The notes beneath the pieces are model-generated. The model did no database searches. It was not told where the DNA came from and saw only the letters and a list, made by a program, of their open reading frames with translations. The position numbers were made by a program, and so were the translations under genes. From the NCBI RefSeq assembly GCF_013377085.1, contig NZ_JACAAX010000034.1:1-64000 (forward strand): a DNA stretch of 64,000 nucleotides, read 5' to 3'. This document shows, in pieces, positions 1 through 64,000 of this stretch. This stretch comes from Rhodoplanes sp. GTDB taxonomy: Bacteria; Pseudomonadota; Alphaproteobacteria; Rhizobiales; Xanthobacteraceae. How positions within the stretch are numbered: the first letter of the stretch is position 1; each line of letters starts with the position of its first letter.

Positions 1-2
1 TC

Positions 3-89
3 CTGAGCGCCGCCGGCCAGCTCGCCGGCGAGAGCAACCGCCTGCGGCTCGAGGTGGGGAAGTTCCTCGCGACCGTCCGGGCCGCCTGA
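3..89 (+). CDS. C-terminal end of a methyl-accepting chemotaxis protein (partial, runs off the left edge)
   Basis: Only the last 28 codons and the TGA stop are inside the window. The peptide (ending KFLATVRAA) is almost the same as the C-terminus of the complete chemoreceptor that stops at 2456, so this is the end of a paralogous receptor gene lying directly upstream in the same orientation. Nothing can be said about its sensor domain. That it is the end of a full-length gene and not an isolated copied fragment is an assumption. Confidence 0.75.
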   Translation: MSAAGQLAGESNRLRLEVGKFLATVRAA

Positions 90-761
90 CACCGGCCCTC
101 ACTGGCTTCGCCCCCTCGCATCATGGCCGGGCTTGACCGGCCATCCATCAAGCTACTGAAAATAGTTATTCTAGAGATGGATACGCGGGTCGAGCCCGCG
201 TATGACGAGTCGGAGCATGTGACGGCTGGTACGGCACGGCACATCAGCACACCTGCACATCAGTCGTCGACGCGCGGTCCGGTCACCCGGGGCCGCGCGC
301 ATCGCGTCGGGCGCGTCTCGGACCTCGGTCGTCTGACGAAAGGCGCAAGGACACCGGCGGCTGCGCAGCGGGGCTCTCGTCTCGCGAGGGCTCGGAGCGC
401 TTCAAGCGGAACGCACATCGGTTCGCGTGACGAATGCGCTCTGCTTCTGAGCTCCCGCAGCACGTTCGAGGGCAGTCGTGACACCACGTTTGCTGAACGC
501 GTTCTAGTGCTTCGGAGCGAGGCGCGTCGGAAAGGCTTAGCAGCGATTACGGATGTGACCGAAATATCGATATTCTTTTAGTGTAATTAAGACTTCTCCC
601 GGATCCTGTTGACCGTATTTCCGACCGTCCGCTCGCCTGTTCACCGATGCTTCTGCCGACGCCGGATCCGGCATGGCCGAAGCGTAGATCGACTGATCTC
701 GCGTCCGGTCTCAGCAGACCTGGACGACGCGGGTGGCGGTATTCATCGAACCGGAGGCGAC
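90..761. other. Intergenic region between two chemoreceptor genes, no gene seen
   Basis: About 670 bases without a convincing reading frame; the open frames here have arginine/serine-rich out-of-frame composition and no family resemblance. The stretch around 555-595 is locally AT-rich and ends about 170 bases before the receptor start, so it is the most likely place for a promoter, but I see no clear sigma-70 or sigma-54 match. Confidence 0.4.
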
Positions 762-2456
762 ATGATGCTCGCGCGACTCCATATGACGATCGGTCTACGG
801 ATCTATGTGCTCCTCGGCCTGGCCTTCCTCGGTCTGCTCGGCGTCTCGCTTCTCGACTCGCAGGAGCTGGCCGCGAGCCTGAAGCAGCAGAAGCAGATCG
901 AGCTCCGTCATCTGACCGAGCTCGCGGTCGGCATCGTCAAGGAGGAGCACGCGGCCGTGGCGTCGGGCGGAGTGGCCGTCGAGGAGGCGCAGAAGCGGGC
1001 GCTCGGCCGCGTCGCGGCGCTGCGCTACGGCGGCAACGAGTACTTCTTCATCCAGGATCTGAAGGGCCGCATGCTGATGCATCCGGTGGCGGCGCAACTG
1101 GTCGGCCGGGACGTGACCGACACCAAGGATCCGAACGGCAAGATGATCACGATCGCGATGCTCGACGCGGTCAAGCGCGACGGCAGCGGGTTCGTCGATT
1201 ATGTCTGGGCCAAGCCAGGTGCCGACAAGCCGCAGCCGAAGCTGTCCTACGTGGCCAGCTTCGCGCCGTGGGGGTGGATGCTGGCGACAGGAGTCTACAT
1301 CGACGACCTCGACGCACAGACCTGGATGTCGACCCAGCGCTCGCTGATCGCGGCGGCGCTGGTGCTGCTGATCACGCTCGCCGTGTCGATCGTCATGGCG
1401 CGGCGCATCACCAAGCCGATCAAGGCCATGACGGCGACCATGGGCGAGCTCGCTCATGGCAAGCTCGATGTCGCCATCCCGGGTGTCGGCCGGCACGACG
1501 AGATCGGCGAGATGGCCGAGGCGGTCGTGGTGTTCAAGACAAACGCGGTCGAGCGGGTTCGCCTCGAGGCCGAGCAGAAGGCGGCCGAGCTTCGCACCGC
1601 CACGCAGCGCAAGGCCGACATGGTGCGGCTGGCCGACCAGTTCGAGTCGGCGGTCGGCGGCATCATCGGCACGGTGTCGTCGGCGGCGACCGAGCTGGAG
1701 GCGACCGCGACCACGCTGACCCGCACGGCCGACACGACCCAGCAGATGTCGGCGACCGTCAGCGCCGCATCGGAGGAGGCCTCGACCAACGTCCAGGCCG
1801 TCGCGGCGGCGACCAACGAGATGACGTCGTCGGTGCACGAGATCGGCCGCCAGGTGCAGGCGTCGAGCCGCATCGCCGACGCGGCGGTGAGCCAGGCGGC
1901 CAAGACCGATGCGCGCGTCGGCGCGCTGTCGGTGGCGGCCAACAAGATCGGCGACGTGGTCAAGCTGATCACGGCGATCGCCGAGCAGACCAACCTGCTG
2001 GCGCTCAACGCCACCATCGAGGCGGCGCGCGCCGGCGAGGCCGGCCGCGGCTTCGCCGTGGTGGCCAACGAGGTGAAGGCGCTGGCCGCTCAGACCGGCA
2101 AGGCGACCGGCGAGATCGGCGCCCAGATCTCCGGCATGCAGGCGGCGACCCAGGAGTCGGTCGCGGCCATCAAGGAGATCAGCGGCACCATCGGCCAGAT
2201 CGCCGAGATCGCCTCGGCGATCGCGGCGGCCGTCGAGGAGCAGGGCGCGGCGACGTCCGAGATCTCGCGCAACATCCAGCAGGCCGCCGCCGGCACCACG
2301 CAGGTGGCCGAGAACATCACCGAGGTGAGCCGCGGCGCCGAGGAAACCGGCGCAGCCTCGGGCGAGGTCCTGAGCGCGGCCGGCCAGCTCGCCGGCGAGA
2401 GCAACCGCTTGCGCGCCGAGGTGGAGAAGTTCCTCGCGACCGTGCGGGCGGCGTGA
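762..2456 (+). CDS. Methyl-accepting chemotaxis protein with single-Cache sensor domain
   Basis: A membrane chemoreceptor that would control CheA kinase activity. With the start at ATG 762 (GGAGG at 753-757) it is 564 residues. Order: transmembrane segment about residues 9-31, extracytoplasmic single-Cache-like domain about 35-185 (includes the YFFI and [11 protein letters not shown] motifs of that family), second transmembrane segment about 190-210, HAMP domain about 210-265, then a long helical signalling domain whose hairpin tip, [19 protein letters not shown], lies near residues 407-425. No CheBR-binding pentapeptide is seen at the C-terminus. An upstream in-frame start at 609 would add an arginine-rich non-membrane leader and is unlikely. 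The gene follows the end of a close paralogue. The ligand cannot be read from the sequence; Cache receptors often sense small carboxylic acids. Confidence 0.93.
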
Positions 2457-2530
2457 GGCGTGTCGCTGGGCTCACAGGCCGCCTGAACCGCCGAGTCGCC
2501 CGAAGACCGGCACGGGCGGTCGCGGCCCCA

Positions 2531-2558
2531 AAACGAAAAACCCGCCTCTCGGGCGGGT
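2531..2558 (-). terminator. Rho-independent terminator of tRNA-Asn
   Basis: A 7-bp stem (2540-2546 with 2552-2558, five-base loop) followed on the minus strand by a run of five T. It sits just downstream of tRNA-Asn in the tRNA's direction. It also lies 75-100 bases after the chemoreceptor stop on the other strand, but the T-run favours the tRNA transcript. Confidence 0.75.
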
Positions 2559-2586
2559 CAACGCAGGCCTAAGTCTTTGAAAGAGT

Positions 2587-2661
2587 TGGCTCCCCGGGCC
2601 GGATTCGAACCAGCGACCAACCGGTTAACAGCCGGTTGCTCTACCACTGAGCTACCGGGGA
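2587..2661 (-). tRNA. tRNA-Asn (GTT)
   Basis: The minus strand folds as a cloverleaf: acceptor TCCCCGG paired with CCGGGGA, D-arm GCTCAGTGGTAGAGC, anticodon loop CTGTTAA with anticodon GTT, T-arm containing GGTTCGAATCC, discriminator G and an encoded CCA (2587-2589). Downstream at 2569-2582 is a 14-base sequence also found after tRNA-Cys. Confidence 0.97.
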
Positions 2662-2911
2662 ACACCGCCTCACGGCTCAGGCAGGTCGGCGTATAACAAA
2701 ACCCAGGGCGAATTGCCAAGCCGAATTCGGGGTCGAAGCCGGCAACGACATCCGCGGGGCAGGACAGGGCGCCAGCTTGCCGGTGCGATCGCACGCTGGG
2801 CGCTGCCGGCTTACCGCCCTTCACTGGGCGCGAGCGCCAGACGTTGGCGCTTGGATCGCCTGGGCCCATAGGCCCGGGCGCGGCCGCCGGAGGGCGGCCG
2901 CAACGCCGAGA

Positions 2912-3115
2912 TCAGCGATTCCAGCCCTTCACGGCGATGCGCGGCAGATCGGCGCGGGTCAGCCCGAGGGCGGACAACTGGCGGTCGGTCTTCATCGCCA
3001 GCATCTTGTAGCGCGACACCAACTCCAGACCTTCGCGGACCGCAGCCGCGCATTCGCGCAGGAACGACAAAGCACCATGCCGGGCGGATTGCCCGGCCGA
3101 GTACGAATTCGACAT
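2912..3115 (-). CDS. DUF1127-type small protein
   Basis: A 67-residue basic protein whose C-terminal half (DRQLSALGLTRADLPRIA) matches the short DUF1127 motif, in which a 'L.DIGL.R.DI'-like core ends many small alphaproteobacterial proteins. Some DUF1127 proteins affect small-RNA turnover or phosphate metabolism in other alphaproteobacteria, but the role here is unknown. The ATG at 3113-3115 is chosen because it has a strong AGAGGTGAG ribosome site; the frame stays open to 3196 but without another good site. It stands alone on the minus strand. Confidence 0.75.
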   Translation of the reverse strand: MSNSYSAGQSARHGALSFLRECAAAVREGLELVSRYKMLAMKTDRQLSALGLTRADLPRIAVKGWNR

Positions 3116-3553
3116 GATCTCACCTCTGAATCTCTGTTGGTCTTGATATAGCTCGATTATCGCCCTCGACCCAGGGGGTGTGCTGCATAGCAGCATAACG
3201 CTCAGGCATGGCAGACCCGGTCTGCGTTATCGGTCTGTTTACCAGCCCTTGCGCGTGGGCGTGCTCCGCACGGCCCGATGGCGCCAACGAAATCGTCGCC
3301 TTTCTGGCGCGTATCGATGACCATGCGCGCCGGGTAGCCCGCCAGCGGTCTCGCCTCGCGAAACGTCGAATCGGGATGTCGGGGAAAGATGAGGGGAAGC
3401 GGCAGCCGGACTTGAACCGACGGCTTTTCCCGAGAGCAACAGCTTGACGACCACGGTCCGGCGCCGCCGGCCGGCGGCACTCGGCGGCGCATGGATGCAC
3501 GGCGGGCCGCGTGACGACCGGGGGGTCGTTCGGCTGTCGTGACCTGGGGCCGA
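3116..3553. other. Intergenic region, no gene seen
   Basis: Roughly 440 bases. Several overlapping minus-strand frames are open but show no signal sequence, domain or consistent codon pattern. Around 3405-3421 the minus strand has a T-arm-like segment, discussed among rejected items because no complete cloverleaf forms. Confidence 0.35.
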
Positions 3554-3796
3554 TCAGAGTGCCCCGTACCCCGTTTTTCTCTCTTCCTGAAGCGCGCGCC
3601 CAAGTGCTTCGATCGTCGACTGCACCGTGACGAACTGCACTCTCAGGCCCTCCGCGCCTTCGGCCTGCTCGGTATTCGCGAGCGCGACGACCATCTCGCG
3701 CCGTTCGTCGACAAGCTGCTTGATCGCCTTCTGGATGGCAGTGACGTGTTGGCTCAAGGCTCGCTCCTGCTCGGTGATGCGGCCTGATGTCCGCAC
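3554..3796 (-). CDS. Small hypothetical helical protein
   Basis: An 80-residue frame with GTG start. The predicted peptide is strongly helical and amphipathic (ITEQERALSQHVTAIQKAI then LVDERREMVVAL), consistent with a short coiled coil, and its amino-acid mix is far more protein-like than the frames around it. No cysteine, signal peptide or membrane segment. I recognise no family. The start has no obvious ribosome site, so the true start may differ. Confidence 0.5.
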   Translation of the reverse strand: MRTSGRITEQERALSQHVTAIQKAIKQLVDERREMVVALANTEQAEGAEGLRVQFVTVQSTIEALGRALQEERKTGYGAL

Positions 3797-4191
3797 GCGC
3801 AGCGGCGCACCAGCGTCACGCCGGCGCAGTGTGCTGCGCGGCCCGGCCTGCCGACCTTACGACGCACCGCCTTTCCAGGTCGTGCAGTCGCAGACGAAAA
3901 CGACGGGGCAGATCGGCCGGGACAGTCGCCGAAGAATTCTGCCGACGAGGAAGAATTCTCCCGCGTCAGGCTGCAGGACGCCGCAGAGGGCGGCGACCTC
4001 GGCCGCACTCCTGATTCCGGCTCGGTAATGATTCGTTAACCACGCCGCGCCATCATATGGCTCTAGATCGTGCCCCGCGGACGAACGCCTCCGGCTCGGC
4101 CCTGTATGCTCGCCGGAGGCGTCTTTTTGTCTGCAGCGCCATCGGCCTCCGGATTGCGATTGCGGGCTCCGCGAAAAGGCGGAGCTGCCTC
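3797..4191. other. Intergenic region with one plus-strand hairpin
   Basis: About 395 bases without a supportable gene. Its only clear structure is the hairpin with T-run at 4086-4128, listed separately. Confidence 0.35.
4086..4128 (+). terminator. Terminator-like hairpin on the plus strand
   Basis: A perfect 9-bp stem (4086-4094 with 4113-4121) with an 18-base loop is followed by TCTTTTT. It points rightward, while both flanking genes are on the minus strand, so it would end an unannotated plus-strand transcript or simply insulate the ompA-like gene from antisense transcription. Confidence 0.5.
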
Positions 4192-5274
4192 TCAGTTCAA
4201 CCGGACGACCTCGACGCGCCGGTTCTTGGCGCGTCCATCCTCCGAGGTGTTGGGCGCGGTGGGCGATACCATTCCCACTCCTGCGCTCTTGAGCCGGTCG
4301 GCCGCGACCTGAAAGCGCTTGACCAGCGTCGCCACGACGGCCGCGGCGCGGCGCTTGGAGAGGTCGATGTTGTAGTCGAACGCGCCGACATTGTCGGTGT
4401 GGCCGACGATCACCACCGCGAGCCCGGGATGCGACTTCAGCAGCGCCCCGATCTCCGTCAATGCCGCATCGGACTCCGGCTTCAGCTCGGCCTTGTCGGT
4501 ATCGAACAGGATGCCGTAGAGCGCGACACGTCCGGCGGTGTCGATCACCTTGGCCATCTCCTCGGCCCTGACGACCACCATCTTCTTGTCGCGCGCCTTC
4601 GGCTCGATCACGTGGACGATGGCCACCGTGCGGTTGGTGAAGGCGTTGCAATATGGACCGCCGTTCGCGATCGTGAACGTCTGGACCGCGACGTGGGCGT
4701 CGCCGCCGTCGACCGGCAGGCGGCCCGAGAAATAGCGCTGGTCGGCAATGGTCGAGGTCACGGCGCAGGCCCCGTTGGAGAAGGCGGGGTCCTTGAGCGT
4801 CTTCTCGGTGAAGAAGTGCATGGTCAGGCTGGTCTCGCCACCGCCGCCCGCCGCGGACCGCCGCGACGAGCCGCCGCAGTCGTCGCCCTTGCACTGCCAG
4901 AGCACCTCGCCGCCGGCCTTGGTCACGGCGTCCTGATAGTTGCGCAGCACCTCGAGCGGAGACCGGCTCTCGGGCAGAAGATAGACGAGACGTGTGAGCT
5001 GTCCCTCCAGGTCGCGCGAGGTCTTCGGCGCGAACACGTAATTGTTGGAGGCGTCGAGCCTGTCGGTCTTCTCCAGGATCGACAGCGGGAGGTTGAAGTC
5101 GGTGAACTGCTGGTGCTCGTAGCCGACGATGAACGAGCCCTGGTAACGCGGCAGCAGGCGGCTGTCAGCCGCGCCCTTGACGTCATTGGTCGGACTTGTC
5201 GCATCCGCCGCGGCGAGCGAACAGGTCAGCAGCAGACCGCCGATCGCGACCCCTATGATTTTCCGAAAACGCAT
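4192..5274 (-). CDS. OmpA-family outer-membrane/periplasmic protein with DUF4892-like N-terminal domain
   Basis: 360 residues. Residues 1-24 form a signal peptide (basic MRFRK, hydrophobic core, cut near SLAAADA). Residues about 40-215 resemble the DUF4892 region seen in some OmpA proteins (RYQGSFIVGYEHQQF). Residues about 240-360 form an OmpA C-terminal peptidoglycan-binding domain: FDTDKAELKPES, VVIVGHTDN, LSKRRAAAVVATL and the closing KNRRVEV with its conserved arginines. The protein therefore probably anchors the cell envelope to peptidoglycan. The ATG at 5272-5274 is chosen because the signal peptide begins there; the frame is open to 5517 but that extension lacks envelope-protein features. 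A Gly/Ser/Arg stretch lies near residues 148-158. Confidence 0.88.
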   Translation of the reverse strand: MRFRKIIGVAIGGLLLTCSLAAADATSPTNDVKGAADSRLLPRYQGSFIVGYEHQQFTDFNLPLSILEKTDRLDASNNYVFAPKTSRDLEGQLTRLVYLLPESRSPLEVLRNYQDAVTKAGGEVLWQCKGDDCGGSSRRSAAGGGGETSLTMHFFTEKTLKDPAFSNGACAVTSTIADQRYFSGRLPVDGGDAHVAVQTFTIANGGPYCNAFTNRTVAIVHVIEPKARDKKMVVVRAEEMAKVIDTAGRVALYGILFDTDKAELKPESDAALTEIGALLKSHPGLAVVIVGHTDNVGAFDYNIDLSKRRAAAVVATLVKRFQVAADRLKSAGVGMVSPTAPNTSEDGRAKNRRVEVVRLN

Positions 5275-5456
5275 TCGAGATCCCTCATTGGAAGGCACGA
5301 CAGATCGCCCGCCCGTAAGCCGCGGGCCACCGTGACCACGACGTCGGCCCCGCGGAGATTCAGCCGTGAATGTGCCGGAAATCAAGCCGGCCGGCGGCGA
5401 CGACTGCCTCTCCCCGAATCCCGCGCGCGGCGGGCTGGCCGCCCACTCGCCCTTGC

Positions 5457-5678
5457 TCATGTCTTCTTGAGGAATTCTGTTTTCAGCACGAGGCCTTTGA
5501 CCTGCTTGGTGTTGCATTCGACCTCACCAGGATTTCCGGTCAATCGGATGCCTTTCACCGGCGTGCCACGCTTGATCGTCTCCGACGTGCCTTTGACTTT
5601 CAGATCCTTGATCACCGTCACCGAGTCGCCGTCTTTGAGCTGATTGCCGTCGCTGTCTCTCACGATGTCTTCGCTCAT
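5457..5678 (-). CDS. PhnA-like (YjdM C-terminal domain) protein
   Basis: A 73-residue protein starting at ATG 5676-5678 behind AGAAAGA-rich leader sequence. The pattern VRDSDGNQLKDGDSVTVIKDL, VKGTSETIKRGT and GLVLKTEFLKK is that of the conserved C-terminal beta-barrel domain of PhnA/YjdM. The usual N-terminal zinc ribbon with four cysteines is absent, so this is the short form common in proteobacteria. Despite the old name, involvement in alkylphosphonate use is not established for this family; the role is unknown. It lies alone between the OmpA-like gene and the ribbon-helix-helix-like gene, all on the minus strand. Confidence 0.85.
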   Translation of the reverse strand: MSEDIVRDSDGNQLKDGDSVTVIKDLKVKGTSETIKRGTPVKGIRLTGNPGEVECNTKQVKGLVLKTEFLKKT

Positions 5679-5770
5679 GGTAGTTCTTTCTCGATCTCGC
5701 CCCGGCATGCCGCCGTTCTCGGGGATGAATTCCACGTCGGCCGATTCAAGGGCGGCCTCACCTGGCGCGA

Positions 5771-6142
5771 CTATCGCTTCGGCTTCGTGCCTCGCAGATC
5801 GCGGAACTCTTCGGGACCCTTGAGCAGCCGATGCTTGCGCCGCTGCCGGTCTTCGGTTGTCGCCGATGGATCGACGAGACGCTCGATCTGACGTTCCGCA
5901 AGCTCGGCGGCTTTCTCGACCTTTTTCTTGCTGAACCGCCGCGCGGACGATGTCGAGGCGAGCCCGAGCTCGACGAGTCGGCGAATCGCTTCGGGGCGCG
6001 ACGGCGCGTCGTCCTGCCGCTTGATCCAGGAAACGACTGCGGCGAGGAGATCCGGAAGGAGTCGGACGCCAATCAGCGTGCCGGTTCCGGTGGACGTCGG
6101 ACGCCCGCGCTTTTTATTGTTATCAGTAATTTTTTTCGGCAT
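5771..6142 (-). CDS. Ribbon-helix-helix-like DNA-binding protein
   Basis: 123 residues. The N-terminus KKRGRPTSTGTGTLIGVRL followed by LLAAVVSWIKRQDDAPSRPEAIRRLVELGL has the strand-helix-helix layout of CopG/Arc-type regulators, with the SRPEAIRRLVELGL helix typical of this group. The C-terminal half (residues 65-123) is rich in Lys, Arg and Glu and probably helical. Similar stand-alone proteins are common in rhizobial genomes. Target unknown. No partner toxin is visible next to it. Confidence 0.65.
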   Translation of the reverse strand: MPKKITDNNKKRGRPTSTGTGTLIGVRLLPDLLAAVVSWIKRQDDAPSRPEAIRRLVELGLASTSSARRFSKKKVEKAAELAERQIERLVDPSATTEDRQRRKHRLLKGPEEFRDLRGTKPKR

Positions 6143-6220
6143 AGATTAATGATAACACGATAGCGGCCCGGCGAAAAGGTGCGAAAGCCGCGGTCTTTGA
6201 CGTATCGGGTGGGGGGAGCG

Positions 6221-6255
6221 GCGAGGCGAGGCGAGGCGAGGAGAGGAGAGGCGAG
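6221..6255. repeat. Pentanucleotide microsatellite (GCGAG)n
   Basis: Four GCGAG units, two GAGAG variants and a final GCGAG in tandem. It lies in the gap between the ribbon-helix-helix-like gene and the small secreted protein gene, outside any supported coding sequence. Confidence 0.9.
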
Positions 6256-6368
6256 GTTCATCAGACGCCCAGCCAATGCCTGCGTGCTCTCCATCACAGA
6301 TCGGGTGCGAGACTTACGGCATGTCTTGATCACTTCCGATGGTCGGAAGGTTCAGGAAAGGCCGCGTC

Positions 6369-6572
6369 ATGATCCGCTCCGTTCTCATTCGTGCCGTTGT
6401 CGTCGCAGCGACGCTCGGCATCGTCTCGACCTCGGCAAGCGCCGCATGCAAGTATGTGAAGATCGATCCGAAGTGTTGGGGCGATGTGTGTCCCACGAAA
6501 AAGGTCTGTAATCCGTTCGATAATCCCGTCGCGATCAAAAAGCAGCAGTGCTCCTTCTCTCGCCGCTGCTGA
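6369..6572 (+). CDS. Small secreted cysteine-containing protein
   Basis: 67 residues, starting at ATG 6369. Residues 1-23 form a signal peptide (IRSVLIRAVVVAATLGIVSTSASA, cut after ASA). The mature peptide of about 44 residues carries five cysteines (ACKYVKI, KCW, VCPTKKVCNP, QCSF, RRC region), suggesting disulfide-stabilised folding in the periplasm or outside. No family is recognised. The composition and clean signal peptide make it a believable gene, though short. Confidence 0.65.
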   Translation: MIRSVLIRAVVVAATLGIVSTSASAACKYVKIDPKCWGDVCPTKKVCNPFDNPVAIKKQQCSFSRRC

Positions 6573-7499
6573 CGAGCGGCAAGGGATCGACGCGACGCCC
6601 CGGTGACCGCCTCGCTCATCATTTCCACCGGACGCGGTAACGCCGCACCCTCTGCGGGCATCACCCCGCCGCTCGTCGCGGACCGGCGCATCGGTCAATA
6701 CAGCTCAGTCTTTCCATGACGATGTGTGCATTCTGGCTTCACGGACACGCCGAATGTCCGGCTTTTCCTCCTTTTGACCTTGGCGCCGCCCTCGTGAGGC
6801 GGCGTTTTTTTGGGCGATTGCAGTGCGCCTCTGCGAGCGCGGCTCATCGCGTCCGCCGCATGCGTGTCGGATCGAACGGCCCGGCCGTCTCCACACGATA
6901 CCGGAACGCGGCCTTCGTATCGTCCGGCGTCTCGGCGTCGCCGCGGTCGGCGGTCGAGGTCGGGAACAGGTGGACGGACCAGCACCATCGCCACGCATTG
7001 CCGGCGAGTGAATGACCGGTCGGGATCTCGGTGCGGCGGAGGGCGAATTTCGTGGGCGAGATTCGTGGACGAGACTCTTGGGTTCGTCTTGAAGGGCCGG
7101 ATCACTGATCCCGGCGTGACGAACGTGCGGACCATGAAGTCGCCGCACTGGCGCCGGTAGGTTCTGCGAGGCGAACCGGTGCGTCGTGCATTTCACGTCG
7201 TTTTCGGAATACGAGACCACGCAGGGTCGACCCGTGGAGGCGCGGTGTCGCCGGCTGTTGCGGAAGGACCACACGCCCGCTTCTCGTCCATAACCTAGGC
7301 TAATTACTGACTACATCCGGTCGTGGGGATGGTACCTTGCGACCGTAAGGTGAGGAAACGACAAGGATGCAGCGTTAGCTCGGACTGTGCCCGAGTTCAC
7401 TGTTGAACGAAAACGAATTGAAGGTTGCGCCGTCCGAACCGATCCGAGCCCGCCCGTGCGGGTTCCGTTCCGGCTACGGGCGGCGTTTTCGTTTGAGAA
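6573..7499. other. Long stretch without a supported gene
   Basis: More than 900 bases. Open frames on both strands are arginine/proline/serine-rich shadows. The only clear elements are two plus-strand hairpins: a strong terminator at 6784-6811 and a weaker one (8-bp stem 7450-7457 with 7476-7483, then CGTTTTCGTTT). A decayed gene follows immediately at 7500-7625, so this may be old, degenerating sequence. Confidence 0.45.
6784..6811 (+). terminator. Strong rho-independent terminator
   Basis: Perfect 7-bp GC stem (6784-6790 with 6798-6804), seven-base loop, then seven T. It is 212 bases beyond the stop of the small secreted protein gene, with another short hairpin (CGGACA...TGTCCG near 6742-6760) before it, so it either ends that gene's mRNA or a small RNA transcribed from about 6600-6800. 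Confidence 0.7.
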
Positions 7500-7625
7500 T
7501 TCACGCCACGCGAACGCCGGCACCGGCACGGTGGCTCGCCAATGGTCGACCGGCCGCACCGCCTCGTGGTGGCAGACCTCGCACGTCACCGACAGCGACC
7601 GCTCGCCGGGGTCATCGCCACATCG
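7500..7625 (-). pseudogene. Remnant of a small CxxC-containing conserved protein
   Basis: The minus strand encodes LSVTCEVCHHEAVRPVDHW and then VPVPAF. This resembles the start of a short Hyphomicrobiales protein I recall as having a CxxC pair, '..VPVPAFGPRMVC..' and a second CxxC. Here the frame degenerates right after PAFAW into unrelated sequence and the second cysteine pair is gone, so it looks like a truncated, inactive copy. The upstream part is also out of frame with the neighbouring secreted-protein gene that it overlaps slightly. Confidence 0.45.
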
Positions 7626-7800
7626 CAGCGCTCGAAAAAACCATGTCGATGGAGGCAGCGTGTCCGCCCATGTCCAGGGACGCCGGCACCGCGAGGTCGG
7701 TGGTGGTGACCGTCCTCGTCGACGCCGGAGACGAGAGCGGCGCGTCAAGAGCGACGCCGCCGATGAGTGCGATGATCGCGGTGTAGCCGATCTTCCTCAT
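7612..7800 (-). CDS. Small secreted hypothetical protein
   Basis: 62 residues from ATG 7798-7800, which has a very good GGGAGG ribosome site seven bases upstream. Residues 1-20 look like a signal peptide (basic MRKIG, then a hydrophobic run ending near GGVALDA). The mature part is Ser/Thr/Ala/Met-rich with no cysteine and no family resemblance. The 3' end overlaps a decayed gene fragment, so the present stop may not be the original one. Confidence 0.45.
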   Translation of the reverse strand: MRKIGYTAIIALIGGVALDAPLSSPASTRTVTTTDLAVPASLDMGGHAASIDMVFSSAAMWR

Positions 7801-8015
7801 GGGGACCTCCCGCCGAAGGGCCGAGGCCCGCTCTCGAAAAGAACAATGCCGGGGATGCCTGTTGGCCGATGTGAGCCGGGTCACACCGGGCGAGCCGCAG
7901 GCGGGAGGGCGGAGGCGGGGGCGCCAGCGGCGGTGTCCCCAGGGTGTCCCCAAGGGCCATTTCACACCTGGATCTTCTGATCCTTGAGCCGCTGCTAAGT
8001 CTTTGAAAAGGTGAG

Positions 8016-8089
8016 TGGAGGCCACGGCCGGAATTGAACCGGCGTAAACGGTTTTGCAGACCGCTGCGTAACCACTCCGCCACGTGGCC
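8016..8089 (-). tRNA. tRNA-Cys (GCA)
   Basis: On the minus strand: acceptor GGCCACG with CGTGGCC, D-arm around GGCGGAGTGGTTACGC, anticodon loop TCTGCAAA with anticodon GCA, T-arm GCCGGTTCAATTCCGGC, discriminator T and encoded CCA. The 14-base sequence at 7995-8008 just downstream is identical to one after tRNA-Asn. Confidence 0.97.
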
Positions 8090-8485
8090 TTTTGGCCGGG
8101 ATCCCCGGCTTGCCGAAATCCGGACCGGCCGGGTTGCGGCCGGCTGGTCCCGGGCGAGCCGGATTCGGCGAGCGCATGTTTAGCGCCACCGGCCGAACAT
8201 GCAACCGCAAACGCGGGGCGGCGATTCGCATCCCGGCCACCCCCGGGGGGGCGGGCAAGGCTCGGCCCGTGCCGCGGCGGCGGACCGGCGCAGGGGTCGG
8301 CTCCCGGGGAAATTCACTCGGTCCTGCCGCGCCCTTGACCATCGCGGCGGGGGCGGGCCACACTCCGTAGAAATGCCGATACGGCGGATCGCGTCGGCGC
8401 GTCGACACGTCGCGCGTCGGACACGGCGCACGCCTGACATGATGCGCACCCGCCAGATCGCGACCAACTCGCTCGAGGAGGTAGA
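8090..8485. other. Leader region upstream of the cox-like cluster
   Basis: About 395 bases without a gene. GC-rich, with a G-run near 8245-8260. A promoter for the coxS-L-M cluster must lie here or just upstream, but I see no recognisable sigma-54 or -35/-10 match. Confidence 0.35.
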
Positions 8486-8983
8486 ATGCCTGCCGTTTCA
8501 ATGACGGTGAACGGGAAAGCCGTCCGCGCCGAGGTCGATTCTCGCACCCTGCTGGTGCAGTTCCTGCGCGAGACGCTGCGCCTCACCGGGACGCATGTGG
8601 GGTGCGACACCTCGCAATGCGGCGCCTGCGTCGTCCATGTCGATGGTGTCGCGGTGAAGAGCTGCGCCATGCTGGCCGTGCAGGCCGAGGGCGCCGAGGT
8701 TTTGACCATCGAGGGCGTCGCCACCGGCGAGGCGCTGCACCCGATGCAGGAGGCGTTCCGCCAGAACCACGGCCTGCAGTGCGGCTACTGCACGCCCGGC
8801 ATGATCATGACGGCGCTCGATATCGTGCGCCGCAAGGGCCACGAGCTCGACGACCAGACGATCCGCGAGGAGCTGGAAGGCAATCTGTGCCGCTGCACCG
8901 GCTACCACAACATCGTGAAGTCGATCGCGGCCGGTGCCCGCGCCATGGCCTCGGGCGATCCCGCCCTGAAGGCGGCCGAGTAG
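8486..8983 (+). CDS. coxS: CO-dehydrogenase-like small subunit, 2x[2Fe-2S] protein
   Basis: 165 residues, a normal length for the iron-sulfur subunit of the xanthine-oxidase/CO-dehydrogenase family. Residues about 1-80 are a plant-type ferredoxin domain with [15 protein letters not shown]; residues about 95-160 form the helical second cluster domain with [15 protein letters not shown] and [15 protein letters not shown]. It passes electrons between the molybdenum centre in CoxL and the FAD in CoxM. ATG 8486 has GAGGAGG upstream. First gene of a row coxS-L-M-D-E on the plus strand. The substrate is set by CoxL, which is form II, so CO oxidation should not be assumed. Confidence 0.95.
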
Positions 8984-9054
8984 CGACGGGCGGCTGAGAG
9001 ACCGCCGGCGCAACGGCGCCGGCGCGAGGGACATCCTGCTCTCGGAGGACGCGC

Positions 9055-11421
9055 ATGAGCGTGACGGGAATCGGCGCCCCGGTGCGGCGCAAGGAGGACT
9101 TCCGCTTCATCACGGGTGCCGGTCGGTATACGGCCGACATCGGCTTGCCCGGCCAGGTGCATCTGCACTTCCTGCGCTCGACCCATGCGCATGCCCGCAT
9201 CACCCGCATCCAGGCCGGCCACGCCTCGCGCATGCCGGGCGTGCTCGCCATCCTCACCGGGGCCGACATCGCCGCCGACAAGCTCGGCCCGCTGGTGTGC
9301 GGTTGGATGATCCACTCGACCGACGGCTCGCCCATGAAGATGGCGCCGCATCCGACGCTGCCGATCGACACGGTGCGCTATGTCGGCGAGCCCGTGGTGG
9401 CCGTGATCGCCGAGCGCCCCGACCAGGCGCGCGACGCCGCCGAGGCCGTGGTGATCGACTACGAGGAGCTGCCTGCCGTGGTCGATCCGGCGACCGCGCA
9501 ACGGGACGGCGCGCCGCAGATCCACGAGATCGCGCCCAGGAACGCGATCTTCCACTGGCAGCTCGGCGATGCGGCCGCGGTCGATGCCGCGTTCAAGCAG
9601 GCCGCCAGCGTCACCAGCCTCGACATCGTCAACAACCGGCTGGTGCCGAACGCCATCGAGCCGCGCGCCGCGATCGCCGAATACGATCCCGGCACCGAGA
9701 GCTACACGCTGTGGAACACGTCGCAGAACCCGCATGTGGCGCGCCTCGTGCTCTCGGCCTTTGTCGGCGTCGCGCCGGAGCATCGGCTGCGCGTGGTCGC
9801 GCCCGACGTCGGCGGCGGCTTCGGCTCGAAGATCTTCATCTATGCCGAGGAGGTGGTGACGCTGGTGGCGGCCCGCCGGGTGCACCGGCCGGTGCGCTGG
9901 ATCGCCGACCGCTCCGAGGCGTTCGTCGCCGACGCGCACGGGCGCGACCATGTCACCAAGGCCGAGATGGCCCTCGACCGCGACGGAAAGATCCTCGGCC
10001 TGCGGGTGAAGACCATCGCCAATCTCGGCGCCTACATGTCGACCTTCTCGTCGTCGATCCCGACCTATCTGTACGCGACGCTCTTGTCCGGCCAGTACGC
10101 GATTCCGGCGATCCATTGCGCGGTCGATGCCGTCTACACCAACACGGTGCCGGTCGACGCCTATCGGGGCGCCGGGCGGCCCGAGGCGACCTACGTGGTC
10201 GAGCGGCTGATGGAGGTCTCGGCACGGCGCCTGGGCATCGACCCGGCCGAGCTGCGGCGGCGGAATTTCATCACGAGCTTTCCGCACCAGACGCCCGTGA
10301 TCATGTCCTACGACTGCGGCAACTACGCCGCCTCGCTCGACAAGGCGCTGGCGCTCGCCGACTACGCCGGCTTCGGAGCCCGCAAGCGCGAGTCGGAGGC
10401 GCGCGGAAAGCTGCGCGGCATCGGGCTGTCGGCCTATATCGAGGCGTGCGGCATCGCGCCGAGCCAGGCGGTCGGCTCGCTCGGCGCCGGCGTCGGCCTG
10501 TGGGAGTCGGCCGAGGTGCGGGTGAACCCGACCGGCTCCGTCGAGGTGCTGACCGGCAGCCACAGCCATGGGCAGGGCCACGAGACGACGTTCGCGCAGC
10601 TCGTCTCCGGGCGGCTCGGCATTCCGATCGAGAGCATCTCGATCGTGCACGGCGACACCGACAAGGTGCAGTTCGGCATGGGGACATACGGCTCGCGCTC
10701 GGGCGCGGTCGGCATGTCGGCGATCGTCAAGGCGCTCGACAAGGTCGAGGCCAAGGCCAAGAAGGTGGCGGCGCATCTGCTCGAGGCGGCCGAGACCGAC
10801 ATCGTGTTCGAGAACGGCAAGTTCACGGTGGCCGGAACCGACAAGTCGGCGACCTTCGGCGAGGTGGCGCTCAACGCCTATCTCGCCCACAAGTTCGTGG
10901 GCGCCGACCTCGAGCCAGGCCTCAAGGAGGGCGCCTTCTACGATCCGGTGAACTTCACCTTCCCGGCCGGCTGCCATGTCTGCGAGGTCGAGATCGATCC
11001 CGAGACCGGCCGTGTCACGGTCGCGCGGTTCACGGCCGTGGACGACTTCGGCGTGGTCATCAATCCGATGATCGTCGAGGGCCAGGTGCATGGCGGCATC
11101 GCGCAAGGGATCGGCCAGGCCCTGATGGAGCAGGTCGTCTACGACGAGGGTGGCCAGCTCGTCACCGGCTCCTACAACGACTATGTGATGCCGCGCGCCG
11201 CCGACTTCCCGTTGCTCGCCGTCGACACCACCGTGACGCCGTGCCCGGGCAATCCGCTTGGTATAAAAGGCTGCGGCGAGGCGGGCGCCATCGCGGCGCC
11301 GGCCGCCGTGATGAACGCCGTGACGGACGCGCTCGGAACCGAGGACGTGCCGATGCCGGCCAACCAGCTCACGGTGTGGACGGTGCTGCAGCGCGCGGCG
11401 CGGCAGCAGGCGGCGGAGTAG
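9055..11421 (+). CDS. coxL: Form II CO-dehydrogenase-like molybdenum hydroxylase large subunit
   Basis: 788 residues, the catalytic subunit carrying the molybdopterin-cytosine-dinucleotide cofactor. The active-site loop reads AYRGAGR (residues 369-375), the signature of form II enzymes; true (form I) CO dehydrogenases have AYxCSFR with the copper-binding cysteine, which is missing here. The family catalytic glutamate is present in KGCGEAGAIAAPA (Glu742). Other cofactor motifs: GGGFGSK near residues 259-265 and SHSHGQGHET near 502-511. The start at ATG 9055 has GGAGGA just upstream. Form II members have been linked to various hydroxylations, and physiological CO oxidation by them is doubtful, so the substrate is unknown. 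It is followed by a 204-base gap with a palindromic repeat before coxM. Confidence 0.95.
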   Translation: MSVTGIGAPVRRKEDFRFITGAGRYTADIGLPGQVHLHFLRSTHAHARITRIQAGHASRMPGVLAILTGADIAADKLGPLVCGWMIHSTDGSPMKMAPHPTLPIDTVRYVGEPVVAVIAERPDQARDAAEAVVIDYEELPAVVDPATAQRDGAPQIHEIAPRNAIFHWQLGDAAAVDAAFKQAASVTSLDIVNNRLVPNAIEPRAAIAEYDPGTESYTLWNTSQNPHVARLVLSAFVGVAPEHRLRVVAPDVGGGFGSKIFIYAEEVVTLVAARRVHRPVRWIADRSEAFVADAHGRDHVTKAEMALDRDGKILGLRVKTIANLGAYMSTFSSSIPTYLYATLLSGQYAIPAIHCAVDAVYTNTVPVDAYRGAGRPEATYVVERLMEVSARRLGIDPAELRRRNFITSFPHQTPVIMSYDCGNYAASLDKALALADYAGFGARKRESEARGKLRGIGLSAYIEACGIAPSQAVGSLGAGVGLWESAEVRVNPTGSVEVLTGSHSHGQGHETTFAQLVSGRLGIPIESISIVHGDTDKVQFGMGTYGSRSGAVGMSAIVKALDKVEAKAKKVAAHLLEAAETDIVFENGKFTVAGTDKSATFGEVALNAYLAHKFVGADLEPGLKEGAFYDPVNFTFPAGCHVCEVEIDPETGRVTVARFTAVDDFGVVINPMIVEGQVHGGIAQGIGQALMEQVVYDEGGQLVTGSYNDYVMPRAADFPLLAVDTTVTPCPGNPLGIKGCGEAGAIAAPAAVMNAVTDALGTEDVPMPANQLTVWTVLQRAARQQAAE

Positions 11422-11456
11422 CGATGCTTTGATGCGCCGCGCGAGGCGCGTCGACT

Positions 11457-11580
11457 CTCTCTCCCCGCACGCGGGGAGAGGGTCGGGGTGAGGGGCTGCC
11501 AGTTGCAGATCGAGGCGCCCCCTCACCCGACGTCCGCTGGACGCGGACGTCGACCTCTCCCCGCCAGCGGGGAGAGGTGA
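11457..11580. repeat. Mosaic palindromic intergenic repeat between coxL and coxM
   Basis: A structured element of nested inverted repeats: CTCTCCCCGC/GCGGGGAGAG at the left end, GGGTGAGGGG facing CCCCTCACCC across the centre, GACGTCCGC/GCGGACGTC, and CTCCCCGCCAGCGGGGAG at the right end. Such elements are frequent between genes in Hyphomicrobiales. It fills most of the space between coxL and coxM and would form strong RNA hairpins in the message. Confidence 0.85.
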
Positions 11581-11625
11581 AGGGCGGCAAAGGCGCGTCG
11601 CGAGGCGAGTGAACGGAGACGAGGG

Positions 11626-12426
11626 ATGTACGAATTCACCTATCACCGCGCGAGCGGCCTGCGCCAGGCGACCAATCTGCTCGGCAAGCACGAGGAGGCG
11701 AAGCTCATCGCCGGCGGGCAGAGCCTGCTGCCGATGATGAAGTTCCGGCTCGCCTCGCCGTCCGATCTGGTCGACCTCAACAAGATCGAGGGGCTGAACG
11801 GCATCGAATTGACCAGCCGCGCTCTGGTGATCGGCGCGCTGGCGCGGCATGCCGAGGTGCATGTGTCGCCGGAGGTGCAGCAGGGCATTCCGGCGCTCGC
11901 CGCACTCGCCGGGCTGATCGGCGATCCGGCGGTGCGCCACCGCGGCACGCTCGGCGGATCGTTGGCCAACAACGACCCGACCGCCGACTATCCGGCCGCG
12001 GCGCTCGCTCTCGGCGCCACCATCGTCACCACCAAGCGCAAGATCCCGGCGGACGAGTTCTTTGCCGGCCTGTTCGAGACCGTGCTCGAGGCCGACGAGA
12101 TCATCACCAAGGTGAGCTTCCCGCTCCCCAAGAAGGCGGCCTACCAGAAGTTCCGCAACCCGGCGTCGCGCTACGCCATCGTCGGCGTGTTCGTGGCCAA
12201 GCGTCCCTCCGAGGTGCGCGTCGCCGTCACGGGCGCCGGGGCGTCGGGCGCGTTCCGCGTGCCGGAATTCGAGGCGGCGCTGCAGAAGCGCTTCTCACCG
12301 AAGGCGCTCGACGGCCTCAGTGTGCCGGCCGAGGGCTTGGCGAGCGACATCCATGCCAGTGCCGAATACCGCGCCCACCTCGTCGGTGTGATGGCCCGCC
12401 GCGCCGTGGCTGCGGCGAACGGATAG
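11626..12426 (+). CDS. coxM: CO-dehydrogenase-like medium subunit, FAD-binding
   Basis: 266 residues, the flavoprotein subunit of the family. FAD contacts are visible as AGGQSLLPMMKFRLA (residues about 29-43) and TLGGSLANNDPTADYPAA (about 108-125), both diagnostic. The C-terminal part (about 175-262) is the CO dehydrogenase flavoprotein C-terminal domain. It accepts electrons from CoxS and hands them to a quinone or another acceptor. ATG 11626 follows GGAGACGAGGG. It lies after a repeat-filled gap behind coxL and before coxD. Gene order S-L-M differs from the M-S-L order of the Oligotropha form I cluster. Confidence 0.94.
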   Translation: MYEFTYHRASGLRQATNLLGKHEEAKLIAGGQSLLPMMKFRLASPSDLVDLNKIEGLNGIELTSRALVIGALARHAEVHVSPEVQQGIPALAALAGLIGDPAVRHRGTLGGSLANNDPTADYPAAALALGATIVTTKRKIPADEFFAGLFETVLEADEIITKVSFPLPKKAAYQKFRNPASRYAIVGVFVAKRPSEVRVAVTGAGASGAFRVPEFEAALQKRFSPKALDGLSVPAEGLASDIHASAEYRAHLVGVMARRAVAAANG

Positions 12427-12435
12427 GGTATATTC

Positions 12436-12535
12436 GTCATTCCGGGGCGCCGCGCAGCGGCGAGCCCGGAATCCATACTCCCAGACAGGGATGGGTTCCG
12501 GACAGCCTCGTTTCACGCGGCTTCCGGAACGACGG
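12436..12535. repeat. Palindromic intergenic repeat, ATTCCGGGGCGC/CCCGGAATCC family
   Basis: Begins CGTCATTCCGGGGCGC, has an inner CCGCGCAGCGG palindrome, then CGAGCCCGGAATCCAT and ends with TTCCGGAACGACG, so the ends are inverted relative to each other. The same family recurs at 19921-19972 and 22506-22645. Confidence 0.85.
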
Positions 12536-12577
12536 CGCTGCGGCGAGGGCTGACGCCCCGCAACAAAGGACGGTCCT

Positions 12578-13492
12578 TTGACCAAGCTCCCCGCGTCCAT
12601 CGACGCGACTCTCGAACTCCTCGCACAGGCCGACTATCTCGCCGACCGCTCGCTGGCGACCGTGCTGTTCCTGGCGCTGCGCATGGGGCGGCCGATTTTT
12701 CTGGAAGGCGAGGCCGGCGTCGGCAAGACCGAGATCGCCAAGGTCTTGGCGGCGACGCTCGGCCGAAAGCTGATCCGGCTGCAGTGCTACGAGGGGCTGG
12801 ACGTCGCCAGCGCCGTCTACGAGTGGAACTACGCGGCCCAGATGATCGCCATCCGGCTCGCCGAGGCGGAGGGCCATGTCGACCGCTCGCGGCTCACCCA
12901 CGACATCTTCTCGGAAGAATTCCTGATCAAGCGACCGCTGCTGCAGGCCCTCGAACCGGACACCGGCGGCGCGCCCGTGCTGCTGATCGACGAGCTGGAC
13001 CGCACCGACGAGGCTTTCGAGGCGTTCCTGCTGGAGGTCCTGGCGGACTTCCAGGTCACGATTCCCGAAATGGGCACCGTGAAGGCCGCGCATCCCCCGA
13101 TCGTGGTGATCACGTCGAACCGCACCCGCGAGATCCACGATGCGCTGAAGCGCCGCTGCCTCTACCACTGGGTCGACTATCCCACCGCCGAGCGCGAGAC
13201 CGCGATCGTGCGCACCAAGGTGCCGGGCATCTCGGCACGGCTCTCCGACGAGATCGTGCGCTTCGTCCAGGCGCTGCGCCGCGAGGACCTGTTCAAGTCG
13301 CCCGGCGTCGCCGAGACGCTCGACTGGGCCGGCGCGCTGACCGAGCTCGACGCCGTGGCGCTCGATCCGGCCACCGTCTCGGACACACTCGGTGTTTTAT
13401 TGAAGTACCAGGACGACATCGCCCGCCTGCAAGGCTCGCGCGCCGGCGAGCTGATTGATCGCCTGCGCGCCGACATGAAGGCGGCGGAGTGA
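12578..13492 (+). CDS. coxD: MoxR-type AAA+ ATPase, CoxD
   Basis: 304 residues. Walker A EGEAGVGKTEIAK (about residues 43-55), Walker B VLLIDELDR (about 134-142) and sensor-1 region VVITSNRTREIHDAL identify a MoxR-family AAA+ ATPase. In Oligotropha, CoxD is a chaperone-like ATPase needed to mature the CO dehydrogenase active site together with the VWA protein CoxE; the pairing here suggests the same kind of cofactor-insertion role for the form II enzyme. The start is TTG at 12578, preceded by AAAGGA at a normal distance. coxE follows after a 220-base gap that contains a palindromic repeat. Confidence 0.9.
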   Translation: MTKLPASIDATLELLAQADYLADRSLATVLFLALRMGRPIFLEGEAGVGKTEIAKVLAATLGRKLIRLQCYEGLDVASAVYEWNYAAQMIAIRLAEAEGHVDRSRLTHDIFSEEFLIKRPLLQALEPDTGGAPVLLIDELDRTDEAFEAFLLEVLADFQVTIPEMGTVKAAHPPIVVITSNRTREIHDALKRRCLYHWVDYPTAERETAIVRTKVPGISARLSDEIVRFVQALRREDLFKSPGVAETLDWAGALTELDAVALDPATVSDTLGVLLKYQDDIARLQGSRAGELIDRLRADMKAAE

Positions 13493-13526
13493 TCGCCTCG
13501 GGATCGCCAATCATGCGTTCGTGGCT

Positions 13527-13702
13527 CACCCCCCTCCCTGTCCCTCCCCCACAAGGGGGGAGGGAACGCCGGAGCCGCTATACCGGTGAGTTCAGCCGGT
13601 CCGCTGGTCGCGCGGCGCTTGCGCCTGTTGCTGGGTCCTGGAGTGCCCGCTTGCCGCAGCCTGCTCCCTCCCCCCTTGTGGGGGAGGGTTGGGGAGGGGG
13701 GT
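13527..13702. repeat. Palindromic repeat with CCCTCCCCCACAAGGGGGGAGGG arms, copy 1
   Basis: Left part CACCCCCCTCCCTGTCCC followed by TCCCCCACAAGGGGGGA; right part CTCCCTCCCCCCTTGTGGGG followed by GTTGGGGAGGGGGGT. The two parts are inverted relative to each other with a variable centre of about 90 bases. A second copy is at 15331-15502 in the same gene cluster; both share CTTGCCGCAGCCTGCTCCCT before the right arm. Confidence 0.88.
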
Positions 13703-13712
13703 ACAGCGCCCG

Positions 13713-14948
13713 ATGACCGACGAGCGGCGCGCCGATGGAGAAGACGGGCAAACCGGCCGGCTCGCCGACAACATCGTCTATTTCGCCCGGGCGCTGCGGC
13801 GCGCCGGGTTGCCGGTGGGGCCGGGCGCCGTGATCGATGCGGTCGAGGCGCTGCAGACGGCGGGCGTCGGCACCCGCGAGGATTTCTACTGGACCCTGCA
13901 CGCCGTTCTGGTGAAGCGGCACGAGCACGCGCTGGTGTTCGACCAGGCGTTCCGGATCTTTTTCCGCCGGCGCGGCTATCTCGAGCAGCTCATGAGCCTG
14001 ATGATGCCGCAGGCGCCCGGCGCGCCGGAGGCGCCCAAGCCGGCCTCGGCGCGCGTCCACGATGCGCTGTTCGATGCGCTCAAGGACAAGCTGCGGCGCG
14101 AGGAGCGCGAGACCGAGATCGTCGCCAAGCTGACGGCGAGCGACGCCGAGCTCCTGCAGAAGAAAGACTTCGCCCAGATGAGCGCCGACGAGATCGCCGC
14201 CGCCCGCGCCGCGATCCGCCGCATGGTGCTGCCGCTCGACACCGTGAGGACACGCCGTCTGGTGCCGGACCGGCGCGGCCGCCGCATCGATCTCAGGCGC
14301 ACCCTGCGGGCCAGCATGAGCGCCGGCGGCGACCTCATCGACCTGAAGACGCTCGGACCCGGAACGAAGATGCCGCCGCTGGTGGCGCTGCTCGATGTGT
14401 CCGGCTCGATGGGCGAGTACACGCGGCTGTTCCTGCATTTCCTCCATGCGGTCACGGATGCGAGGAAGCGTGTGCACTCGTTCCTGTTCGGCACGAGGCT
14501 CACCAATGTGACGCGGGCTTTGCGGACCAAGGATCCGGACGAGGCGTTGGCCGCCTGCTCGGCCGCGGTGCCGGACTGGTCGGGCGGCACCCGCATCGCC
14601 ACCTCGCTCGCCGCCTTCAACAAGCAGTGGGCGCGCCGCGTGCTGGGGCAGGGCGCCGTCGTTCTACTGATCACCGACGGGCTCGAGCGCGACACCGATG
14701 CGCGGCTCGCCGCCGAGATGGATCGGCTCCACCGCTCCTGCCGGCGGCTCGTGTGGCTCAACCCGCTGTTGCGGTTCGACGGCTTCGAGCCGAAGGCGCG
14801 CGGCATCAAGACCATGATGCCGCATGTTGACGAATTCCGTCCGATCCACAATCTCGACAGCATGGCGGCGCTGGTGCGGGCCCTGTCGGAGCGCGGCGAT
14901 ACTCGCGCCCGGCGGGGCGCCCTGCCACGGCAGGGTCGGGCGGCCTGA
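13713..14948 (+). CDS. coxE: VWA-domain protein, CoxE
   Basis: 411 residues from ATG 13713. The N-terminal 220 residues are helical and charged. The C-terminal part is a von Willebrand factor A domain with the metal-ion-dependent adhesion motif LLDVSGSMGEY (about residues 228-238) and the WSGGTRIATSL and LLITDGLERD segments. CoxE works with the MoxR ATPase CoxD in maturing molybdenum hydroxylases of this family. No ribosome site is obvious at the start: the right arm of a palindromic repeat ends only ten bases upstream, so translation could depend on readthrough or on melting of that hairpin. The next gene begins 26 bases after its stop. Confidence 0.9.
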   Translation: MTDERRADGEDGQTGRLADNIVYFARALRRAGLPVGPGAVIDAVEALQTAGVGTREDFYWTLHAVLVKRHEHALVFDQAFRIFFRRRGYLEQLMSLMMPQAPGAPEAPKPASARVHDALFDALKDKLRREERETEIVAKLTASDAELLQKKDFAQMSADEIAAARAAIRRMVLPLDTVRTRRLVPDRRGRRIDLRRTLRASMSAGGDLIDLKTLGPGTKMPPLVALLDVSGSMGEYTRLFLHFLHAVTDARKRVHSFLFGTRLTNVTRALRTKDPDEALAACSAAVPDWSGGTRIATSLAAFNKQWARRVLGQGAVVLLITDGLERDTDARLAAEMDRLHRSCRRLVWLNPLLRFDGFEPKARGIKTMMPHVDEFRPIHNLDSMAALVRALSERGDTRARRGALPRQGRAA

Positions 14949-14973
14949 CCGCGACGAACAACGGAGCACAACA

Positions 14974-15297
<324 letters not shown>

Positions 15298-15330
15298 GTG
15301 GAGTAGGGCGGCAGTCCCGTTGCCGGGGCT

Positions 15331-15502
15331 ACCCCCCACCCTGTCCCTCCCCCACAAGGGGGGAGGGAACGCGAGAACCGCAACGCTGTCCGTTCAGTCG
15401 AGCGCTTGGCATCGTAACGAACAGCTCTATGAGTCTCGGACAATGATGCTTGCCGCAGCCTGCTCCCTCCCCCCTTGTGGGGGAGGGTAGGGGAGGGGGG
15501 TA
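15331..15502. repeat. Palindromic repeat with CCCTCCCCCACAAGGGGGGAGGG arms, copy 2
   Basis: Same architecture as the copy at 13527-13702: left arm ACCCCCCACCCTGTCCC with TCCCCCACAAGGGGGGA, right arm CTCCCTCCCCCCTTGTGGGG with GGGGAGGGGGGTAA. It fills the gap between the two half-size XdhC genes. Confidence 0.88.
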
Positions 15503-15542
15503 ACAGCCCGAGCGACAACCCGAGACCTGACAGGACACGCCC

Positions 15543-16246
15543 GTGAAACTCGACATCCTCAAATCCCTCAATGCCGAGCGGGCAGCGCGGCGCGCCGCGA
15601 TCGTGGTGACGGACGTCGCCAGCGGTGCGCAGCGCCTCGTTCGCGCCGAGGAGGCTGCGGGTGATCCGCTGGCCGAGCTGCTGGCCCACCATCTGCGCAC
15701 CGGCAAGAGCGGCATGGTGGAGACGCCGCAGGGCCGCGTCTTCCTTACCGTCCACGTGCCGCCCCCGAAGCTCGTCGTCACTGGCGCCGTGCATATCAGC
15801 CAGGCACTCGCCCCGATGGCGAAGATGGCCGGCTACGACGTCACCATCGTGGATCCGCGCACGGCCTTCGCCAGCCCCGAGCGCTTCCCCGACGTGCCGC
15901 TGATCGCCGAGTGGCCCGACGTGGCGCTGCCGCCGCTCGGCATCGACCGCTACACGGCTTTCGTGGCGCTCACCCACGACCCCAAGATCGACGACCCCGC
16001 GCTCCTCCATGCGCTCGCCCGCGACTGCTTCTATGTGGGCGCGCTCGGGTCCAAGAAGACCCATGCGCGCCGGGTCGAGCGGCTGAAGGCCCAGGGCCTC
16101 GACGATGCCACCATCGCCCGCATCCATGCGCCGATCGGCCTTCCCATCGGGGCCGTGTCGCCGCCCGAGATCGCCGTGTCGATCCTGGCCGAGATCACGG
16201 CGCGGCTGCGGCTGCCGGCGAAATCCGAGGCTGCGAAGGCGGCGTC

Positions 16247-16250
<4 letters not shown>
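15543..16250 (+). CDS. XdhC Rossmann-domain protein (C-terminal half)
   Basis: 235 residues with a GTG start at 15543. Residues about 80-225 are the XdhC Rossmann-like domain: KLVVTGAVHISQALAPMA, VTIVDPRTAFASPERFP, AFVALTHDPKIDDPAL, CFYVGALGSKKTHARRVERL and the closing GAVSPPEIAVSILAEI. Together with the preceding N-terminal-domain protein it would make a complete XdhC, the molybdenum-cofactor carrier for the Cox-like enzyme. Its stop overlaps the start of the next gene (ATGA at 16247-16250), implying coupled translation. Confidence 0.9.
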
Positions 16251-17878
<1,628 letters not shown>

Positions 17879-17894
17879 GTTGGGTAGGGTCTCT

Positions 17895-18004
17895 CCACCG
17901 TCATCGTCCGCGCAGGCGGACGATCCAGGAACCGCCGGGCTGCTTGCTTCGACGAGACGTCACAGCGTACTGGGTGCCCCGCCTGCGCGGGGCACGACGG
18001 TGGA
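17895..18004. repeat. Palindromic intergenic repeat, CCACCGTC...GACGGTGG ends
   Basis: Ends CCACCGTC and GACGGTGG are inverted repeats. Inside are CGTCCGCGCAGGCGGACG and TGCCCCGCCTGCGCGGGGCA hairpins. It follows the molybdopterin fusion gene directly and is a different family from the other repeats in the window. Confidence 0.85.
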
Positions 18005-18119
18005 TGCGACGAAGTGTCGGGCAGAACAGACCATCGATCGCCCTCGCTCCGGCGCCGTTTTCACCTCCCGGAAACCATTCCTCCAATAACGTCGGAAGAA
18101 TCCTCTGGGGGAGGGAAAC

Positions 18120-18521
18120 ATGGCTTCGATCTTGCGCCGGGCCGCCGGCGCGGCACTTTCAGGCGCGCGCCTCGTCGGGATCGCAGCGCTGCTGGGCGCC
18201 GGCGTCGTGCCGGCTCAGGCGGCCGGCGCCATCGCTATCGGGGCCTGCGGCACCTACGGCTATGCCTACGATTACAAGACGCTGGCGCTGGCCCAGACGG
18301 CCGCGCTGCAAAAATGCGGCGACCGCTCGTGCCGGCTGGTGGCGACGGTGCGGCGCGCCTGCGCCGCCTTCGCGGTCGACGCCAAGGATCTCTGCGGGTC
18401 GCACGGCTACGCGGTGGCGCCGCGGCTCGCCCGGGCCCAGAACACGGCGCTGCAGCAGTGCTACCATCACGGCGGCAAGACCTGCGTGATCCGTGCCTTC
18501 GCCTGCGACGCCAAGAGCTGA
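18120..18521 (+). CDS. Secreted DUF4189-domain protein
   Basis: 133 residues, ATG at 18120 with GGAGGGAAAC upstream. Residues 1-34 form a signal peptide ending PAQA. The mature part has two similar halves (AIAIGACGTYGYAYDYKTLALAQ and LCGSHGYAVAPRLARAQ, each followed by ALQ and a cysteine pair: ALQKCG..SCRLV, ALQQC..KTCVIRAFAC), the layout of the DUF4189 family of periplasmic proteins with disulfides. Function unknown. It stands alone between the cox-like cluster and the choloylglycine-hydrolase-type gene. Confidence 0.85.
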   Translation: MASILRRAAGAALSGARLVGIAALLGAGVVPAQAAGAIAIGACGTYGYAYDYKTLALAQTAALQKCGDRSCRLVATVRRACAAFAVDAKDLCGSHGYAVAPRLARAQNTALQQCYHHGGKTCVIRAFACDAKS

Positions 18522-18761
18522 GCGTCCGCGACAAGTGATCAGTTCGGTTTCGGTGCGGCGACTCGGCGGCGCGTCTCATCATGTGAGAAGTCTGCACGAC
18601 TTGTTGCGGGACAGGAGATGTTTCGCGAGCGCGCGGAGCAGTCTGTTAATTGATTCAAATCAATTGCATCGGCTGCGACCGCGCGACCGTATCATCTGCG
18701 CGCTGCAATCGCGTATCACCGGCACACATTCAGCCCGTCATAGTCGCAGGAAGGACGCCCC

Positions 18762-19886
18762 ATGCTCTCGCGCCTGACCCGTACTGGAGTTTCGGCTCTC
18801 GTCACGACGTCGCTGATCGCCATGCCGGTCGTGACGGCGAATGCCTGCACGTCCGTGCTCCTGCCGGCCAAGGACGGCGGTTTCGTCTATGGGCGCACGC
18901 TCGAGTTCGGACTGCAGCTCGAGTCGCAGATCATCGTGGTGCCGCGCGGCATCACGGTGACGGGCACGGGCCCCGAGGGGGCCATCGGGCAGGGCGGCCT
19001 CGCCTGGACCACCAAATACGCGGCGACCGGCACCAACGCGCTCGGTCTCGCCATGATCCTCGACGGCGTCAACGAGCGTGGCCTGTCGGGCGGCCTGTTC
19101 AACTTCCCGGGCTATGCGGATTTCCAAAAGGTTCCACTTGGAAAAGGCGACCGTTCGATCGCCTCGTTCGAGATCCTGACCTGGATCCTGACGAGCTTCG
19201 CCACCGTGGAGGAGGTCAAGGCGGCCCTGCCGACCATCTATGTCTCGGCCGTCAAGGTGAAGACCTTCAACGACATGGTGCCGCCCATCCATGTCTCGGT
19301 GCACGACGCCTCCGGCAAGAGCCTGGTGATCGAGTACACCGACGGCGGCACGCTGCACATGTACGACAACCCCGCGCATGTGCTCACCAATGCACCCGAC
19401 TTTCCGTTCCACCTGAAAAACCTGTCGCAGTATCAGTACGTCACGGCCAACGTGCTGCCGCCCCTCAAGGTCGGCACCGTCGGGCTGAGCGCGGCGAGTT
19501 CGGGCGACGGCATGAACGGGCTGCCCGGCGGCTTCCTCGCGCCGGCCCGCTTCGTGCGCGCCTTCTTTGCCCAGGCGAACGCGCCCGTGCCGGCGACGTC
19601 GGCCGAAGCCGTCGGCCTGAGCTTCCACATCATGAACGCCTTCGATCTGCCGCCCGGCTCGATCGGCACGTCGGCGAGCGCCGGCGGCGAGGGCGGCGGC
19701 GTCAGCGGCTACGAGACCACCGAGTGGATCGCCGCCTCGGACATGAAGAACCTGCGCTACTACGTGCGGACCTACGAGAATCCCACCATCCAGGTCATCG
19801 ATCTCGCGAAGGCGGCGAAGGACCTCAAGGCGATCAAGTACATTCCGCTCGACCGGAAGCCGACCATGAAGGAGCTGACGCCGTGA
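18762..19886 (+). CDS. Choloylglycine hydrolase / penicillin V acylase family Ntn-hydrolase
   Basis: 374 residues from ATG 18762. Residues 1-28 are a signal peptide ending VTANA; cutting there would expose Cys29 as the N-terminal nucleophile, exactly as this family needs (CTSVLLPAKDGGFVYGRTLEFG, with the conserved arginine in GRTLEF). Further family segments: EGAIGQGGLAWTTKY, AMILDGVNERGLSGGLFNFPG, GKSLVIEYTDGG and the Asn-Pro loop MYDNPAHVLTNAPDF. These enzymes cut linear amides (bile salts, penicillin V, N-acyl homoserine lactones). In a free-living phototroph an acyl-homoserine lactone or another N-acyl amide is the likelier substrate; this is inference. Exported, so it acts in the periplasm. 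Confidence 0.92.
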   Translation: MLSRLTRTGVSALVTTSLIAMPVVTANACTSVLLPAKDGGFVYGRTLEFGLQLESQIIVVPRGITVTGTGPEGAIGQGGLAWTTKYAATGTNALGLAMILDGVNERGLSGGLFNFPGYADFQKVPLGKGDRSIASFEILTWILTSFATVEEVKAALPTIYVSAVKVKTFNDMVPPIHVSVHDASGKSLVIEYTDGGTLHMYDNPAHVLTNAPDFPFHLKNLSQYQYVTANVLPPLKVGTVGLSAASSGDGMNGLPGGFLAPARFVRAFFAQANAPVPATSAEAVGLSFHIMNAFDLPPGSIGTSASAGGEGGGVSGYETTEWIAASDMKNLRYYVRTYENPTIQVIDLAKAAKDLKAIKYIPLDRKPTMKELTP

Positions 19887-19920
19887 GGCGCAGCTGATTC
19901 AATCGTTTGATCAGGTGCAG

Positions 19921-19972
19921 GTCGTTCCGGGGCGCGGGCGTCAGCCCGCGAACCCGGAATCCAGCCGGAACA
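19921..19972. repeat. Partial palindromic repeat, ATTCCGGGGCGC family
   Basis: GTTCCGGGGCGCGGGCGTCAG then CCCGCGAACCCGGAATCCAG: the left half of the element seen complete at 22506-22645. Confidence 0.8.
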
Positions 19973-20068
19973 TTCGGAGCGTGTCGCTGGATTTCGACTT
20001 CGCACGGGAGCCTGCACTCGCACGGCGCGAGCGCCGATCCGGCCGAGACTGTCCTCGCCGCGTCCGCT

Positions 20069-20539
20069 TCACCACCAGCGGTGCGGCCAGTCGTAGCGCC
20101 TGACCGTGAGATGCCAGACGAACGCGAAGGCCGCGAGCAGCACGGCGCCGGCGCCGACCGGCACCAGCAGAAAGGTCCACGACAGATTGTTGGCGACCAC
20201 CAGCAGCGGGTCGATGCCGGCCGGCGGATGGAACGTGTCGGTGACCTGCATGGCGACGATGGCGAGCCCGACCGCCAGGGCCGCGGCCCACGGGCCAGGG
20301 CCGGCGACGGTCAGCACCGCGAAGCCGACCAGGGTCGACACCAGATGACCGCCGACCAGCGCACGCGGCTGCGCCGGAGCGGCATCCGGCGAGCCCATCA
20401 CCAGCACGATCGAGGTGGCGAACGGCACGGCGAACAGCGGGAAGGCGGCGCTGGCCGCGAACGCCTCCATCAGGCCGATGGCGACGGCGCCGCCGGCGGC
20501 GCCGGCCAGCATCGCCAGGATGGTCGGCTTGTCGGTCAT
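20069..20539 (-). CDS. HPP-family membrane protein
   Basis: 156 residues from ATG 20537-20539. It has four hydrophobic segments (about residues 8-30, 36-52, 60-100 with a break, and 128-148) and the diagnostic motif DTFHPPAGIDPLLVV near residues 103-117. A second family feature is PDAAPAQPRALVGGHLVS, with the Gly-His pair. HPP proteins are integral membrane proteins; a chloroplast member transports nitrite, but the substrate of most bacterial ones is unknown. It is single, convergent with nothing, and 215 bases from the GST gene on the opposite strand. Confidence 0.87.
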   Translation of the reverse strand: MTDKPTILAMLAGAAGGAVAIGLMEAFAASAAFPLFAVPFATSIVLVMGSPDAAPAQPRALVGGHLVSTLVGFAVLTVAGPGPWAAALAVGLAIVAMQVTDTFHPPAGIDPLLVVANNLSWTFLLVPVGAGAVLLAAFAFVWHLTVRRYDWPHRWW

Positions 20540-20754
20540 GCCCCCGGTCCTCGACTCTCGCCCGAACGTCGTCAGTCGGGCATGGTTGGGCCTTAGCACG
20601 AAGCATGCCGCTCCACGAGGCGGCCGGCCGTGATGCCGCAATGCCGCAGGCGCACGCGGGTGCCGAATTCCGGCGGTCGAGACGCCGCCACGATCATCGG
20701 CTAGACAGTCCGGGCGAATGCCGCAGACGCGGCCCTCCACCCCGAAGAGGCCCC

Positions 20755-21375
20755 ATGGCGCTGACGCTCTATCACATCGTTCCGTCGCGTTCCTCGATCG
20801 TCCGCTGGATGCTCGAGGAGATCGGCGAGCCCTACGATCTCCACGTGCTGGACTCGTCGAAAGGCGAGAACCGCTCGCCCGACTACCTCGCCGTCAATCC
20901 GATGGGCAAGGTGCCGGCGCTCGACCACGACGGCGTGGTGATCACCGAGACGTCGGCGATCTGCTGCTATCTGGCCGATGCGTTTCCCAAGGCCGGCCTC
21001 GCGCCGGCGATCGGCGACAAGCGGCGCGGGCCGTACCTCAAATGGCTGTTCTTCGGGCCGAGCTGCATCGAGCCGGCCATCATGGACCGCGCCTACAAGC
21101 GGGCCCAGGAGGCGCCGCGCGCCGCGCTCGGCTACGGCGACTTCGACACCGTGATGGACGTGGTGTCGGCTGCCGTGAGGACGGGACCTTATCTGCTCGG
21201 CGACCAGTTCACGGCGGCCGACGTCGTCATCGGATCGAACCTGCGCTGGGGCATGATGTTCAAGCTGATGCCCGATCGCCCCGAGTTCGTCGCCTACGTG
21301 GAGCGGCTGAACGCCCGCCCGGCGCTGCAGCGTGCCACCGGGCTCGACGCCGAGCTGAAAGCAAAGGTCGGTTGA
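20755..21375 (+). CDS. Glutathione S-transferase family protein
   Basis: 206 residues, ATG 20755. The N-terminal thioredoxin-like domain (about 1-78) starts LTLYHIVPSRSSIVRWMLEE, with the catalytic Ser position in the SRSS loop, and has the cis-Pro motif GKVPALDHDGVVITETSAIC. The helical C-terminal domain (about 90-200) contains LLGDQFTAADVVIGSNL, the typical N-capping box of GSTs. It would conjugate or isomerise electrophiles with glutathione in the cytoplasm. The next gene starts 37 bases after its stop, so they may be co-transcribed. Confidence 0.92.
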   Translation: MALTLYHIVPSRSSIVRWMLEEIGEPYDLHVLDSSKGENRSPDYLAVNPMGKVPALDHDGVVITETSAICCYLADAFPKAGLAPAIGDKRRGPYLKWLFFGPSCIEPAIMDRAYKRAQEAPRAALGYGDFDTVMDVVSAAVRTGPYLLGDQFTAADVVIGSNLRWGMMFKLMPDRPEFVAYVERLNARPALQRATGLDAELKAKVG

Positions 21376-21412
21376 GGGCGAAGCGACCCGCGCCGGCCGG
21401 GTGGAGATCGCC

Positions 21413-22495
21413 ATGGACGCGCTGACGCCGCCGAACCAGCCGACCGTGCCGGTCGTGGATCTGCGCCAGGGCGGACCGCTGCGCCACGCCACCCTCGATC
21501 CCGGCCGGGCGCGGGCGCTGCGCGACGACTGCCTCGCCTTCTTCCCGGCCGGCGTGTCGCTGCTGATGCCGGCCGGCGACGCGCTCACGCGCCGCTGGCT
21601 GCTGCGCTCGTCCTCGCCTTATGCCGACGAGATCGCCGCGATCGCGACCGCGCTCGGCTTCTCCGGCGTGTGGGTGCTCAACGGCTCCTATCAATGGTCC
21701 TGCACGACGCTCGCCCGCGACGAGGACGGGGCGCCGTGGCTCGCCCGCACGCTCGACTGGCCGTTCGCCGGGCTCGGCCGCCACGTCACGGTGGCGCGCC
21801 TCGCTGGACCGGCCGGCGACTTCTTCAGCGCCACCTGGCCGGGATTCGTCGGCGTGCTCACCGCGATGGCGCCGGGGCGCTTCGCCGCCTCGATCAACCA
21901 GGCGCCGATGCGCCGGCGCACCCGGCATCCCTGGCTGCGGCTGTGGGACATGGCGGCGAATGCGCTCGCCGCCTGGCGGACGCGCCACACGCCGCCCGAC
22001 CATCTGCTGCGCCTCGCCTTCGAGACCTGCCCGGACTACGCCGCCGCCAAGGCGATGCTGGAGAGGACGCCGCTGGCCCGGCCCGTGATCTACGCGCTGG
22101 TCGGTTGCGCGCCTGGCGAACGCTGCGTCATCGAGCGCACCGAGACGGACGCGGCGGTGCGCACCGACGACACCACGGCGGCGAACGACTGGCTGCCGGG
22201 CCGGCTCGCCTGGGAGGCCCGCATGCCTGCCTTCGAACTGCTGACGCGCTCGTTCGACGACGCGGCCGCGGCGAGCCGCAGCCGTCAGGATCTGCTCGCG
22301 GCGTTCGACGGGCCGGTGTCGCAAAACTTCGACTGGGTGGTGCCGCCGGTGCTCAATCCCTATACGCGGCTCGCCGTGGCAATGTCGCCCGCCGCGGGCG
22401 TGCTGCGCGTCGTCGGCTGGGAGGCGGACGAGCGCGGATCGCTGCCGCGGCCCGTCACGGCGGTGTGCGAGGTCATCGCTGCAGAGGCGGCATAA
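21413..22495 (+). CDS. Ntn-hydrolase-like protein resembling acid ceramidase / C45 acyltransferases
   Basis: 360 residues from ATG 21413 (GGAG six bases upstream; an in-frame GTG at 21401 would add four residues). The region WSCTTLARDEDGAPWLARTL (Cys97, Arg near 113) followed by DWPF matches the nucleophile region of acid ceramidase, N-acylethanolamine amidase and choloylglycine-hydrolase enzymes ('CTS...GR.LDW'). By analogy, self-cleavage before Cys97 would remove a propeptide and free the nucleophile. A later segment PVIYALVGCAPGERCVIER is also family-like. No signal peptide is seen, so it should act in the cytoplasm. The assignment rests on motif resemblance only; substrate unknown. It shares its neighbourhood with a GST and, 1.5 kb away, a second Ntn enzyme. 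Confidence 0.65.
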   Translation: MDALTPPNQPTVPVVDLRQGGPLRHATLDPGRARALRDDCLAFFPAGVSLLMPAGDALTRRWLLRSSSPYADEIAAIATALGFSGVWVLNGSYQWSCTTLARDEDGAPWLARTLDWPFAGLGRHVTVARLAGPAGDFFSATWPGFVGVLTAMAPGRFAASINQAPMRRRTRHPWLRLWDMAANALAAWRTRHTPPDHLLRLAFETCPDYAAAKAMLERTPLARPVIYALVGCAPGERCVIERTETDAAVRTDDTTAANDWLPGRLAWEARMPAFELLTRSFDDAAAASRSRQDLLAAFDGPVSQNFDWVVPPVLNPYTRLAVAMSPAAGVLRVVGWEADERGSLPRPVTAVCEVIAAEAA

Positions 22496-22505
22496 GATTT
22501 CGCTC

Positions 22506-22645
22506 CGTCATTCCGGGGCGCGGACGAAGTCCGCGAGCCCGGAATCCATACGCACAGACAGGGGATATGGATTCCGGGCTCGCCGCGGAGCCTGTCATCG
22601 GGCGGCGCGAAGCGCCGGCCCGGTGGCGGCGCCCCGGAATGACGA
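22506..22645. repeat. Complete palindromic repeat, ATTCCGGGGCGC family
   Basis: The ends CGTCATTCCGGGGCGC and GCGCCCCGGAATGACG are perfect inverted repeats. Inside are GCGGACGAAGTCCGC, CCCGGAATCCATACG and ATGGATTCCGGG (a second nested inverted pair) and GGCGCGAAGCGCC. It lies between the stop of the Ntn-like gene and the convergent HAD gene, where it could act as a two-way transcription end. Confidence 0.9.
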
Positions 22646-22672
22646 AAGAGAAGCGATGCTTGGGCGGCGTCT

Positions 22673-23299
22673 TCACTCCAGCGCCCCGACGATCTCCTCC
22701 ATCCTCTCGAACACCAGGTCCGGCTTTTTCGCCCGGAGTGCCGTGGCATCCGCATAGCCCCAGGCGACCGCGCCGCAGGCGATGCCGACCGTGCGGGCCG
22801 CCTCGATGTCGCGGACCTCGTCGCCGATGGCGATGGCCTCCGACGCCGGCACACAGGCCCGGCGCAGCACCGCGCGGAATTTCGGCGGCTTGCCGAACAG
22901 CGAGGCGCCGCAGCCGAAGTGGGCGATCAGCTTCGCGTTTGCCGGCCCGAGGGCGCGGCGCACGTTCGCCTCGGTGTCCGACGACACCACCGCGAGCACG
23001 GCGCCGCGGGCGAACAGCGTCGCCAGCAGGGCGTCGACGCCGGGAAAGAGCGGGATCTGGTCGAGGTCCTGCGTTTTGAGCGCCCGCATGTGGCGGACGA
23101 TCAGCGGCAGCTTCCAGCGCGGCACCGCGAGGCGCTCGAGGATCTCGGCGGCGCCCGCATTGCGCATGGCCACCACCTCGTCGGGCGCCGTGCGGCGGAA
23201 GCCGAACCGGTCGGCGACGCCGTTGAGCACCGCCAAGAACCACGGGAAGCTGTCGGCGAGCGTGCCGTCGATGTCGAAGATGACCAGCCGGTATTTCAT
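22673..23299 (-). CDS. HAD-superfamily phosphatase (phosphoglycolate-phosphatase-like)
   Basis: 208 residues. HAD motif I FDIDGTLADS (residues 8-17), motif II VVSSDTEANVRRAL (about 103-116), a lysine in SLFGKPPKFRAVLRR (motif III, about 135-149), and motif IV GDEVRDIEAARTVGI (about 157-171) are all present, with a helical cap between motifs I and II. The pattern GDEVRDIEAA is typical of the phosphoglycolate phosphatase Gph branch. Substrate not determined. Its start is 48 bases after the stop of the radical SAM gene, with which it may form an operon. Confidence 0.88.
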   Translation of the reverse strand: MKYRLVIFDIDGTLADSFPWFLAVLNGVADRFGFRRTAPDEVVAMRNAGAAEILERLAVPRWKLPLIVRHMRALKTQDLDQIPLFPGVDALLATLFARGAVLAVVSSDTEANVRRALGPANAKLIAHFGCGASLFGKPPKFRAVLRRACVPASEAIAIGDEVRDIEAARTVGIACGAVAWGYADATALRAKKPDLVFERMEEIVGALE

Positions 23300-23347
23300 G
23301 CTCGGAGTTCTGGTCGCGTCGGCCGGCGTCGTCCAGCTCCCAAACTC

Positions 23348-25123
23348 TCAGCGCGCCGCGCCGGCCGTCAGTGCGGCGACCTTGCGGACATGCGCGACGG
23401 CGGCCTGCGCGCCGGATGTCTTGGTGAGCAGGTCGGAGCTCTCCTCGTCGTCCGGCACCGCCGTGATGGCCTGGTCCGTGTACGTCTTGGCCGTCGCGCT
23501 GCGGGAGATCATCGTCGCCACCACGGTCCAGCGGACGATGGCGCCGATCAGCCGGGCCTGGCGACCGATGGTGCCGAGCACGAAGGCGGGCCAGAAGCGC
23601 CAGGCCGGCACGCGCGGCAGGCCCGGCCGCCGCTCGGTCGGGTGCTTGAGTCGCAACAGGCCGCCCTGCAACGGGTGCACGTTGTCGAGCCGCACCGCCA
23701 TGGCGAACATGATCAGGATCTTGACCAGGCTGCCCACCGGGCCGCCGGTCGCCGCGGTGCGGCGCAGCAGCGTCGCCATGTGGGCCGGCGTGTAATAGAG
23801 GGTCCACGCCTCGCGGTAGATCGCCTCCCATTCGGCGCGGCTCATCTTGCCGTGGGCCGTGCAGACATGCTCGGTGTCGTAGGCGTTGAGGTCCGGTTCC
23901 ATCGCGGTGCCGGCGCGCCACAGCACCTGGTGATCCTCGGAGCCGGGCAGGGGCGTCAGGCAGAAGAACTCCAGGATGTCGAGCGGCAGTTCGTTCTGGA
24001 TGATGGCGATGTCGCGCCTGATGCTCTCCGGCGTGTCGGCCGGGAAGCCGAGGATGTAGCCGGCCAGCGTCAGGATCCCCTCCGTCTTCCAGGCCAGCAG
24101 CATCTTGCGGTATTCGGTGATCTTGTTCTGCCGCTTCTTGGCGCCGGCGAGATTGTCCGGATTGATGTTCTCCAGCCCGATGAACACCCGCGTCACGCCG
24201 GCCCGCTTCGCCTTGACGATGAAGTTCGGGATCTTGTGGCAGAGCGTGTCGACCTGGATCATCAGGCCGAGCGGAATGTTCTCGCACTCGCGCAGCGCGA
24301 TCAGCCGGTCGAAGATGTCTTCCCAGGCCTTGTTGCGGGCGAAGTTGTCGTCGGTGATGAAGAACTTGCAGATGCCCTGCGCCCAGTTCATCCGGACGAT
24401 CCGCTCGATGTCGTCGGCGGTGCGGAAGCGCGAGGTGCGGCCCTGCACGTTGATGATCGTGCAGAAGGAGCACTGGTAGGGGCAGCCGCGGCCGGCGTCG
24501 AAGCTGGTGGAGAGGCCGAGCGTGCGGCTGACCGACTCGCGCGGCAGCAGCGGCACCGGCGTACCGGCCATGTCGGGCAGGTCGTCCATGTACGTGTAGA
24601 GCGGCGCGAGGCGGCCGTCGGCGGCGTCGCGCAGCACCGTGTCGAGGCGGCCCTCGGCTTCGCCGGCGAACATCGACAGGCCGATGTCGCGGCAGGCATC
24701 GAGCCCGACCGCGTGACCGTCGAGCATCGCCAGGCTGCCGGACACGTGGAACCCGCCGATCATCATCGGGACACCGGCGGCGCGCAGCGGCCGGGCGATG
24801 TCGAGCGCGCGCGGGAACTGGTTCGACTGCACGCCGACCAGCGCGACCAGGCCGAAATTGCCGTTCTGGGCGAACCGGGCGATCAGCTTCGCGATGTCGA
24901 TGCGCGTATTGGTCTCGTCCACCGCCTCGATATCGACGCCGATTCCGGGGCCCAGCACCTCGCGTGCGGCGCAATCGGCGGCGATGCCGTACATGGCGGC
25001 GAGCGTGTTGGACGGGATCGTCGCCCGCCACCAGCGGATCACATAGCCGTCGTCGTCGTAATGCGACGGCTTGATCAGCACGAGGAGAAACCGTCGAGGG
25101 TCGTGGACGGGGTAGCTCGGCAC
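23348..25123 (-). CDS. B12-binding-domain radical SAM protein
   Basis: 591 residues, GTG start. Residues about 40-190 form a cobalamin-binding-like domain (ALVGVQSNQFPRALDIARPL, MMIGGFHVSG). The radical SAM core begins at DAGRGCPYQCSFCTI (about residues 209-223), giving the CxxxCxxC [4Fe-4S] site, followed by ITDDNFARNKAW, FIGLENINPDNL and LTLAGYILGFPADT. The C-terminal 150 residues include helical, partly hydrophobic segments. Proteins of this layout modify lipids, tetrapyrroles or small molecules; the exact reaction is unknown. It is close in layout to methylthiotransferase/BchE-type proteins but lacks evidence for that role. It precedes a HAD phosphatase by 48 bases. Confidence 0.85.
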   Translation of the reverse strand: MPSYPVHDPRRFLLVLIKPSHYDDDGYVIRWWRATIPSNTLAAMYGIAADCAAREVLGPGIGVDIEAVDETNTRIDIAKLIARFAQNGNFGLVALVGVQSNQFPRALDIARPLRAAGVPMMIGGFHVSGSLAMLDGHAVGLDACRDIGLSMFAGEAEGRLDTVLRDAADGRLAPLYTYMDDLPDMAGTPVPLLPRESVSRTLGLSTSFDAGRGCPYQCSFCTIINVQGRTSRFRTADDIERIVRMNWAQGICKFFITDDNFARNKAWEDIFDRLIALRECENIPLGLMIQVDTLCHKIPNFIVKAKRAGVTRVFIGLENINPDNLAGAKKRQNKITEYRKMLLAWKTEGILTLAGYILGFPADTPESIRRDIAIIQNELPLDILEFFCLTPLPGSEDHQVLWRAGTAMEPDLNAYDTEHVCTAHGKMSRAEWEAIYREAWTLYYTPAHMATLLRRTAATGGPVGSLVKILIMFAMAVRLDNVHPLQGGLLRLKHPTERRPGLPRVPAWRFWPAFVLGTIGRQARLIGAIVRWTVVATMISRSATAKTYTDQAITAVPDDEESSDLLTKTSGAQAAVAHVRKVAALTAGAAR

Positions 25124-25232
25124 GCTTTTCTCCGGAATTGTTCGTGCCTAGGCCTATCATGACCCTGGCCTTGGAGCACGTTGTTTCGGCGGGCCGGTCC
25201 AAACGAGCCGGTGGGCCTTTTATGTCGCGACG

Positions 25233-25994
25233 TTACTGGTCGAGGCTCTTGAGGAACTCGCCGGGCGTCTGGCCGAATTGGCGCTTGTAGGCGGCGATGA
25301 AGGCGGACAGCGAATCGTAGCCGCAATCGAACGCCGTCTGGGTGACGTTGCGGCTTTCCTCGAGCGATTCGATCGAGATCATCAGCTTGAGCCGCACCCG
25401 CCAGTCGCGGAACGAGATGCCGGTTTCGCGCAGGAACACCCGCGCCATGGTGCGCTCCGACATGCCGGTCGCCTTGGCGATGGCGCCGACCGAGCGGTGG
25501 TCGTCGGGATGGCGCAACAGCTCCGCGCAGGTGTCGAGGAGGGTCGGGCTGGTCGGCATCGGCAGCGAGAAGCTCGCCTCGGGCAGCATCACGAGCTGGT
25601 CGAGAAACACCTGGGCGAGGCGCCCGTCCGGCCCGTCCTCGTCGTATTCTACCGGCAGCGCGGCGACGACCCGGATCAGCTCGCGCATGAAGGGCGTCAC
25701 GTCGAGCACCCGGCAAGCATCCGACGTCCAGGCGACGCGGCCCGGGTCGATGAAGAAGTTGCGCCGCTCGGTGCGAACCGAGGTGATCACCTCGTGCTCG
25801 ATCCCGGGGGGAATCCACACGGCCCATTGCGGCGGCGCCAGGAACGTGCCGTGCAGGGTCCGCACCATCAGCACGCCCTTGCTCGCATAGGTGAGCTGAC
25901 CCCACGGATGGACGTGCCACGGCTTCCGGGCGCCGCCGGGCAGCGTCTTCACGCGGGCGTAGACGGGTCTCGGCAGGCCCTCCACGGACGACAC
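25233..25994 (-). CDS. AraC-family transcriptional regulator
   Basis: 253 residues, GTG start at 25992-25994. N-terminal cupin sensor (about 10-120: KPWHVHPWGQLTYASKGVLM, WIPPGIEHEV). C-terminal double helix-turn-helix (about 150-250): SVGAIAKATGMSERTMARVF in the first, and the signature AFDCGYDSLSAFIAAYKRQFG TPGEF region in the second. It is transcribed away from the dehydrogenase-aldolase-kinase-permease operon that starts 144 bases to the right, so it is the probable regulator of that operon, responding to its substrate or an intermediate. Confidence 0.9.
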   Translation of the reverse strand: MSSVEGLPRPVYARVKTLPGGARKPWHVHPWGQLTYASKGVLMVRTLHGTFLAPPQWAVWIPPGIEHEVITSVRTERRNFFIDPGRVAWTSDACRVLDVTPFMRELIRVVAALPVEYDEDGPDGRLAQVFLDQLVMLPEASFSLPMPTSPTLLDTCAELLRHPDDHRSVGAIAKATGMSERTMARVFLRETGISFRDWRVRLKLMISIESLEESRNVTQTAFDCGYDSLSAFIAAYKRQFGQTPGEFLKSLDQ

Positions 25995-26138
25995 CTCTGT
26001 CCGGACGAATACGGTGTGGCGGATCGACGATACCGAATGGCGGGTCGCGGTTAGCTCGGCGTATCGCGCCGGGACTATTGTTTCAAGTGAGGGAAGTTCT
26101 TAGCCCGTCCGGTTCCCGGTTGCGAGAGGGACGATCCA

Positions 26139-27236
26139 ATGTCACGCAAATTCAAAGCCTTAGTTCTCGGCGACGCGATGATCCGCGGCGACGCATTCGC
26201 GGTGTCCGCAAAGCAGATTCTCGGCGATCACCTGAGCGACCTCGCGGTCGGCGAGTGGGAGAGCGACGCCGGCAAGTTGCAGGCCCGCCGACTGGCGGTC
26301 GAGAAGCAGGGTCCGGAGATCGAGATCGTCGATCCGCTGATCGAAACGCAGGGGCGCGACGCCGCCCTGCTGGCCGGCCTGTTCGTGCCGATCTCGTCCA
26401 AGGTCATGGACGCGATGCCGAACCTGCGCATCGCCGGCGTCGCCCGCGCCGGCGTCGAGAACGTCAACGTCAAGGCGGCGACCGAGCGCGGCGTGCTCGT
26501 CTTCAACGTGATGGGCCGCAATGCGGAGGCGGTCTCCGACTTCGCGGTCGGCCTGATTCTGGCCGAGTGCCGCAACATCGCCCGCTCACATATGGGCATC
26601 AAGAACGGCGAGTGGCGCAAGAAGTTCGTGAATTCCGAATGGACCCCCGAGCTGAAGGGCAAGACCGTCGGCCTGGTCGGCTTCGGCTTCATCGGCAGCC
26701 TGGTCGCCCAGAAGCTGTCCGGCTTCGGCGTGAAGCTTCTGGTGCACGACACCTGGGTCGATCCGAGCGTGATCACGGCGGCGGGCGGCAGGTCGGTGGA
26801 CAAGGAGACGTTGTTCCGCGAAAGCGACTTCATCTCCCTGCACGCCCGCCTGCTGCCCGGCGGTGCCAAGCTGGTCGGCGCGGCCGAGTTCGCGCTGATG
26901 AAGCCGACCGCCTATCTGATCAACACGGCCCGCGCCGGCCTGGTCGACGAGACGGCCCTGATCGCCGCCCTCAAGACCAACAAGATCGCCGGCGCCGGCC
27001 TCGACGTGCACTCCTCCGAGCCGATCGCGCCCGGTAGCGAAATTCTCACGCTCGACAACGTCACCCTGACCAGCCACATCGCCGGCACCACCCGCGAGGC
27101 GCTGACCCGCTCGCCCGACCTCTTGTTCGGCGACATCGCCAAGCTGTTCACCGGCGGCACGCCGAACGGCATCGCCAATCCCGAGGTGCTGAAGGATCCG
27201 CGCTTCACCGCATGGCTCGCGGAGGTCAAGTCATGA
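26139..27236 (+). CDS. D-2-hydroxyacid dehydrogenase (SerA-like)
   Basis: 365 residues, ATG 26139 with GAGAGGG upstream. The NAD-binding core has GLVGFGFIGSLVAQKL (about residues 185-200) and the acidic residue after it (LLVHDTWVD). Catalytic residues are visible: Arg in INTARAGLVDETAL, Glu in HSSEPIAPG and His in LTSHIAGTTREAL. Substrate side includes VARAGVENVNVKAA. It resembles phosphoglycerate/2-hydroxyacid dehydrogenases, but the company (aldolase, FGGY kinase, GntP permease, AraC regulator) points to catabolism of a sugar acid and not serine synthesis. Its stop overlaps the ATG of the aldolase (ATGA), so the two are translationally coupled. Confidence 0.9.
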   Translation: MSRKFKALVLGDAMIRGDAFAVSAKQILGDHLSDLAVGEWESDAGKLQARRLAVEKQGPEIEIVDPLIETQGRDAALLAGLFVPISSKVMDAMPNLRIAGVARAGVENVNVKAATERGVLVFNVMGRNAEAVSDFAVGLILAECRNIARSHMGIKNGEWRKKFVNSEWTPELKGKTVGLVGFGFIGSLVAQKLSGFGVKLLVHDTWVDPSVITAAGGRSVDKETLFRESDFISLHARLLPGGAKLVGAAEFALMKPTAYLINTARAGLVDETALIAALKTNKIAGAGLDVHSSEPIAPGSEILTLDNVTLTSHIAGTTREALTRSPDLLFGDIAKLFTGGTPNGIANPEVLKDPRFTAWLAEVKS

Positions 27237-28069
27237 TGGTCTCGTTCTCCGACATGCTGACGACCGCGCGGCGCGAGCGCTATGCGGTCGGCTCGTTCAA
27301 CGTCTACAACTACGAGACCATCCGGGGCGTCATCGAGTCCGGTCGCGAGACCAGGACGCCCGTGATCGTCGCCTTCGGGGCCGGTTATCTGCCCAACATG
27401 GAGGTCGACGAGGTCGGCGCGCTGGTGCGCACCATGGCGGCGGCGTCCGACACCCCGGTCGCCCTCCATCTCGACCACTGCAAGTCGTTCGATGTGATCG
27501 TGCGGGCCGTCAAGGCCGGCTTCTCGTCGGTGATGTACGACGGCTCGGCGCTGCCCTTCGAGGAGAACATGCGGCAGACCGCCCGGGTCGTCGAGGTGGC
27601 GCACGCGGCCGGCGTCGGCGTCGAGGCGGAGCTCGGTGCGCTCGCCCGCGGCGAGCACTCCAACGAGGAGGACGCCAGCGAGATCTACACGTCCCCCGAC
27701 GAGGCGAAGGTCTTCGCTCAGAGCACCAAGGTCGACGCGCTCGCGGTGTCGATCGGCACCGTGCACGGCATGTACAAGGGCGTGCCCAAGGTCGATGTCG
27801 GCGTGCTGAAGAAGATCGCCGCCGTGGTCGACATCCCGCTGGTGCTGCACGGCGGCTCCGGTACGCCGGAGGCGATCATCCGCGAGTGCATCGCCAACGG
27901 CATCGCCAAGATCAACGTCAACACCGAGATCTCGGTCAACGCGGTGGACAAGATCCGCGCGCTGCTCGCTTCGGGCAAGGGCTGGCACCTCTCGGAGATC
28001 AGCCGGGAGGAGGTCGGGTTCGTCAAGGAGATCGTCAAGAAGTACATGGCGCTGTTCCGCGCCGCGTAA
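27233..28069 (+). CDS. Class II ketose-bisphosphate aldolase family protein (GatY/KbaY-like)
   Basis: 278 residues from ATG 27233, overlapping the dehydrogenase stop by four bases. Zinc and substrate ligands of class II aldolases are present: LHLDHCKSFD (about 80-89), VEAELGALARGEHSNEEDA (about 130-148), SIGTVHGMYKG (about 175-185) and VLHGGSGTP (about 204-212), then INVNTEISV. It would cleave a phosphorylated ketose or keto-acid to dihydroxyacetone phosphate and an aldehyde. The true substrate is unknown; the adjacent kinase probably makes it. The kinase starts 129 bases after its stop. Confidence 0.9.
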   Translation: MMVSFSDMLTTARRERYAVGSFNVYNYETIRGVIESGRETRTPVIVAFGAGYLPNMEVDEVGALVRTMAAASDTPVALHLDHCKSFDVIVRAVKAGFSSVMYDGSALPFEENMRQTARVVEVAHAAGVGVEAELGALARGEHSNEEDASEIYTSPDEAKVFAQSTKVDALAVSIGTVHGMYKGVPKVDVGVLKKIAAVVDIPLVLHGGSGTPEAIIRECIANGIAKINVNTEISVNAVDKIRALLASGKGWHLSEISREEVGFVKEIVKKYMALFRAA

Positions 28070-28197
28070 CGGCGGCGTCGACGCCGCGCCAGGGCGGCGA
28101 CCGCGCCGCCTCGGCACGGCCGCAGGCAAACAAGCGGCGAGGCCGCGAGCGAAACGCGGTCCGCCGGCCGACGAATTTCGCTCGAGAGGCGACACCA

Positions 28198-29712
28198 ATG
28201 GAAAACATCCTCGTCGTCGACGTAGGCACGTCCAGCCTCAAGGCCATGCTCTATACCCGGGCCGGGCATCTGCTTCATTCGGCCGCACGGCCTTACGACT
28301 CCGAGTTCGGCCGCAAGCCGAACTACGTGGAGCAGGACTGCCAGACCTGGAAGTCGGCGCTGCTCGAGACCCTGAAGGATGCCGGCGACCATGTCGCCGT
28401 GAAGGGCCTCGACGTGGCGGCGATCGCCGTCACGTCGCAGCGTGCCTCGGTGATCCCGGTCGACAGCGAGGGCGTGCCGCTTCACAAGGCCCTCATGTGG
28501 CAGGACAAGCGCAGCATCCCGCAATGCGAGGCGCTGCTCGGCGAGCTGCCGCTCCAGGAAATGTACAAGCGCACCGGGTTGCGGGTGAATCCGTATTTCT
28601 CGGTGCCCAAGATGATGTGGCTGAAGGAGCATCGGCCGCACGTCTACGAAGGCGCCCACAAGCTGATCGGCGTCCAGGACTACGTCGCCCATCTGCTCAC
28701 CGGCCGCTTCGTCACCGACGCCTCCCAGGCCTGCCGGACCATGTTGATGAACATCAACACGTTCACCTGGGACGAGGAGATGCTGGGCATCTCCGGAATC
28801 GACCGCGCGCTGCTGCCGGATCTGGTTCCGCCGGGCGCCCTGGTCGGCGAGCTGACCAAGGCCCTCGCCGAGCACAGCGGGCTGAAGGCCGGCATCCCGG
28901 TCATCCTCGGCGGCGGCGACCAGCAATGCGCCGCGCTGTCGCTCGACGTGCTCAAGCCCGGCGACGCCGAGGCCAACACCGGCACCGGCTCCTTCGTCAT
29001 CGCCTATTCGGACGAGCCGCGCTTCCACCCGGAATGCCGGACGCTGTGCAGCGCCTCCGCGGTGCCGGGCAAATGGATCGTCGAGGCCGGTATCTTCACC
29101 ACCGGGCTGATCCATCGCTGGTTCAAGGAGCAGTTCTATCCCGCAGGCGACAGCTACGCGGTGATGAACGCCGAGGCGCAGAGCTCGCCTCCCGGCGCCA
29201 AGGGCGTGCTGCTGATCCCGCATTTCGAGGGCAGCGCCGCGCCGTACTGGAATCCGCTCGCCCGCGGCATGTTCTTCAACCTCACCATGGCGACCACGCG
29301 GGCCGACATGGCGCGCGCCGTGGTCGAAGGGATCGCGTTCGAGATCGCCAAGAACCTCAACCTGCTCGAGGGGCTCGGCGTGCCGATCGAATCCGTCCGG
29401 GTCGCCGGCGGTCTCACCACGCTCGATTTGTTCAACCAGATCCAGGCCGACGCCTTCGCCAAGCCGGTGCTGCGCCACGACAACAACGAGGCGTCGTCGC
29501 TCGGCGCGCTGATCAGCGCCGGCGTCACGCTCGGACTCTTCGCGGATCACCAGGAGGCGTTCCGCACCATCATGTCGACCGATCCACGACGCTACGAGCC
29601 GGAGGACGCGGTGACGCGCCGTTACCGGACGATCCTGCAACGAAAGGACGCGCTCTACGACGCGCTCAACAGCAACGGCATCTACGACACGTTCAATCAG
29701 GTTCTGGACTAG
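28198..29712 (+). CDS. FGGY-family carbohydrate kinase
   Basis: 504 residues from ATG 28198; an upstream frame is open but overlaps the aldolase and lacks family sequence. N-terminal ATPase fold ILVVDVGTSSLKAML (residues 4-18), substrate-loop region ALMWQDKRS (about 100-108), second domain start TGTGSFVIA (about 261-269) and the C-terminal VRVAGGLTTLDLFNQIQAD (about 400-418) with the family Gly-Gly. It resembles xylulokinase/glycerol-kinase-type enzymes. In this operon it probably phosphorylates the imported sugar acid or its dehydrogenation product before aldol cleavage. Confidence 0.92.
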   Translation: MENILVVDVGTSSLKAMLYTRAGHLLHSAARPYDSEFGRKPNYVEQDCQTWKSALLETLKDAGDHVAVKGLDVAAIAVTSQRASVIPVDSEGVPLHKALMWQDKRSIPQCEALLGELPLQEMYKRTGLRVNPYFSVPKMMWLKEHRPHVYEGAHKLIGVQDYVAHLLTGRFVTDASQACRTMLMNINTFTWDEEMLGISGIDRALLPDLVPPGALVGELTKALAEHSGLKAGIPVILGGGDQQCAALSLDVLKPGDAEANTGTGSFVIAYSDEPRFHPECRTLCSASAVPGKWIVEAGIFTTGLIHRWFKEQFYPAGDSYAVMNAEAQSSPPGAKGVLLIPHFEGSAAPYWNPLARGMFFNLTMATTRADMARAVVEGIAFEIAKNLNLLEGLGVPIESVRVAGGLTTLDLFNQIQADAFAKPVLRHDNNEASSLGALISAGVTLGLFADHQEAFRTIMSTDPRRYEPEDAVTRRYRTILQRKDALYDALNSNGIYDTFNQVLD

Positions 29713-29772
29713 GTGAATCCGGCGGACGCGTGATCCCGCGAAAGCGCGGGCCGCCGTAAGGGGGATACCGAG

Positions 29773-31107
29773 ATGAGCAGTGCCTTCGCTTTGTCGATTC
29801 TCGGGCTGTCGGTCTTGATCATCATCGTGATGTGCGTGCGATTCAAGATCAACGCCTTTCTCGCCCTGATGTTCGCCTGTTTCTTCATCGGAATCGCGAC
29901 CGGCATGCCGCTCGGCAATATCGGCAAGTCGCTCGAGACCGGCATGGGAAACACGCTGGGCTTCCTGGCACCGATCCTCGCCTTCGGTGCCATCATCGGA
30001 AAGCTGATGGAGATATCCGGCGGCGCCGAGCGTCTCGCGCGGTCGCTGATCAACGTCCTCGGGAAATCGCAGGCCCACTGGGCGATGCTCATCGTGGGCT
30101 TCATCTGCGGCATTCCGGTGTTCTTCCAGGTCGGCCTGGTGCTCCTGATCGCGCTGATGTTCAGCGTCGTGAAGGAGTCGAAGCTGCCCGTCCTGCAGGT
30201 CGGGCTGTCGATGGTGGCGGCGCTCCTCACCGTGCACTGCATCGTGCCGCCGCATCCCGCCGCCATGGCGATCGCGCTGTCGTTGAAGGCCGATGTCGGC
30301 AAGGTGATCTTCTACGGGCTGCTGGTCGGCTTCCCGGCCGCCGCGGTCGCCGGCCCGATCTTCGGCAAGTTCATCTCGCGCTACTACGTGGTCGAGCCGG
30401 CCGGCGCGTTCGCCTCGACGGAGTCGCGGCCCGAGTCCGAGCTGCCGCCCTTCGGCATCACGCTGTTCACCATCCTGTTCCCGCTGCTGCTGATGATGAA
30501 CAAGACGTTCTTCGACCTGCTCGCCCCGAAGGACGCCTTCTACATGCCGTTCGTCAGCTTCATCGGCAACCCGATGGTCGCGCTGTTCATCTCCGCGATC
30601 CTGACCTATGCGGTGCTCGGCCTCGGCCGTGGCTTCTCGCTCGAGGAGCTCGGCAAGAAGACCGAAGCGAGCTTCGGCCCGATGGCATCCATCATCCTGG
30701 TGATCGGCGCCGCCGGCTCGTTCAACAAGATCATCATGGACTGCGGCATGGGCGACGTCCTCAAGGAGGTCCTCACCGCCATCCAGGTGAGCCCGCTGAT
30801 CATGGCCTGGCTGATCGCCATCGTGATGCGCTTCGCCATCGGCAGCGCCACGGTCGCCATGATGACCGGCGTCGGCTTCATCATGCCGGTGCTGGCGAAC
30901 TATCCGGGCCTCGACCCGGCGCTCGTCGCGGTCGCCACCGGCGCCGGCGCCATCGGCGCCTCGCACGTCACCGACTCGGGCTTCTGGTTCGTCAAGGAAT
31001 GCCTCGGCATCCCGATGCGGGCCATGTACGCAACCTTCACGGCGTCCACCACCATTGCGGCGGTGGTCGGCCTGATCGGCGTGCTGATCCTCGCCCAGTT
31101 CGTCTGA
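29773..31107 (+). CDS. GntP-family permease
   Basis: 444 residues, very hydrophobic with about 12-13 membrane segments. Family features include the opening run FKINAFLALMFACFFIG, a GNTLGFLAPILAFGAIIGKL segment, the CGIPVFFQVGLVLL motif and TVHCIVPPHPAAMAIA, and near the end SHVTDSGFWFVKECLG. These match gluconate/sugar-acid H+ symporters (GntT, KdgT-like in function). The presence of this carrier is the main reason to propose that the operon breaks down a sugar acid. It is the last gene of the operon; a stem-loop follows at 31140. Confidence 0.93.
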   Translation: MSSAFALSILGLSVLIIIVMCVRFKINAFLALMFACFFIGIATGMPLGNIGKSLETGMGNTLGFLAPILAFGAIIGKLMEISGGAERLARSLINVLGKSQAHWAMLIVGFICGIPVFFQVGLVLLIALMFSVVKESKLPVLQVGLSMVAALLTVHCIVPPHPAAMAIALSLKADVGKVIFYGLLVGFPAAAVAGPIFGKFISRYYVVEPAGAFASTESRPESELPPFGITLFTILFPLLLMMNKTFFDLLAPKDAFYMPFVSFIGNPMVALFISAILTYAVLGLGRGFSLEELGKKTEASFGPMASIILVIGAAGSFNKIIMDCGMGDVLKEVLTAIQVSPLIMAWLIAIVMRFAIGSATVAMMTGVGFIMPVLANYPGLDPALVAVATGAGAIGASHVTDSGFWFVKECLGIPMRAMYATFTASTTIAAVVGLIGVLILAQFV

Positions 31108-31139
31108 TCCGCCCCTGATCCGGATCGGACGTCGCGGCG

Positions 31140-31170
31140 GACGGCCGGAGCGCAAGCTCCGGCCGTTTCG
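31140..31170 (+). terminator. Stem-loop after the GntP permease gene
   Basis: A perfect 11-bp stem (31141-31151 with 31156-31166) closed by a GCAA tetraloop and followed by TTTC. The T-run is short, so termination strength is uncertain, but placement 33 bases after the operon's last stop fits. Confidence 0.65.
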
Positions 31171-31203
31171 CATGTGTCGGGTCGAAGCCGTGGTTCTGGT
31201 CTC

Positions 31204-31272
31204 CGCTCATTCCCGCGCAAGCGGGAATCCAGGGTTGGCGTCTGGGTCCCCGCTTTCGCGGGGACGAGCGGA
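31204..31272. repeat. Palindromic repeat (CATTCCCGCGCAAGCGGGAATCC / CCCCGCTTTCGCGGGGA)
   Basis: Two short hairpins in tandem, TTCCCGCGCAAGCGGGAA and CCCCGCTTTCGCGGGG. The element overlaps the 3' end of the membrane-protein gene on the minus strand and supplies its last ~20 codons and stop. A degenerate piece (TCCCGCGAAAGCGCGGG) lies at 29731-29750. Confidence 0.85.
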
Positions 31273-32673
31273 AAGCATCACCCCGGCCGCCAGCACGGCG
31301 AGCCAGATCAGCCGGCTCTGGTAGCGGTCGTTGGGGTTGGAGAAGACGCCGCACACGGCGGCGTTGCCCAATAGCGCGAGCAGCACGGCGCCGCACAGGA
31401 GGCGGGTCGGCACCGGCACGCGGCGGCGCCCTCCGGCGATGCCGTAGAGCGTCACCATCACGGCCAGCACGGCGGCCGGAACGTGGACGAGGTTGAGCGC
31501 AGCGACGTCGGGCTTTTCGCGCTGCTGGCGGGCGTCGTGGAAGCGGGCGAGCGCGTCGGGCGGCAGCAGGCGCCCGAGAGCATCCAGCGCGTCGGCATTG
31601 TCGCCCGGGCTCACGGCGAGCGTGGTGCGGAACAGCACGAGCTGCCCGGCGGTGGCGCGGGCGGCGGCGGCGAGGTGGTCGAGCGGATAAAGCCGCAGGG
31701 TCGCGGCGGCGATGCGGGCCGACTCGTCGCCGTAGCCCTGCCAATTGCCCAGCCGGTAGAGCGGGCTCGCATGGGTCCACAGCCATTCGTCGGCGGTCGC
31801 CGGCAGCTTGTCGCGATAGGGGCAGAGCGAGATCGCCGGATCCGGGCAATGCTGGTCGAGATAGCGGCCGACGATGCCGTCCTGCACCAGCCGGCCGAAC
31901 AGGAAGCTCGACCCGCCCGGCGTGAAGGCGAAATGCCCGGTGAGGGCGAGGTTCGACAGCGGCGCCAGCAGCAGGCCCGCCGCCACGGCCGCCGCCGCGG
32001 TGCCGAGCTTTGGCCGGGGCAGGGGGACGGTCCGGCGGACGAGGTGGGCGGCCACCCCATAGGCCGTCACGCAACCCAGCAGGCCGATGCACAGGGCCAG
32101 CGTTCCCATATGGGCCGCGATGGCGACCGCCACCACGGCGGCGAGCAGCACCGCCTGCCATCGGGGCAGCGCGTCGGGCCGGACCACGAGCAGGACCAGC
32201 GCCAGCACGGCCCAGCCGGCCATCACGTCGGGCATGAGCTGGGCGGCGTACCAGGGCAGCGCCGTCAGGATCGCGAGCGCCAGCCCGACCAGCACGGCAG
32301 CGAGCGGACGCGCGCCGGCGATGAGGCGCATCACCGTGACGATCAGCCAGGCCGTGATGCCGGCCTGGACGATCACGACGGGCCAGAAGTCGAGCGGCAT
32401 CCCGGCCAGCAGAAACGAGCCGTAGAGGGCGGAGCGGCCGATCGACAGCGTGCCGGTGACGGGCCGCATCAGATAGCCGCCGGTGTCGGCATAGATCAGC
32501 GGAAAGCCGTTCCACAGCGCCGGCCACAGCATCAGCCCAGTGACGACGGCCCAGGCGGCGAGCCAAGCGAGCCTATCCGTCGGCGCGACGCGCGTCGCGG
32601 CGCGATCGGCGGCCGTCCTGTCCGGCGCAGAAGAATGCGGCACGTCCGGGGATCTCGGGGCGGCCGCACTCAT
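31207..32673 (-). CDS. Polytopic membrane protein, possible glycosyltransferase-like, function unknown
   Basis: 488 residues with about 10 hydrophobic segments from residue 34 on (WLAAWAVVTGLMLWPALWNG). A motif FPLIYADTGGYL (about 57-68) precedes the second segment; a long loop at about 265-330 contains FLFGRLVQDGIVGRYLDQHC, and a late motif NPNDRYQSRLIWLAVL (about 443-458). Such 'DTG.Y' and 'N..R..RL.WL' patterns recur in uncharacterised rhizobial membrane proteins with a GT-C-like look, but no catalytic function can be assigned. The final residues, RPRESGDPDANPGFPLARE, are encoded by the palindromic repeat at 31204-31272, so the natural C-terminus has been replaced or extended. It is followed by a 10-base gap after the FAD monooxygenase stop (32684). 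Confidence 0.75.
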   Translation of the reverse strand: MSAAAPRSPDVPHSSAPDRTAADRAATRVAPTDRLAWLAAWAVVTGLMLWPALWNGFPLIYADTGGYLMRPVTGTLSIGRSALYGSFLLAGMPLDFWPVVIVQAGITAWLIVTVMRLIAGARPLAAVLVGLALAILTALPWYAAQLMPDVMAGWAVLALVLLVVRPDALPRWQAVLLAAVVAVAIAAHMGTLALCIGLLGCVTAYGVAAHLVRRTVPLPRPKLGTAAAAVAAGLLLAPLSNLALTGHFAFTPGGSSFLFGRLVQDGIVGRYLDQHCPDPAISLCPYRDKLPATADEWLWTHASPLYRLGNWQGYGDESARIAAATLRLYPLDHLAAAARATAGQLVLFRTTLAVSPGDNADALDALGRLLPPDALARFHDARQQREKPDVAALNLVHVPAAVLAVMVTLYGIAGGRRRVPVPTRLLCGAVLLALLGNAAVCGVFSNPNDRYQSRLIWLAVLAAGVMLSARPRESGDPDANPGFPLARE

Positions 32674-32683
32674 CGGTCCATGC

Positions 32684-33922
32684 TCAGGCCGATCCGGCAG
32701 GCATAGCGGGATCGGCCGAAACCGGCGCCGGACCGGGCGGGCGCCAGTCGTAGATCCAGTCGTGCTGCGCCAGCACCAGGTCGCCGCCGAGCGCCAGCCG
32801 CAGCACCAGGTCGCGCCCGAGCGCCGCCGGCCCGCCGAGGTGATAGACGCGGTCGTTGCGCCGCGCCGCCCGCTGCACGTCGGTGGTGCGCTCCCGGCGC
32901 TGGTGCTCGTAGTCGCGGAACGCCTGTGCCGGATCGGTCGGCTGCCGCGCCAGCGCGTCGGCCAGCACGGCGGCGTCCTCGATCGCCATGGCGGCGCCCT
33001 GGGCCATGAAGGGCAGCATCGGATGGACGGCGTCGCCGAGCAGCGTCACCGGACCGCGGCTCCAATGCCGCAGCGGCGGGCGGTCGTAGAGGGTCCAGCG
33101 CAGCCAACGCTCGGGCCTCTTCAGCAGCGCCCGTGCCGGGGCCGCCCAGTCCGGTTCCGGATAGTGCCGCAGCACCTCCTCGGCATTGCCCGGGGCGCTC
33201 CAGCCCGTGACGGTGTCGGCGTCGGCCGCGATCGCCACGACGTTGATCAGCGCACCGGCCCGCACCGGATAGTGGACCAGATGGGCGCCGCGCCCGAGCC
33301 AGAGATTGACGGTGGCGGCGCGGAACTCGGGGTCGACCAGATGGGCCGGCAGCAGGGTGCGCCAGGCGGTCCGGCCGGCCGGGCGGGGCGGCGCGTCGCC
33401 GATCATCCGGGCCCGCACCCGCGACCACAGGCCGTCGGCGCCGACCAGAGCGAGGCCGGAAAAATCGGCGGAACCGCCCGGTCCCGCGCAGGCGACCGTG
33501 ACACCGTTCGGGTGGACGGCGTATTCGTCGACCCGGGCGCCGAGCACCAGCGAAATGTCGGGCCGCTCCTTCGCCAGCGCCAGCAGCACGGCCTGCAGGT
33601 CGCCGCGATGGACGACCCAGTAGGGCGCTCCGTAGGCGCTCGGCGAGCGGCCGATCGGGATGCGGACGAGGTCGCGCCCGCCTGCATTGCGAACCCGCAC
33701 GCTGTCGGGGGCGACCGCCACGGATTTCAACCGCTCGGCGGCGCCGAGGCCGATCAGCACGCGGGCGCAATTGGGGGAAATCTGCAGGCCGGCCCCGGTC
33801 GCCTCGAGCTGCGGCGACTGCTCCAGCACGACCGCCCGAAAGCCGCGGTCGGCGAGTGCGAGGGCGAGCGTCAGCCCACCGATGCCGGCGCCGGCGACCA
33901 GGATGGTCCGCGAGGCCGCCAC
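32684..33922 (-). CDS. FAD-dependent aromatic-ring monooxygenase (UbiH/salicylate-hydroxylase family)
   Basis: 412 residues, GTG start. Dinucleotide-binding GAGIGGLTLALALADRG (residues about 11-27) with the closing acidic residue in VVLEQS, the DG motif LVGADGLWSRVR (about 158-169), and the GD motif LLGDAVHPMLPFMAQGA (about 276-292) are the three marks of class A flavoprotein hydroxylases. The sequence around GAGLQISPNCARVL is most like salicylate/hydroxybenzoate hydroxylases. It hydroxylates an unidentified aromatic or related compound using NAD(P)H and oxygen. The zinc-finger gene ends 9 bases upstream of its start; the two form a tight pair. Confidence 0.9.
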   Translation of the reverse strand: MAASRTILVAGAGIGGLTLALALADRGFRAVVLEQSPQLEATGAGLQISPNCARVLIGLGAAERLKSVAVAPDSVRVRNAGGRDLVRIPIGRSPSAYGAPYWVVHRGDLQAVLLALAKERPDISLVLGARVDEYAVHPNGVTVACAGPGGSADFSGLALVGADGLWSRVRARMIGDAPPRPAGRTAWRTLLPAHLVDPEFRAATVNLWLGRGAHLVHYPVRAGALINVVAIAADADTVTGWSAPGNAEEVLRHYPEPDWAAPARALLKRPERWLRWTLYDRPPLRHWSRGPVTLLGDAVHPMLPFMAQGAAMAIEDAAVLADALARQPTDPAQAFRDYEHQRRERTTDVQRAARRNDRVYHLGGPAALGRDLVLRLALGGDLVLAQHDWIYDWRPPGPAPVSADPAMPAGSA

Positions 33923-33931
33923 GCGCGGCGG

Positions 33932-34180
33932 TCAGGCCGCCTGGGTTTCCTCGAGGGCGCATTCGGGCGGGCGGGCCTCGAACCCGTGCAGGGCCGAGTC
34001 GTGCTTGTAGAGGGTAGAACAGTAGGGGCAGACGATCTCGATCTCGTCACCCATATCTAGGAACACGTGCGGATGATCGAAGGGCGGGGTCGCCCCGATG
34101 CACATGAACTTCTTGGCGCCGATGGCGATCACCGGGACGCCCGGATCGTTATGGAAGTGGGGTACGATCTTGTCCGCCAT
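33932..34180 (-). CDS. Zinc-finger protein of the NDUFS6-like CHCC family
   Basis: 82 residues, ATG 34178-34180. The metal site MCIGATPPFDHPHVFLD then EIVCPYCSTLY matches the zinc-finger domain related to mitochondrial complex I subunit NDUFS6, found as stand-alone small proteins in alphaproteobacteria. In mitochondria NDUFS6 binds zinc in the peripheral arm of complex I; a similar accessory role in bacterial complex I is possible but not shown. It is followed nine bases later by the monooxygenase. Confidence 0.88.
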   Translation of the reverse strand: MADKIVPHFHNDPGVPVIAIGAKKFMCIGATPPFDHPHVFLDMGDEIEIVCPYCSTLYKHDSALHGFEARPPECALEETQAA

Positions 34181-34278
34181 GATTCCACCTTTGCGGCAAC
34201 GTCTTCTAGATGATCCGGGTGTATCGGGACGCCTGCCGCCGCCGGCCTCCCGTCGGCGCGGACCATAGCGGGCCTGTC

Positions 34279-35478
34279 ATGGTTTTCCTAGTGCGGTCAG
34301 ATCGATCCACACGCCGGGCCGAGCGGCGCCGCGAGGTGGCGCTGCCGCTCCTCTGTGCGGCGACGCTCGCCGGCGCGCTCGTGCTGGCGGCGCCGCGGGC
34401 GATCGATTCGGCCGGGTTGCTGCTCGACCAGAACGATCCGGTGGCGCTCGCCGACCGGGTGGTGGCGCAGCGCCTCGATGCCGAGGTCGCCCGCCAGGAG
34501 ATCGAGGCGGCGCTCGCCGCCGGCGACGCCGAGCTCGCCCAGAGCTTCGTCGAGCTGGCGCAGTCGCGTGCCGTCCCGCTCGACCCGGGCTTGGCGGCCA
34601 AGGTGGCCGATGCCAACACGGCGGCGGCCGGCGCGATGCGGGCCGGGAAAAGCTTCGGCCGCGGCCTGATCACGGGCGAGCCGGACGACGCCGCCTCGGT
34701 GGCCGGCACGCTGCTCGGCGACCTGTTCGTGTTCGGCGACGTGCGCGACGCGGTCCGCGAGGGCACGCGGCTCGCCAGCGGCGCCGAGGCGGACGAGCTG
34801 GTGCTCGGCCTCGCCTGCGTCGGCCTCGCCGTCACGGCCGGCACCTATGTGTCGCTCGGCGTGGCGGCGCCGGCCCGCGCCGGCGTCTCGCTGGTCAAGG
34901 CCGCCTGGAAGACCGGCAAGATGGGGGCGGGGCTCGCCATGTGGACGGCCCGGTCGTTGCGGGGAGTCGTCGACGTGGCGGCGGCCCGGCGGGCCGTGGC
35001 GGGTGGCTGGCTGCAGCCGGCGGCCGCTGCGCGTGGTCTTCGCGAGGCAGTGAAGCTGGAGAAGGCCGAGCCGCTGGTCGACCTCGTCCGCGACGCCGGG
35101 CGGGTGCAGGCGAAGGCCGGCACCCGCGCCGCCCTCGACGGGCTGAAGCTTGCCGAGGGGCCCAAGGATCTCGCCCGCGTCGCAAAAATCGCCGAGAAGA
35201 ACGGCGGCAAGACGAGGGCGATCCTCAAGCTCGGTGGCCGCGCCGCCATCGCGCTCACGGTCGGCGCCATGACGCTCGCCCAGTGGTCGTTCAGCGCGCT
35301 CCTGTGGCTGATCTGGCTGGTGGCGCTGGTGAAGAGCCTGACCGAGCGGACCACCCGTCGCTGCCTCGCCGCCAGCAAGCGCCGCCGGGCGCGCCGCGCC
35401 GCCCGCGCTGCCAAAGCCACCGTGCGGGCTTCGACACCTCTCCCCGCCATCCCGGAAGCAGCCTCTTGTCCGGTCTGA
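34279..35478 (+). CDS. Hypothetical membrane protein
   Basis: About 399 residues from ATG 34279 (the frame is open to 34210). A hydrophobic stretch at the start (VALPLLCAATLAGALVLAA, about 19-37) may be a membrane anchor or signal. The central part is Ala/Gly/Lys-rich with hydrophobic runs near 175-200 and a clear pair of membrane segments near the end (IALTVGAMTLAQWSFSALLW). The C-terminus is strongly basic (RRRARRAARAAK). I recall similar unnamed proteins in Bradyrhizobium-like genomes; no function. It overlaps nothing and is followed 29 bases later by the alpha/beta hydrolase gene. Confidence 0.7.
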   Translation: MVFLVRSDRSTRRAERRREVALPLLCAATLAGALVLAAPRAIDSAGLLLDQNDPVALADRVVAQRLDAEVARQEIEAALAAGDAELAQSFVELAQSRAVPLDPGLAAKVADANTAAAGAMRAGKSFGRGLITGEPDDAASVAGTLLGDLFVFGDVRDAVREGTRLASGAEADELVLGLACVGLAVTAGTYVSLGVAAPARAGVSLVKAAWKTGKMGAGLAMWTARSLRGVVDVAAARRAVAGGWLQPAAAARGLREAVKLEKAEPLVDLVRDAGRVQAKAGTRAALDGLKLAEGPKDLARVAKIAEKNGGKTRAILKLGGRAAIALTVGAMTLAQWSFSALLWLIWLVALVKSLTERTTRRCLAASKRRRARRAARAAKATVRASTPLPAIPEAASCPV

Positions 35479-35507
35479 ACCAGAATCTTCAACACACTGC
35501 CAGGTCA

Positions 35508-36260
35508 ATGCTTTCCTTCAAGAACGGTCCCGTCGAAATCGCCTATCTGGACAAGGGCGAGGGCGAGCCCATCGTGCTCGTCCACGGCTTCGCCTCCAGC
35601 AAGGAGGCCAACTGGGTGCATCCGCGCTGGGTCCACACCCTGACCCACGCCGGCCGCCGCGTGATCGCCCCCGACATGCGCGGCCATGGTGCCTCGTCAA
35701 AACTCTACGATCCGGCCGCCTACCACGCCGGCGCCATGGCGGACGACGTGCGGGCGCTGCTCGACCATCTCGGCGTCGGCCGTGCCGACGTCATGGGCTA
35801 CTCGATGGGGGCGCGCGTCACCGCGTTCCTGGCGCTCGCCCATCCCGAGCGGGTGCGCTCGGTCGTGCTGGGCGGTCTCGGCTATCACCTGGTCGACGGG
35901 GTGGGGCTCCCCGACACGGTCGCCGACGCCATGGAGGCGCCGTCGCTCGCCGACGTCCACGACCGTCAGGGGCGGACCTTCCGCTCCTTCGCCGAGCGAA
36001 CCAAGTCGGACCTCGAGGCGCTGGCGGCCTGCATCCGCGGCTCGCGCCAGACCCTGACGCCGGTCGAGATCGGCCGGTTGGAGCCGCCCGTGCTGATCGC
36101 CATCGGCACCAAGGACGACGTCGCCGGCCCGCCGCAGGCGCTGGCCGACCTCATTCCGGGGGCGAGGCTGGTGGACATCCCCGATCGTGACCACATGCTG
36201 GCGGTGGGCGACCGGGTCTACAAGGCGGCCGTCCTGGAGTTTCTGAAGGACCGGCCGTGA
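35508..36260 (+). CDS. Alpha/beta-fold hydrolase
   Basis: 250 residues from ATG 35508. Oxyanion-hole motif VLVHGFASSKEANW (about 23-36), VIAPDMRGHGAS (about 53-64), nucleophile elbow GYSMGAR (Ser near 99-100), acid region IAIGTKDDVAGPP (about 197-209) and catalytic His in IPDRDHMLAV (about 227-236). The triad Ser-Asp-His is therefore complete. Substrate unknown; the short cap between strands 6 and 7 is typical of small esterases and epoxide-hydrolase-like enzymes. Cytoplasmic, no signal peptide. Confidence 0.9.
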   Translation: MLSFKNGPVEIAYLDKGEGEPIVLVHGFASSKEANWVHPRWVHTLTHAGRRVIAPDMRGHGASSKLYDPAAYHAGAMADDVRALLDHLGVGRADVMGYSMGARVTAFLALAHPERVRSVVLGGLGYHLVDGVGLPDTVADAMEAPSLADVHDRQGRTFRSFAERTKSDLEALAACIRGSRQTLTPVEIGRLEPPVLIAIGTKDDVAGPPQALADLIPGARLVDIPDRDHMLAVGDRVYKAAVLEFLKDRP

Positions 36261-36380
36261 CGGACGACGCCGACGGGATCGCCGGCCGGTTCATGAAATC
36301 CGGCCGGATTCAGGGTATTGTGCATGGGCACTGATGCCGCGACTGAAGTGCCGGATGCGACCGAAGCGCGGGAGGACGCC

Positions 36381-37202
36381 ATGCCTCATGGTCGGACGAC
36401 GGCCCGGCCGCTCGAACGCGTCGACCCGGTCTGGGACCGTATCCGCGTCGAGGCGGAGGCGGTGATGCGGCACGAGCCGGAGCTCGCCTCCTTCGTCTAC
36501 GCGACGGTGCTGCACCACGACCGGCTGGAGGACTCGATCGTCCATCGCGTCGCGGCGCGGCTCCATCACCCGGATCTCGACGCCGAGCTGATTCGCCAAG
36601 CCTATCTGGACGCCCTCGACGCCGAGACCGACATCGCCGAGGCGTTCCGGGCCGACATCGTCGCCGTGGTCGACCGCGACCCGGCGACCAGCCGCTTCCT
36701 CGAGCCGCTGCTCTACTACAAGGGCTTCCACGCCATCCAGGCGCACCGGCTAGCGCATTTTCTGTGGACCCGCGGCCGGCGCGACTTCGCCCTCTATCTG
36801 CAGAGCCGCTCCTCGGCCGCCTTCTCGACCGACATCCATCCGGCCGCCCGCATCGGCCGCGGCGTCTTCCTCGACCACGCGACCGGCCTGGTGGTGGGCG
36901 AGACCGCCGTGATCGAGGACGACGTGTCGATATTGCACCACGTCACCCTCGGCGGCACCGGCAACGAGACCGGCGACCGCCATCCGAAAATCCGGCACGG
37001 CGTGATGATCGGGGCGGGGGCGAAAATCCTCGGCAATATCGAGGTCGGCCACTGCGCCCGCATCGCGGCCGGCTCGGTGGTGCTGCGGCCGGTGCCGCAC
37101 AACACCACGGTCGCCGGCGTGCCGGCCAAGATCGTCGGCGACGCCGGCTGCGCCGAGCCGTCGCATGTCATGGACCAGATGCTGCGCGACCTGGGGTTGT
37201 GA
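36381..37202 (+). CDS. cysE: Serine O-acetyltransferase
   Basis: 273 residues from ATG 36381, chosen for GGGAGGA upstream; an in-frame ATG near 36324 would add about 20 residues. The helical N-terminal domain (about 10-135, DPVWDRIRVEAEAVMRHEPE) is followed by hexapeptide repeats (about 140-245): DIHPAARIGRGVFLDHATG, LVVGETAVIEDDVSILHHVT, HPKIRHGVMIGAGAKILG, and the closing GSVVLRPVPHNTTVAGVPA. The active-site His-Asp pair lies in FLDHATG. It makes O-acetylserine, the precursor of cysteine. The C-terminus lacks the Ile-ending peptide used by enteric CysE to bind cysteine synthase (here it ends DLGL). Confidence 0.95.
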   Translation: MPHGRTTARPLERVDPVWDRIRVEAEAVMRHEPELASFVYATVLHHDRLEDSIVHRVAARLHHPDLDAELIRQAYLDALDAETDIAEAFRADIVAVVDRDPATSRFLEPLLYYKGFHAIQAHRLAHFLWTRGRRDFALYLQSRSSAAFSTDIHPAARIGRGVFLDHATGLVVGETAVIEDDVSILHHVTLGGTGNETGDRHPKIRHGVMIGAGAKILGNIEVGHCARIAAGSVVLRPVPHNTTVAGVPAKIVGDAGCAEPSHVMDQMLRDLGL

Positions 37203-37347
37203 TAGCCACCACAGGCCGCCGGCGGACCCCCGATGCACCGGCACGGGTTGCGCGAGGCCGCCGCCCCCCGCTATGGACTTGGCCTCGTTTTCCCGGGCCG
37301 GCCCCTCAGGGCGCCGCCCGCAAGCCCTGAGCGGAGAGGAACCGACC

Positions 37348-37557
37348 GTGGACGCGCTGGAAATCAGGAAACTCGAAGGCTATCTCCGCCGGCTGTTCGG
37401 CAATGCGCGGCTGCGCGTAGTGCCGCGGCCCAAGAAGGACGATTCGGCCGAGGTCTATATCGGCGAGGAGTTCATCGGCGTGCTGTTCGTCGACGACGAG
37501 GACGACGAGCGCTCCTACAACTTCCAGATGGCCATCCTGGGCAGCGATCTGGAGTAG
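37348..37557 (+). CDS. DUF3126-family small protein
   Basis: 69 residues with GTG start at 37348 behind GAGAGGA. The whole sequence (LEIRKLEGYLRRLFGNARLR, PKKDDSAEVYIGEEFIGVL, DEDDERSYNFQMAILGSDLE) matches DUF3126, a short conserved alphaproteobacterial protein that is very often found next to cysE. Function unknown; the conserved link to cysE suggests a role in sulfur assimilation or simple co-expression. Confidence 0.88.
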   Translation: MDALEIRKLEGYLRRLFGNARLRVVPRPKKDDSAEVYIGEEFIGVLFVDDEDDERSYNFQMAILGSDLE

Positions 37558-37621
37558 CGCCGGCGGCGCCGCCGCGAGGCCCGGCGTCCGGCCGCCCTCG
37601 CGGCCGGAGCGGCCGTGCCGT

Positions 37622-38494
37622 TCAGCCCTTGCGGGCGTGGCGGCGGTCGAATTCCCACACCGCCTCGAAGCCGACGACGCGGGTCAACTGGTCGAACGCG
37701 TAGAGCCGGTCCTTGATCGCCAGCGTCGTGCCGTTCCGCTTCAGCTCGCGATACGCGGTGTCGATGGCGCTCGCCGCTGCCAGCAGGCCGGAGACCGGGT
37801 AGATCGCCATGGCGTAGCCGAGCCGGGCGAGGGCGGCCGGCGGCAGAACGGGTGTCCGGCCGCCCTCCACCATGTTGGCGAGCAGCGGCTTGCCGGCGAA
37901 CGCCTTGCCGATCGCCGCCATCTCGGCCTCGGTCTCGGGCGATTCGACGAACAGGATGTCGGCCCCGGCGTCGAGATAGAGGGCGCCGCGGCGGATCGCC
38001 TCGTCGAGCCCGAGCGGGGTGCGGGCGTCGGTGCGGGCGACGATCAGGAACTCCGGGCTCGACCGGCTCTCCACCGCGACCTTGATCTTCTCGACCATGT
38101 CCTCCGCCGGGACCACCCGCCGGCCGGGGGTGTGGCCGCACTTCTTCGGGTACTCCTGGTCCTCGAGCTGGATCGCGGCTGCGCCGGCCTTCTCGTAGCC
38201 GCGCACCGTGTGCTGGACGTTCAAGAGGCCGCCGTAGCCGGTGTCGCCGTCGGCCACCAGCGGCGTCGTGGTGCCGCCGGCCATCGTGGCGACCCGGTCC
38301 ACCATGTCGCGGTAGCTGGCGAGCCCGGCATCCGGCAGGCCGAGATGGGACGCCACGGTGCCGAACCCGGTCATGTAGAGCACATCGAAGCCGATCCGGT
38401 CGGCGAAGCGGGCCGACAGCATGTCGTAGACGCCGGGTGCGATCAGCACGGTGCCGGCCGGTCGCTGCTGCAGCTTCTCACGCAGGGTAGTCAT
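37622..38494 (-). CDS. Isocitrate lyase / PEP mutase family enzyme
   Basis: 290 residues from ATG 38492-38494. Family marks: VLIAPGVYDMLSARFADRIG (about 17-36), YMTGFGTVASHLGLPD, the Mg-binding PLVADGDTGYGG (about 77-88), the catalytic loop EDQEYPKKCGHTPGR (about 112-126) and FIVARTDAR-like LIVARTDARTPLG. The KKCGH loop is that of 2-methylisocitrate lyase and oxaloacetate-decarboxylase-like members with a catalytic cysteine. It probably cleaves a C-C bond in a malate-like or methylmalate-like acid. It lies 126 bases downstream of the MFS permease gene under the same sigma-54 promoter, next to a PrpR-type activator, so the substrate is most likely the compound taken up by that permease. Confidence 0.9.
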   Translation of the reverse strand: MTTLREKLQQRPAGTVLIAPGVYDMLSARFADRIGFDVLYMTGFGTVASHLGLPDAGLASYRDMVDRVATMAGGTTTPLVADGDTGYGGLLNVQHTVRGYEKAGAAAIQLEDQEYPKKCGHTPGRRVVPAEDMVEKIKVAVESRSSPEFLIVARTDARTPLGLDEAIRRGALYLDAGADILFVESPETEAEMAAIGKAFAGKPLLANMVEGGRTPVLPPAALARLGYAMAIYPVSGLLAAASAIDTAYRELKRNGTTLAIKDRLYAFDQLTRVVGFEAVWEFDRRHARKG

Positions 38495-38620
38495 CAAGTC
38501 TGGTCCTTCTCGACAGATTCGAAACGCGTTCCGTACCATCGGATCGGAACGCGTCCCGCTCGTTCACGCACGGGGGCGTCCGGCCCGGCGACGCGATTTC
38601 CGCGTCGCCGGGACAGGCGC

Positions 38621-39976
38621 TCAGGCGTGCTTGGGGGTGAGCTTCTCCAGCGACCGCTTGTTGGTCTCGATGCCGAAGGTGGCGACGACGGCGGCCTGCA
38701 CCAGCAGCATTCCGACCAGCAGGGTCAGCACCATGGTGATTCCACCCGAGGCGTGCAGGGACACCACGGCATACGGGACGATGACGGACGATACCCGGCC
38801 GACCGTCGTGCTCAGGCCGGCGCCGCGCATGCGGAACTCGGTCGGGAACAGCTCCGGGACGTAGGCGGCGTAGATGAACGCCACCAGCAGATAGATGCAG
38901 GTGAACAGGGCGAAACCGATCGCGGTCGCCATCCACTGGGACGTGGCGAAGGCGTAGGCCGTGCCCAGCGCCGCGGCGATCAGCGACACGATGACGATGC
39001 CGCGCTTGCGTCCCAAGCGGTCCGACAGGACGATGCCGAAGATGGCGCCGACCGGGCCGCCGAGCGACATGAACACCGTGTAGCCGATCGAGGCGCTCAC
39101 GCTGAGCCCCTGCTTGACCAGGAAGCTCGGCACCCAGGCCACGAACCCGTAGATCACGCTGTTGATGACGATGTTCAGCAGCATTGCGAGAAGGGTGCGC
39201 CGGATGACGGTCGGCTTGAACAGTTCCCACACCTTCACCGGCTCGTGCTTCTCGGTTGCCGGCGGGACGGCTTGCACGGCCGGCAGCGGACCGGAGTCCG
39301 CCGTCACCTCTGCCTCGATGGTCTGCAGGCAGCGCTCGGCTTCCTCGAGGCGTCCGGCGGACTCCAGCCAGCGCGGCGACTCCGGTAGCATGCGCTGGAA
39401 ATACCAGGCGACCATCGAGCCCGCGAAAGCGATGCCGAACATCCAGCGCCAGCCGAGCGTCGGCACGATGACGTAGCCGAGCAGGGTCGAGGCGAACAAC
39501 GCCGAGTTGGTGATCAGCGACAAGAGCGCGCCCCAGCGGCCGCGCTGCGCCGGCGGTACGAACTCCGTCATGGTGGCGTAGCCGATGACGATCTCGGCGG
39601 CGAGCCCGATGCCCATGATCAGGCGCCAGCCGATCAGCCACTCCATGGTGGGGGACAGCGCGGCGCCCAGCGAAGCGAGGGCGAAGATCAGCAGGTTGAA
39701 GCGGAAGTTGAAGCGCCGGCCGAAGCGGTCGCCGAGGAACGCGGCCGCGAAGGAGCCGATGATCATGCCGACGAAGGTCATCGAGATGAAGGTCGCGTTC
39801 ATCCCCATGTCGGACCAGCCGCTGTGCAGGAGCGCCCCCAGCACGGCACCGGCCAGGTAGATGTCGAAGCTGTCGAAGAACATGCCGGCGCCGATCAGGC
39901 AGAGAATGCGCCGATGGAATTTTCCGACCGGCAGACGGTCCATGCGTGGGCCCGCGTTGACTGTGGCTGTGATCAT
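38621..39976 (-). CDS. MFS transporter (sugar/acid porter type)
   Basis: 451 residues with 12 hydrophobic segments in two groups of six separated by a charged loop (about 205-250). MFS signatures: GSFAAAFLGDRFGRRFNF after helix 2 (about 77-94), RLIMGIGLAAEIVIGYA in helix 4 region, PESPRWLESAGRLEEAE before the central loop, and GIVLSDRLGRKRGIVI after helix 8. The PESPRWL element is typical of the sugar-porter and aromatic-acid/carboxylate families. It is the first gene of a sigma-54-controlled operon whose second gene is a PEP-mutase-type lyase; start ATG is about 46 bases from the predicted transcription start. Confidence 0.92.
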   Translation of the reverse strand: MITATVNAGPRMDRLPVGKFHRRILCLIGAGMFFDSFDIYLAGAVLGALLHSGWSDMGMNATFISMTFVGMIIGSFAAAFLGDRFGRRFNFRFNLLIFALASLGAALSPTMEWLIGWRLIMGIGLAAEIVIGYATMTEFVPPAQRGRWGALLSLITNSALFASTLLGYVIVPTLGWRWMFGIAFAGSMVAWYFQRMLPESPRWLESAGRLEEAERCLQTIEAEVTADSGPLPAVQAVPPATEKHEPVKVWELFKPTVIRRTLLAMLLNIVINSVIYGFVAWVPSFLVKQGLSVSASIGYTVFMSLGGPVGAIFGIVLSDRLGRKRGIVIVSLIAAALGTAYAFATSQWMATAIGFALFTCIYLLVAFIYAAYVPELFPTEFRMRGAGLSTTVGRVSSVIVPYAVVSLHASGGITMVLTLLVGMLLVQAAVVATFGIETNKRSLEKLTPKHA

Positions 39977-40033
39977 TCTTTTCCACCTTCCGCCCGCCGA
40001 GACAGTTGTCGGTTCGGCTCCGGCGCCTGCTCG

Positions 40034-40048
40034 GCAACCCCCGTGCCA
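40034..40048 (-). promoter_or_regulatory. Sigma-54 (-24/-12) promoter of the MFS-lyase operon
   Basis: On the minus strand the sequence TGGCACGGGGGTTGC matches the consensus TGGCAC-N5-TTGC at every fixed position with the right GG-to-GC spacing. The -12 element ends about 58 bases before the MFS start codon. The gene next door encodes a sigma-54 activator, which fits. Confidence 0.9.
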
Positions 40049-40122
40049 AGCCGGAAGAACCCTCGGAAGTATCGGGAAAGTCGAAAGAACTCGATAGGGC
40101 TCGGCGGCGGCCGGCGCCGGCG

Positions 40123-40153
40123 TGAAACGACGATCGTTCCATCGTCTGTTTCA
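40123..40153. promoter_or_regulatory. Inverted repeat, probable activator (enhancer) site
   Basis: TGAAAC-GACGAT-N6-ATCGTC-T-GTTTCA: a 31-base, nearly perfect inverted repeat 75 bases upstream of the -24 element and 66 bases from the stop of the activator gene. A further GTTTCA half-site is at 40169-40174. Location and symmetry fit an upstream activating sequence for the Fis-type helix-turn-helix of the adjacent regulator. Confidence 0.8.
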
Positions 40154-40219
40154 ACGGCGTTACAGGACGTTTCATCCGCGCGGGCGCCCGAGGCCGGCCG
40201 AAGCTCCCCCGCAGCAGAC

Positions 40220-42082
40220 TCAGCCGGGGTCGGTCCCGGCGGCCTCCTGCAGCTTGCGCCAGAGCGTGGTGCGGCTGATGCCGAGCGCCCGCGCCGCCTT
40301 GGCCTTGTTGCCCTCGGCGTTCGCCAGCGCCCGGCGGATGCGGTCGAGCTCGGTGTCGCTGCCGGATCGTTCCTCGCGCTCGCCGAGGATCTCGCGCACC
40401 AGCCGGTCGACGTCGGTGCGGTCGTTGCAGCGCACCGCGAAACGCTCGACGATGTTGCGGAGCTCACGGACATTGCCCGACCAGGGACAGCGGCGGAAGC
40501 CCGGGTGGGCGGCGACCGTCTCGATCAGCGGCTGCGGCAGGTCGGCTCGATAATGGCGGAGGAAACGGGCCACCAGGGCCGGCACGTCCTCGGAGCGGCG
40601 GCGCAGCGGCGGGATGTGCAGCTCGAGCACGCACAGCCGATAATAGAGGTCCTGGCGGAACCGGCCCTGCTTGACCATGTCCCACAGGTTCTTGTTGGTC
40701 GCGGCGACGACCCGCAGATCGACCGGCACGATGCGCTCGCCGCCGATGCGCAGCACCTCGTGCTCCTGCAGCACCCGCAGCAGCCGCGACTGGATGGTCT
40801 TGGGAACCTCGCCGATCTCGTCGAGGAAGATCGTGCCGCCGTGGCTGAGCTCGAACACGCCGGGCTTGCCGCCCTTTTTGGCGCCCGTGAAGGCGCCGTC
40901 CTCGTAGCCGAACAGCTCGCTCTCCAGCAGGCTGGCCGGCAGGGCGGCGCAGTTGATGGCGACGAAGGGCTTCTTGCGGCGACCGCTCTCGTTGTGGATG
41001 GCCTGGGCGAAGATCTCCTTGCCGGTGCCGGACTCGCCGAAGATGACGACGGCCGAGTTGGTGCGGGCGTATTGCCGCGCCTCCTTGATGGTGTCGGCCA
41101 TCAGGGGGCCGGCGTGGACGATGTCGGCGAATGTGTGCTTCGCCAGGAATCCCCGCTCCGACAGCCGGATCCGGATTTTCGTCTCGGCCTCGCGGACGCT
41201 GTCGACGTCCTGGAAGGTGGCGACCGCGCCGGTGACCTCGCCCTGGGTGACGATCGGCACCCGGTTGGTCAGCACCTTGGTGTGGCCGAAGACCTGGATC
41301 TGGTTCAGCTCGGGCTCGCCCTGCCGCAGGATGTCGTGCAGATGCGTGCCGGGGATGCAGTCCTTGGCCGGCCGGCCGATCACCTCCTGCCGGGCGATGC
41401 GGGTGATCTTCTCGGCGCTCGGATTGAACACCGTGACGGTGCCGTTGCGGTCCGTCGCGATGATGCCCTCGTGCGCGAAGCTGATGATGGTGTGCAGCTC
41501 CTCGGCCTTCTCGGCTTCCTTCTGCTTGGTCGCGCCGACCTTCACGGCAGTATCGAGCGCCCGCTGCACGCCGTCCTCGGAATACATGAACACCGCATGC
41601 ATGTCGCGCTGACGCGCCTTCTCGACCACCAGGCTGCCGCCCAGCACGGTACGGATGCCGCGGCCGATCAGGTCGTCGAGAACGACGTCGAGGTCGTTGA
41701 CGTCGTCGAAGGTCGTCTGCAGCAGCTCGATCGCGAGGACGCCGAGCACGCGGTCCAGGTAGGGGAGCCGGTTCCGATAGCTGACGACGCCCACCGGTCC
41801 GCGCGTCTTCACCTTGGCGAGCGCCAGCAGCAGGTCGAAGCCGGTCACCGAGATGCCGACCAGCGGCGTCTTCAGGTGCGGCGCGATGGTGGCGAGGTTG
41901 GCGCCGGCCGACAGGAAGATGTCGACCTCGCCGTTCGCCTCCATGGCCTTGGCCGCCGTCAGCGCGTCGCCGAGCAGCTTCTCGACGATGCAGATCTCGA
42001 TGCCGTCCGGCGCCCGGTAGTTCATTCGGCGGATGACGCCGCTGAGCTCCTTGTAGCTCATGATGGCGATCTTGACGGCCAT
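40220..42082 (-). CDS. Sigma-54-dependent activator with PrpR N-terminal domain
   Basis: 620 residues from ATG 42080-42082. Residues about 1-170 form a PrpR-N sensor domain ([36 protein letters not shown]), about 190-300 a PAS domain ([20 protein letters not shown]), about 320-555 the AAA+ domain with Walker [16 protein letters not shown], the sigma-54-contacting loop [20 protein letters not shown], Walker [14 protein letters not shown], and the C-terminal Fis-type helix-turn-helix [20 protein letters not shown]. PrpR-N domains bind small carboxylic acids or their derivatives (2-methylcitrate in PrpR). It lies upstream of and in line with the MFS-lyase operon and very probably activates its sigma-54 promoter. 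Confidence 0.95.
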
Positions 42083-42221
42083 GGCAGCCCTCGTGGCGGC
42101 GACAGAGTCCGGAGCGCCGCGGCCGGGGCGGGAGCCGGCGTCCGACCGGCGGATCATCCCCCAACGGGAGGTCGATTTCCAGGCCGCGGCACGCAGGCCG
42201 GCGCGGCGGCCGACGGGCGGC

Positions 42222-42944
42222 TCACCCGGCCTTGGGCGGGCGGACCATCGCGACCAGGCGGGCGAAGCCGGCGGCGACGCTGCGCCAGTCGTTGAGCCAG
42301 TCGCGCGGGAACCGCATCGTCACCACGGCGCCGCCGAGCAGGCGCTCGGCCAGGCAGGTGGCGGGCGGACGCGACGGCGCCGGCCGCTCGCAGCGGGCCA
42401 GGAATCGTTCCGGGGCGTTCTCCTCCCAGGCGAGATCCTCGCCCTGATAGGGCGTGCCGTCGCGGAACTCGACCAGCGCCAGGCCTTCCGGCGCCGGGCT
42501 CAGGGTCTCGCGGGTGTAGCGCAGCCAGATCACCCGCAACCGCTCGGCCGGGTCGAGCGCGCCGGCGGCGGGCACCAGCGTCACATAGACCCGGTCGGTC
42601 GTCGGCGGGGCCGAGACGCCCGGCTCGACGGGCCGGGGCGGGGTCAGGTCCGGCCAGACATAGACGAGGTCGACGCGCTCCTGCGGGCCGGGGCGGCGCT
42701 GCATCGCCATGCGGATCGCCGCCGGCGCCACCGTGAAGGTCTCGCCGGCGACCACGACGGGCACGTGTGGCGCCTCCGGGGCGGCGAGCGCCGGCGTCGC
42801 CGGCCAGCGCGACCACAGCGACCAAAGGCCGGCCGTCACGGCGAGGGCACCGAGCGCCAGGAAGCCGAGGAACGCCAGCACGGCGCGGCGGCTGTGCCGG
42901 CGTCGTGCCGGCCTCCCGTGTTCTCCGCTCGCCTGCTCCGCCAT
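42222..42944 (-). CDS. Hypothetical single-pass membrane protein
   Basis: 240 residues. Basic N-terminus (RPARRRHSRRAV), one membrane helix (about 20-43, LAFLGFLALGALAVTAGLW), then a non-membrane domain of about 190 residues, probably periplasmic, with QERVDLVYVWPDLTPP, DRVYVTLVPAAGALDPAERL and RFPRDWLNDWRSVAAGFARL. I recall unnamed homologues of this layout in Bradyrhizobiaceae but no function. It follows the molybdoprotein gene by 95 bases in the same direction and could be the last gene of that operon. Confidence 0.75.
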   Translation of the reverse strand: MAEQASGEHGRPARRRHSRRAVLAFLGFLALGALAVTAGLWSLWSRWPATPALAAPEAPHVPVVVAGETFTVAPAAIRMAMQRRPGPQERVDLVYVWPDLTPPRPVEPGVSAPPTTDRVYVTLVPAAGALDPAERLRVIWLRYTRETLSPAPEGLALVEFRDGTPYQGEDLAWEENAPERFLARCERPAPSRPPATCLAERLLGGAVVTMRFPRDWLNDWRSVAAGFARLVAMVRPPKAG

Positions 42945-43039
42945 CCGCCACGCCTTCCCGAATCAGCCGCGGAGTATGCCATGCGGTCCGTGACGGCCAA
43001 CCGGCGGTGGGAGACCGAACCGGCGGGACAGCGGGCCGC

Positions 43040-43807
43040 TCACAGGCCGCTGAACCAGTTGTAGCCGTAGGTCTCCCAGTAGCCGCCCGTAAATTCATCG
43101 CCGACCTCGATCGCGACAATGTGCTTGGGGTTCTTGAAGCCGAGCTTGGTCGGCACCCGCAGCTTCATCGGGAACCCGTAGTCGCGCGGCAGCGTCGCGC
43201 CGTCGAACCAGAAGGTGAGCTGGGTCTGCGGATGGCGCGCCGTCGCCATGTCGATCGAGGTGACGTAGTTGTCGGCGCAGCGGAACGTCACGTAGCGGGC
43301 GCGGGCGTCGGCGCCGATGCGGTCGAGAAAATCAGAGAAGCGCGCGCCCTCCCAGTGGCCGATGGCGCTCCAGCCCTCGATGCAGATATGGCGCGTGATC
43401 TGCGATACGCGGGGCAGGGCGCGCAGGCGGTCGAGCGTCCACGGCGGCGCCTCCTGCACGCGCCCGGCGACCTCCAGCGTGAAGCCGCCCGGATCGACCT
43501 CGGGCGAGCCGCCGCGGCGATAGAAGGCGTTGAACGGGAACGGCCGGGTGATCTCGGAGGCCTGGTACTCGCGGGCGAGCCGGCCGGGGCCGAACAGCCA
43601 GGCCTGGACCCGGTCGTTGAAGTCCGACATGGCGTCGAGTGCGCGCTCGGCCGAGGTGCCGTCGACGACGTCGCAGCCGGCGAGCAGCGTCAGCGTGCCG
43701 AGCCCGGCGGCCCGGCGCAGGAACAGCCGGCGGGTGGGAGCGTCGAGGCGGCCCGCGGCCTCGCGCAGGATCACGGGCGTGTCGGGATGCGGCGGACGGG
43801 ACGGCAT
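43040..43807 (-). CDS. Molybdopterin-dependent oxidoreductase of the sulfite-oxidase fold (MsrP-like)
   Basis: 255 residues from ATG 43805-43807. The N-terminus has a twin-arginine-like run RRLFLRRAAGLGTLTLLAGC that ends in a lipobox-like LAGC, so the protein is exported, possibly as a lipoprotein. The catalytic domain holds the molybdenum ligand Cys in RHICIEGWSAIGHWEG (about 121-136), followed by YVTFRCADNYVTSIDM, YGFPMKLRVPTKLGFKNPKH and the end GGYWETYGYNWFSG, all typical of SUOX-fold reductases such as MsrP (YedY). Members reduce sulfoxides or oxidise sulfite in the periplasm. The cytochrome b gene 28 bases upstream is the likely electron partner. It belongs to a stress-type ECF sigma gene set. 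Confidence 0.9.
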   Translation of the reverse strand: MPSRPPHPDTPVILREAAGRLDAPTRRLFLRRAAGLGTLTLLAGCDVVDGTSAERALDAMSDFNDRVQAWLFGPGRLAREYQASEITRPFPFNAFYRRGGSPEVDPGGFTLEVAGRVQEAPPWTLDRLRALPRVSQITRHICIEGWSAIGHWEGARFSDFLDRIGADARARYVTFRCADNYVTSIDMATARHPQTQLTFWFDGATLPRDYGFPMKLRVPTKLGFKNPKHIVAIEVGDEFTGGYWETYGYNWFSGL

Positions 43808-43835
43808 GGGAGTCCTCCGGTGGGGTGCGGCGCGG

Positions 43836-44456
43836 TCAGCGTCCGACCACCATGGCCTTGAGCGAGCGGGGCACCAGCAGCGCCATGGCGACATGCACGA
43901 GCAGGAACGTGACGATCGCGGCCATGGCGGCGAAATGGACCAGCCGGGCATTGTCGAAGTCGCCCATCAGCGCGGTCAGTCCGCCGAGCTGCACCGGCTT
44001 CCAGATCGCCAGGCCCGACAGGACGGCGAGCAGGCCGGCCAAAATCACGCCGAGATAGAGCAGCCGCTGCACGGCGTTGTAGACCGACAGATCGGCGTGG
44101 CCGAGCCGGCCGGACAGCGCATCGCGCAGATCGGCGAGCACGGCGCGCGGCGTGATCGGCAAGAGCTTCCTGCGGAACCGGCCCGAGACGATGCCGTAGG
44201 CCAGATAGACGAGGCCGTTGCCGGCGAGGAGCCACATCGCCGCGAAGTGCCAGCGCGTCGCGCCGCCGAGCCAGCCGCCGAGCGTGAGCGCGTCGGGGAT
44301 CGCCACCGGCAGGATCGGATAGGCATTGTGGATGGCGAGGCCGCTCATGATCATCACCGTCATGGCGAGGGCGTTGATCCAGTGCGTGACCCGCACGGTC
44401 AGCGGATGGATCGCGGGTCTGTGTCGCGCCGGGATCTCGATCAGGGCCGTCGACAT
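43836..44456 (-). CDS. Cytochrome b (di-heme b561/thiosulfate-reductase type)
   Basis: 206 residues with four to five membrane helices. Heme-ligand candidates are in IHPLTVRVTHWINALAM (about 17-33), RWHFAAMWLLAGNGLVYL (about 68-85), and ARLVHFAAMAAIVTFLLVHV (about 170-189). The family carries quinol electrons across the membrane to periplasmic reductases. It sits 28 bases before the molybdoprotein gene and 103 bases after the fasciclin gene, so it should feed electrons to the molybdoprotein, as MsrQ does for MsrP, although it is not an obvious MsrQ sequence. Confidence 0.9.
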   Translation of the reverse strand: MSTALIEIPARHRPAIHPLTVRVTHWINALAMTVMIMSGLAIHNAYPILPVAIPDALTLGGWLGGATRWHFAAMWLLAGNGLVYLAYGIVSGRFRRKLLPITPRAVLADLRDALSGRLGHADLSVYNAVQRLLYLGVILAGLLAVLSGLAIWKPVQLGGLTALMGDFDNARLVHFAAMAAIVTFLLVHVAMALLVPRSLKAMVVGR

Positions 44457-44559
44457 GCGCGGGTCTCCTTCGTGATCAGGACTTCGTGATCAAGATGGTT
44501 CGTGATCGGGACGGGAACCGCGGACGAGTGTCCGCGGTCCCGCTGACGAACGGCCGTGC

Positions 44560-45141
44560 TCACATGGGCATCAGAACCGTGTCGACGACGTGGATGACGC
44601 CGTTCGACTGGTTGACGTCGGCGATCGTGATGGTCGCCTTGTTGCCCTTGGCGTCGGTCACCTGCAGCTTGTTGCGGCCGGCTTCCGTGACGGTGAGCTC
44701 GCCGCCCTGGACGGTCTTCAGCTCGGCCTTGCCGCCGTTGCGCTCGACCATGTCCATCAGCGCCTTGGCCGAGTAGTTTCCGGCGACGACGTGATAGGTG
44801 AGGACGCCGGTCAGCGTGCCCTTGTTCTCGGGCTTGAGCAGGGTCGGCACGGTGCCGGAGGGCAGCGCGTCGAAGGCCTTGTTCACCGGCGCGAACACGG
44901 TGAAAGGGCCCTTGCTCTGCAGCGTGTCGACGAGGCCGGCGGCCTTCACGGCGGCGACCAGGGTGGTGTGGTCCTTGGAGTTTACCGCGTTCTGCACGAT
45001 GTTCTTCGAGGGATACATCGGCGCGCCGCCGACCTCGACGGTCTTCTCCATGGGAGCCGCCGAGACGGCGAGGGTGGCGAGCGACGTACCGGCGAGCGCA
45101 AGGCCCACCGCGGCGGCGAACGCCGCGATCCGAATGGTCAT
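44560..45141 (-). CDS. Secreted fasciclin (FAS1) domain protein
   Basis: 193 residues. Residues 1-28 are a signal peptide (IAAFAAAVGLALAGTSLATLAVSAA). The single FAS1 domain (about 48-190) has the H1 box FTVFAPVNKAFDALPSGT, the YHVVAGNYSA motif, and the H2-like region ITIADVNQSNGVIHVVDTVLMP. FAS1 proteins are surface adhesins or envelope stress proteins. It is transcribed from a promoter-like element at 45215-45243 that resembles the one before the ECF sigma gene. In mycobacteria the SigK/RskA system controls the FAS1 proteins MPT70/MPT83, a parallel that supports functional linkage here. Confidence 0.94.
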   Translation of the reverse strand: MTIRIAAFAAAVGLALAGTSLATLAVSAAPMEKTVEVGGAPMYPSKNIVQNAVNSKDHTTLVAAVKAAGLVDTLQSKGPFTVFAPVNKAFDALPSGTVPTLLKPENKGTLTGVLTYHVVAGNYSAKALMDMVERNGGKAELKTVQGGELTVTEAGRNKLQVTDAKGNKATITIADVNQSNGVIHVVDTVLMPM

Positions 45142-45214
45142 GACTGATCTCCTGAAGCTTCGATGGCGCCGAGGCTGGCTCGGCGGCGGCCGGCGTGTCC
45201 GGCTCGCATCGGCA

Positions 45215-45243
45215 TATACCGGGGCAGCCCGCGGATGGTTTCA
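45215..45243 (-). promoter_or_regulatory. Candidate ECF-sigma promoter of the fasciclin-cytochrome-molybdoprotein genes
   Basis: On the minus strand: TGAAACC, 16 bases, GGTATA. The element before the sigma gene reads TGCATCC, 16 bases, GGTATT. Shared fixed bases and identical spacing suggest one sigma factor uses both. The predicted start would leave a leader of roughly 65 bases before the fasciclin ATG. Alternative pairing using the internal CCATCC would change the spacing, so the -35 assignment is not certain. Confidence 0.5.
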
Positions 45244-45385
45244 CGTCGTCTCGAAAAAAGTCGTCGATCGTGATCGAGAGCCGAAGCAATCGGCGACGGC
45301 ACGCGACGGCATGCGACGGCACGGCGTCGCACGGACGCCGCCGGACGTGATCGAACAAGATGATCGTGAGAGCGTCGGTGCCGGA

Positions 45386-45931
45386 TCAGGCCGCCAGATA
45401 GCGGATGTAGAGAAGGCCGCCGGTGCGGGTCTGCATCTGCGAATGCGTCCCGCCGGCGTGGGCGACCGTGAAGTCACCCGGCCCGAGCACATGCCCCTCG
45501 TGGACGAGGTCGCCCTCGATGATCAGGCATTCCTCGATGCGGTCGTGATGATGTTCGGGCACGATGGTGCCGGGTTGCATGCGCATCAGGAAGGATTCCG
45601 GCTCGCCACGGCCGTCGCGCGTCAGGATCTTCACCTCGAGCCCGGGCGCCCACGGCTCCCAGCCGCGATGATCGAAGCGGATCACCCGCAGATCGCTCGC
45701 CGATCCGTCCGGCTTGTCCATCGCGGCCGAAATCTTGTCCCACAGGCCGGGCGGCGGCGCCGCCTCCGGCGCCGAGAGCGCCAGCGGCGCGACGCGCCGC
45801 TCCCAGGTCTCGATCTCCTGGTCGAGCGCGGCATCGCGGCGGCGACGGCGATCGATCGCCTCGCGGTCCGCCGCGTCGAGCGCGCCGAGGGCATAGAGGA
45901 CGATGTCGAGATCGGCCGGCATGGGGTTCAT
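45386..45931 (-). CDS. Soluble anti-sigma factor: RskA-like N-terminus fused to a ChrR-like cupin
   Basis: 181 residues from ATG 45929-45931, overlapping the sigma stop (ATGA). Residues about 5-75 (LDIVLYALGALDAADREAID, ETWERRVAPLAL, PPPGLWDKISAAM) resemble the sigma-binding part of RskA-type anti-sigma factors, with no HxxxCxxC zinc motif of ChrR/ZAS proteins. Residues about 85-180 form a cupin with metal-binding pattern PEHHHDRIEECLIIEGDL and a later THSQMQ, as in ChrR's C-terminal sensor. There is no membrane segment, unlike RskA. The cupin should sense a cytoplasmic signal (metal, oxidant or small molecule) and release the sigma factor. Confidence 0.85.
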   Translation of the reverse strand: MNPMPADLDIVLYALGALDAADREAIDRRRRRDAALDQEIETWERRVAPLALSAPEAAPPPGLWDKISAAMDKPDGSASDLRVIRFDHRGWEPWAPGLEVKILTRDGRGEPESFLMRMQPGTIVPEHHHDRIEECLIIEGDLVHEGHVLGPGDFTVAHAGGTHSQMQTRTGGLLYIRYLAA

Positions 45932-46533
45932 TGCTCGAGGCATGTCTTCAGCCGCGCAGCGCCGCGTCGCGCCCAGGACTTCACGGTTCCGGCCGGCACG
46001 CGCATCGAGGCCGCGATCTCGTCATGCGTGAATCCGTGCAGGAAGCCGAGCAGAACCACCTTTAGTTGCGATTTGCTGAGCGTGCCGATGCAGCGCATCA
46101 GATCGGTTCGCTCGTTGAGCGTCGCCGCGGTAGCGGCCAGCGCGTCGGCATGCTCGGTGATGTCCTCGTGGGTGACGCGATCGCGATGATAGCGGTCGAT
46201 CGCCACATTGCGCAGGATCTGCACCAGCCACGGCATCGGCGGCCCGCGCTCGGGATCGTACAGGCGGGCCTTGCTCCAGATGCGGAGATAGGCCTCCTGC
46301 AGGGCGTCCTCGGCGGCGTCGCGGCGCTTGAGCAGCAGCAGCGCGATGCCGAACAGCTTCGGGCTGGTCGCGTCGTAGAGAGCCTTGAAGGCGATCTGAT
46401 CGCCGGCGGCGGTGGCGACCAGAAGCGCGCCGAAATCGGGCGCCGCGGTCGATTGCCGTGCGCCGGCAGGCGTTCCTTGGCTCGGCGCGACTCGTGCGGC
46501 CGCCAGCGGGGTGTTGGAGTTGGCTGCGCTCAC
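45928..46533 (-). CDS. ECF RNA polymerase sigma factor (SigK/ECF19-like)
   Basis: 201 residues with the start at GTG 46531-46533, preceded by GGAGGGG; the frame is open to an ATG at 46611, which would give 227 residues. Region 2 is FKALYDATSPKLFGIALLLL with DAAEDALQEAYLRIW and WLVQILRNVAIDRYHR; region 4 is LSKSQLKVVLLGFLHGFTHD with AGTVKSWARRGAARL. The region 2 sequence looks most like SigK-type factors that pair with RskA anti-sigmas. Its stop overlaps the anti-sigma start. Likely targets are itself and the fasciclin-cytochrome-molybdoprotein genes directly downstream. Confidence 0.9.
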   Translation of the reverse strand: MSAANSNTPLAAARVAPSQGTPAGARQSTAAPDFGALLVATAAGDQIAFKALYDATSPKLFGIALLLLKRRDAAEDALQEAYLRIWSKARLYDPERGPPMPWLVQILRNVAIDRYHRDRVTHEDITEHADALAATAATLNERTDLMRCIGTLSKSQLKVVLLGFLHGFTHDEIAASMRVPAGTVKSWARRGAARLKTCLEQ

Positions 46534-46708
46534 CGCCCCTCCATGGGACCGCAAACACCGAGCGCCGGAACCGCCTCGGTGGTCGATCGAAAGAGCGCGC
46601 ATCCATATCATGGCACTTCCGTCATGTCATCGGCAGCACGGCGTCGGCGCCGGTTGCCGAGCGGGGGCGACCCAGGAGCGTCACAAAATTCGCATCACCA
46701 TCCCTTCC

Positions 46709-46737
46709 AATACCGGCTGGGGCGGCACTTGGATGCA
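46709..46737 (-). promoter_or_regulatory. Candidate autoregulated ECF-sigma promoter
   Basis: Minus strand TGCATCC, 16 bases, GGTATTGG, upstream of the sigma gene. Spacing and the GGTAT core match the element before the fasciclin gene. The leader to the chosen GTG start would be about 170 bases, or about 90 to the upstream ATG. Confidence 0.5.
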
Positions 46738-46925
46738 GCCGTTGGCAAAAAATGCAGGGCGCCGGCCGACTGGTCAACGGGGCGCCCGGATGGACGGGCT
46801 CCGGACGGAAGCCGTCGAGCCGCGTGGACGTCGCGGTCCGCGAGGCGGCGGCAGGCGAGCGCGAAGCCGTCGTGGACCGTCGGCCGTATCGGCTCGTCGC
46901 CGCCGTGCGGCGCGGTCCCGTGCAA

Positions 46926-47858
46926 TCAGGGTATTGCGTCGAACAGCAGGTGGTTGGTGTTGATGACGGACATCTGCGCGATGTCGTCCTCCTTGACGCC
47001 GCGCTTGCCCAGCTCGCCGAAGAACTCGCGCAGCGCCTCGCCGACCGGCGGGGAGAAGATCTGGCCGACATCGGTCGATAGGATCACGCCTTGCGGACCG
47101 ACCGCCTCGATGACGCCGAGATACTGCTCGTAGGTGAGGTGGTCCATCGCCAGGTTGACGAAGGCGAGCTCGCTGTAGGCGCCGTACTCTTTCCACATGC
47201 GCGCCATCGTCGCCGGATCGAGCTCGGTCGATTGGAACAGCGGGTGGGTGAGGATGATGCGGCGCACGCCGGCTTTTCGCGCGGCCTTGACGACGATCTC
47301 GGTCTCGTTGCGGTCGAGATGCCCGGTCGCCAGCACGAGATCGTTGTCGGCGATCACCTTCAGGGCGCGCTCGACGGCGGCCATCTTGTCGGCGTCGTCG
47401 GCCCGCAGCGTATAGCCGGTGCCTTCGGCGTAGAATCGGGTGTGCTCGGCCTTGACGCCCCAGGCGGTCGACAGATCGCGCCGGCCGTAGCAGCGCAGAT
47501 GCGCCTCGCAGCACAAGGTCGGCATCCACACCACGAAGCGGTCCTTGTCGGGGTCGGCTGCGGTGACGTCCTTCTTCCAGCCCGACAACGCGGCGCGCAC
47601 GCCATGATCGTCGACGCCACCGCAACCGAAGTTGAGCGCCACCGAGCCGACCAGCGCCACCTCGTCGTCGTCGCGTCGCAACTGGCTGACCTGCCCGGTG
47701 GTCGGCTGGAAGTGGTTCTTCATCACCACGCCGAACCCCTCGCGACGCGCCTCCTCGGCGAGCGTGCCCGCGCTGTATTTGCGGCGCAGGAATTCCGGGC
47801 CGATATGCACATGCATGTCGATCACGCGTTTCGATCCGACACGGGGCAGCGCTTTCAT
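46926..47858 (-). CDS. DUF6282-like amidohydrolase-fold protein
   Basis: 310 residues from ATG 47856-47858 (AAAGGATG upstream); an upstream in-frame start at 47903 lacks a site. The N-terminus VIDMHVHIGPEFLRRKYSAG carries the HxH metal-binding pair typical of amidohydrolase-fold enzymes; later histidines are in GFGVVMKNHFQPTTG, LATGHLDRNE and RIILTHPLFQST, and Asp in VILSTDVGQIFSPP could be the catalytic acid. This is the pattern of the family called DUF6282, related to TIM-barrel hydrolases. Substrate unknown. A divergent MFS permease gene begins about 515 bases away, suggesting the pair could handle one compound. Confidence 0.8.
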   Translation of the reverse strand: MKALPRVGSKRVIDMHVHIGPEFLRRKYSAGTLAEEARREGFGVVMKNHFQPTTGQVSQLRRDDDEVALVGSVALNFGCGGVDDHGVRAALSGWKKDVTAADPDKDRFVVWMPTLCCEAHLRCYGRRDLSTAWGVKAEHTRFYAEGTGYTLRADDADKMAAVERALKVIADNDLVLATGHLDRNETEIVVKAARKAGVRRIILTHPLFQSTELDPATMARMWKEYGAYSELAFVNLAMDHLTYEQYLGVIEAVGPQGVILSTDVGQIFSPPVGEALREFFGELGKRGVKEDDIAQMSVINTNHLLFDAIP

Positions 47859-47889
47859 CTCGCATCCTTTCACGGCCACGCCGGCCGTC

Positions 47890-48075
47890 AGTCGATCAGG
47901 CACTCGGCTCTGATTTCAATGGCGATCCCGAACCACAGTTCGGCGACGCTGGCCGTGCGTGCTGCACGCGTTCCGATCCCGAACCGAACAGCGCCAGGAT
48001 GAGCACCGGGACATCCGGAGGCGCGGGCGGGACCGCGCCGAGCTCCTGCAGGCCGGCCTCGATGGTCACAAACGG
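47890..48075 (-). pseudogene. Possible alpha/beta-hydrolase C-terminal remnant
   Basis: A frame reading VTIEAGLQELGAVPPAPPDV then PVLILALFGSGSE, followed after a frame change by VAELWFGIAIEIRAE, looks like protein sequence but has no start codon and needs a frameshift. The first part resembles the strand before the catalytic acid of alpha/beta hydrolases. It could be the decayed end of such a gene. Confidence 0.3.
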
Positions 48076-48373
48076 CTGATCCGATCAGACGGGACAATGT
48101 ATGACATGCTTAGTCGGCGGTCTTGACCGCTGTCAATCGACGGTCCGACGTGGCGCCTATGCCGCCGTGAAGGTCGCGCGCGCATCGCGGACATGTTGAA
48201 TGAAAGCGCCGGACGGCCGGGCGGCCAGGTCGGTCGCGATATGTGATAGATCGGCACGAGCGTTGCATCGGCGATCGTCGTCCATTCGACGTGCGGCGTC
48301 GAGCATTGTGCGCGCGGGTTGTGGTCCGCAGGGGCGGGCGACCCAGTAGGGCGGACGAAAAGGGGGGATCGAC
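48076..48373. other. Intergenic region between DUF6282-like gene remnant and MFS gene
   Basis: About 300 bases with no supportable gene; it should contain the promoter of the MFS permease. The frames here are arginine-rich shadows. Confidence 0.35.
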
Positions 48374-49609
48374 ATGGTGGATCAGGCAGGAGCCGTGCCG
48401 GCCGCGGCGCAGCCGCGCGAGGTGGACGACTACGCGCGCAAGGCGTTGGTCGCATCGACCGTCGGTTACGCGATGGACGGTTTCGATCTCATGATTCTGA
48501 GTTTCATGCTGCCCGCGGTGATCGTGGGCCTGCATCTGACTGCGTCGGAGGCCGGGTCACTGGTGACGTGGACGCTGATCGGCGCCGTCATCGGCGGGCT
48601 CGTCGTCGGCGCGCTCAGCGATCGCTTCGGCCGCATCCGCGTCCTGTCGTGGACGATCCTCCTGTTCGCCGTCTTCACCGGCCTGTGCGCCCTGGCGCAG
48701 GGCTATTGGGACCTGCTCGTCTATCGAACCGTCGCCGGCATCGGACTCGGCGGCGAGTTCGGCATCGGCATGGCCCTGGTCGCCGAGGCATGGCCGGCAC
48801 ACAAGCGCGCACGCGCGTCATCCTATGTCGCGCTCGGCTGGCAGGCCGGCGTTCTGACGGCGGCGTTGTCGACGCCCTTGCTGCTGCCGGTGATAGGCTG
48901 GCGAGGCATGTTCTTGCTCGGCCTCTTGCCGGCCCTCGTCGCCTTCGTGCTGCGGCGCGTCCTCCACGAGCCGGAATTGTTTGTTCGAGCCGCGCAAAAG
49001 ACGTCCGGCTCGCCCTATCGTTATCTGTTCGCCGACCGGGATGCGACGCGTTCGACGATCGGCATCGCCATCATGACCTCGATCCAGAACTTCGGCTACT
49101 ACGGCACGATGATCTGGCTGCCGTCCTACCTGTCGACGCAACTCGGCTTTTCGTTGACCCGCACGGCGCTGTGGACCGCCGTGACCGTCAGCGGCGGCGC
49201 CTTCGGCATGTTCATCTTCGGCCATCTCGCCGACCGCTTCGGTCGCAAGCCGATGTTCATCCTGTTCCAGATCAGTGCCATGGCGATGGCCTTCATCTAC
49301 CCGCAGATCACGGATCCGACCATGTTGGCGGTCGCCGGCTTCGCCACCGGCATCACCCTGAGCGGGATGATCGGCGGGTATGGCGCGCTTATTTCGGAGA
49401 GCTACCCGACCCAGGCGCGGGCCACCGCGCAGAACATCCTGTTCAACTTCGGCCGCGGTGTCGGCGGCTTCGGTCCGTTGGTGATCGGCTGGCTCGCCAC
49501 CAAGTATTCGTTGCCGGCGGCGTTGTCGTTCCTGGTGGTGATCTGGGCGATCGACATCGTCGTCACGCTCACCATGATCAAGGAGCGTCGCGGCGAGCCG
49601 CTCACCTGA
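48374..49609 (+). CDS. MFS transporter (aromatic acid / sialate-type, AAHS-like)
   Basis: 411 residues with 12 membrane segments. ATG 48374 follows AAAAGGGGGGATCGAC. Marks: DGFDLMILSFMLPAVI (helix 1, with the Asp found in acid:H+ symporters), GGLVVGALSDRFGRIRVL (about 76-93), GIGLGGEFGIGMALVAEAWP (helix 4-5) and FIFGHLADRFGRKPMFILFQ (about 294-313). The overall layout is of NanT/AAHS-type carboxylate symporters. The DUF6282-like gene lies divergently upstream, so a shared substrate is possible. Confidence 0.92.
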   Translation: MVDQAGAVPAAAQPREVDDYARKALVASTVGYAMDGFDLMILSFMLPAVIVGLHLTASEAGSLVTWTLIGAVIGGLVVGALSDRFGRIRVLSWTILLFAVFTGLCALAQGYWDLLVYRTVAGIGLGGEFGIGMALVAEAWPAHKRARASSYVALGWQAGVLTAALSTPLLLPVIGWRGMFLLGLLPALVAFVLRRVLHEPELFVRAAQKTSGSPYRYLFADRDATRSTIGIAIMTSIQNFGYYGTMIWLPSYLSTQLGFSLTRTALWTAVTVSGGAFGMFIFGHLADRFGRKPMFILFQISAMAMAFIYPQITDPTMLAVAGFATGITLSGMIGGYGALISESYPTQARATAQNILFNFGRGVGGFGPLVIGWLATKYSLPAALSFLVVIWAIDIVVTLTMIKERRGEPLT

Positions 49610-50068
49610 AGCGAGATCGCCGGATCGAGGGGGCGGCCGCGCTCGCCGCGGGCGCCCCTTCTCGGGTGTGCGCACCGGCGTCGCGGATTCGGCAAGGCCA
49701 GCCGATGCGCAGTGCCGTTCACGTCCGTTCCGAGGACGAGACGACGCTCGAGTGGACCGGAGGGGCGCGCTGCCGCAGCGGGGGACGGCCATCAGCGATC
49801 GTCACCGAGGCGCCGGTGACGTTTGGGCCTCGCGCGCTCATGCGCGCCACGACCGCGGCCACGGCCACGCGGCTCGGCTCGTGGGCCCAGGCCAATACCC
49901 AAGACGAAACAAGCAGATCGGGAGCCGGAGCGATGACGCGCCTGCGAACGCGGCAATGGTCCCCAACGACATCGATGGTCGGAAATTAACCCTTCTTTAA
50001 CGATGTCGTGGCGGGCGACGCCGAGATGCGGCACACCTAGGCGCGTAGAAGCCGCGCGGAGAGCCGCC
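49610..50068. other. Intergenic region, no gene seen
   Basis: About 460 bases. Open frames are shadow-like. A short AT-rich patch near 49981-50005 (TTAACCCTTCTTTAAC) about 65 bases before the next start is the best promoter candidate. Confidence 0.35.
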
Positions 50069-50413
50069 ATGTCGCCCGAATCCATCCAGTCGTTCCTGGC
50101 GCTCGCCATCGGGTTCGCCTTCGCCGGCGTCATCGCCACCGGCTACCAGATGTGGGCGCAGCGCCCCGCCTCGTTCCGGCTGCTCGAGCAGGGCGCCTCG
50201 CCGTCGAGCTTCGCGGCCGTGCCCTTCCTGGTGTTCGCGGCGCCCTTCATCATCATGCGCAACACCGTGCGGGGCCGTATCATCGAGCGCCGCCGCGTCG
50301 AGTTCGTGATGATCGCGACCGTCATCGCCGGCCTGTGGAGCCTGATGTCCGGCACCATCGTGGTGATGACCGTGCAGGTCGTGGCCGACGGCGTCGCCCG
50401 CCTGTTCGGCTGA
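50069..50413 (+). CDS. Small membrane protein, conserved in Hyphomicrobiales
   Basis: 114 residues from ATG 50069. Three hydrophobic segments: about 8-27 (FLALAIGFAFAGVIATGYQM), 47-63 (FAAVPFLVFAAPFIIMRN) and 80-108 (VMIATVIAGLWSLMSGTIVV). The loop GRIIERRRVEF between them is basic. I believe it belongs to the family labelled DUF6949, but this is from memory. Function unknown. The next gene starts 97 bases after its stop. Confidence 0.8.
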   Translation: MSPESIQSFLALAIGFAFAGVIATGYQMWAQRPASFRLLEQGASPSSFAAVPFLVFAAPFIIMRNTVRGRIIERRRVEFVMIATVIAGLWSLMSGTIVVMTVQVVADGVARLFG

Positions 50414-50510
50414 GCGGACGCGCAGCGGATCGCGCGGCGCTTCACAGGACGGCAGTCCCCGGGGTAGTCGTGACGGCACCGCAAGGCGTGCCGCAGCCGG
50501 AGATCCCAAC

Positions 50511-51041
50511 ATGCCGATCTACGCCCTCGACGACCTCACCCCGGAGTTGCCGCCCGCCGGCCGCTTCTGGGTCGCCGACACGGCCGTGGTGATCGGCCGC
50601 GTACGGCTGCTCGACGAGGCGAGCGTGTGGTGGAACGCGGTGCTGCGCGGCGACAACGAGTGGATCGAGATCGGGCTGCGCTCGCAGGTGCAGGACAATG
50701 CCACGCTGCACACCGATCTGGGCTTCCCGCTGACCATCGGGGCCGATTGCGTGATCGGCCACAACGTCATCATGCATGGCTGCACGGTCGCCTCGAACTG
50801 CCTGATCGGCATGGGCGCGATCGTCATGAACGGCGCCAAGATCGCCGAGGGCTCGATCGTCGGCGCCGGCGCCGTGGTGCCGGAGGGCAAGGAGTATCCG
50901 CCGAACTCGCTGATCGTCGGCGCGCCCGCCCGGGTGGTGCGCAGCCTCGACGAGACGGCGATCGCCCGGATCAGGGCCGGGGCCGACGGCTATGTGCGGC
51001 GGTCGAGGCGGTATGCGGCCGGCCTGAAGCGGCTCGGCTGA
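50511..51041 (+). CDS. Gamma-carbonic-anhydrase-like hexapeptide-repeat protein
   Basis: 176 residues forming a left-handed beta helix: SVWWNAVLRGDNEWIEIGLR, SQVQDNATLHTDLGFPLTIG, CVIGHNVIMHGCTVASNC and IGMGAIVMNGAKIAEGS. Three histidines (ATLHTD, IGHN, IMHGC) stand at the zinc-ligand positions of gamma carbonic anhydrases. Related proteins (YrdA, CaiE, mitochondrial complex I CA-like subunits) often have no proven anhydrase activity, so hydration of CO2 is possible but unproven. It is a trimer in all known cases. Confidence 0.9.
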   Translation: MPIYALDDLTPELPPAGRFWVADTAVVIGRVRLLDEASVWWNAVLRGDNEWIEIGLRSQVQDNATLHTDLGFPLTIGADCVIGHNVIMHGCTVASNCLIGMGAIVMNGAKIAEGSIVGAGAVVPEGKEYPPNSLIVGAPARVVRSLDETAIARIRAGADGYVRRSRRYAAGLKRLG

Positions 51042-51093
51042 CCCGTTTCGAGGCGGTGCGACGGCGCGCCGAGGCGGCGCCCGCCGTCCTGTA

Positions 51094-51756
51094 TCAGGTG
51101 GCGAAGTCGGCGAGCCCGAGGCCGGGGCCGAGCAGGCGGCGACCGCGCACCAGCGTGGCGCGGGCCGCGCGGGCGTCGAGTGCGGTGCGCATCAGGGCGG
51201 GCAGCTCGCGCGGCTGCCGCATCACCTGGCGAACCATGGCGAGAATGTCGGTGGTGCCGTTCGGCCGCATGGCGGCGAGCGCCGCCTTCGGCAGCGCGCG
51301 CGCCGCCGGATCGGTGATCACCCGGATGGCGGCGACCGGCAGGCCGTGCGCGGCGCCGATCTCGGCAACGATGTGGGATTCCATGTCGACCGCCAGCGCG
51401 CCGGTGCGCGCCCGCAGGGCCCGCTTCGCATCGGTGTGGGCGACCGGGGTCGGCACGCCGACGATGGTGCCGCAGACCGCGTCCGGGATGGTGCTGGCGA
51501 GCTTGTGCGACCACTCGATGTCGGTGGGAATACGAACCAGGCCGGACAGGATCTCGGAGGCGACGACACAGGTTCCGGGCTCGAGGCTCGGATCGAGGCC
51601 GCCGGCGACGCCGAAGCTGAGCAGGCCGCCGCACTCGGCATCGATGGCCCGCGTCAGCGAGGCGGCGAGATTGCGGCCGTCACCACTGCAGATCACACGC
51701 ATTCCCGCGTCCGCGACGATTTTCGCCTCGAACGCCAGTCCAACGACGACGATCAA
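51094..51756 (-). CDS. hpnG: Hopanoid-associated phosphorylase-like protein
   Basis: 220 residues with a TTG start at 51754-51756. It has the nucleoside-phosphorylase fold: CGGLLSFGVAGGLDPSLEPG (about 42-61), AVDMESHIVAEIGAAHGLPV (about 123-142, with the Met-Glu pair) and VITDPAARALP. The sequence RPNGTTDILAMVRQV matches the hopanoid-type branch HpnG, which releases adenine from adenosylhopane to give ribosylhopane. No other hpn gene is in the window. Directly upstream of the start is a run of nine C/G that overlaps the region where the ribosome site would be. Confidence 0.8.
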   Translation of the reverse strand: MIVVVGLAFEAKIVADAGMRVICSGDGRNLAASLTRAIDAECGGLLSFGVAGGLDPSLEPGTCVVASEILSGLVRIPTDIEWSHKLASTIPDAVCGTIVGVPTPVAHTDAKRALRARTGALAVDMESHIVAEIGAAHGLPVAAIRVITDPAARALPKAALAAMRPNGTTDILAMVRQVMRQPRELPALMRTALDARAARATLVRGRRLLGPGLGLADFAT

Positions 51757-52096
51757 GCCTCACCCCCCCCCACGACGCTCCGTCGGCCCCCGCCGAACGA
51801 CGTCCCCGATTCCGAAGCGTCTAAATTGCCGACCCGAAGCCGCTTTGTACAGGCTGGGAATGTGGCCGCGGAAGCACGCCTGTGCGCCCCAAAGCGTTGC
51901 CAGGAGTCCGGTGCGTTGTCGTAAAACCGTTCAGAGTCAGTGATATAGGTCCTTATTGCCGGAGGCCCATGCGGCTTCTCGGCAACGCGTGCAAAATGCA
52001 ACAGTGCGAAAAATTCCCGACACATCGGGTTGTGACAGGCAACCGTAAGTGCGGCGGAAGACAGCGCACGCCGGAATGGCGGCGTGTGTCTTGGCC

Positions 52097-53152
52097 TCAG
52101 CGCAAGCCGTCGTTGATGACGTCGAGCGCCTCCGAGCCGGGGCAGAGGTCCCGTTCCGACAGGGTGTTGAGCGGTGCCTCGACGGTGTCGAGATGGCGGT
52201 GCAGGTCCTCGGGCTCGCGGTCGACATAGAGGAGCCCGGTGACGATGTGGCCGAGCGCCGAATGGGTCTGGAGGTAGTTCATCGCGGCGAGCCGGTCGGT
52301 CACGTCGTAGTCGGCGGCGAGCTTTTCGAGCGCGATCCGCGAGCCGTCGTGCTGCTCGACGATCTCGACCGTGCCGGGCGCGTACTGCACCGCGATGGGC
52401 GCGCGCGGCGACACGAAGTCGAGGCGGTTCACCGCCTCGTTGTGGGCCCGCACATGGTCGAAGCTCTTGGTCGAGCCGGCGTGGTTGTTGAAGGCGATGC
52501 ACGGCGAGACCACGTCGATGAAGGCGGCGCCCTCGTGCTCGATCGCCGCCTTGATCAGCGGCACGAGCTGCTCCTTGTCGCCCGAGAAGGAACGCGCCAC
52601 GAAGGTGGCGCCGAGCTGCAGGGCAATGGCGACCAGGTCGATCGGCGCGTCGCGGTTGACCGAGCCGCGCTTCGACTTCGACCCGCGGTCGGCGGTCGCC
52701 GAGAACTGGCCCTTGGTGAGGCCGTAAACGCCGTTGTTCTCGACGATGTACACCATGCGCACGCCGCGCCGGATCGCGTGCGCGAACTGGCCGAAGCCGA
52801 TCGAGGCACTGTCGCCGTCGCCCGACACGCCGAGATAGATCAGCTCGCGGTTGGCGAGATTGGCGCCGGTCAGCACCGAGGGCATGCGGCCGTGCACCGA
52901 GTTGAAGCCGTGAGACTGGCCGAGAAAGTAAGTCGGCGTCTTCGACGAGCAGCCGATGCCCGACAGCTTCGCCACCCGGTGCGGCGCGATGGCGAGCTCG
53001 AAGCAGGCCTCGATGATGGCCGACGAGATCGAGTCGTGGCCGCAGCCGGCACACAGCGTCGAGATCGCGCCCTCGTAGTCGCGATGCGTGTAGCCGAGCG
53101 CGTTCTTCGGCAGCGCGGGGTGGTGGAACTTCGGCTTGGCCAGATACGTCAT
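52097..53152 (-). CDS. korB: 2-oxoacid:ferredoxin oxidoreductase, beta subunit
   Basis: 351 residues. TPP-binding elements: TLCAGCGHDSISSAI (about 33-47), KLSGIGCSSKTPTYFLG (about 63-79), GRMPSVLTGANLANRELIYL, and the GDGDSASIGFGQF motif (about 108-120) with the Mg-binding GDG...N pattern continued by VENNGVYGLTKGQFS. Together with the alpha subunit it oxidatively decarboxylates a 2-oxoacid such as 2-oxoglutarate to its CoA ester and reduces ferredoxin, or works in reverse for CO2 fixation. It is separated from korA by 628 bases holding a toxin-antitoxin pair on the opposite strand, although korA and korB homologues normally lie back to back. Confidence 0.92.
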   Translation of the reverse strand: MTYLAKPKFHHPALPKNALGYTHRDYEGAISTLCAGCGHDSISSAIIEACFELAIAPHRVAKLSGIGCSSKTPTYFLGQSHGFNSVHGRMPSVLTGANLANRELIYLGVSGDGDSASIGFGQFAHAIRRGVRMVYIVENNGVYGLTKGQFSATADRGSKSKRGSVNRDAPIDLVAIALQLGATFVARSFSGDKEQLVPLIKAAIEHEGAAFIDVVSPCIAFNNHAGSTKSFDHVRAHNEAVNRLDFVSPRAPIAVQYAPGTVEIVEQHDGSRIALEKLAADYDVTDRLAAMNYLQTHSALGHIVTGLLYVDREPEDLHRHLDTVEAPLNTLSERDLCPGSEALDVINDGLR

Positions 53153-53257
53153 CGGCGTGATCTCGTCCGTGTGATCTCGTCAGCGCGATCGCGCGAGCAT
53201 CTCGTGGCTGTTGGGCTATACTCACCACGGGGCGCGCCCGAGTGACTGGAGGAAGCG

Positions 53258-53476
53258 ATGGTAAGAGCTTTGGAACAGGCCATTGCCGAGCTCGCTCGGC
53301 TGCCTGCGACCGAGCAGGAAAGAATTGCGGGCGAGTTGCTCGCCCACCTAGACAAGGTCAAGTCGCTGCGCGCCGACATCGAGGCGGGACTGCGCTCGCT
53401 GGACGCCGGAGAAGGGCGTGAGCTGAGCATCGACGACCTCATCGATCAGGCTCGGTCACGGAATGGCGACCAGTAG
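53258..53476 (+). CDS. Antitoxin of a ParE/RelE-type module
   Basis: 72 residues, ATG 53258 with GGAGGAAGC upstream. The helical N-terminus MVRALEQAIAELARLPATEQ with ERIAGELLAHLDKV and the C-terminal ISIDDL-like LSIDDLIDQARSRNG fit the small two-domain antitoxins that pair with ParE/RelE toxins. It overlaps the toxin start by 14 bases. The pair is on the plus strand inside the minus-strand kor operon. Confidence 0.8.
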   Translation: MVRALEQAIAELARLPATEQERIAGELLAHLDKVKSLRADIEAGLRSLDAGEGRELSIDDLIDQARSRNGDQ

Positions 53477-53774
53477 GCTGAAGCTCCTCTGGTCTCCCGA
53501 AGCGGAGCGGGATCTCGGCGACGCCTACGACTACGTCGCGATCACGGGCTCTCCGGGGGGCGCAGCCAACCTGCTTCGATCGCTCGAGCAGGGATGCAGG
53601 TCGCTTCTCGATTACCCTCACAAGGGCAGACCCCGGAGCGAACTCACTTCCGGCCTGCGGTCCATGGTCATTCATCCCTATGTCGTTTTCTATCGGCTCT
53701 CCGAAACGGCAGTCGAGGTCGTTCGCGTCCTTCATGGGCGCCGCGACATCGATGCGATTTTCGGCGCGGACTAA
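53463..53774 (+). CDS. ParE/RelE-family toxin
   Basis: 103 residues. Family marks: LKLLWSPEAERDLGDAYDYV (about 6-25), GCRSLLDYPHKGRPRSELTS (about 43-62), RSMVIHPYVVFYRL (about 64-77) and VEVVRVLHGRRDIDAIF (about 83-99). The last segment, 'RVLHGRRDI', is the hallmark of the ParE branch, whose members poison gyrase; RelE-type ribosome cleavage is the alternative. It ends five bases before the korA stop on the other strand. Confidence 0.88.
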   Translation: MATSRLKLLWSPEAERDLGDAYDYVAITGSPGGAANLLRSLEQGCRSLLDYPHKGRPRSELTSGLRSMVIHPYVVFYRLSETAVEVVRVLHGRRDIDAIFGAD

Positions 53775-53779
53775 ATCCA

Positions 53780-55627
53780 TCACGCGCCCACCTTGCGCAG
53801 CGGGGTCACCTTGCGGGCGTCGAGATGATTGCCGATGGCGCCGGCGATGTAGCGCGCCGTGATGGGCGTGCCGTCGTAGTGCAGCAGCGGGACGAGGCGG
53901 GCCGGATCGAGGCCGCATTCGGAGACCATCAGGGTGCGGAGCTGGCCGTCGCGGTTCTGCTCGACCACGAACACGGTGTCGTGCTCCATCACGAAGTCGA
54001 CGACGTCGTGATGGAACGGGAAGGCGCGCACCCGCAGCCGGTCGAGCCGCATGCCGCCCGCTTCCAGGAGGAAGATCGCCTCGTCCATGGCCGGCGCCGT
54101 CGAGCCGTAATAGATCACGCCGTGGCGGGTCGGCTGGTCGGCGTTCTTGCGCACCGGGCGCGGCACCAGCGTCTTGGCCGTCTCGAACTTCTTCAGGAGC
54201 CGCTCCATGTTGTCGACATAGGGGCCGCCCTCCTCGGTATAGCGGGCATAGCGATCCCGCGACGTGCCGCGGGTGAAATAGGCGCCGCGGGTCGGATGCG
54301 TGCCCGGATAGGTGCGGTACGCAATGCCGTCGCCGTCGACGTCGAGATAGCGGCCGAAGTCGCGGCCGGCCTCGAGCTCGGTTTCCGTCATCACCTTGCC
54401 GCGGTCGTATTTGCGCGCATCGTCCCAGACGAAGGGGCGGCTCAGATGGCGGTTCATGCCGATGTCGAGGTCGAGCATCACGAAGATCGGCGTCTGCAGC
54501 CGGTCGGCGAGATCGAAGGCGTCGGCGCCGAAGTCGAAGGCTTCGGCCGGGTCGGCCGGCAGCAGCAGCACGTGCTTGGTGTCGCCGTGCGAGGCGTAGG
54601 CGCAGGAGACGAGATCCGACTGCTGCGTGCGGGTCGGCATGCCGGTCGACGGGCCGCCGCGCTGCACGTCGAACAGCACGGCCGGAATCTCGGCGAAATA
54701 GGCCAGCCCGATGAACTCCTGCATCAGCGAGATGCCGGGCCCCGAGGTCGCCGTGAAGGCGCGCGCGCCGTTCCACCCCGCGCCGATCACGATGCCGATC
54801 GAGGCGAGCTCGTCCTCGGCCTGGATGACCGCGTATTTCTTCTTGCCGGTCTCGGGATCGATCCGCAGCTTGCTGCAGTAGCGCGTGAAAGCGTCGGCGA
54901 GCGACGACGACGGCGTCAGCGGATACCAGGCGCACACCGTCGCGCCGCCGTAGACGGCGCCGAGTGCCGCCGCCGCATTGCCGTCGATGAAGATGCGGTC
55001 GCCGACCGCGTCGGCGCGGACGAGCCGCACGCCGAGCGGGCAGGGGATGTTTTCCAGTGTCCAGTCACGGCCGAGCTTCACGGCGCCGATATTGGGCGCG
55101 ATCAGCTTCTCCTTGCCCTTGAACTGCTCCGAGATCAGCGTCTCGATCGCGCCCGGATCCATGTCGAGCAGCGCCGACAGCGCGCCGAGATAGACCATGT
55201 TCTTGAAGAGCTGGCGCAGTCGCGGCTCGGGCCAGCGCTGGTTGCACATCGCGGTCAGCGGCACGCCGATCACGGTGATGTCGGAGCGCAGCCGCGAGGA
55301 GGTGAGCGGCTTGGTCGAGTCGTAGACGAGGTAGCCGCCCGGCTCGATCGACGCGACATCCTTGTCGAAGGTCTGCGGGTTCATCGCGACCATCAGGTCG
55401 CAGCCGCCGCGCGCCCCGAGCCAGCCGGCCTGCGACACGCGCACCTCGTACCAGGTCGGCAGGCCCTGGATGTTGGACGGGAAGATGTTGCGGGCCGCGA
55501 CGGGCACCCCCATCCGCAGCACCGCGCGGGCAAAAAGCTCGTTGGCGCTCGCCGAGCCCGAGCCGTTCACGTTGGCGAAGCGGACGACGAAGTTGTTTAT
55601 GCTGCTGATCGGCGTGGCTGCTGGCAT
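53780..55627 (-). CDS. korA: 2-oxoacid:ferredoxin oxidoreductase, fused gamma-alpha subunit
   Basis: 615 residues from ATG 55625-55627. Residues about 8-190 form the gamma domain (FVVRFANVNGSGSASANELF, VRVSQAGWLGARGGCDLMVA). Residues about 215-590 form the alpha/pyrimidine-binding domain (GNAAAALGAVYGGATVCAWY, PLTPSSSLADAF, VIQAEDELASIGIVIGAGWN, FTATSGPGISLMQEFIGL, VLFDVQRGGPSTGMPTRTQQ). This is the two-subunit 2-oxoglutarate:ferredoxin oxidoreductase arrangement with KorB. Its first ten codons overlap the end of the upstream flavoprotein gene (55597-55627) in another frame. Confidence 0.92.
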   Translation of the reverse strand: MPAATPISSINNFVVRFANVNGSGSASANELFARAVLRMGVPVAARNIFPSNIQGLPTWYEVRVSQAGWLGARGGCDLMVAMNPQTFDKDVASIEPGGYLVYDSTKPLTSSRLRSDITVIGVPLTAMCNQRWPEPRLRQLFKNMVYLGALSALLDMDPGAIETLISEQFKGKEKLIAPNIGAVKLGRDWTLENIPCPLGVRLVRADAVGDRIFIDGNAAAALGAVYGGATVCAWYPLTPSSSLADAFTRYCSKLRIDPETGKKKYAVIQAEDELASIGIVIGAGWNGARAFTATSGPGISLMQEFIGLAYFAEIPAVLFDVQRGGPSTGMPTRTQQSDLVSCAYASHGDTKHVLLLPADPAEAFDFGADAFDLADRLQTPIFVMLDLDIGMNRHLSRPFVWDDARKYDRGKVMTETELEAGRDFGRYLDVDGDGIAYRTYPGTHPTRGAYFTRGTSRDRYARYTEEGGPYVDNMERLLKKFETAKTLVPRPVRKNADQPTRHGVIYYGSTAPAMDEAIFLLEAGGMRLDRLRVRAFPFHHDVVDFVMEHDTVFVVEQNRDGQLRTLMVSECGLDPARLVPLLHYDGTPITARYIAGAIGNHLDARKVTPLRKVGA

Positions 55628-57399
55628 GGCTGTCCCGCGTGGGTCGTGTCGATCAAATATTTGCGCATGTCCCAGGCGCCGGTCGGGCAGCGCTCGGCAC
55701 ACAGGCCGCAGTGGAGGCAGACGTCCTCGTCCTTCACCATCACGCGCGTCGTCTTCAGCGCCGGCGAGACGTAGAGGTCCTGCGCCGGATTGGGCGCCGG
55801 CGCGCGCAGGCGCGTGCGCAGATCGTCCTCGTCGCCGTTCGCCGTGAAGGTGATGCAGTCCATCGGGCAGATGTCGGCGCAGGCGTCGCATTCGATGCAG
55901 AGCGGGGGCGTGAACACCGTCTGCACGTCGCAGTTCAGGCAGCGCTCGGCCTCTTTCAGCGCCAGCTCGAGGTCGTAGCCGAGCTCGACCTCCGCCTTGA
56001 TGTCGGCGAGCGCGACGACCTTGTCACGCAGCGGCACGCGGAAGCGGCGATCCTGCGAGATCGCGTTGTCGTAGCTCCACTCGTGGATGCCCATCTTCTG
56101 GCTGACCACCGTGACGGCGGGCAGCGGCCGGTCGGCGATGTCCTCGCCGCTCAGGAGCTTGTCGATCGACACGGCGGCCTCGTGGCCGTGCGCCACCGCC
56201 CAGATGATGTTCTTCGGGCCGAAGGCGGCGTCGCCGCCGAAGAACACTTTCAGGTGCGTCGAGGCCATGGTCTTCGGGTCGACGACCGGCATGCCGTGGT
56301 CGTCGAAGGCGATGCCGATGTCGCGCTCGATCCACGGGAAGGCGTTCTCCTGGCCGACCGCGACCAGCACGTCGTCGCAGGGGAAGTGCTGGTCCGGCGC
56401 GCCGGTCGACACCAGCCTGCGGCGGCCCTTGGCGTCGTATTCGGGCTTCACCTCCTCGAACAGCACGCCGGTGAGGCGGCCGTCCGCATGGGTGAACTCC
56501 TTCGGCACCAGGAAATTGAAGATCGGGATGCCCTCGTGCATCGCGTCCTCCTTCTCCCAAGGGGAGGCCTTCATCTCCTCGTAGCCGGAGCGCACCACGA
56601 CCTTCACGTCCTCGCCGCCGAGCCGGCGCGAGGACCGGCAGCAGTCCATCGCGGTGTTGCCGCCGCCCAGCACGATGACGCGCTTGCCGATGCGGTCGAT
56701 ATGGCCGAACGACACGTTGGCCAGCCACTCGATGCCGATGTGGATGTTCTTCGCCGCTTCGCGGCGGCCCGGGATGTCGAGGTCGCGCCCACGCGGTGCG
56801 CCGCAGCCGACGAAGACGGCGTCGAAGTCTTTCTCCAGCAGCGCCTTCAGGCTGTCGATGCGCCTGCCGCCGACGAACTCGACGCCGAGGTCGAGGATGT
56901 AGCCACACTCCTCGTCGATCACATGCTCGGGCAGTCGGAAGCGCGGAATCTGGGTTCGCACCATGCCGCCCGGCTTGGTCTCGGAATCGTAGATCACGCA
57001 GGCGTAGCCGAGCGGCGCGAGGTCGCGCGCCACCGTCAGCGACGCCGGGCCGCCGCCGACCAGCGCGATGCGCTTGCCGTTCTTGCGCGCCGCGGGTCTG
57101 GGCAGGCGGGAGCGGATGTCGTCCTTGAAGTCGGCGGCGACGCGCTTGAGCCGGCAGATCGCCACCGGATCGGGCTCGATGCGGCCGCGCCGGCAGGCCG
57201 GCTCGCACGGGCGGTCGCAGGTGCGGCCGAGCACGCCCGGAAACACGTTGGAGCGCCAGTTGATCATGTAGGCGTCGCTGTAGCGGCCCGCGGCGATCAG
57301 CCGGATGTATTCGGGGACGGGGGTATGGGCCGGGCACGCCCACTGGCAGTCGACGACCTTGTGGAAATAGTCCGGGGCGGTGATGTCGGTCGGTATCAT
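55597..57399 (-). CDS. GltD-like NAD(P)H flavoprotein fused to a 2[4Fe-4S] ferredoxin domain
   Basis: 600 residues from ATG 57397-57399. N-terminal [4Fe-4S] domain with CQWACPAHTPVPEY and GRTCDRPCEPACRRG (about 17-75); FAD domain with ALVGGGPASLTVARDLAPLG (about 110-129); NAD(P)-binding GGGNTAMDCCRSSRRLGG (about 255-272); GDAAFGPKNIIWAVAHG (about 395-411); C-terminal ferredoxin with CIECDACADICPMD and CLHCGLCAERCPTG (about 500-580). In Thauera/Azoarcus similar proteins (KorC/BzdV-like) connect 2-oxoglutarate:ferredoxin oxidoreductase to NADP. Here the gene lies directly before korA with a 31-base overlap, so it is probably the electron-transfer partner of KorAB. Confidence 0.92.
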   Translation of the reverse strand: MIPTDITAPDYFHKVVDCQWACPAHTPVPEYIRLIAAGRYSDAYMINWRSNVFPGVLGRTCDRPCEPACRRGRIEPDPVAICRLKRVAADFKDDIRSRLPRPAARKNGKRIALVGGGPASLTVARDLAPLGYACVIYDSETKPGGMVRTQIPRFRLPEHVIDEECGYILDLGVEFVGGRRIDSLKALLEKDFDAVFVGCGAPRGRDLDIPGRREAAKNIHIGIEWLANVSFGHIDRIGKRVIVLGGGNTAMDCCRSSRRLGGEDVKVVVRSGYEEMKASPWEKEDAMHEGIPIFNFLVPKEFTHADGRLTGVLFEEVKPEYDAKGRRRLVSTGAPDQHFPCDDVLVAVGQENAFPWIERDIGIAFDDHGMPVVDPKTMASTHLKVFFGGDAAFGPKNIIWAVAHGHEAAVSIDKLLSGEDIADRPLPAVTVVSQKMGIHEWSYDNAISQDRRFRVPLRDKVVALADIKAEVELGYDLELALKEAERCLNCDVQTVFTPPLCIECDACADICPMDCITFTANGDEDDLRTRLRAPAPNPAQDLYVSPALKTTRVMVKDEDVCLHCGLCAERCPTGAWDMRKYLIDTTHAGQPCQQPRRSAA

Positions 57400-57615
57400 G
57401 GGGGTCCCGTGCGGTCGGGCGAAGCAGCCAGCGATCGGATCATGCCTGGGAGTCGCAGCCTGATTCCACTTGAATCCGGTCAAATCTTAGTCAGCGGAGC
57501 AGCCGACGTCGATCTTGATGATACGAAGGAAAATTGCTTTGAATGCGGTCACGCGCAAAAATTGCACAGGGTTTCATCAAGCGGCGCGTCGTGCCGGGCC
57601 GAACCGGCCGGGACC

Positions 57616-57648
57616 AGAAAGCCCTCCCCGGCGGGCCGGAGAGGGCTT
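57616..57648 (-). terminator. Terminator of the Gly/Pro-rich protein gene
   Basis: 8-bp stem AAGCCCTC (57619-57626) with GAGGGCTT (57641-57648), extended by inner CCGG pairing, followed on the minus strand by TTTCT. It lies 52 bases beyond the stop of the gene at 57700. Confidence 0.65.
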
Positions 57649-57699
57649 GTCCACATAGTCGGCGCGGGCAGGTCCAGGTTTTGCGGGTGGTGCCGCGGG

Positions 57700-58113
57700 T
57701 CAGCAGATCCGGCGCCAGGTCCAGCGCTTCTTGTTGATCCACACCTTGCGCAGGCAGGGCATGTCGTCGACCTCGTCGAAGGTCGGATAGGAGCCCCAAT
57801 AGCCGTAGTATCCCAGCGGAACGCCCCAGCCGCCCCATGGATACAGACCGACGCCGCCCCAGCCCCACGGGCGCGGGCCCCATCCGGGTCCAGGGCCATA
57901 GCCGGGTCCGGGTCCCGGTCCCGGGCGGAAGCCAGGGCCGGGCCCCGGCTGCGGAACGAAGCCGCCGCCTCGCGGTGCGAAGCCGCCGCCGCCCGGCCCT
58001 GCGCCCTGCGGCCGGAAGCCGCCGCCGACCCGCGGCTGGGCGGCGCCCGGATCGGCCGCCAGCGACAGCGCGACCAGCGCCACGGCGGCGGCCAAAATGG
58101 ATTTTCCGAACAT
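57700..58113 (-). CDS. Secreted Gly/Pro-rich protein
   Basis: 137 residues from ATG 58111-58113. Signal peptide residues 1-25 (FGKSILAAAVALVALSLAA). The mature protein is low complexity: FRPQGAGPGGGGFAPRGGGF, then PGPGPGFRPGPGPGPGYGPG repeats, aromatic-rich GWGPRPWGWGGVGLYPWGGW, and a more ordered tail with two cysteines, PCLRKVWINKKRWTWRRIC. Likely an exported, surface- or wall-associated protein of unknown role; similar short Gly-rich proteins are common in Hyphomicrobiales. The Pro/Gly repeat could be length-variable. Confidence 0.75.
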   Translation of the reverse strand: MFGKSILAAAVALVALSLAADPGAAQPRVGGGFRPQGAGPGGGGFAPRGGGFVPQPGPGPGFRPGPGPGPGYGPGPGWGPRPWGWGGVGLYPWGGWGVPLGYYGYWGSYPTFDEVDDMPCLRKVWINKKRWTWRRIC

Positions 58114-58380
58114 CCTGAAAGTCTCCTGCGGTGCACCGGCGACGATGCCTCGCCCCGGCGGAGCGCGCCTGCCCGCCGACATGTCGGTCGACAGTGCGCG
58201 GCTCCTCTTCCCCTTGGACCCTGATTTGGCCGACAACGGGGCTCCGTCGCGGCAGCACCGGTCCGATCTCGTTTCTGGATGTGACGGTCTTTCCGAACCG
58301 TTTGCTGGCCGGCCGGCTTCGTCCGCCATAGATAACGGTCTCTTCCCGCTGGTCCCCGACCTCGCCCGATCGAAAGACTC

Positions 58381-59169
58381 ATGGCCAATCCGTTCGACGA
58401 CATCTTCGCTGAGCCCCTGGACGACCCGACCGATCCGAACGCGGCGGCGCGCCGGACCATGCGGGCGTCGCTGCGGCGGCGTTTTTACGAGACCGTGGCG
58501 CTGCGCGAGACGCCCGAGGGCGTCGCCGTCGAGCTCGACGGCCGCCCGGTGCGCACGCCGGCGCGCCGCCTGCTCGCCTTTCCGAGCCTTGCCATCGCCG
58601 AGGTCGCCGCCGCCGAGTGGCGCGATCAGGTCGAGGTCGTCGACCCCGCCAGAATGCCGCTGACCCGGCTCGCCAATGCGGTGATCGATGCGGTCGCCGA
58701 CAAGCCCGGCGAGGTCGCGGCCGAGATTGCGCGCTATCTCGGCAGCGATCTTCTGGTCTACCGCGCCGAGGGACCGGAGCGGCTGGTGGCGCGGCAGAGT
58801 GCGCAGTGGGACCCGGTGCTCGCTTGGGCGCGCGACACCCACGGCGCGCGATTCGTTCTGGTCGAGGGGGTGGTGTTCACCAGCCAGCCGGAGCGCGCCA
58901 TCGAGGCGATGCGGGCGCTGCTGCCGCGCGGGCCGTGGCGCCTCGGCGCCCTGCATGTCGTCACCACGCTGACCGGCTCCGCCCTGCTGGCGCTGGCGCT
59001 CGCCGCGGGCGCCGTCACGGCCGAGGCGGCCTGGGCGGCCGGCCATCTCGACGAGGATTGGAACATGGAGCTGTGGGGTCCGGACGACCAGGCGCTCGCC
59101 CGGCGGGCGGCGCGCCGCAACGAGTTCGACGCCGCTGCCGTGGTGCTGGCGATGGTGGCCGACGGCTGA
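58381..59169 (+). CDS. ATP12-family F1-ATPase assembly chaperone
   Basis: 262 residues. The family pattern is clear: RRRFYETVALRETPEGVAVE, LDGRPVRTPARRLLAFPS, AAEWRDQVEVVDPARMPLTR, LANAVIDAVADKPGEVAAEI, GSDLLVYRAEGPERLVARQS with WDPVLAWA, and the closing LDEDWNMELWG. ATP12 binds the F1 alpha subunit in mitochondria; alphaproteobacterial homologues are thought to help F1 assembly. ATG 58381 lies after a gap of 267 bases. Downstream is the light-harvesting gene pair, 493 bases away. Confidence 0.92.
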   Translation: MANPFDDIFAEPLDDPTDPNAAARRTMRASLRRRFYETVALRETPEGVAVELDGRPVRTPARRLLAFPSLAIAEVAAAEWRDQVEVVDPARMPLTRLANAVIDAVADKPGEVAAEIARYLGSDLLVYRAEGPERLVARQSAQWDPVLAWARDTHGARFVLVEGVVFTSQPERAIEAMRALLPRGPWRLGALHVVTTLTGSALLALALAAGAVTAEAAWAAGHLDEDWNMELWGPDDQALARRAARRNEFDAAAVVLAMVADG

Positions 59170-59662
59170 GGCGGCCAAAGACGGCGATCGCCGGCGGTGT
59201 GCGCGTGACCGCGCCGCACGACCCCCCCTATGCGCCCGGGTGGGTCGATCGGCCCGCTAATCGCCGCGGAGCACGTCTCGGCGTACGTTCCGTAGCCCCG
59301 AAAGAGTAAGTATTGATGTCAATCGTCACTGCGGCATTACACCGCGTAAGTATGTCCAACACTGGATAGTGCTTCTTACCGTTTTCTCCGGCCCGTATCC
59401 GACTATTTCGCGGGCAGGTTTCGTTGTGATGCTGATTTTGGCCGATTGTTTCGACATTCCGGCCGGATCCTATTTTTGAATGGCCAGCGAAATACGTTTG
59501 CTGGGGCGTCACATCTCTGCGGCGGCGAGATCGAGCACAATCGTCGACTTCGAGCCTGGTGGTTCCGGGTGAGGAGGAGGTCGTGGCGATTTTCGTCACG
59601 ACAGAACCCGTGGTGCGGGACGTTGCAGCGATCCCGCGCCGATCTCAACGGAGGGTATGCAG
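59170..59662. promoter_or_regulatory. Regulatory region upstream of pucBA
   Basis: Nearly 500 bases without a gene, with a locally AT-rich part at 59300-59480. It contains four GTAAG/CTTAC-type boxes within 75 bases: GTAAGTAT at 59307 and again at 59346, TTAC at 59337-59340 (forming TTAC-N5-GTAA with the second), and CTTAC at 59375-59379. I find no TGT-N12-ACA site (PpsR/CrtJ) and no TTGAT-N4-ATCAA site (FixK/FNR). A weak -35/-10 pair (TTGTTT 59446, TATTTT 59471, 19-base spacing) is present. Confidence 0.45.
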
Positions 59663-59806
59663 ATGGCCGAAAATCGGAGCCTGTCGGGCCTGAGTGAGGC
59701 TGAGGCGATCGAGTTCCACAACCAGTTCAAGACGACGTTCTCGGCTTTTGTGGTGATCTGTGTCCTCGCCCACGTTCTCGTGTGGGCCTGGAAGCCTTGG
59801 TACTGA
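59663..59806 (+). CDS. pucB: LH2 light-harvesting beta polypeptide, molischianum type
   Basis: 47 residues from ATG 59663, with GGAGGG seven bases upstream. The order is a polar N-terminus ([20 protein letters not shown]), one membrane helix ([20 protein letters not shown]) and KPWY. The histidine in LAHVLVW is the bacteriochlorophyll ligand of the B850-type ring; the second His in EFHNQF matches the conserved N-terminal His. From memory the sequence is very close to the LH2 beta chain of Phaeospirillum molischianum ([29 protein letters not shown]), and unlike the Rhodoblastus/Rhodopseudomonas LH2 beta type. pucA follows 16 bases later. Confidence 0.93.
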
Positions 59807-59822
59807 GCGAGGGAATTTGATC

Positions 59823-60008
59823 ATGTCGAACCCGCAAGACGACTACAAGATCTGGCTGGTCCTCAATCCGTCGACCTGGCTGCCGGTGATCTGGATCGCC
59901 GCGCTCGTCGTCGCACTCGCGATCCACGCGTTCGTGCTGAAGAACCCGCGCTACAACTACATGGACATCAAGACCGCGTCCGAAGCGCCGGTCGCGGTGA
60001 AGAAGTAG
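59823..60008 (+). CDS. pucA: LH2 light-harvesting alpha polypeptide, molischianum type
   Basis: 61 residues from ATG 59823. The N-terminus [20 protein letters not shown] is nearly the same as that of P. molischianum LH2 alpha (with [19 protein letters not shown]), including the Asp that ligates B800 bacteriochlorophyll there. The membrane helix has the B850 ligand His in [11 protein letters not shown]. The tail ([20 protein letters not shown]) has aromatic residues at the positions that tune B850 absorbance. With PucB it should build a ring antenna in the intracytoplasmic membrane. No pucC or other photosynthesis gene is in the window. Confidence 0.93.
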
Positions 60009-60019
60009 TCCGACCAGGG

Positions 60020-60038
60020 CGGCCGCGACCTGCGGCCG
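60020..60038 (+). terminator. Stem-loop just after pucA
   Basis: CGGCCGC-GACCT-GCGGCCG, a perfect 7-bp stem 12 bases after the pucA stop, without a T-run. In other purple bacteria such hairpins after puc/puf genes stabilise the short antenna mRNA or end it. Confidence 0.6.
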
Positions 60039-60368
60039 AGCCCGTCGCGTCGTCGTTGCGTTTCGCCTGCGTCGGATCTTCGGGCCTTGACGCGCGAGAC
60101 GGGATGTCGCGAAGGCGGATGTCTGCCGAGGGATCGTTCATGCGGGCCATGCCTGTCATGAGCGGTCCCTCGAGCGTTTCAGGGGCAACGCTTCAGGGCA
60201 GCGTTTCAGCGTCGGCGCGCGAGGGCCGACGGAGCATGGTTCCGGCGGCGTACGGCGTTTTCGGCCGCCGGGTCGTTTGCCGACCGGAGCAGGTCAAAAA
60301 GGATTAACGTTTGGTTTACGTCCGTTGGTTAGGCTGCAGGGTGGAGTAGCCTCAACCGGACGCATGCC
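60039..60368. other. Intergenic region between pucA and fliK
   Basis: About 330 bases without a gene. Near 60173-60210 the motif GCGTTTCAG occurs three times with small changes at about 13-base intervals. Near 60296-60320 an AT-rich patch (AAAAAGGATTAACGTTTGG) lies about 55 bases before fliK and may hold its promoter. Confidence 0.35.
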
Positions 60369-61886
60369 GTGGACCTCGTCGTCTCCCCCATTGCGGTGGC
60401 GCTGAACACCCAGTCCGGTGGCAACGCGCCGTCCTTCACGCCGGGCCAGGTGGTCGACGCGCTGGTGATGCGCCTGATCGACCAGACCCATGTGCAGCTC
60501 GCGGTCGGCAACACGCTGATCGACGTGCAGACGGCGGTGCCGCTGCAGCAGGGCCTCCATGTCCAGCTCGCCGTGCGGGCGACGCCGGACGGGCTGCGCC
60601 TCGTTCTTCTGCATCCCGACGAGATCGCGGGGCTGGCCGGTGCGGCCGGCGGCGACGCCCTCAACGGCGCGCGAGCGGCGCGCGACGCCACCGCGGCACG
60701 CCCGGACGGCGAGCCCGTGACGACGCCGGCACAGGTGGCCGCAGCCTCGCCCCAGGCGGCGCTCGCCCAGGCGGTGCGGGCCGCCGCCGTCCAGCAGGAT
60801 GGTCTCGCGCCACTGCTTGCCAATGTCGCTGCCGTGATGAAGCTCGGCGGTCTCCCGGACGCGGTGCGCACCGCCGCCATCCAACTGATGTCCTTCCGTC
60901 TGCCGACCGACGAGCCCGTCAAGGCCGAAGACGTGGCCCGGGCGCTCTCCCGCTCCGGCCTGTTCTTGGAGGCGGGGCTCGCGACCGGCGGCGCGTCGGG
61001 CCAGACCTCGCCCGCCGGCGACATGAAAGCCGCTCTGGTCGCGCTGCGCGCCACGCTCGCCGCGATGGTGGGGAGCTCGTCCGCGAACGCGTCGGACACC
61101 CGCCTGCAGGGCGGGATCGACGCCGCGCTCTCGGGCGCCGCGCAGGCCGGAGCCGGGCGACTCGATGCGGTCGGCGCCCAGGCGCTCTACCGGGCACTCG
61201 CCCAGGCCATGACGGCGGGCTCGCTTCCGGGCGGCGCCGCTCCGGCGGAGTATTCGGCGGGTGCGGCCGCGCAGCAGGGCGTTTATGCCGACAGTCCGGC
61301 GGTGCCGAACCGGCCGCCGCCGCCCTATCGGGGCGCCGCCCCGGTGGCGCAGCCGGTCAGCCCGGCGTCGATTCTCGACGGCGCCGAGCCCCATGCCGCC
61401 GCTCGCACGCTGCTGGCCGAGACCGACGCGGCGCTCGCCCGCCACACGCTGATGCAGGCCGCCTCGCTCCCCGATTCATCGGGCACGACCGCGACGACCG
61501 ACGCCGGTGCCGGCCGCTGGGTGTTCGAGATTCCGTTCGCCACCCCGCAGGGCACCACGGTCGCCCAGTTCGAGATTTCCCGCGACGGCAAGGGCGAGGG
61601 GACCGCGCGGCACGAGACCTCGTGGCGGGCCCGCTTCGCCGTCGATGTCGAGCCGGTCGGCGTCGTCCATGCCCAGATCACCGTGGCGGGCGAGCGCACC
61701 GGCGTGACGCTGTGGGCGGAGCGCGGCGCGAGTGCCGCGCTGTTGCGCGACCATGCCGGCGATCTCGCCGAGCGGCTGCGCGCCGCCGAGCTCGATCCCT
61801 CGGAGGTGGTCGTACGCGACGGCGCCCCGCCGCGCCCACGCGAGACGGCCGCGCCGGCCGGGCGCTTTTTGGATCGCGCCTCATGA
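60369..61886 (+). CDS. fliK: Flagellar hook-length control protein FliK-like
   Basis: 505 residues with GTG start. The N-terminal 400 residues are Ala-rich, poorly conserved and probably partly disordered (typical of FliK rulers). The conserved part is the C-terminal Flg_hook domain, about residues 380-490: RWVFEIPFATPQGTTVAQFE, RARFAVDVEPVGVVHAQITV, VTLWAERGASAALLRDHAGD, LAERLRAAELDPSEVVVRDG. FliK measures hook length and switches the export gate through FlhB. The next gene is an FlhB-like fragment protein that overlaps it by four bases, the usual fliK-flhB-like pairing. Confidence 0.85.
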   Translation: MDLVVSPIAVALNTQSGGNAPSFTPGQVVDALVMRLIDQTHVQLAVGNTLIDVQTAVPLQQGLHVQLAVRATPDGLRLVLLHPDEIAGLAGAAGGDALNGARAARDATAARPDGEPVTTPAQVAAASPQAALAQAVRAAAVQQDGLAPLLANVAAVMKLGGLPDAVRTAAIQLMSFRLPTDEPVKAEDVARALSRSGLFLEAGLATGGASGQTSPAGDMKAALVALRATLAAMVGSSSANASDTRLQGGIDAALSGAAQAGAGRLDAVGAQALYRALAQAMTAGSLPGGAAPAEYSAGAAAQQGVYADSPAVPNRPPPPYRGAAPVAQPVSPASILDGAEPHAAARTLLAETDAALARHTLMQAASLPDSSGTTATTDAGAGRWVFEIPFATPQGTTVAQFEISRDGKGEGTARHETSWRARFAVDVEPVGVVHAQITVAGERTGVTLWAERGASAALLRDHAGDLAERLRAAELDPSEVVVRDGAPPRPRETAAPAGRFLDRAS

Positions 61887-62242
61887 CCGACCGCCCCGCC
61901 ATCCCGCTGGCGATCGCGCTCCACTACGAGGCGCCGGGGGCGCCGCGCGTGGTCGCCAAGGGCAAGGGCGCGATCGGCGAGAAGATCATCGAGACGGCCC
62001 GGGCCAACGGCGTGCCGATCGAGGAGAACGCCGGCCTTGCGGCGGCACTGTCCTCGGTCGAGCTCGGCGACGAGATCCCGGAAGAGCTCTACCGCGCCGT
62101 CGCCGAGGTTTTGACCTTCATCTTGCGCCTGTCGGGCCGTCTGCCGGCGAAGCCCGCGACGCCGGCAGCCGGCCCGGGGCACGGTGGTCGTCAGCCTGCC
62201 GCCGCCTCCGCCAGAGCCGCCGGCTCCGGAAAGACCGGGTAG
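61883..62242 (+). CDS. FlhB-like (FlhB C-terminal domain) protein
   Basis: 119 residues from ATG 61883, overlapping the fliK stop (ATGA). Residues about 5-90 match the cytoplasmic part of FlhB/YscU after the autocleavage site: PLAIALHYEAPGAPRVVAKG, GAIGEKIIETARANGVPIEE and AVAEVLTFILRLSGRLPA. The NPTH cleavage motif and membrane helices are absent, as in the small FlhB homologues (FhlX/FlhX) that occur beside fliK and can replace the FlhB C-terminus. The C-terminal 52 bases overlap the end of panE on the other strand. Confidence 0.88.
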   Translation: MTDRPAIPLAIALHYEAPGAPRVVAKGKGAIGEKIIETARANGVPIEENAGLAAALSSVELGDEIPEELYRAVAEVLTFILRLSGRLPAKPATPAAGPGHGGRQPAAASARAAGSGKTG

Positions 62243-63210
62243 AGCCCGAGGCTGCGGCCGAGCTGCTGCACCAGTGCCAGCACGGCGTCGATCGCCGGCG
62301 TCTCGATGCCGGTGAGGCGGGCGAGCTCCTGCACCACGGTCAGCAGCGCATCGATCTCCAGCGGCCGGCCGCGCTCGACATCCTGCAGGGTCGAGGTCTT
62401 GTGCGCACCCACCCGGGCGGCGCCGGCGAGCCGCCGGTCGACCTCGACCCGGAACGAGACGCCGAGCCGCCGCCCGACTGCTTCGGCCTCCACCATCATG
62501 GCGCGGGCGAGCGCCCTTGTGCCGGGATCGGTCCCGACCACGTCCATGGTGGCGCGGGTGAGGGCGGAGATCGGGTTGAAGCAGAGCGTGCCCCACAGCT
62601 TCAGCCAGATGTCCTCGCGGATGTCCGGCATCAGCCGCACCGTCAGGCCGGCGCGCTCGAACAAGCCGGCGACCCGTTTCAGCCGGTCCGTGATCCCGCC
62701 TTCCGGCTCGCCGAGCCCGAAGGCATCGCCCTGGATGTGTCGCACCACGCCGGGCGCGACCAGCTCGTTGGCCGAATAGACCGTGCAGCCGATGACCCGC
62801 TGCGCGCCGATCGCCTGCCATTGCCGGCCGCCGGGATCGACGCTGTCGAGCCGTCGTCCGGCATGGGGACCCGGAACGCCGTGGAAGTACCACCACGGGA
62901 TTCCGTTCTGCGCCGGGACCACCATGGTGCCGGGACCGAGCAGCGGCGCCATGCTGCCGGCCGCCGCCCAGGCCTGGTGCGCCTTCAAGGTGACGACGAC
63001 GACGTCCTGCGGTCCGAGCTCGGCCGGATCGTCGGTCGCCGGCAGGGCGGCGATACGCTCCTGGCCGGCGATCTCGAGGGTGAGCCCGTCGCGCCGGATC
63101 GCCGCCAGATGGGCGCCGCGCGCCACCACGCTGACGTCGATGCCGGCCTGCCGCATCGGCACAGCCAGAAAGCCGCCGATGGCGCCGGCCCCAAAGATGC
63201 AAACCTTCAT
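62191..63210 (-). CDS. panE: 2-dehydropantoate 2-reductase
   Basis: 339 residues. NADP-binding GAGAIGGFLAVPMRQAG (residues about 7-23), VTLKAHQAW (about 73-81), LGPGTMVVPAQNGIPWWYF (about 88-106), and the catalytic-lysine region KLWGTLCFNPISALTRATMD (about 207-226), followed by the helical ApbA C-terminal domain ending LALVQQLGRSLGLYP. It makes pantoate for coenzyme A, or belongs to a related ketopantoate-reductase-like subgroup. It is convergent with the FlhB-like gene and overlaps its 3' end. Confidence 0.9.
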   Translation of the reverse strand: MKVCIFGAGAIGGFLAVPMRQAGIDVSVVARGAHLAAIRRDGLTLEIAGQERIAALPATDDPAELGPQDVVVVTLKAHQAWAAAGSMAPLLGPGTMVVPAQNGIPWWYFHGVPGPHAGRRLDSVDPGGRQWQAIGAQRVIGCTVYSANELVAPGVVRHIQGDAFGLGEPEGGITDRLKRVAGLFERAGLTVRLMPDIREDIWLKLWGTLCFNPISALTRATMDVVGTDPGTRALARAMMVEAEAVGRRLGVSFRVEVDRRLAGAARVGAHKTSTLQDVERGRPLEIDALLTVVQELARLTGIETPAIDAVLALVQQLGRSLGLYPVFPEPAALAEAAAG

Positions 63211-63423
63211 GCCGGCCCCCAGACCTCGTCTCCCATCGCGCTTTCAGGTGCCGCACCAAAAGGCGCCGCATCGTCGAACTGTCGCCCGCCGCCCGCCGCT
63301 CGACAAGGGGAGTTGCCCGCTGCACACGGGCGAATCCGCGTTGCTGCGGTCTCGCGGTTGCACAATCGGCATGCTATGACGCGATGGTGACGTTGCCACT
63401 CCTTCCGCGTGCGGGTTCGATCC

Positions 63424-64000
63424 ATGAAAAGCATTTTGGAGAAGCTGGAGCATAGGCGGGCCGGAGCGCGGCTGGGCGGTGGAGAATCCCGCATCGAGGC
63501 GCAGCACCGGCGCGGCAAGCTGACGGCGCGCGAGCGCATCGGGCTGCTGCTCGATCACGGCTCGTTCGAAGAGTACGACATGTTCGTCGAGCACCGGCTG
63601 AGCGAGTTCGGCGCCGACCGCACCAAGATTCCCGGCGACGGCGTCGTCACCGGCTGGGGCACCGTGAACGGTCGCACCGTATTCGTCTTTGCCAAGGACT
63701 TCACCGTCTTCGGCGGCTCGCTGTCGGAAGCGCACGCCCAGAAGATGACCAAGATCCAGGACATGGCCCTGAAGGCACGGGCCCCCATCATCGGCCTGTT
63801 CGATGCCGGCGGCGCCCGCATCCAGGAAGGCGTCGCGGCGCTCGGCGGCTATGGCGACGTGTTCAAGCGCAACGTCCACGCCTCCGGCGTGATTCCGCAG
63901 ATCTCCGTCATCATGGGCCCGTGCGCCGGCGGCGACGTCTACTCGCCGGCCATGACCGACTTCATCTTCATGGTGCGCGACACGAGCTACATGTTCGTCA
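63424..64000 (+). CDS. pccB: Propionyl-CoA carboxylase beta subunit / carboxyltransferase (5' part)
   Basis: 192 codons are in the window and the frame is open at the right edge. ATG 63424. The start [20 protein letters not shown], then [60 protein letters not shown] and [20 protein letters not shown] are the carboxyltransferase N-domain of PccB. It transfers CO2 from carboxybiotin to propionyl-CoA giving methylmalonyl-CoA. The subgroup (PccB versus other acyl-CoA carboxylases) is supported by [11 protein letters not shown] and the [13 protein letters not shown] sequence. Confidence 0.93.

Follow-up and report, generated by a model that had tools for sequence, protein, structure and literature searches.

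A predicted soluble anti-sigma factor of Rhodoplanes that appears to join an RskA-type domain to a ChrR-type cupin beside a SigK-like ECF sigma factor

What kind of anti-sigma factor accompanies a SigK-like ECF sigma factor when the neighboring protein has neither a zinc site nor a membrane helix, and what might such a protein sense? The question is raised by a gene pair of Rhodoplanes sp. (GCF_013377085.1, contig NZ_JACAAX010000034.1, positions 1 to 64,000, forward strand), within a stretch of 64,000 nt that is referred to here as the window. Both genes lie on the minus strand. One encodes a SigK-like ECF sigma factor of 201 aa (45928..46533; Sigma70_r2 55.9 bits, r4_2 42 bits), and the other an anti-sigma factor of 181 aa (45386..45931) that consists of an RskA-type anti-sigma domain and a ChrR-type cupin and is predicted to be soluble. 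In the sequence of the start region, the sigma gene begins with GTG at 46533, immediately preceded by GGAGGGG; an alternative ATG start at 46611 would give a protein of 227 aa. The stop of the sigma gene and the start of the anti-sigma gene share ATGA (45928-45931), as the initial annotation had stated, and its observation of the gene pair and the fusion protein is confirmed.

The zinc-less anti-sigma domain comprises residues 1 to 78 (45698..45931, minus strand), an assignment based on the NCBIfam model NF052375, a tree, and the helices of a structure model. NF052375 ('anti-sigma factor') matches residues 12 to 94 with 45.9 bits (E 6.6e-12; whole-protein cut-off 100) and matches 11 of the 12 members of the family described below. 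Because it runs end to end on two membrane RskA-type proteins (112.1 bits at locus L018 and 79.8 bits for a Microvirga protein), it is a model of the RskA kind, and it is not exclusive to that kind, since it gives 32.6 bits with the N-terminal part of a genuine zinc ChrR as well. The initial annotation had called the N-terminus RskA-like and had named a significant RskA match as supporting evidence. The likeness is borne out by NF052375 and by the anti-sigma-domain tree (branch support 98/94), but not by Pfam RskA_N, which covers residues 12 to 32 at a sub-threshold 15.7 bits (cut-off 27) and is detected in 1 of the 12 family members. By sequence, the likeness to RskA is clear but not strong. 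A search of solved structures with just the N-terminal part as query retrieves neither RskA nor ChrR.

The zinc motif H-x3-C-x2-C, which the same annotation had reported as missing, is indeed absent from the window protein and from all 12 rows of the family alignment. Pfam finds no RskA_C in the window anti-sigma factor. Its 181 residues contain no strongly hydrophobic 19-residue segment, the maximum being 1.03 as compared with 1.66 or more in 25 RskA-type comparators, which agrees with the earlier claim that there is no membrane helix. In an AlphaFold model, the helices of the anti-sigma domain are predicted at residues 8-14, 20-32, 34-52, and 63-71; the fourth is uncertain because pLDDT falls below 50 at residues 1-4 and 52-89.

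Profile models split the protein at the domain border, with a front of the RskA kind and a cupin of the ChrR kind behind it. Cupin_7, the presumed sensor, matches residues 83 to 174 (45410..45685, minus strand) with 50.5 bits (Pfam cut-off 27), coincides with beta strands in the model, and is found in all 12 family members. The presumed metal ligands H127, H129, E133, and H163 fall within 45443..45553 on the minus strand (codons at 45551-45553, 45545-45547, 45533-45535, and 45443-45445, respectively) and are invariant in 12 of 12 alignment rows. Their spacing of 2/6/36 equals that of the ChrR cupin ligands, residues 141, 143, 147, and 177 (PMC6852236, excerpt). This is the ChrR-type cupin with H, H, E, and H ligands that had been proposed, and it lies C-terminal to the anti-sigma domain, as expected. 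Two ChrR models, TIGR02451 (33.9 of 124.5 bits) and NF051881 (32 of 300 bits), match the window protein only within residues 85-165, and hence only the cupin part; a match of the N-terminus to the ChrR zinc family, which the initial annotation had named as evidence against a hybrid, is not found. The window's genome also encodes a zinc ChrR adjoining its own sigma gene (L002), and this protein scores 203.3 bits with TIGR02451 (over the cut-off) and 221.7 bits with NF051881 (under it).

The AlphaFold model (a single chain built from two sequences, mean pLDDT 70.4) has four helices, a low-confidence stretch at residues 52-89, and a beta-rich C-terminal half. Its best solved fold match is ChrR (2q1z), across both domains with E 2.2e-9, and the overlay is poor overall (TM 0.43, rmsd 16.4). 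A search of solved structures with the family profile gives 44.8 bits for ChrR (aligned at residues 7-167) and 16.1 bits for RskA (E 0.063). Such matches speak for the view that the protein is no hybrid at all and is a ChrR by descent that lost its zinc ligands, a kind of protein that does exist: L033 belongs to the ChrR clade and has no zinc cysteines. Yet L033 remains within the ChrR clade, so zinc loss alone does not shift a protein to the RskA side, and the window protein falls outside that clade.

The trees behind this placement comprise 10 fusion, 25 RskA-type, and 8 ChrR-type loci drawn from 81 sigma ORFs. The sets omit duplicate entries of the same locus, additional sigma genes at a locus, loci for which no partner was paired (e.g., L034), and loci whose partner is no usable anti-sigma ORF (e.g., L029, L082, L110, and L118), and G1188 (L129), which bears the zinc motif, was counted with the ChrR type. 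Because the comparators were retrieved for their similarity to the window protein, with its N-terminus yielding the RskA types and its cupin the ChrR types, the trees are biased towards an RskA/ChrR split. In the anti-sigma-domain tree (45 domains), the 12 family members stand among the 25 RskA-type domains and apart from the 8 ChrR-type domains at the 98/94 branch; joining the fusion domains with the ChrR type is narrowly rejected (AU p 0.049) in a tree with few columns and long branches, whose bootstrap did not settle. A reading of the N-terminus as a zinc domain is rejected, given the absent motif and the position of the domain in the other clade. In the tree of 43 sigma factors, the 10 fusion partners group with the 25 RskA-type partners and apart from the 8 ChrR-type partners (branch 97/92); here the test does not reject a tree in which the fusion partners are united with the ChrR partners (p 0.165, or 0.137 without the two longest rows), a point in favor of descent from ChrR.

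The class of the sigma factor is also indicated by a cysteine test that is independent of tree building. The best solved relative of the window sigma is SigK (4nqw_A, 72.1 bits), followed by R. sphaeroides RpoE (62.9 bits), and in the 4nqw alignment both SigK cysteines (133 and 183 of SigK) align to cysteines of the window sigma. The SigK model PRK09646 ranks third at 123 bits (cut-off 226). These results uphold the earlier description of the partner as SigK-like. The pair occurs in 94% of ECF18, 56% of ECF19, and fewer than 2% of members of other families (PMC7509140, excerpt). Among the sigma factors compared here, 9 of 11 partners of fusion proteins (including that of the window) and 26 of 26 RskA partners have it, as against 0 of 8 ChrR partners. 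Descent from ChrR with loss of zinc is regarded as very unlikely. Together, the profile split, both trees, and the cysteine pair support the idea, first put forward in the initial annotation, that the binding module of one class is combined with the sensor of another; as judged by sequence, a protein predicted to be soluble, encoded next to a SigK-type factor, joins an anti-sigma domain to the cupin of the other class.

The same cysteines raise the question of whether the cupin is needed at all. The activity of SigK depends on a disulphide of this kind (PMC8103513, excerpt), and with the pair conserved in most fusion partners, the sigma factor itself might carry out redox sensing while the cupin persists as a structural leftover. 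The invariance of the four ligands across 12 of 12 diverse members is not what would be expected of a leftover, and 2 of the 11 partners do not have the cysteines and nevertheless have the cupin. A purely structural role for the cupin thus seems quite unlikely.

The layout is not confined to the window. A census of the RskA-cupin fusion, which the initial annotation had called for, finds 10 intact alphaproteobacterial loci encoding 12 proteins, which make up the family alignment, together with two fragments (L101 and L128) that are outside it. In this alignment, the family proteins are 27-40% identical to the window anti-sigma factor. L098 and L124 each have two such anti-sigma genes in tandem. 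The layout is present in at least 2 of 296 genomes in the family search, at least 5 of 397 in the order search, and at least 7 of 385 in the class search, with the window's own genome and the fragments included, and each phylum search finds it in at least 1 of 398 genomes, that of the window; these are lower bounds because the samples overlap, queries and thresholds differ, and the best 8 to 11 candidates per genome were scored. Of five genomes of the same genus, four have no match and one has a weak N-terminal match. Profiles grown from the window protein also recover the layout in the Rhodopseudomonas sp. MAG Cfx3-05 (L009/L067). A contig scan with a 2-row profile returned this Rhodopseudomonas locus alone, so the census rests on the sampled genomes. 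A profile search of plasmids (P0001) gave 3 records, none of which covers 80% of the query. A Leisingera caerulea plasmid encodes a likely further member, WP_259972736.1, and a Nostoc linckia plasmid encodes a related protein, BAY80379.1, annotated 'anti-ECFsigma factor, ChrR'.

Which genes might such a sigma factor control? Downstream of the pair, on the same strand, are genes for a fasciclin-domain protein (44560..45141; PF02469, 120.7 bits), a cytochrome b561-type membrane protein (43836..44456; PF01292, 81.5 bits), and an MsrP/SorA-like molybdopterin oxidoreductase (43040..43951; PF00174, 95.5 bits). The real start of the oxidoreductase is probably near 43807, because most homologues align from about residue 45-57, and the protein scores 68.3 of 207 bits with the NCBIfam MsrP model and 46.9 of 600 bits with SorA. 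All three are likely targets of the sigma factor, as far as gene order can tell, because the five genes recur reordered in locus L099 and because the operon lies near a membrane-RskA pair in Microvirga. In L099, which is from another family of the order, the order is fasciclin, cytochrome, oxidoreductase, sigma, anti-sigma, a permutation of that of the window, and the first three products are 76%, 65%, and 71% identical to their window counterparts. On a plasmid of Microvirga sp. VF16, the three-gene operon (69/75/76% identity to the window for fasciclin, cytochrome, and oxidoreductase) is separated by one opposite-strand gene from a SigK-like sigma gene and a membrane RskA gene (RskA_C 73.9 bits). 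This related bacterium thus appears to control the same gene set from the membrane.

Among the relatives examined, target genes like those of the window are present only at L099; the neighbors of other fusion loci are Ferritin_2 (L123, L125, and L127), DUF4331 (L124), or no recognized target. The cytochrome-oxidoreductase pair itself occurs in 20 further stretches, 19 from genomes of the family and one elsewhere in the window's genome, and is accompanied by fasciclin in 9 of them. None of the 20 has a sigma/anti-sigma pair, and at L148 a sigma-like ORF (27%) is located about 1 kb from the genes. Of 3 plasmid records with the oxidoreductase, those of Rahnella and Paraburkholderia have neither sigma nor fasciclin within 5 kb. 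Across the 20 stretches, the oxidoreductase shares 46-61% identity with that of the window as compared with 71-76% for L099 and Microvirga, and at E 1e-60 the oxidoreductase is found in 0 of 5 same-genus genomes; on these grounds, transfer of the genes as a cassette is likely.

A shared promoter motif provides a second link. A putative autoregulatory promoter precedes the window sigma gene (46711..46736, minus strand), with GCATCC at 46731-46736 and CGGTA at 46711-46715. The pattern GCATCC[A/G]-N14-17-GTA is found before several such genes, in 6 of 19 upstream regions (shuffled mean 0.03), a count that is biased because the pattern was read from those same regions. Among 6 regions that played no part in choosing the pattern, 4 contain it, namely those of the Microvirga sigma and fasciclin genes and of the Leisingera sigma and HupE genes. 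It is present at 2 of the 20 further operon starts, and at 3 of 23 once Microvirga, L099, and the window are added (mean of shuffled sequences 0.05; this count is reached in 0 of 300 shuffles); it also occurs elsewhere in the 20 stretches, partly inside genes. Before sigma genes, it appears in 3 of 11 fusion-locus regions, 2 of 25 RskA-type regions, and 0 of 12 ChrR-type regions, sets to which some loci contribute a second sigma gene as well. The stricter pattern GCATCCAN13-16CGGTA has one match in the 6.48-Mb genome, before the window sigma, and a reversed control pattern also has one match.

Before the window fasciclin gene, a well-spaced motif was sought and is absent, leaving a mis-spaced resemblance only, and the L099 fasciclin upstream region does not fit the pattern either. 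Because the motif is missing at the right spacing, control of the window fasciclin gene would need read-through or a divergent site. Read-through across the 244 bases from the anti-sigma gene to fasciclin is the likelier route, given the mis-spaced motif and the absence of any terminator-like site in that gap by consensus scan. The missing motif, the gap behind the anti-sigma gene, and the occurrence of the cytochrome-oxidoreductase pair without such a regulator in most genomes examined would fit a chance adjacency of the gene pair and the fasciclin operon, the true regulon being elsewhere in the genome. Against this, all five genes are together again in L099 in a changed order, and in Microvirga the operon lies near a SigK-type pair with the motif present. 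A chance arrangement is therefore considered rather unlikely.

What the sequence shows is the composition of the domains, the conserved ligands, the class of the sigma factor, the order of the genes, the common motif, and the Microvirga counterpart; direct operon control, binding, metal occupancy, a signal, a release step, and the direction of the swap are inferred. The main reading is that a SigK-type regulon has come under a cytoplasmic metal-cupin sensor through a sensor swap, to which we assign a probability of roughly 0.55. The two-domain inhibitor would keep the SigK-class ECF sigma inactive in the cytoplasm, its N-terminal RskA-type helices gripping sigma without zinc and its C-terminal ChrR-type cupin binding a metal through H127, H129, E133, and H163. 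The cupin would respond to some reactive species, for which singlet oxygen and organic hydroperoxides are the likeliest candidates, and damage to the cupin or its rearrangement would release sigma or expose the inhibitor to proteolysis. Free sigma would then transcribe its own operon from the GCATCC[A/G]-N14-17-GTA promoter as well as the downstream fasciclin, cytochrome b561, and molybdopterin oxidoreductase genes, whose products would protect or repair the cell envelope. As to origin, an RskA-type protein would have exchanged its membrane and periplasmic half for the cupin, with the regulon and promoter class kept.

Singlet oxygen or an organic peroxide is a first guess by analogy, based on the role of the ChrR cupin, an R. 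capsulatus pair, the regulons that contain fasciclin, and reaction-center genes. ChrR of R. sphaeroides can inhibit without its cupin but needs it for the response to singlet oxygen, for which Glu147 and His177 are required (PMC6852236, excerpt). In R. capsulatus, where a SigK/RskA-like pair stands in for RpoE/ChrR, singlet oxygen induces this pair (log2 3.7 and 3.4; PMC7074977, excerpt). It likewise induces a fasciclin gene that belongs to the RpoE regulon of R. sphaeroides (same excerpt), and an Azospirillum fasciclin is cited as RpoE-ChrR-controlled (PMC10949492, excerpt). The window's genome contains two photosynthetic reaction-center genes.

Cupins commonly bind small ligands. The same hybrid might thus respond to another input, with the cupin binding a metabolite, a sulfur compound, or a metal ion and sensing no reactive oxygen. 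The Leisingera copy adjoins an efflux cluster, HupE, and mntR; the Rhodopseudomonas copy lies beside a TauE/SafE-like permease and a rhodanese-like gene (judged from sequence by eye); and the oxidoreductase also resembles sulfite dehydrogenases, as its SorA score indicates. An ECF26 pair governs sulfite oxidation in Sinorhizobium (PMC3511301, excerpt). However, the ECF26 anti-sigma factors of S. meliloti are described as membrane proteins (PMC6180224, excerpt), and a sulfite signal is for this reason kept as a rival and not preferred. The closest precedent also points away from other inputs, since ChrR, with the same type of cupin on an anti-sigma domain, answers singlet oxygen and organic peroxide (PMC6852236, excerpt), and photo-oxidative regulons include fasciclin genes (PMC10949492 and PMC7074977, excerpts). 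A different input is unlikely on balance, while deserving serious consideration.

A broader proposal is that Alphaproteobacteria re-plugged a SigK-type regulon from a membrane RskA to a soluble metal-cupin, keeping the sigma class, promoter, and operon, and perhaps doing so more than once. This is offered tentatively, at a little under an even chance. In the sigma tree, the fusion label on the 10 partners needs 3 changes, and a single clade is not rejected (p 0.186); in the anti-sigma tree, it needs 7 changes, of which the starred branches force only one, and a single clade of the fused domains is weakly rejected (p 0.030). The arrangement would represent an exchange of sensors while the ECF regulon is conserved: Microvirga has the membrane version, the window and L099 have the soluble one, and the same target operon is nearby in each case. 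If the proposal is true, SigK/RskA-like and RpoE/ChrR-like systems could replace one another as front ends in photo-oxidative envelope stress, and the re-plugging would also point to a signal for the SigK class. The stimulus of SigK-RskA has been called obscure (PMC9861118, excerpt), and a natural hybrid with the ChrR cupin provides a testable guess, singlet oxygen or organic peroxide, and does so in bacteria that are harmless. Swappable halves may also aid the building of sigma-factor switches.

Soluble anti-sigma domains that do not use zinc are already known, about 72% of the soluble ones having the zinc motif (PMC7406223); the word cupin is absent from the main text of that paper. The cupin anti-sigma factors in the excerpts of PMC8999054 and PMC6852236 are zinc ChrR. 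In the literature searched, of which coverage is incomplete, no description of an RskA-type anti-sigma domain with a cupin for an ECF sigma was found. Bradyrhizobium EcfF-OsrA was considered as a counterpart and rejected, OsrA being a six-helix DUF1109 protein of group 16 (PMC3420878, excerpt).

Several other systems share part of the arrangement. The Leisingera and Nostoc proteins, like that of the window, have Cupin_7, have no H-x3-C-x2-C, and adjoin an ECF sigma gene. Unlike the window protein, that of Leisingera has an N-terminus that matches no anti-sigma model, a sigma partner without the cysteine pair, and an RskA_C protein encoded upstream, whereas that of Nostoc scores 22.5 of 22.2 bits with zf-HC2, just over the cut-off, has a Ferritin_2 neighbor, and is outside the tree sets. 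The R. capsulatus pair RCAP_rcc00699/rcc00698 is, like that of the window, an alphaproteobacterial SigK/RskA-like pair, one that is induced by singlet oxygen, and its anti-sigma factor is 25% identical to RskA and 13% to ChrR (PMC7074977, excerpt).

ChrR and RskA are also among the closest known systems. ChrR of Rhodobacter sphaeroides, an ECF11 partner (PDB 2q1z), is likewise soluble, has an anti-sigma domain followed by a cupin with identical ligand spacing, and shares an operon with its sigma gene; in contrast to ChrR, the window anti-sigma domain has no zinc site and groups with RskA types, and its sigma partner is SigK-like with the cysteine pair present. RskA (PDB 4nqw) and RskA-type proteins of Alphaproteobacteria, for example WP_203447480.1 of Microvirga, share with the window a zinc-less anti-sigma domain and a SigK-class partner with the cysteine pair, and the Microvirga system also has the same operon nearby and the same motif. 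Unlike RskA, the window protein has no membrane helix and no RskA_C, and carries a cupin instead.

Genes for Ferritin_2/DUF4439 proteins adjoin cupin anti-sigma genes at three alphaproteobacterial loci (L123:5763-6362, L125:8659-9961, and L127:6074-6676) and in Nostoc (L135:3903-4562). This recurrence suggests that the Ferritin_2/DUF4439 genes are a second conserved target. A possible extra target is the FAD-dependent monooxygenase gene on the Microvirga plasmid; this divergent gene lies about 150 bases downstream of an additional match to the promoter motif (L136:1252, minus strand).

Within the window, a gene for a regulator with PrpR_N, PAS, sigma-54 activator, and Fis-type domains (40220-42157, minus strand) is located close to the oxidoreductase operon and is probably unrelated to it. 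Upstream of the sigma gene and on the same strand is a gene encoding a DUF6282 protein (46926-47903, minus strand; 150.6 bits). Another part of the same genome carries a second pair of cytochrome b561 and oxidoreductase genes (L160:5067-6659), which is more distantly related; its oxidoreductase is 46-47% identical to that of the window, and neither a sigma gene nor a fasciclin gene adjoins the pair. One incomplete genome has a short contig (L101:1-308) in which a stretch similar to a fasciclin gene read in antisense continues into sigma region 4, a junction that is possibly an assembly join.

In two separate genomes, a single sigma gene is followed by two consecutive anti-sigma-cupin genes (L098:5281-6496 and L124:8049-9314). 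On the Leisingera caerulea plasmid (L134:3570-5429), the genes for the sigma factor and the cupin anti-sigma factor directly follow a gene for an RskA_C protein with a hydrophobic stretch and no recognised anti-sigma domain. This protein could be what is left of a membrane inhibitor that has been replaced, or it could be a second component. Finally, an anti-sigma factor of the ChrR clade (L033:1396-2645) lacks the zinc cysteines and retains the cupin ligands, and its sigma partner is of the ChrR type.
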